A stretch of 15,336 nt of DNA from Prevotella sp. GTDB taxonomy: Bacteria > Bacteroidota > Bacteroidia > Bacteroidales > Bacteroidaceae. The DNA lies in the NCBI GenBank assembly GCA_017632825.1, contig JAGBQP010000112.1, positions 1-15,336 of the forward strand. The letters run 5' to 3'. The notes beneath the pieces were generated by a model. That model was given only the letters and a program-made list of their open reading frames with translations. It had not been told where the DNA came from and ran no database searches. Each line of letters starts with the position of its first letter. Position 1 is the stretch's first letter. The position numbers and the translations under genes are program-made. Positions 1 through 15,336 of the stretch are shown in pieces.

Positions 1-35
1 GCGAGATTGAAGTACCATCATCTCCCTCTAATTAA
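1..35 (+). CDS. dapF: 3' end of an upstream gene, probably diaminopimelate epimerase (partial)
   Basis: An open frame entering from the left edge encodes EIEVPSSPSN and stops with TAA at 33-35, eight bases before the dapL start. The two bases before the first full codon (gc) would complete a Gly codon if preceded by g, giving a G-E-I-E-V tail. Diaminopimelate epimerases commonly end in a short strand of the type V-x-x-G-x-I-x-V. DapF acts directly after DapL in the LL-diaminopimelate route, so the neighbour fits. Only about ten codons are visible, so the identity is an inference from tail and context. Confidence 0.45.
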   Translation, partial: EIEVPSSPSN

Positions 36-43
36 TAAAGAAT

Positions 44-1276
44 ATGGCATTAGTAAATATACACTTTCTGAACCTTCAGAACAACTATCTGTTTGCCGAC
101 ATAGCCAAAAAGGTGAACGCTTTAAAGGTGATGCATCCCAAGGCTGACGTTATATCGCTTGGTATTGGTGATGTGACACAACCGCTTTGCCCGGCTGTTG
201 TTGAAGCCATGCACAAAGCTGCCGATGAGATGGCAACTGCCGGTGGTTTTCGTGGTTATGGTCCAGAGCAGGGTTATACGTTTCTGCGCGAGGCAATCCT
301 GAAGAATGACTTTGCGCCGCGAGGAGTCCGCCTGAGCATCGATGAAGTCTTTATCAACGATGGAGCCAAGAGCGATACCGGTAATTTTCAGGAATTGCTT
401 CATTGGGATAATTTCATTGGTGTCACCGATCCTATTTATCCCGTCTATATCGATTCCAATGTGATGATTGGTCGTTGTGGAACCTACCGCGAAGGCCGTT
501 GGACCAATGTACGCTATATGCCTACGACGGCCGAAAACGGTTTTATTCCCGAGTTGCCCAAAGGACGTCCGGTTGACGTTATCTACCTGTGCTATCCCAA
601 TAACCCGACGGGTACGGTCATTACTAAGCAAGAACTGCGCAAATGGGTGAACTATGCTTTGAAGAACGATGCGCTCATCCTTTTTGATGCTGCTTACCAG
701 GCCTATATTCAGGATCCGGAGATACCCCACAGCATCTACGAGATTCGAGGTGCCCGCAAGTGTGCTGTCGAGTTTCGTTCCTTCTCTAAGACGGCTGGCT
801 TTACAGGTGTGCGTTGCGGTTACACCATTGTACCGAAAGAGGTCAGCGTGGCAACCTTTGAAGGTGAGCGTATTCCTCTGAACCAGTTGTGGTTGCGCCG
901 TCAGTGCACCAAGTTCAATGGTACCAGCTATATCTCTCAGCGCGCCGCTGAGGCTATCTATAGCCCGGAAGGCAAGCAGCAAGTAAGCGAGACTATTAGC
1001 TACTATATGGAGAATGCTGCCCGCATGCTGCGTGTTCTACGTGCTATTGGTTTCGAATGCTACGGTGGTGAAAATGCTCCCTACATCTGGATGCGCACGC
1101 CCGATGGCATGGGCTCTTGGCAGTTCTTTGAGGCTCTGCTATATGGCGCTCAGGTTGTATGTACACCAGGTGTGGGCTTTGGTCCTAGTGGTGAGGGCTA
1201 TGTCCGCTTTACGGCCTTCGGCAGTCACGAACGCACTGAGGAGGCTCTGCAGCGTATTGAGAAATGGAATAAATAA
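44..1276 (+). CDS. dapL: LL-diaminopimelate aminotransferase
   Basis: PLP-dependent class I/II aminotransferase that converts tetrahydrodipicolinate plus glutamate to LL-diaminopimelate, bypassing the succinylase and acetylase branches of lysine and peptidoglycan precursor synthesis; cytosolic. The 410-residue length is typical of DapL. The N-terminus MALVN-HF and the block LGIGDVTQPL (residues 39-48) are hallmarks of the family. The PLP site is visible: YPNNPTG at 184-190, D215 and Y218 in FDAAYQAY, and the Schiff-base lysine K249 in SFSKTAGFTGVRCGY. The ATG at 44 is preceded by A-rich sequence (aataaagaat), usual for this phylum, and the protein aligns from its first residue. It follows a probable dapF by 8 nt and precedes glnN by 29 nt with no terminator, so the genes are probably co-transcribed. 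Confidence 0.97.
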   Translation: MALVNIHFLNLQNNYLFADIAKKVNALKVMHPKADVISLGIGDVTQPLCPAVVEAMHKAADEMATAGGFRGYGPEQGYTFLREAILKNDFAPRGVRLSIDEVFINDGAKSDTGNFQELLHWDNFIGVTDPIYPVYIDSNVMIGRCGTYREGRWTNVRYMPTTAENGFIPELPKGRPVDVIYLCYPNNPTGTVITKQELRKWVNYALKNDALILFDAAYQAYIQDPEIPHSIYEIRGARKCAVEFRSFSKTAGFTGVRCGYTIVPKEVSVATFEGERIPLNQLWLRRQCTKFNGTSYISQRAAEAIYSPEGKQQVSETISYYMENAARMLRVLRAIGFECYGGENAPYIWMRTPDGMGSWQFFEALLYGAQVVCTPGVGFGPSGEGYVRFTAFGSHERTEEALQRIEKWNK

Positions 1277-1305
1277 GAGAATAAGTCAAACCCAAAACTT
1301 TCGAC

Positions 1306-3525
1306 ATGATGGAAGCATTAAGATTTCAGGTTGTCGGTGAGGCCTTCAAGAAGAAGCCACTCGACGTAAAAACACCAAGTGAGAGACCTTATGAGTATTT
1401 TGGTAGAAAGGTCTTCAATCGTGAGAAAATGTACAAGTACTTGCCTAAGGATGTGTACGAGAAGATGATTGACGTTATGGATAATGGCGCCCGTCTGGAT
1501 CGTACTGTTGCCGATGCTGTTGCTGCCGGTATGAAGCAATGGGCTACGGAGAATGGCGTTACACACTATACCCACTGGTTCCAACCGCTGACAGAAGGTA
1601 CAGCTGAGAAGCATGACTCGTTTATCGAGCACGATGGCAAAGGCGGTATGGTTGAGGAGTTCTCGGGCAAGCTGCTCGTTCAGCAGGAGCCCGATGCCAG
1701 TTCGTTCCCCTCTGGCGGTATTCGTTCAACCTTCGAGGCGCGTGGCTATTCGGCTTGGGACCCTACGTCGCCCGTTTTCATCATCGACGATACACTCTGC
1801 ATACCCACCGTATTTATCTCATATAGCGGCGAAGCACTCGATTACAAGGCACCTTTGCTGCGTGCCCTGCATGCCGTCAACGTGGCAGCTACTGACGTTT
1901 GCCATTACTTTGACCCTACTGTCAAGAAGGTAACATCTAATCTCGGATGGGAGCAGGAGTACTTCTTGGTTGACGAGGGCCTTTATGCAGCCCGTCCCGA
2001 TCTGCTACTAACAGGTCGTACCTTGATGGGTCACGATTCGGCCAAGAATCAACAGATGGACGACCATTACTTTGGTGCTATTCCCGAACGTGTGCAGGCC
2101 TTTATGAAAGACCTTGAGATTGCAGCCCTTGAGTTGGGCGTTCCTTGTAAGACACGCCATAACGAGGTGGCTCCTAACCAGTTTGAGTTGGCCCCCATCT
2201 TCGAGGATACCAATCTGGCTGTTGACCACAACATGCTGCTGATGTCTGTCATGAAGCGTGTGGCCCGTAAGCACGGTTTCCGCGTGCTTTTACACGAAAA
2301 GCCTTTCGCCGGTATCAACGGTTCTGGCAAACACAATAACTGGAGCCTCTCTACCGATAACGGCATTTTGCTCCACGCACCTGGTAAAACACCTGAGCAG
2401 AACTTGCGCTTTGCAACCTTCATTGTGGAGACACTGATGGGTGTCTATCGCCATAACGGTTTGCTGAAGGCCAGCATCATGAGTGCCACAAACGCCCATC
2501 GTCTTGGTGCCAACGAGGCTCCCCCTGCTATTGTCAGCTCTTTCTTAGGTAAGCAGGTCAGCGAACTGCTCGATCATATAGAGAAGGCCGACAAAGACGA
2601 TATCCTCGCTATGGCTGGTAAGCAGGGCTTGAAGATGGATATAGCTGAGATTCCTGAACTATTTATCGATAATACTGATCGTAACAGAACAAGTCCATTT
2701 GCCTTCACGGGCAACCGTTTCGAGTTCCGTGCCGTAGGTAGCGAGGCTAACTGTGCTAGCGCTATGATTGCTCTTAATTCTGCTGTTGCTGAGGCTTTGG
2801 TTAGTTTTAAGCAGCGTGTTGACGCCCGTATTCCCGAACTCGAAAAGCAACTTGCCGGTAGTGGTCATAGTGCTACATTCCACGCCATTATTGATGTGTT
2901 GCGTGAGGATATTAAGACCTGTAAACCCATCCGTTTTGATGGTAATGGCTATAGTGACGAGTGGGTTGTAGAGGCCGAGAAACGAGGTCTTGATGTGGAG
3001 AAATCTTGTCCTAAGATTTTTGAGCGCTATCTCGATGAGGCTAGTATTCAGATGTTTGAAAGTCTTGGTGTTATGACACGCAAGGAATTGGAAGCCAGAA
3101 ATGAGGTGAAATGGGAAACCTATACCAAGAAAATACAGATAGAGGCACGTGTTCTGGGCGATTTGTCGATGAACCACATCATCCCCGTGGCTACACGCTA
3201 TCAGAGCCAATTGCTTAGCAATGTCAACAACATGGCTGTAGTATTCCCCATCGATACTGCAGACAAACTCTCAGCACGTAACAAAAAGATTATCGAAGAG
3301 ATAGCCGAGCGCACCAGCGCTATCGAGAAAGGTGTTGAAGAGCTCGTTGAAGCCCGCAAGCAAGCCAATAAGATTGCTGACGAACATCTGAAAGCTATTG
3401 CCTATCATGACTGCGTGGAGCCGAAGCTCGACACAATTCGCTATCAGATAGACAAACTGGAACTGGTCGTTGACGATGCTCTCTGGCCGCTACCTAAGTA
3501 CCGTGAACTGCTGTTCATAAGATAA
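1306..3525 (+). CDS. glnN: glutamine synthetase, type III (GlnN)
   Basis: ATP-dependent synthesis of glutamine from glutamate and ammonium; large GSIII form of Bacteroidetes, some cyanobacteria and others, a dodecamer of about 730-residue subunits. The 739 residues match that class and are far longer than type I or II enzymes. Visible blocks: FPSGGIRSTFEARGYSAWDP (134-153, a GSIII signature region), GWEQEYFLVD (214-223), RHNEVAPNQFELAPIFE (284-300) and FAGINGSGKHNNWSL (334-348) for glutamate and metal binding, LGANEAPPAIVS (400-411), and DRNRTSPFAFTGNRFEFRA (458-476) with catalytic arginines. The C-terminal region (about 650-715) is charged and helical. ATG codons at 1306 and 1309 are adjacent and either could be used. 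It lies 29 nt behind dapL and ends before a strong terminator. No nitrogen-regulatory site was recognised. Confidence 0.97.
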   Translation: MMEALRFQVVGEAFKKKPLDVKTPSERPYEYFGRKVFNREKMYKYLPKDVYEKMIDVMDNGARLDRTVADAVAAGMKQWATENGVTHYTHWFQPLTEGTAEKHDSFIEHDGKGGMVEEFSGKLLVQQEPDASSFPSGGIRSTFEARGYSAWDPTSPVFIIDDTLCIPTVFISYSGEALDYKAPLLRALHAVNVAATDVCHYFDPTVKKVTSNLGWEQEYFLVDEGLYAARPDLLLTGRTLMGHDSAKNQQMDDHYFGAIPERVQAFMKDLEIAALELGVPCKTRHNEVAPNQFELAPIFEDTNLAVDHNMLLMSVMKRVARKHGFRVLLHEKPFAGINGSGKHNNWSLSTDNGILLHAPGKTPEQNLRFATFIVETLMGVYRHNGLLKASIMSATNAHRLGANEAPPAIVSSFLGKQVSELLDHIEKADKDDILAMAGKQGLKMDIAEIPELFIDNTDRNRTSPFAFTGNRFEFRAVGSEANCASAMIALNSAVAEALVSFKQRVDARIPELEKQLAGSGHSATFHAIIDVLREDIKTCKPIRFDGNGYSDEWVVEAEKRGLDVEKSCPKIFERYLDEASIQMFESLGVMTRKELEARNEVKWETYTKKIQIEARVLGDLSMNHIIPVATRYQSQLLSNVNNMAVVFPIDTADKLSARNKKIIEEIAERTSAIEKGVEELVEARKQANKIADEHLKAIAYHDCVEPKLDTIRYQIDKLELVVDDALWPLPKYRELLFIR

Positions 3526-3603
3526 AAACAATTATTTTTTTGTCAAGGCTTTTGGCTACATCCCTGCTTCTGCAGGGCAGCACAAATGTTTGACGTTTGC
3601 CAA

Positions 3604-3644
3604 GGGGGTTCGCACTGTGACAGTTCGAACCCCCTCCTTTTTTT
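3604..3644 (+). terminator. Rho-independent terminator after glnN
   Basis: A 9-bp G/C-rich stem, GGGGGTTCG (3604-3612) with CGAACCCCC (3626-3634), continues after one mismatch into ACTG/CAGT (3614-3617 with 3621-3624) around a 3-nt loop. Seven T follow at 3638-3644. It closes the dapL-glnN unit. The strand opposite has no T-run after the stem, so it should act mainly on + transcripts. Confidence 0.88.
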
Positions 3645-3653
3645 CGTTTTCTT

Positions 3654-4364
3654 TTAATCAGATAATTCTTTCAGCGCTCCGTTTTCCCATACGACGATTG
3701 GTGTCTTTGCAACGATACGTCCGCTGTGAGTTTTGACGACGGCCTGATAGCAATCTCCTTCGCTTGGAGTGTTGTCATCTTTCCAGATACCGTTGCCGGC
3801 AAATGTCGTCACGGCCGACAGCCCGACCTGCGTGGGATTATCCAATGACCAAGAGCGTACTTGTACAAAGAGATAATAGGGTACGTCTTCATCTTCGATT
3901 CCTGATGTCTGGAGTCTAAGTATTTGTCTGTCCCATTTACCCATCGATACAGTCTCAGGATCTATAAACTTAATGCTCACTCCCTTGGTTTTGAATGACT
4001 TGATCTGATTGGAGTATATGGGATCTTTGCTGGAGAGACATACCATTGTATAATAATAGGTGGTGTCTGGCTCCAGCCCTCGAAGACCAAAACCGCGGGC
4101 ATTTGTGTCCGTGATGGTGTTGAAACTCATAAGGGCGTGGGAATTGGTGAGATCATTGTTGACGCCATAGTGTATTTCAAAAAAGCCTTTGTCCTGAACA
4201 GGTATAAAGGCCGATGTGCTTCCGATGTTAGTAGCTTCGGGCAAGTGGTCCACGAAAGCATATTGACTAGTGGTGTCGTTGTCATGTTCGTTGTCGCATG
4301 ATGAAAGCATGACGCCTGTCACAGCGAAAAAGCTTAGAAGTGTGTTCCTGAAAAAGTGTGTCAT
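3654..4364 (-). CDS. predicted surface lipoprotein with Fn3-like domain, function unknown
   Basis: 236 residues. The N-terminus has a short hydrophobic signal (residues 8-20) and lipobox LSSC with the lipidated cysteine at C23. The residues after it (DNEHDND) are acidic, resembling the surface-export signals described for Bacteroidetes lipoproteins, so outer-leaflet display is plausible but not proven. Residues about 40-127 look like a fibronectin type III fold: alternating beta-strands, then GLRGLEPDTTYYYTMVCL (93-110), the usual L-x-P-x-T-x-Y-Y core. Residues about 130-236 are probably a second beta-rich domain without a recognised family. No catalytic motif is seen. It converges on glnN, has no co-directional neighbour, and has a -7-like box 66-73 nt upstream. 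Not a SusD or other recognised glycan-binding family. The gene call is firm, the role open. Confidence 0.82.
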   Translation of the reverse strand: MTHFFRNTLLSFFAVTGVMLSSCDNEHDNDTTSQYAFVDHLPEATNIGSTSAFIPVQDKGFFEIHYGVNNDLTNSHALMSFNTITDTNARGFGLRGLEPDTTYYYTMVCLSSKDPIYSNQIKSFKTKGVSIKFIDPETVSMGKWDRQILRLQTSGIEDEDVPYYLFVQVRSWSLDNPTQVGLSAVTTFAGNGIWKDDNTPSEGDCYQAVVKTHSGRIVAKTPIVVWENGALKELSD

Positions 4365-4429
4365 TGTTTATATTTTTTTAATTAGTTTTTTTGTGGGAGG
4401 GTGTAAAGACCTGCCTTTAAAATCGCTTG

Positions 4430-4437
4430 CAAAGATA
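4430..4437 (-). promoter_or_regulatory. -7 box of the lipoprotein promoter
   Basis: The minus strand reads TATCTTTG, an exact fit to the Bacteroidetes -7 consensus TAnnTTTG, 66-73 nt upstream of the lipoprotein start codon. No convincing TTTG-type -33 element lies at the usual 19-21 nt spacing, so the promoter call rests on the -7 box and its position. Confidence 0.5.
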
Positions 4438-4507
4438 ATCAATTTGTTTTAATTCTATTATTGTTTTTGATTTTTTTTACTTTACAGAGGAAAAACATAT
4501 TTCTGAG

Positions 4508-4551
4508 AAAAAAATATCTCATGGCGTTTCCGTAAACAGCGCCATGAGATA
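4508..4551 (-). terminator. strong Rho-independent terminator after the peroxidase-nitroreductase gene
   Basis: Perfect 12-bp inverted repeat: TATCTCATGGCG at 4515-4526 and CGCCATGAGATA at 4540-4551, with a 13-nt loop. Read on the minus strand the stem is followed by seven T (the A-run at 4508-4514). It lies 47 nt beyond the stop codon at 4598 and is the only clear terminator seen for the five-gene minus-strand cluster. Confidence 0.9.
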
Positions 4552-4597
4552 AGATTGAAATGCGATAAGTAACTGAACGATATCAGTTCATGTTTTT

Positions 4598-5686
4598 TTA
4601 CTGAATGAACTTCACCTTCGATGCATCACGAGGCTTGGCAGCCGGTTGCTCATCAGGATAACCGATTGCCAGAATGTAGTTAAGTTTGTAACCCTCAGGA
4701 ATGTCGAGTTTATCGAGAAAGAACTTACCATCGGCATTAGAGTTCAGCCATCGTACTGGGCCACCGAGGCAACAAGTGCCAAGGCCCAATGCCTGAGCTG
4801 CCAGCATCATGTTTTCGCCCAGCAGTCCAGCATCGAGATCGCCACCATTTGTCGGAGTGCAGACACAAATCATATTGGGTGAATTGTAAAGTCCGCGGCA
4901 CACTTTGTTAACATCGGCAATGAGCTGCTGGTCTTCCACCACACGGATAATCCACGGCTGGCGATTCACGCCGCTGGGCGCATTGATACCGGCACGAGCA
5001 ACCATTTCCAGCTTTTCATGCTCAACAGGCTTCGCCTGGTATTTTCGGATAGAGCGGCGTTCCATAATGTTGCTCAGCACGGGGTTAACCTCCATGCAGA
5101 TGTCTGCTTCGACAGTAGTCATCTTGTCCGTTGGTTCATAGCGTTTCAGTACGCGGCCGTCGCGCGATACCAGAAACTTGGTGAAGTTCCACTTGATATC
5201 GGTTTTCTTGTCGTATTCAGGATCCTGTTTACGCAGCATGTTGTCCATCATCTTGCCGCGCTGGTCATTGGTGTCAAAACCTCCAAAGCTCTTCTGTGCT
5301 TTCAGCCATGTGTAGAGGGGGGACTCATTGGCACCGTTAACCTCAATCTTGTCGAACTGCGGAAAGTGAATGTCGAAGTTGGCGGTGCAGAACTCGTGAA
5401 TCTCTTGAATGCTACCTGGAGCCTGCTGTCCAAACTGATTACAAGGGAAGTCTAGAATCTCCAAACCTTGGCTGCTGTACTTCTCGTAGAGAGCTTCTAA
5501 CTCTTTGTACTGTGGTGTGAAGCCGCAGCGGGTGGCTGTGTTGACAATCAGTAGCACTTTGCCTTTGTAGTTGGAGAGTGAAACCTCCTGTCCAGCATCG
5601 TCTTTTACCTTGAAATCGTAAATACTCTGTGCTGAAAGCGTCAGCACGCTAATCATTGCCATGAGGCTGAGAAACAATTTGCGCAT
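4598..5686 (-). CDS. exported glutathione-peroxidase / nitroreductase fusion protein
   Basis: 362 residues, two enzymes in one chain. Residues 1-19 form a Sec signal peptide (MRK, hydrophobic core, LSA then Q20); a Gln after the cleavage site is typical of Bacteroidetes signal-peptidase-I substrates. Residues about 22-185 are a glutathione-peroxidase-like thiol peroxidase: peroxidatic C54 in NTATRCGFTPQ, FPCNQFGQQ with tetrad Q88, W166-N167 in WNFTKFLVSRDG, and C100 in the position of the resolving Cys of thioredoxin-dependent members. Residues about 205-362 are an FMN-dependent nitroreductase: RRSIRKY (210-216), NAPSGVNRQPW (235-245), GLLGENMMLAAQALGLGTCCLGG (287-309), and a C-terminal AIGYPDEQPAAKPR. 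I chose the ATG at 5686 because the frame upstream to 5839 runs through the preceding gene and shows no homologous character. It is the last gene of the minus-strand redox cluster. Substrates are unknown. Confidence 0.93.
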   Translation of the reverse strand: MRKLFLSLMAMISVLTLSAQSIYDFKVKDDAGQEVSLSNYKGKVLLIVNTATRCGFTPQYKELEALYEKYSSQGLEILDFPCNQFGQQAPGSIQEIHEFCTANFDIHFPQFDKIEVNGANESPLYTWLKAQKSFGGFDTNDQRGKMMDNMLRKQDPEYDKKTDIKWNFTKFLVSRDGRVLKRYEPTDKMTTVEADICMEVNPVLSNIMERRSIRKYQAKPVEHEKLEMVARAGINAPSGVNRQPWIIRVVEDQQLIADVNKVCRGLYNSPNMICVCTPTNGGDLDAGLLGENMMLAAQALGLGTCCLGGPVRWLNSNADGKFFLDKLDIPEGYKLNYILAIGYPDEQPAAKPRDASKVKFIQ

Positions 5687-5742
5687 ATTATAAATGTTTT
5701 TGTGTTCGTATTTTTGTTTTGGAACTCGTAATAATATGATTG

Positions 5743-6696
5743 TTAAGATACGACATTGATACTTTGGCCGTTTACAAAAGCTTTGACGTTGTCGATGGCT
5801 ATCTGTAGTAGTCGGCGGCGAGCTTCCTTCGTTGCCCATGCTATGTGGGGAGTGATAAACGCATTTGGCTGAGCCAGCAGAGGATTGTTTGCCTTAGGCG
5901 GTTCCTCCGTCAGTACATCAGCACAGAAGGCAGCCAGCCGATTATCTGTCAGCGCATCGCTCACGGCCTGATCATCAACCAATGGCCCTCGGCCAGTATT
6001 GATGAGTATGGCGGTCGGTTTCATCATTCTTATGCTCTTGTCATTGATGAGATGGCGCGTTTCTGGAGTCAGCGGACAGTGCAAGGTTATCACATCGCAC
6101 TCTTCCAGCAGTTCATTTATTGTTTTCTTAGTGATGTACGGAGGCAAATTGTCGACTGTCTTGCTGGTGCAGGCAGCCACGTTCATGCCGAAAGCATTTG
6201 CGATGGCAGCTACGCGTTGGCCGATATTTCCCAAACCAACGATGCCGATTTGCTTTCCTGCCAGTTCCGTCAGGTTCGTGTCCCAATAGCTGAAGTCTGG
6301 ATTCTTCGTCCACCGTCCGTCCCTGTTGAGCAGTGCATAATGTTCGGTACGATTAGTCACTGTCAACAAATGGGCAAAAACCATCTGTGCTACACTCTCA
6401 GTGCTGTAGGCCGGTACGTTAGTCACGACAATGCCCTTTTCATTTGCAGCATTGACATCAACCACATTATAGCCAGTTGCTAGCACTCCAATGTAACGGA
6501 GTCGTGGCAGCTGTTCTATTTCTTCCCTGCCAAGCACCACTTTGTTGGTCAGCACAATCTCTGCGTCGGTAGCTCTTGCTATCGTTTCGCTGGGTGCTGT
6601 TCGTTCGTACATCGTCACCTTGCCGAGCTGTTCCAGCTCTAGCCAAGAGAGGTCGCCGGGGTTGGCCGTATAGCCGTCAAGTATTACGATATTCAT
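5743..6696 (-). CDS. D-2-hydroxyacid dehydrogenase (glycerate / hydroxypyruvate reductase-like)
   Basis: NAD(P)H-dependent reduction of 2-keto acids to D-2-hydroxy acids; cytosolic. 317 residues, normal for the family. The nucleotide-binding Rossmann motif is GLGNIG (154-159), and the catalytic triad is R236 in NTGRGPLVD, E265 in TEEPP and H284 in TPHIAWAT. ATGYNVVDV at 73-81 and NVPAYSTESVAQ at 93-104 are substrate-domain blocks typical of glycerate dehydrogenase (HprA-like) members, so hydroxypyruvate or glyoxylate is the best guess, but specificity cannot be read here. It starts 57 nt after the MarR stop and ends 56 nt before the exported fusion gene, all on the same strand with no terminator or -7 box between, so co-transcription is likely. 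Its link to peroxide defence is unclear. Confidence 0.92.
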   Translation of the reverse strand: MNIVILDGYTANPGDLSWLELEQLGKVTMYERTAPSETIARATDAEIVLTNKVVLGREEIEQLPRLRYIGVLATGYNVVDVNAANEKGIVVTNVPAYSTESVAQMVFAHLLTVTNRTEHYALLNRDGRWTKNPDFSYWDTNLTELAGKQIGIVGLGNIGQRVAAIANAFGMNVAACTSKTVDNLPPYITKKTINELLEECDVITLHCPLTPETRHLINDKSIRMMKPTAILINTGRGPLVDDQAVSDALTDNRLAAFCADVLTEEPPKANNPLLAQPNAFITPHIAWATKEARRRLLQIAIDNVKAFVNGQSINVVS

Positions 6697-6753
6697 GTTT
6701 TCTTTTTCTTTGTCGTTTTACCGTTCAAGAATGTTTCTTCAGCGCCTTGTCGC

Positions 6754-7197
6754 CTATTTCTTTTTCAGTGTGTCGATGATTGCGTCAAGTGACTGTGCCA
6801 AACAAGTATAGTCGTTGAGCTGTAGCGGACATGCCTTCATCTCTTCACCCATTCCGGTGGGAATACACTGATAGGCCTGCTCTTCCATCTGTTGTCCTTT
6901 TTCGGTCAGCGATACTATCTGCTGTCGCTTGTCTTCCTTGCCACGCTGACGTACTACCAGTCCCAGCTTCTCCATGCGCTGCAGCAGGGGAGTTACGGTG
7001 TTGGTTTCCAATAGCAGGCGGTGAGCAATGTCGTTCACCGGCTGACAATCTTTCTCCCACAGCACCATCATGACCAGATACTGCGGATAGGTTATGCCTA
7101 ATTGGTTCAGCAGTGGGGTGTAGGCTTGCGTAATAAGTCTTGCGGCTGTGTAAAGCCTGAAACAAATTTGATTCTTTAATTGCAATTCTGCGTGCAT
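6754..7197 (-). CDS. MarR-family regulator, OhrR-like organic-peroxide sensor
   Basis: 147-residue winged-helix repressor of the MarR family. Its N-terminus matches the OhrR subgroup: ICFRLYTAARLITQAY (11-26), then LGITYPQYLVMMVLWE (33-48). C12, Y26 and Y37 keep the exact spacing of B. subtilis OhrR C15, Y29 and Y40, the peroxide-reactive cysteine and its two tyrosine partners. The recognition-helix and wing region is LLLETNTVTPLLQRMEKLGLVVRQRGKEDKR, residues 61-91. Additional cysteines at 51, 111, 123 and 132 leave room for a two-Cys mechanism as in Xanthomonas OhrR. No ohr gene is present; the likely targets are its own cluster of peroxidases and flavoproteins. It starts 15 nt after the PNPOx-like gene stop. 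The OhrR assignment is by motif; the family call is secure. Confidence 0.92.
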   Translation of the reverse strand: MHAELQLKNQICFRLYTAARLITQAYTPLLNQLGITYPQYLVMMVLWEKDCQPVNDIAHRLLLETNTVTPLLQRMEKLGLVVRQRGKEDKRQQIVSLTEKGQQMEEQAYQCIPTGMGEEMKACPLQLNDYTCLAQSLDAIIDTLKKK

Positions 7198-7212
7198 AAT
7201 CCTTAATGCAGT

Positions 7213-7611
7213 TTAGAAAGAAACTGTCTCGACCAGTTCCATCATTTTGAAGAAGTCGGCCTTTGCATCCTTAAGATAGTACATCACACCATTTTCGCCG
7301 TTCTCACCAAGAGCAGGTTTCAGTACGGGCATCTTCTCGACCAGCGCCTTGCCCACCTCGGGACGGTTATCCTCTATCAGCTTGCAGGCGATACGAAGGG
7401 TTTGTCCCTTGAAGGCACAGATTTCTGCCTTCTGGTTGTTGGCAATCTGACGTGTGGTGTTTGTCTTGCCGAACGCCATGATATAGATTTTATCCTCGTA
7501 ATAGAGCATGGCACCGTAGGGACGTACGCGAGGCTGATCGCCTTCAACAGTTGCGAGGTAGAACGTTCCGGCTTGCTCTAGGAAATCGAACACTTTCTTT
7601 GCAGCTTCCAT
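7213..7611 (-). CDS. pyridoxamine 5'-phosphate oxidase-family flavoprotein
   Basis: 132-residue protein of the PNPOx-like split-barrel family, small cytosolic proteins that usually bind FMN (some bind F420 or haem). The N-terminal block GTFYLATVEGDQPRVRPYG (15-33) is the family's beta-strand and flavin-phosphate region; KIYIMAFGKTNTTRQIANN (41-59) and KAEICAF (61-67) follow as in related Bacteroidetes proteins. It is too short for true PdxH, so vitamin B6 synthesis is unlikely; a stress-related flavin reductase or flavin carrier is the reasonable guess. The start at 7611 gives the full conserved N-terminus. It precedes the MarR gene by 15 nt, implying co-transcription, and has an inverted repeat 19 nt upstream of its start codon. 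Confidence 0.88.
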   Translation of the reverse strand: MEAAKKVFDFLEQAGTFYLATVEGDQPRVRPYGAMLYYEDKIYIMAFGKTNTTRQIANNQKAEICAFKGQTLRIACKLIEDNRPEVGKALVEKMPVLKPALGENGENGVMYYLKDAKADFFKMMELVETVSF

Positions 7612-7629
7612 GTTATTCTTGTTTTTTTC

Positions 7630-7647
7630 TTAGATGGATGAATCTAA
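7630..7647. promoter_or_regulatory. candidate operator for the OhrR-like regulator
   Basis: Perfect inverted repeat TTAGAT (7630-7635) / ATCTAA (7642-7647) with a 6-nt spacer, 19 nt upstream of the PNPOx-like gene that leads into the MarR gene. A third half-site, ATCTAA, sits at 7687-7692 beside the stop of the preceding peroxidase gene. A near-consensus -7 box on the minus strand (TATTTCTG, 7659-7666, one mismatch) would place the repeat just after the transcription start, where a repressor would block. Function is inferred from position and symmetry only. Confidence 0.35.
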
Positions 7648-7693
7648 TAATTGTTTTACAGAAATAATAAGCTTGACAGTTTTTCTATCTAAC

Positions 7694-8236
7694 TTATAAC
7701 ATCTCTTCGATGTCCTTCTCAAAGTCCTTTGGCTCGGTGGTTGGCGCATAGCGCTTGATGGTTTCACCGTCACGCGAGATCAGGAATTTGGTGAAGTTCC
7801 ACAGAATGTCGCTGTCCTTCTCCACACTCTTGCTCAGCGTCTTCAGCATGGTACGTGTTGCCTTGGCCTTCAGTCCTTTGTATTCCTCGGTGGGTGCCTG
7901 TGACTTCAGGTACTCGAAGATGGGCTCGGCAGCGGGGCCGTTCACGTCGGTCTTGCGCATAATCTGGAATGTTACACCGTAGTTCAGCTGGCAGAACTCC
8001 TCAATCTGTGCATCGCCTTCGGGGTCCTGTTCCTTAAACTGGTTGCAAGGGAATCCTACGATGACCAGTCCACGGTCCTTGTACTTTTTGTTCAATTCCT
8101 CCAGTCCTGCAAACTGGGGTGTGAAACCACACTTGCTAGCTGTGTTGACCACCAGTAGCACTTTACCTTGAAACTCAGAGAAATCAATCTCTTTACCGCG
8201 GCTTGAGAAAGCCTTGAAATCATAAATCTTTTGCAT
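7694..8236 (-). CDS. glutathione-peroxidase-family thiol peroxidase (cytosolic)
   Basis: 180-residue enzyme reducing H2O2 or organic hydroperoxides. It has no signal peptide, so it acts in the cytosol. The tetrad is complete: peroxidatic C36 in NTASKCGFTPQ, Q70 in FPCNQFKEQDPEG, and W146-N147 in WNFTKFLISRDG. C82 (EEFCQLNYG) matches the resolving cysteine of thioredoxin-dependent members, so thioredoxin rather than glutathione is the probable reductant. The catalytic Cys is encoded by an ordinary Cys codon, not selenocysteine. The start MQKIYDFKAF at 8236 is the family start; the frame open to 8443 runs through a promoter and is not coding. It is the first gene of the minus-strand redox cluster and a diverged paralogue of the peroxidase domain in the exported fusion at 4598-5686. 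Confidence 0.95.
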   Translation of the reverse strand: MQKIYDFKAFSSRGKEIDFSEFQGKVLLVVNTASKCGFTPQFAGLEELNKKYKDRGLVIVGFPCNQFKEQDPEGDAQIEEFCQLNYGVTFQIMRKTDVNGPAAEPIFEYLKSQAPTEEYKGLKAKATRTMLKTLSKSVEKDSDILWNFTKFLISRDGETIKRYAPTTEPKDFEKDIEEML

Positions 8237-8325
8237 AGTTCTATTTTTTTGTTTGTTAATACTTGCGTCGTTGTTGTCAACCTTGTCGTATATCCTTAAT
8301 TTGTCGTTTGCGACTTTTGACGGTG

Positions 8326-8355
8326 CAAAGATATGAAGTTTTATTTGTATCGCAA
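8326..8355 (-). promoter_or_regulatory. promoter of the redox gene cluster
   Basis: The minus strand has TATCTTTG (8326-8333), an exact -7 consensus, and TTG (8353-8355) with 19 nt between, the normal Bacteroidetes -33/-7 spacing. It lies about 90 nt upstream of the peroxidase start codon. The -33 element is part of the palindrome ATCGC-AA-GCGAT at 8349-8360, which could be a regulator site. Confidence 0.65.
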
Positions 8356-8483
8356 GCGATTTAATGAAAACTTTAAGAACGTTTAACAATAAATCGTGCA
8401 CGACATAATGGCTTTTTTCATCGAAGAAGCTTAAAAAAAACAAATTAAAACGACATAAACAGTCTGTTCTTGAAAAATATTAG

Positions 8484-8491
8484 TATATTTG
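8484..8491 (+). promoter_or_regulatory. -7 box of the SDR gene promoter
   Basis: TATATTTG fits TAnnTTTG exactly and lies about 100 nt upstream of the SDR start codon at 8594. No good -33 TTTG is visible at 19-21 nt. Confidence 0.45.
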
Positions 8492-8504
8492 TAGTCGTAT
8501 GCAG

Positions 8505-8512
8505 CAAAGATA
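8505..8512 (-). promoter_or_regulatory. possible second, distal promoter toward the redox cluster
   Basis: The minus strand reads TATCTTTG, an exact -7 fit, 14 bases from the plus-strand -7 box at 8484-8491. Its transcript toward the peroxidase gene would have a leader of over 250 nt. No -33 match was found, so this may be chance in AT-rich DNA. Confidence 0.3.
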
Positions 8513-8593
8513 CGGATTAGGGTTAAACAGAAGGAAACGGTAGCTGTACGAAATGTATATAATAATATATAATGTAGATTTAAAGAATTTCTT

Positions 8594-9310
8594 ATGATGC
8601 CACACTTCAAAGATAAGATAGCCGTAGTAACCGGTGGAGCACAGGGCATAGGCCGCTTTATTGCAGAAGAATTTCTGAAAGCAGGAGCCCATGTCTGTGT
8701 GATAGATAAGCAGCCGGGAGCACACTTCGTAGGCGATATAGCAGACAAGTTAGTGCTTGAGCGATTTGCCGAAGATGTTATCGTAAAGCACGGCCATGTT
8801 GATTATCTCATCAATAATGCCCTACCGCTTATGAAAGGCATTGACACGTGTAGTTATGAGGAATTTCAGTATGCCATGAGTGTGGGTGTCACAGCCCCGT
8901 TCTATCTCGCAAAACTCTTTGCGCCGCACTTTGCCGAAGGTGCCGTCATTGTGAACATCTCGTCGTCACGCGATCGCATGAGCCAGCCCCAGACTGAAAG
9001 TTATACTGCAGCAAAAGGTGGTATTGCGGCTTTGACCCATGCTCTGGCAGTCAGTTTATCGGGACGGGTGCGTGTGAACAGTATATCTCCAGGTTGGATT
9101 GATACCGCCTGTACCGTTTATGAAGGTCCTGATGCTATTCAGCAACCTGCTGGGCGTGTGGGCCATCCACTTGACATTGCCAATATGGTGCTTTTCCTGT
9201 GTTCTCCTAAAGCTGGGTTTATTACGGGTGAAAATATATGTATTGATGGTGGTATGACCCGCCAGATGATTTATCATGGAGATAACGGCTGGACATTAGA
9301 TCTGGAGTAG
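8594..9310 (+). CDS. short-chain dehydrogenase/reductase (FabG-like SDR)
   Basis: 238-residue classical SDR, an NAD(P)-dependent oxidoreductase on an unknown alcohol or ketone. Landmarks in order: cofactor motif TGGAQGIG (13-20); NNA (74-76); catalytic serine region NISSS (121-125); YxxxK as Y137-T-A-A-K141; SPGWIDT (165-171); and C-terminal GFITGENICIDGGMTRQM (208-225). D38 at the end of the second strand (CVID) suggests a preference for NAD(H). The length is typical. ATG codons at 8594 and 8597 are adjacent. It is divergent from the redox cluster and isolated from any fatty-acid or sugar genes, so a role in fatty acid synthesis is not implied despite the FabG-like sequence. Confidence 0.92.
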   Translation: MMPHFKDKIAVVTGGAQGIGRFIAEEFLKAGAHVCVIDKQPGAHFVGDIADKLVLERFAEDVIVKHGHVDYLINNALPLMKGIDTCSYEEFQYAMSVGVTAPFYLAKLFAPHFAEGAVIVNISSSRDRMSQPQTESYTAAKGGIAALTHALAVSLSGRVRVNSISPGWIDTACTVYEGPDAIQQPAGRVGHPLDIANMVLFLCSPKAGFITGENICIDGGMTRQMIYHGDNGWTLDLE

Positions 9311-9388
9311 GGCAAGTTTGTTCCCCTTGCTGACTTCACATGAATTGCATGTTTTTCGTGACATAGGGCGACTTAAACGAGCCTTCCG

Positions 9389-9431
9389 AAATACTCCATG
9401 AGAATTTTTCAAAACTCATGGAGTATTTTTT
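9389..9431 (+). terminator. probable terminator after the SDR gene, built from the repeat
   Basis: The 14-bp stem described at 9389-9402/9415-9428 has a 12-nt loop and runs into T-rich sequence to 9431, about 80 nt past the SDR stop. It is low in G/C and so weaker than the other terminators here. Confidence 0.5.
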
Positions 9432-9468
9432 GAAACTCATGGAGAATTTTTCAAAACTCATGGAGTAT
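9389..9468. repeat. phased 21-bp tandem repeat with an inverted leading copy
   Basis: Three direct copies of the core CTCATGGAG-(T/A)AT start at 9415, 9436 and 9457, exactly 21 bp apart and separated by T-rich and A-rich linkers. An inverted copy, ATACTCCATGAG, stands at 9391-9402. The inverted and first direct copies form a perfect 14-bp hairpin (9389-9402 with 9415-9428). It lies between the convergent SDR and asparaginase genes. Confidence 0.85.
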
Positions 9469-9569
9469 TGAATTATCGCTCAATTCCAAGGGACAATATG
9501 TGTATTGAGAAGACCATAGGTCTAGGCCCATAAAGACTATGGCTAAAAGATTACCTGTGGGCGAGAAGC

Positions 9570-10601
9570 TCAGATTTCACCGCGCAGACTCTCGCCCATG
9601 AGACGACGGACAGTAGCAGGATCGTTGGGATAATGAGCCTGAAGAAACATGAGTTTGGTGACAGCCGACTCAACGGTCATGTCACGACCGCTGATGACAC
9701 CTGCTTCCTGGAGGTGATAGCCGCAGTCGTATCGTCCCATCTCGACAGTGCCCTGCAGACACTGGCTGATGTTGACGATGACCTTACCGCCACGTGTACC
9801 TTCTTTCAGCGCTTTGAGCAACCAAGGACTCTGTGGGGCGTTGCCACTGCCGAAGGTGCGCATGACGATGGACTTGAGGTTGGGGGTGTGAATGATGTGG
9901 CGGATGAGGTCTTCGCGGATGCCAGGGAAGAGCGAAAAGATGATGACGTTGTTGTCGAGCCTGAAATGTGGCTTCATGGGCTGCTGCCACCGAGGCTGCA
10001 AGATGCGCTCATGATGATAGACAACCTTGACGCCAGCATCGACCAGGTGAGGGTAGTTGAAGGACTCGAAGGCATTGAACTCTTCGGCACTCTGCTTAGT
10101 GGTGCGATTGCCGCGCAGCAGGTGGCTGTCGAAGTAGATGCCCACCTCGGGCACGAGAGCCCGCCCGAAAGCATCTTTGGCAGCGGCAATTTCGATAGAG
10201 GTGATGAGGTTCTCCTTGCCGTCGGTGCGCAGCTGGCCTATTGGCAGCTGGCTTCCCGTGAAGATGACGGGCTTGGTGAGGTTCTCCAGCATGTAGGAGA
10301 GGGCAGAGGCGGTATAAGCCATCGTGTCGGTGCCGTGAAGCACGACGAAGCCGTCGTACTGGTCGTAGCGGTCAGCGATGCAATGTGACAGGTCGGTCCA
10401 TCTGGCAGGTGTCATGTCGCTGGAGTCAATGGGCGGCTGAAACTGATAGGTATCTATCTGAGTGTCGAAGGCTTTAAGCTCGGGCACGTTGTGCAGCAGG
10501 TGCTCGAAGTCGAAGGGCTCCAAAGCGCCTGTGGCAGGGTTGCGGTTCATGCCGATGGTTCCTCCAGTATAAATAAGGAGAACTTTCGCGTTGTACGTCA
10601 T
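9570..10601 (-). CDS. ansA: L-asparaginase, type I (cytosolic)
   Basis: Hydrolyses L-asparagine to aspartate and ammonia. 343 residues, close to the usual type I length. There is no signal peptide, which argues for the low-affinity cytosolic type rather than the periplasmic type II enzyme. Motifs: YTGGTIGMNR (11-20) with nucleophile T12; HGTDTMAYTASAL (89-101) with T91 and D92; FTGSQLPIGQLRTDGKENL (114-132); and GNRTTKQSAEEFNAF (164-178) with the type-I-like lysine K169. The start at 10601 aligns with family N-termini. It converges on the SDR gene and is divergent from uxaC, with a -7 box 21-28 nt upstream of the start, so it is probably monocistronic. It recycles nitrogen in the same neighbourhood as glnN, glmS and carA, but in a separate transcript. 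Confidence 0.95.
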   Translation of the reverse strand: MTYNAKVLLIYTGGTIGMNRNPATGALEPFDFEHLLHNVPELKAFDTQIDTYQFQPPIDSSDMTPARWTDLSHCIADRYDQYDGFVVLHGTDTMAYTASALSYMLENLTKPVIFTGSQLPIGQLRTDGKENLITSIEIAAAKDAFGRALVPEVGIYFDSHLLRGNRTTKQSAEEFNAFESFNYPHLVDAGVKVVYHHERILQPRWQQPMKPHFRLDNNVIIFSLFPGIREDLIRHIIHTPNLKSIVMRTFGSGNAPQSPWLLKALKEGTRGGKVIVNISQCLQGTVEMGRYDCGYHLQEAGVISGRDMTVESAVTKLMFLQAHYPNDPATVRRLMGESLRGEI

Positions 10602-10621
10602 CGTTTGCGTAAATTTTTCGG

Positions 10622-10629
10622 CAAAGATA
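10622..10629 (-). promoter_or_regulatory. -7 box of the ansA promoter
   Basis: The minus strand reads TATCTTTG, an exact TAnnTTTG match, 21-28 nt upstream of the ansA start. The leader would be very short. A T-rich stretch at about the right spacing could serve as a weak -33. Confidence 0.6.
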
Positions 10630-10652
10630 CGGAAAGTTTCGCAGAAAAGTGC

Positions 10653-10660
10653 TATCTTTG
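10653..10660 (+). promoter_or_regulatory. -7 box of the uxaC promoter
   Basis: TATCTTTG, an exact match, 43-50 nt upstream of the uxaC start codon. It stands back to back with the ansA -7 box, 23 bases between them, so the two promoters share their upstream DNA. Confidence 0.6.
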
Positions 10661-10702
10661 CACAAAAATAAGACTTAAAAACTTAAAAACTCAAGAAACC
10701 CC

Positions 10703-12109
10703 ATGAAACAATTCAACGACAAGAACTTTGTCTTGGAGACTGAGATAGCCCAGGACTTGTATCACAATCATGCGGCCAAGATGCCGATTATTGACTACCA
10801 CTGCCACTTGATTCCTGAAATGGTAGCCAGTGACCATCGCTTCAAGAGCATCACGGAGCTGTGGCTGGGCGGTGACCACTATAAGTGGCGTGCCATGCGT
10901 ACAAATGGCGTTGAGGAGAAATACTGCACGGGCAAAGATACATCAGACTGGGAGAAGTTTGAGAAGTGGGCAGAGACGGTACCCTACACACTGCGTAATC
11001 CCCTGTACCACTGGACACATTTGGAGCTGAAGACGGCCTTTGGCATTGACAAGTTACTGAGCCCCAAGACAGCACGCGAAATATTCGACGAGTGTAATGA
11101 GAAGTTGCAGCAGCCGGAGTTCTCGGCTCGTGGTCTGATGAAGCACTACCACGTGGAATGTGTCTGCACGACAGACGACCCTGTTGACGACCTGCACAAC
11201 CACATTGAGTATGCCGCAAAAAAGGCCCAGGACGATCCCATCATGATTCCTGCCTGGCGTCCCGACAAGGCGATGAATATTGAGAAACCCGAGTTTGCCA
11301 AGTATGTAGAGCAGTTGGCCCAGGTCAGCGGAGTCAGCATCGTGAAGTTTGCCGATATGCTTGATGCCCTGCAGAATCGCCATGACTTCTTTGCCGCTAA
11401 CGGCTGTAAGCTAAGCGACCATGGTATCGAGGAGTTCTACGACGAAGAATATACCGACTCTCAGATAGAGACTATCTTTGAGAAAGCTATGCGCGGCCAA
11501 CAGCTGTCGAACTTGGAGATTCGCCAATATAAAAACTGCTTCCTGACCCGTATGGCCGAGATGGACGCTGACAGCGACTGGACTCAGCAGTTCCACTACG
11601 GAGCTATCCGCGACAACAACACGGCCATGTTTAATCAGTTAGGTCCCGATACAGGCTTCGACAGCATTGGTGAGTTCAATACGGCTAAGGCTATGTCGAA
11701 GTTCTTGAACAACCTGAACAGCGAGGGCAAGCTTACACGTACCATATTATATACGCTGAACCCTTGTGCCAATGAGGTGATTGCCACCATGCTTGGCAAC
11801 TTCCAGGGAGGTGAGCCTGGTAAGATACAGTTTGGCTCCGGTTGGTGGTTCAACGATCAGATGGACGGTATGGTTCGACAGATGAATGCCCTTTCTGTAC
11901 TCGGCCTGCTGAGCCGCTTCGTGGGTATGCTTACCGATAGCCGCTCGTTCCTAAGCTATCCTCGCCACGAGTACTTCCGTCGCATACTCTGTAACCTGCT
12001 GGGCAACGACGTGGAGAAGGGCCTGCTGCCCGACGACCGCGAACTGCTGGGCAAGATGGTCGAGGACATCTCTTACAACAACGCCCGTCGCTACTTTAAG
12101 TTCTATTAA
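10703..12109 (+). CDS. uxaC: glucuronate (uronate) isomerase
   Basis: Isomerises D-glucuronate to D-fructuronate and D-galacturonate to D-tagaturonate, the first step of uronic-acid catabolism; cytosolic, amidohydrolase-like fold. 468 residues, the normal length. Recognised by the N-terminus FVLETEIAQDLYHNHAAKMP (9-28), IDYHCHLIPEM (30-40) with metal-site-like H33 and H35, ITELWLGGDHYKWRAMR about 20 residues on, ECVCTTDDP at about 151-159, and the C-terminal SRSFLSYPRHEYFRRILC block. No uxuA, uxuB, kdgK or polysaccharide-utilisation genes are next to it, so it appears to be a single-gene transcript from the promoter shared with ansA, and it is closed by the hairpin at 12142-12180. Confidence 0.96.
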   Translation: MKQFNDKNFVLETEIAQDLYHNHAAKMPIIDYHCHLIPEMVASDHRFKSITELWLGGDHYKWRAMRTNGVEEKYCTGKDTSDWEKFEKWAETVPYTLRNPLYHWTHLELKTAFGIDKLLSPKTAREIFDECNEKLQQPEFSARGLMKHYHVECVCTTDDPVDDLHNHIEYAAKKAQDDPIMIPAWRPDKAMNIEKPEFAKYVEQLAQVSGVSIVKFADMLDALQNRHDFFAANGCKLSDHGIEEFYDEEYTDSQIETIFEKAMRGQQLSNLEIRQYKNCFLTRMAEMDADSDWTQQFHYGAIRDNNTAMFNQLGPDTGFDSIGEFNTAKAMSKFLNNLNSEGKLTRTILYTLNPCANEVIATMLGNFQGGEPGKIQFGSGWWFNDQMDGMVRQMNALSVLGLLSRFVGMLTDSRSFLSYPRHEYFRRILCNLLGNDVEKGLLPDDRELLGKMVEDISYNNARRYFKFY

Positions 12110-12141
12110 AGAACGTTTGTTAAAACACTTAGACGAAATAA

Positions 12142-12180
12142 AAAAAATCGGCGAAGCCTGCACGGGTTCGCCGATTTTTT
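12142..12180. terminator. strong bidirectional terminator after uxaC
   Basis: Perfect 14-bp inverted repeat: AAAAAATCGGCGAA (12142-12155) and TTCGCCGATTTTTT (12167-12180), with an 11-nt loop. An A-run on one side and T-run on the other make it able to stop transcripts in both directions. It starts 32 nt after the uxaC stop and ends two bases before the next -7 box. Confidence 0.92.
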
Positions 12181-12182
12181 CG

Positions 12183-12190
12183 TACCTTTG
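12183..12190 (+). promoter_or_regulatory. -7 box of the promoter for the small ORF and probably glmS-carA
   Basis: TACCTTTG fits TAnnTTTG exactly. It lies about 200 nt before glmS and 26 nt before the small ORF at 12217. No clear -33 TTTG; its upstream DNA is occupied by the uxaC terminator stem. No other -7 match was seen between here and glmS. Confidence 0.6.
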
Positions 12191-12216
12191 CAGCCGGAAA
12201 TCAACAAAAAGAAGAA

Positions 12217-12330
12217 ATGATGACAAATAAGCCGATGTCTCCAACCATGCTGACAGCTGCTGTAACAGTTCAAAGCAGTTGCGGGCGCTTCGTCGCTTTG
12301 ACGTCGCATTTGTCTAAAAAAATGAAATAA
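12217..12330 (+). CDS. 37-residue small ORF in the glmS leader (leader peptide or small protein)
   Basis: Reads MMTNKPMSPTMLTAAVTVQS, then a further 17 residues ending SKKMK, and stops with TAA at 12328-12330. Translation is plausible: it begins with two ATG codons after an A/G-rich stretch (aaaaagaagaa), the usual Bacteroidetes initiation context, about 20 nt after the expected transcription start. It is rich in Ser, Thr and Val with a basic C-terminus, has one Cys, and no membrane segment or recognised family. The stop codon is one base before the left arm of the terminator at 12332-12368. Inside it, TCAAAGC (12270-12276) and GCTTTGA (12295-12301) can pair, so the RNA itself may be structured. 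It could be an attenuator peptide for glmS, an independent small protein, or coincidental. Confidence 0.5.
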   Translation: MMTNKPMSPTMLTAAVTVQSSCGRFVALTSHLSKKMK

Positions 12331-12331
12331 C

Positions 12332-12368
12332 AAAGAGAGGTTGAGATTTATTCTCAATCTCTTTTTTT
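12332..12368 (+). terminator. intrinsic terminator or attenuator between the small ORF and glmS
   Basis: AAAGAGA (12332-12338) and TTGAGA (12341-12346) pair with TCTCAA (12352-12357) and TCTCTTT (12358-12364), with a bulged GG and a 5-nt loop, and the T-run continues to 12368. It lies only 22 nt before the glmS ATG and after the only promoter seen, so transcripts must read through it to reach glmS. Confidence 0.72.
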
Positions 12369-12390
12369 AGGTACAAACAAATAGAAGAAT

Positions 12391-14235
12391 ATGTGCGGAA
12401 TAGTCGGATATATAGGCAAGAAGGAAGCCTTCCCAATATTGATAAAGGGGCTTCGGCGGCTGGAGTACAGAGGATACGACTCGGCAGGTGTTGCCCTGTT
12501 AAACGAGAACGGCGAGTTGAACGTATGTAAAACAAAAGGAAAAGTCGATAACCTGGTGGATTATTGCCAAGATAAGGATGTGTCTGGCCACGTCGGTATT
12601 GCCCATACCCGATGGGCCACACACGGCGAACCATCGGCACGCAACGCACACCCGCACTACTCAGAGTCGCGCAATCTGGCTATCATCCATAACGGTATCA
12701 TCGAGAACTATGCCGAACTGAAGGCTAACCTTCAGAAGAAAGGCATCGCATTCCAGTCGGACACCGATACCGAGGTGGTGGTACAGCTGGTAGAATACAT
12801 CATGAACAAGAAGCAGGTAGATTTGCTGACTGCTGTTCAGGTGGCTCTGTATCAGGTTATTGGCGCTTATGCCATAGCCATCATCGATAAGCGTGAACCA
12901 CAGCAAATAATAGCAGCCCGCAAGCAGAGCCCACTGGTAGTTGGCATCGGCGATGGCGAGTTCTTCCTCGGTTCCGATGCCAGCCCTATTATTGAATATA
13001 CTGACAAGGTGGTGTATCTTGAGGACGAGAACATCGCCGTCATCCGTCTCGACAGCGAACTGAAAGTCGTGAGCCTACTAGGTGAGGAGCAGGAGACGGT
13101 GGTGAAGCATGTGGACATTGACCTGGGACAGATAGAAAAGGGTGGTTATCCGCACTTCATGCTGAAGGAAATCTTTGAGCAGCCCGAGTGCCTGACGAAC
13201 TGTATGCGTGGCCGTGTTAATATCAATGGCGACCACGTGACGCTCAGCGCCCTGATCGACCACCGCCGTCAGCTGCTGAGTGCCAAGCGTGTACTCATCG
13301 TGGCTTGCGGCACGTCGTGGCACGCTGGTCTCATTGGCAAGCAACTCATTGAGACCTTCTGCCGCATACCCGTCGAGGTGGAGTATGCCTCGGAGTTCCG
13401 CTACCGCAATCCCGTTGTCGGTAAGGACGATGTCGTGATTGCTATCTCGCAGAGTGGCGAGACTGCCGACACGCTGGCCGCCGTACAACTGGCCAAGGAG
13501 CGTGGCGCCTTCATCTATGGCATCTGTAACGCCATCGGCAGCAGTATACCCCGTGCTACGGATACGGGTACCTATATCCATGTAGGCCCTGAGATTGGTG
13601 TGGCTTCCACAAAAGCCTTTACCGGTCAGGTGACGGTGCTGACCATGATAGCACTGGCTATGGGCGAGGCACGTGGTACCATCGACCGCGACGAATACCT
13701 GAAGGTTGTGAAAGGACTGAACGAGATTCCCGATAAGATTCGTGAGGTGCTGAAGGCCAACGACCGTGTGAAGGATTTGGCTCGCATCTTCACCTATGCC
13801 CATAACTTCCTGTATCTGGGACGCGGCTTCTCATACCCCGTGGCGCTTGAAGGTGCCCTGAAGCTGAAGGAAATCTCCTATATTCATGCCGAGGGATATC
13901 CCGCTGCCGAGATGAAGCACGGCCCCATTGCCCTCATCGACAGCGATATGCCTGTGGTAGTCATCGCCACACATAACGCCATGTACGAGAAGGTGCTGTC
14001 GAATATCCAGGAAATCAAGGCCCGCAAGGGTAGGGTGATAGCCCTTGTGTCGAAGGGCGACAAGACGATATCAGCCATCGCCGACGAGGTGATAGAGCTG
14101 CCCGACGTTCAGGAGTGTCTGGAGCCGCTGGTGGCTACCGTCCCCTTACAGCTTCTTGCCTACCATGTGGCAGTCTGCAAGGGCATGGACGTCGATCAAC
14201 CAAGAAACTTAGCAAAATCAGTGACAGTAGAATAA
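12391..14235 (+). CDS. glmS: glucosamine-6-phosphate synthase (isomerising glutamine amidotransferase)
   Basis: Makes glucosamine-6-phosphate from fructose-6-phosphate and glutamine, the entry step to UDP-GlcNAc for peptidoglycan and lipopolysaccharide; cytosolic. 614 residues, close to the E. coli enzyme. The N-terminal Ntn-type glutaminase domain (about 1-220) begins MCGIVGYIG with nucleophile C2, and has LEYRGYDSAG (24-33), HTRWATHGEPS (72-82) and HNGIIENY (100-107). Two SIS sugar-isomerase domains follow, with VACGTSWHAG near 309 and ISQSGETADT near 352. The C-terminus LAKSVTVE is the conserved tail of the family. Its stop codon abuts the carA ATG with no gap, implying translational coupling. 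The leader holds a small ORF and an intrinsic terminator. Confidence 0.97.
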   Translation: MCGIVGYIGKKEAFPILIKGLRRLEYRGYDSAGVALLNENGELNVCKTKGKVDNLVDYCQDKDVSGHVGIAHTRWATHGEPSARNAHPHYSESRNLAIIHNGIIENYAELKANLQKKGIAFQSDTDTEVVVQLVEYIMNKKQVDLLTAVQVALYQVIGAYAIAIIDKREPQQIIAARKQSPLVVGIGDGEFFLGSDASPIIEYTDKVVYLEDENIAVIRLDSELKVVSLLGEEQETVVKHVDIDLGQIEKGGYPHFMLKEIFEQPECLTNCMRGRVNINGDHVTLSALIDHRRQLLSAKRVLIVACGTSWHAGLIGKQLIETFCRIPVEVEYASEFRYRNPVVGKDDVVIAISQSGETADTLAAVQLAKERGAFIYGICNAIGSSIPRATDTGTYIHVGPEIGVASTKAFTGQVTVLTMIALAMGEARGTIDRDEYLKVVKGLNEIPDKIREVLKANDRVKDLARIFTYAHNFLYLGRGFSYPVALEGALKLKEISYIHAEGYPAAEMKHGPIALIDSDMPVVVIATHNAMYEKVLSNIQEIKARKGRVIALVSKGDKTISAIADEVIELPDVQECLEPLVATVPLQLLAYHVAVCKGMDVDQPRNLAKSVTVE

Positions 14236-15309
14236 ATGAAAGATGTGACACTGGTCCTGTCTGACGGGACAACATTCAAAGGTAAGAGCTTCGGCTACGA
14301 GAAAGCCGTTGCAGGAGAAGTTGTTTTCAATACAGCGATGATGGGTTATCCCGAATCGCTGACCGACCCCTCGTATGCCGGTCAGCTGATGACGCTAACC
14401 TTTCCGCTTGTGGGTAACTATGGTGTGCCACCCTTCACGTTCGAGGAGAATGGCCTGCCGACGTTTATGGAGAGTGACCGAATCTATGCTTCGGCTATCA
14501 TCGTGGCCGACTACAGCGAGCAGTACTCCCATTGGAACGCTAAGGAGAGCCTGGCCGACTGGCTGAAGCGTGAGCAGGTGCCCGGTGTGACGGGCATTGA
14601 CACCCGTCAGCTGACAAAGGTGCTTCGTGAGCATGGCGTGATGATGGGTAAGCTGGTGTTCGATGGTGATGATGCACCAATAGAGGCCGAAGACTATGGT
14701 GCCATCAACTGGGTTGAGCGTGTTAGCTGCAAGGATGTCATTCGCTACAACGAGGGTGCCGGCAAGAAGGTGGTGCTTGTCGATTGCGGCGTGAAAGCCA
14801 ACATTATACGCTGCCTCGTCAACCGTGGTGTTGAGGTGATTCGCGTTCCTTGGAACTATGACTATACGCAGATGGCCTTCGACGGTCTTTTCCTGGCTAA
14901 CGGTCCTGGCGACCCAGACAAATGTGTGGATGCTGTCGAGATACTGAAGAAGCAGATGTCCCAGAGCCGCAAGCCCATCTGTGGTATCTGCATGGGCAAC
15001 CAGCTGTTGGCAAAAGCTGGTGGCGCGTCTATCTATAAGCTGAAGTATGGTCACCGCTCGCATAACCAGCCGGTGCGCGAGGTAGGAACCAACCGCTGCT
15101 ATGTCACGTCGCAGAATCACGGCTATGCCGTTGACGCCTCGACCCTGGGCAGCGAATGGCGCGAGCTGTTTGTCAATATGAACGACGGCTCTAACGAGGG
15201 TATCCGTCACCAGACGAATCCCTGGTTCTCCAGCCAGTTCCATCCTGAGGCCTGCTCAGGTCCTGTTGACACCGAACTTATGTTTGACCGTTTCATTGAA
15301 GCACTGTAA
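14236..15309 (+). CDS. carA: carbamoyl-phosphate synthase small (glutaminase) subunit
   Basis: Hydrolyses glutamine and passes ammonia to CarB for carbamoyl phosphate, used in pyrimidine and arginine synthesis. 357 residues. The N-terminal domain has the family block GEVVFNTAMMGYPESLTDPSYAGQ, residues 27-50, and GVTGIDTRQLTKVLREHG (117-134). The class I glutamine amidotransferase domain has LANGPGDP (220-227), nucleophile C252 in CGICMGNQLLA, and H336 and E338 in FHPEACSGP. These are exactly 17 positions before E. coli C269, H353 and E355, supporting the start and an intact active site. GICMGNQ replaces the more common GICLGHQ. It begins immediately after the glmS stop and is followed after 19 nt by a probable carB start. 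Confidence 0.97.
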   Translation: MKDVTLVLSDGTTFKGKSFGYEKAVAGEVVFNTAMMGYPESLTDPSYAGQLMTLTFPLVGNYGVPPFTFEENGLPTFMESDRIYASAIIVADYSEQYSHWNAKESLADWLKREQVPGVTGIDTRQLTKVLREHGVMMGKLVFDGDDAPIEAEDYGAINWVERVSCKDVIRYNEGAGKKVVLVDCGVKANIIRCLVNRGVEVIRVPWNYDYTQMAFDGLFLANGPGDPDKCVDAVEILKKQMSQSRKPICGICMGNQLLAKAGGASIYKLKYGHRSHNQPVREVGTNRCYVTSQNHGYAVDASTLGSEWRELFVNMNDGSNEGIRHQTNPWFSSQFHPEACSGPVDTELMFDRFIEAL

Positions 15310-15328
15310 AAGGTAAAAAGTAAGCATT

Positions 15329-15336
15329 ATGAGAGA
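15329..15336 (+). CDS. carB: probable start of carbamoyl-phosphate synthase large subunit (partial)
   Basis: ATG AGA GA is all that remains before the window edge, preceded by A-rich sequence (aaaggtaaaaagtaag). Met-Arg-Glu/Asp would suit CarB N-termini of this phylum, and carB normally follows carA. The call rests on position rather than sequence. Confidence 0.4.

What the first reader, a model, noticed from the sequence alone, without database searches (positions are those of the whole stretch)
12183..12390. glmS leader with a small ORF ending at an intrinsic terminator
Seen: a -7 box, an A/G-rich initiation region, a 37-codon ORF whose stop is one base before a terminator stem, and glmS only 22 nt beyond the T-run with no other promoter visible. 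Inference: a ribosome on the last codons or the stop would cover the left arm of the stem, so translation of the ORF could set readthrough into glmS-carA. This would be an attenuation control of amino-sugar synthesis unlike the glmS ribozyme of Gram-positives. Alternatively the ORF is a short independent gene.
Basis: partly seen in the sequence, partly recalled or inferred. Interest (0 to 1): 0.72.

Follow-up and report, generated by a model that had tools for sequence, protein, structure and literature searches.

The report
Relic export gene before glmS
The small reading frame in front of glmS is the worn-down remnant of a deleted polysaccharide-export gene, and the terminator-like hairpin behind it is the old boundary between that gene and glmS, which glmS transcription apparently still has to cross.

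Summary
The anatomy is real: -7 box 12183-12190, 37-codon ORF 12217-12330, strong hairpin plus T7 starting 1-2 nt after the stop, glmS ATG at 12391. The ORF is not a dedicated leader peptide. In sister lineage G035 the same promoter precedes a 265-codon wza-like lipoprotein gene that ends at a near-identical hairpin before glmS. The window lacks about 690 nt of it, in frame. The kept C-terminus differs at 6 of 11 near-invariant residues: a decaying relic. In a non-random set of 127 distinct glmS upstream regions, this hairpin type occurs in 24 of 36 with wza in front (10 of 21 in loci not picked for an upstream match or by the hairpin), in the window and in G297, which lost wza separately, and in none of 89 others. 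None of the 24 has a TAnnTTTG box within 150 nt before glmS; 69 of the 89 do. So glmS-carA probably depends on read-through from the wza promoter. Stop-to-stem distance is a median 6 nt against 20 nt at other gene ends, the geometry at which ribosomes suppress terminators in E. coli (compare rph-pyrE). Translation-coupled attenuation at the ancestral junction is plausible but untested, and it is not a conserved glmS control.

The parts
10703..12109 (+). uxaC (glucuronate isomerase), upstream neighbour
   Evidence: Pfam UxaC 663 bits; same neighbour upstream of wza-glmS or glmS in many of the loci
12144..12178 (+). terminator-like hairpin after uxaC
   Evidence: -20.9 kcal/mol with T-run; similar ones in L004, L104, L109, L125, L126, L128, L132
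12183..12190 (+). -7 box TACCTTTG: ancestral wza promoter, now the only visible promoter for glmS-carA
   Evidence: same box upstream of wza in L084; a TAnnTTTG upstream of wza in 35 of 35 testable wza loci
12217..12330 (+). 37-codon ORF = in-frame deletion relic of a wza-like polysaccharide-export lipoprotein gene (front part up to about 12285, rear part from about 12291; exact junction not determined)
   Evidence: DNA homology to G035 at 12141-12209 and 12298-12368, 781 nt apart there and 89 nt apart here; alignments; C-terminal decay
12332..12366 (+). intercistronic terminator-like hairpin inherited from the wza|glmS junction
   Evidence: model R1 55.1 bits in the window (the window is one of the 17 sequences R1 was built from); covariation
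12362..12368 (+). T-run of the hairpin
12391..14235 (+). glmS
   Evidence: Pfam SIS, GATase_6
14236..15309 (+). carA, directly abutting glmS
   Evidence: Pfam CPSase_sm_chain

Best explanation
Ancestral layout: promoter, wza-like polysaccharide-export lipoprotein gene, a terminator-like hairpin a few nt after its stop codon, then glmS-carA. In the window's lineage an in-frame deletion of about 690 nt removed nearly all of wza but left its promoter, start, front end, last codons, stop and hairpin. The 37-codon ORF is that relic and is decaying. glmS-carA is now transcribed from the old wza promoter and must read through the inherited hairpin. Shown: homology, deletion, decay, recurrence of the hairpin at the wza junction, lack of the promoter motif after it. 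Inferred: that the hairpin is a partial terminator, that read-through supplies glmS, and that a ribosome finishing wza (or the relic ORF) lowers termination because the stop lies 1-2 nt from the stem.
For: G035/L084: uxaC - TACCTTTG - 265-aa wza - hairpin - glmS; G141/L101 likewise. Window and G035 pair in a glmS tree of 30 chosen loci, support 1.000. Only the two ends of the wza segment align to the window. In 29 intact wza loci of at least 65% identity the C-terminus SLTSLLYNILK/R is nearly invariant; the window reads ALTSHLSKKMK, 6 of 11 different. R1-type hairpin: 24 of 36 wza loci, 2 of 91 without wza. TAnnTTTG within 150 nt before glmS: 0 of those 24, against 69 of the 89 wza-less, non-relic loci; before wza 35 of 35. 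Two genomes with glmS on another contig have wza - hairpin - carA. G297 lost wza separately and keeps promoter + hairpin + glmS. Stop-to-stem median 6 nt (20 wza loci) versus 20 nt (60 gene ends), rank test p = 6e-9. In E. coli, moving a stop from 28 to 5 bp before a terminator cut its efficiency from ~90% to <10% (PMC4824070, passages).
Against: 12 of 36 wza-glmS loci lack this hairpin at E 0.01; in loci not picked for an upstream match or by the hairpin it is 11 of 21. In L011 and L233 only 10 and 5 nt separate the wza stop from glmS, and L184 and L197 have other palindromes without a T-run. No RNA data. Promoters not matching TAnnTTTG would be missed. The loci are related, so the rank test and the counts are not independent events. 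No whole genome is held for the window, so another wza copy cannot be excluded.
Confidence: 0.75

Rival explanations
1. Dedicated leader-peptide attenuator of glmS: the 37-codon ORF was selected to sense translation and set read-through.
For: ORF open, A/G-rich initiation region, stop 1-2 nt from the stem, no promoter motif after the hairpin.
Against: ORF is homologous to both ends of wza; no match to the peptide in 13 genomes and only three weak ones in 299; 6 of 11 near-invariant C-terminal residues changed; in G297 the remaining ORF is 4 codons in another frame (frame read by eye); no run of one codon type in the translation.
Confidence: 0.08
2. The hairpin is an ordinary terminator and glmS-carA has its own promoter that does not match TAnnTTTG.
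For: Strong hairpin with T-run. Terminator-like hairpins between co-directional genes are not rare: 10 of 80 pairs in the G273 sample and 10 of 76 in G129, 6 and 1 of them without the box after it. 20 of the 89 wza-less, non-relic loci also show no box at the place tested, so the motif test has misses or those genes are read from further upstream.
Against: In 19 of 20 wza loci scored only 24-54 nt lie between stem and glmS start (L207: 157) and 25 nt in the window, leaving little room. 0 of 24 hairpin loci have the box while 69 of 89 wza-less ones do. Three relocated wza orthologues (G003, G094, G216) lack the hairpin, so it does not simply travel with wza.
Confidence: 0.2
3. The hairpin is an RNA processing or 3'-end stabilising element that sets the ratio of wza to glmS-carA mRNA, not a terminator.
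For: Some wza-glmS loci have other palindromes without a T-run in the gap (L184, L197). Stem-loop control of operon stoichiometry is described (PMC8219983, search listing with start of abstract).
Against: All 17 hairpins of alignment A3 have a T-run of five or more right after the stem, and lower stem and T-run are the most conserved columns.
Confidence: 0.13
4. Assembly artefact: the wza deletion is a mis-join in the window's contig.
For: No genome is held for the window, so it cannot be checked.
Against: The retained end has decayed at residues nearly invariant in 29 intact genes, which takes time after the loss; G297 shows a comparable loss.
Confidence: 0.03

Closest known systems
E. coli rph-pyrE attenuator
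   Same: Full gene upstream whose stop-codon position relative to an attenuator loop sets expression of the following biosynthetic gene (PMC2784333, passages).
   Different: Here no regulatory signal is known, the phylum is different, the upstream gene is a wza-like export gene and in the window only a relic; no expression data.
E. coli pyrBI attenuator (leader ORF with a terminator at its end)
   Same: Short ORF at a terminator ahead of a biosynthetic operon; a close ribosome suppresses termination (named in PMC4824070 passages; further details recalled).
   Different: The 37-codon ORF is a decaying relic, not conserved; pausing and nucleotide response untested.
glmS ribozyme of Gram-positive bacteria (recalled)
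   Same: Both lie upstream of glmS.
   Different: No Rfam match in the window; a simple hairpin with a T-run.
Leader-peptide attenuators of the trp/his type (recalled)
   Same: Small ORF before a terminator.
   Different: No regulatory codon run and no competing antiterminator in the minimum-energy fold of the leader.

Membership tests
rph-pyrE type stop-proximal attenuator | Upstream stop codon within a few nt of a terminator stem | tested here: met
   Window 2 nt; 20 wza loci 3-16 nt, median 6; 60 gene ends median 20
rph-pyrE type stop-proximal attenuator | Downstream gene transcribed through the terminator, no promoter between | tested here: inconclusive
   TAnnTTTG within 150 nt before glmS in 0 of 24 hairpin loci, but no transcript data
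rph-pyrE type stop-proximal attenuator | Read-through depends on ribosome-polymerase distance and on nucleotide supply | not testable with these tools
   Needs reporters and RNA measurements
Leader-peptide attenuator (trp/his type) | Run of codons for the end product in the leader ORF | tested here: not met
   Translation MMTNKPMSPTMLTAAVTVQSSCGRFVALTSHLSKKMK has no such run; one glutamine only
Leader-peptide attenuator (trp/his type) | Leader peptide conserved in relatives upstream of the same gene | tested here: not met
   0 of 13 genomes; 3 of 299 genomes with weak matches, E 0.013 to 0.051
glmS ribozyme | Match to the Rfam family | tested here: not met
   0 matches in the window at gathering score
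wza-like polysaccharide-export gene (relic of) | Homology to both ends of an intact wza gene in the same neighbourhood and frame | tested here: met
   frame read by eye. The name wza-like is my recognition of the protein; no family search was run on the intact protein

The most novel reading that the evidence does not exclude
The wza|glmS-carA junction of this Prevotella-type group is a translation-coupled attenuator: ribosomes finishing wza suppress the stop-proximal terminator, so amino-sugar and carbamoyl-phosphate synthesis follows export-gene translation. After loss of wza, at least two lineages (window, G297) kept promoter and hairpin, and in the window the truncated in-frame ORF still places a terminating ribosome on the stem, turning a gene relic into a leader ORF.
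Probability: 0.22. Interest if true: 0.62.

Novelty: new member of a known kind. Interest (0 to 1): 0.42.

Why it matters
It shows how an apparent leader-peptide attenuator can arise by deletion of a gene from an operon, and warns that small ORFs ending at a hairpin can be relics. The recurrent stop-proximal hairpin between wza and glmS-carA offers a concrete case in which ribosome-dependent read-through could be tested in Bacteroidota. Five searches of the open library listed no paper on such control of glmS there; B. thetaiotaomicron leaders with short ORFs resembling attenuation leaders have been noted (PMC7366714, passages).

Tried and rejected
Glucosamine ribozyme or other known RNA: none at gathering score. 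Peptide family: no Pfam match; peptide too short for the large protein search. Phage origin: no match in the phage collection. Mobile repeat carrying ORF + hairpin: no contiguous copy in 199 genomes and no good peptide match in 299. Hairpin as wza's own terminator travelling with the gene: three relocated orthologues lack it. Hairpin as general glmS leader: absent from 89 wza-less loci. Hits of model R1 outside glmS/carA that I looked at (e.g. L152, L155, L157) have neither glmS, wza nor uxaC beside them; some are matched on both strands, as two-way terminators would be. The first covariation count held six rows that were the same hairpins on the other strand; I repeated it without them. A stricter first version of the gene-end control (G273 only, T5) gave 22 terminators, median 18 nt. 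Papers: the B. thetaiotaomicron atlas papers do not mention glmS in the held text (passages only).

Full report
Observation. The hairpin is more stable than all 200 shuffles (z = -6.2), although the simple consensus scan did not list it. TAnnTTTG is the -7 consensus deduced for Bacteroides (PMC7366714, passages). carA follows glmS without a gap.

Origin of the ORF. A scan of genome contigs with GlmS kept the best 80 loci; the closest are Prevotella MAGs. In 398 genomes of the genus of G004, 356 matched window 11700-13200; the best, G035, matched from 12298 onward and, in a separate piece, the uxaC end. Its locus L084 reads uxaC - TACCTTTG - wza-like gene of 265 codons - hairpin - glmS. The name wza-like is my recognition; I ran no family search on that protein. 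A search with 12141-12390 among 199 genomes gave G035 as best, matching 1-69 and 158-228 of the query, 781 nt apart there and 89 nt apart in the window, hence about 690 nt missing. The ORF's front aligns to the signal-peptide end (both hold SSCG) and its last codons and stop to the wza end, in one frame (frame read by eye). L101 (G141) has the same layout as L084.

Decay. In 29 intact wza loci with at least 65% identity the last residues are nearly invariant (SLTSLLYNILK; R for the last K in five, an extra K in four, S for T in two, one M); the window has ALTSHLSKKMK, 6 of 11 different. The peptide had no match in 13 genomes of close loci and three weak ones, not followed up, in 299 genus genomes. 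I read the ORF as a relic. An assembly error would not explain the decay.

Survey of glmS upstream regions. I gave the window and 129 loci; three were dropped as duplicates (L087, L189, L236), leaving 127. Classes: wza in front 36, uxaC directly in front 22 (window and G297 included), other 69. The set is not random. By source: loci, 2 of 6 wza loci with the hairpin; loci, 4 of 5; regions, many of them picked because their match reached upstream of glmS, 10 of 11, taken down the listing, 2 of 8, or 4 of 10 with the two dropped duplicates; loci, found by the hairpin model itself, 6 of 6 (two of them the duplicates just named). So 24 of 36 in all, and 10 of 21 where neither an upstream match nor the hairpin guided the choice. 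Model R1 was built from 17 hairpins, window included. Hairpins were scored (23 loci; L120/G356); 12 wza loci are negative at E 0.01. In the 89 wza-less, non-relic loci R1 finds nothing at the glmS upstream site (one weak hit elsewhere in L003). TAnnTTTG within 150 nt before glmS: 0 of the 24, 69 of the 89 (after the last terminator where there is one); 20 of the 89 have none. Upstream of wza: 35 of 35 testable, L122 being too short.

What the hairpin goes with. In G122 and G124, where glmS lies on another contig, wza - hairpin is followed directly by carA. In G003, G094 and G216 a wza orthologue of 71-72% identity sits in another neighbourhood without the hairpin after it. So it marks the junction of wza with the glmS/carA unit. 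G297 has lost wza, keeps promoter, a 4-codon ORF in another frame, the tail of the wza end and the hairpin, and has no wza elsewhere at E 1e-10. In a glmS tree of 30 chosen loci the window pairs with G035 (support 1.000) and G297 with G224 (0.734; with G116 0.988), all three neighbours with intact wza, so the two losses look separate. In 20 other loci with uxaC directly before glmS the hairpin is gone too.

Structure and geometry. On 25 hairpins read on the right strand, 97.1% of cells are paired, 5 of 11 pairs have two-sided changes (2 of 500 shuffles reach that; covariation score 0 of 500), and pairing drops to 57.5% or less when slid; the alignment was fitted to the model, and the 17-row MAFFT alignment also gave 5 of 11. 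Stop-to-stem distance: 20 wza loci scored by the script (19 of the 24 hairpin loci plus L207, which is not R1-type) median 6 nt, range 3-16; 60 terminators at gene ends in 800 kb of G273 and G129 median 20 nt, 9 of 60 at 12 nt or less, one of them the wza junction of G273 itself; p = 6e-9, not corrected for relatedness. Internal terminators are not rare as such: 10 of 80 and 10 of 76 co-directional pairs, 6 and 1 of them without a box after it.

Mechanism. In E. coli a terminator a few bp behind a gene is almost fully repressed; moving a stop from 28 to 5 bp before it lowered efficiency from ~90% to <10% (PMC4824070, abstract and passages). rph-pyrE is a similar design with a full gene upstream (PMC2784333, passages). 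By that analogy, translation of wza, and in the window of the relic ORF, would favour read-through into glmS-carA. Whether ribosomes trail polymerase closely in this phylum I do not know; one search for it listed nothing usable.

Against. A third of the wza-glmS loci seen, and about half of those picked without regard to the hairpin, do without it; some have palindromes lacking a T-run, and L011 and L233 have only 10 and 5 nt between wza stop and glmS. The control, if any, is dispensable. Nothing here measures RNA.

Noticed in passing
L162 (G122) and L156 (G124): wza - hairpin is followed directly by carA, while the glmS match of these genomes lies on another contig.
   Followed up: partly
L184, L197, L085, L227 (wza-glmS gaps): Instead of the R1-type hairpin there are longer, repeat-like palindromes, two of them (L184, L197) without a T-run; L101 has repeat-like sequence after uxaC.
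   Followed up: no
window 4598-5839 (-) and 7694-8443 (-): Two ORFs whose translations look, by eye, like glutathione peroxidases; the first seems fused to a nitroreductase-like part. Not tested.
   Followed up: no
window 12144-12178: Hairpin with an A-run before and a T-run after it at the uxaC end, directly in front of the -7 box; the same arrangement recurs in several relatives.
   Followed up: partly
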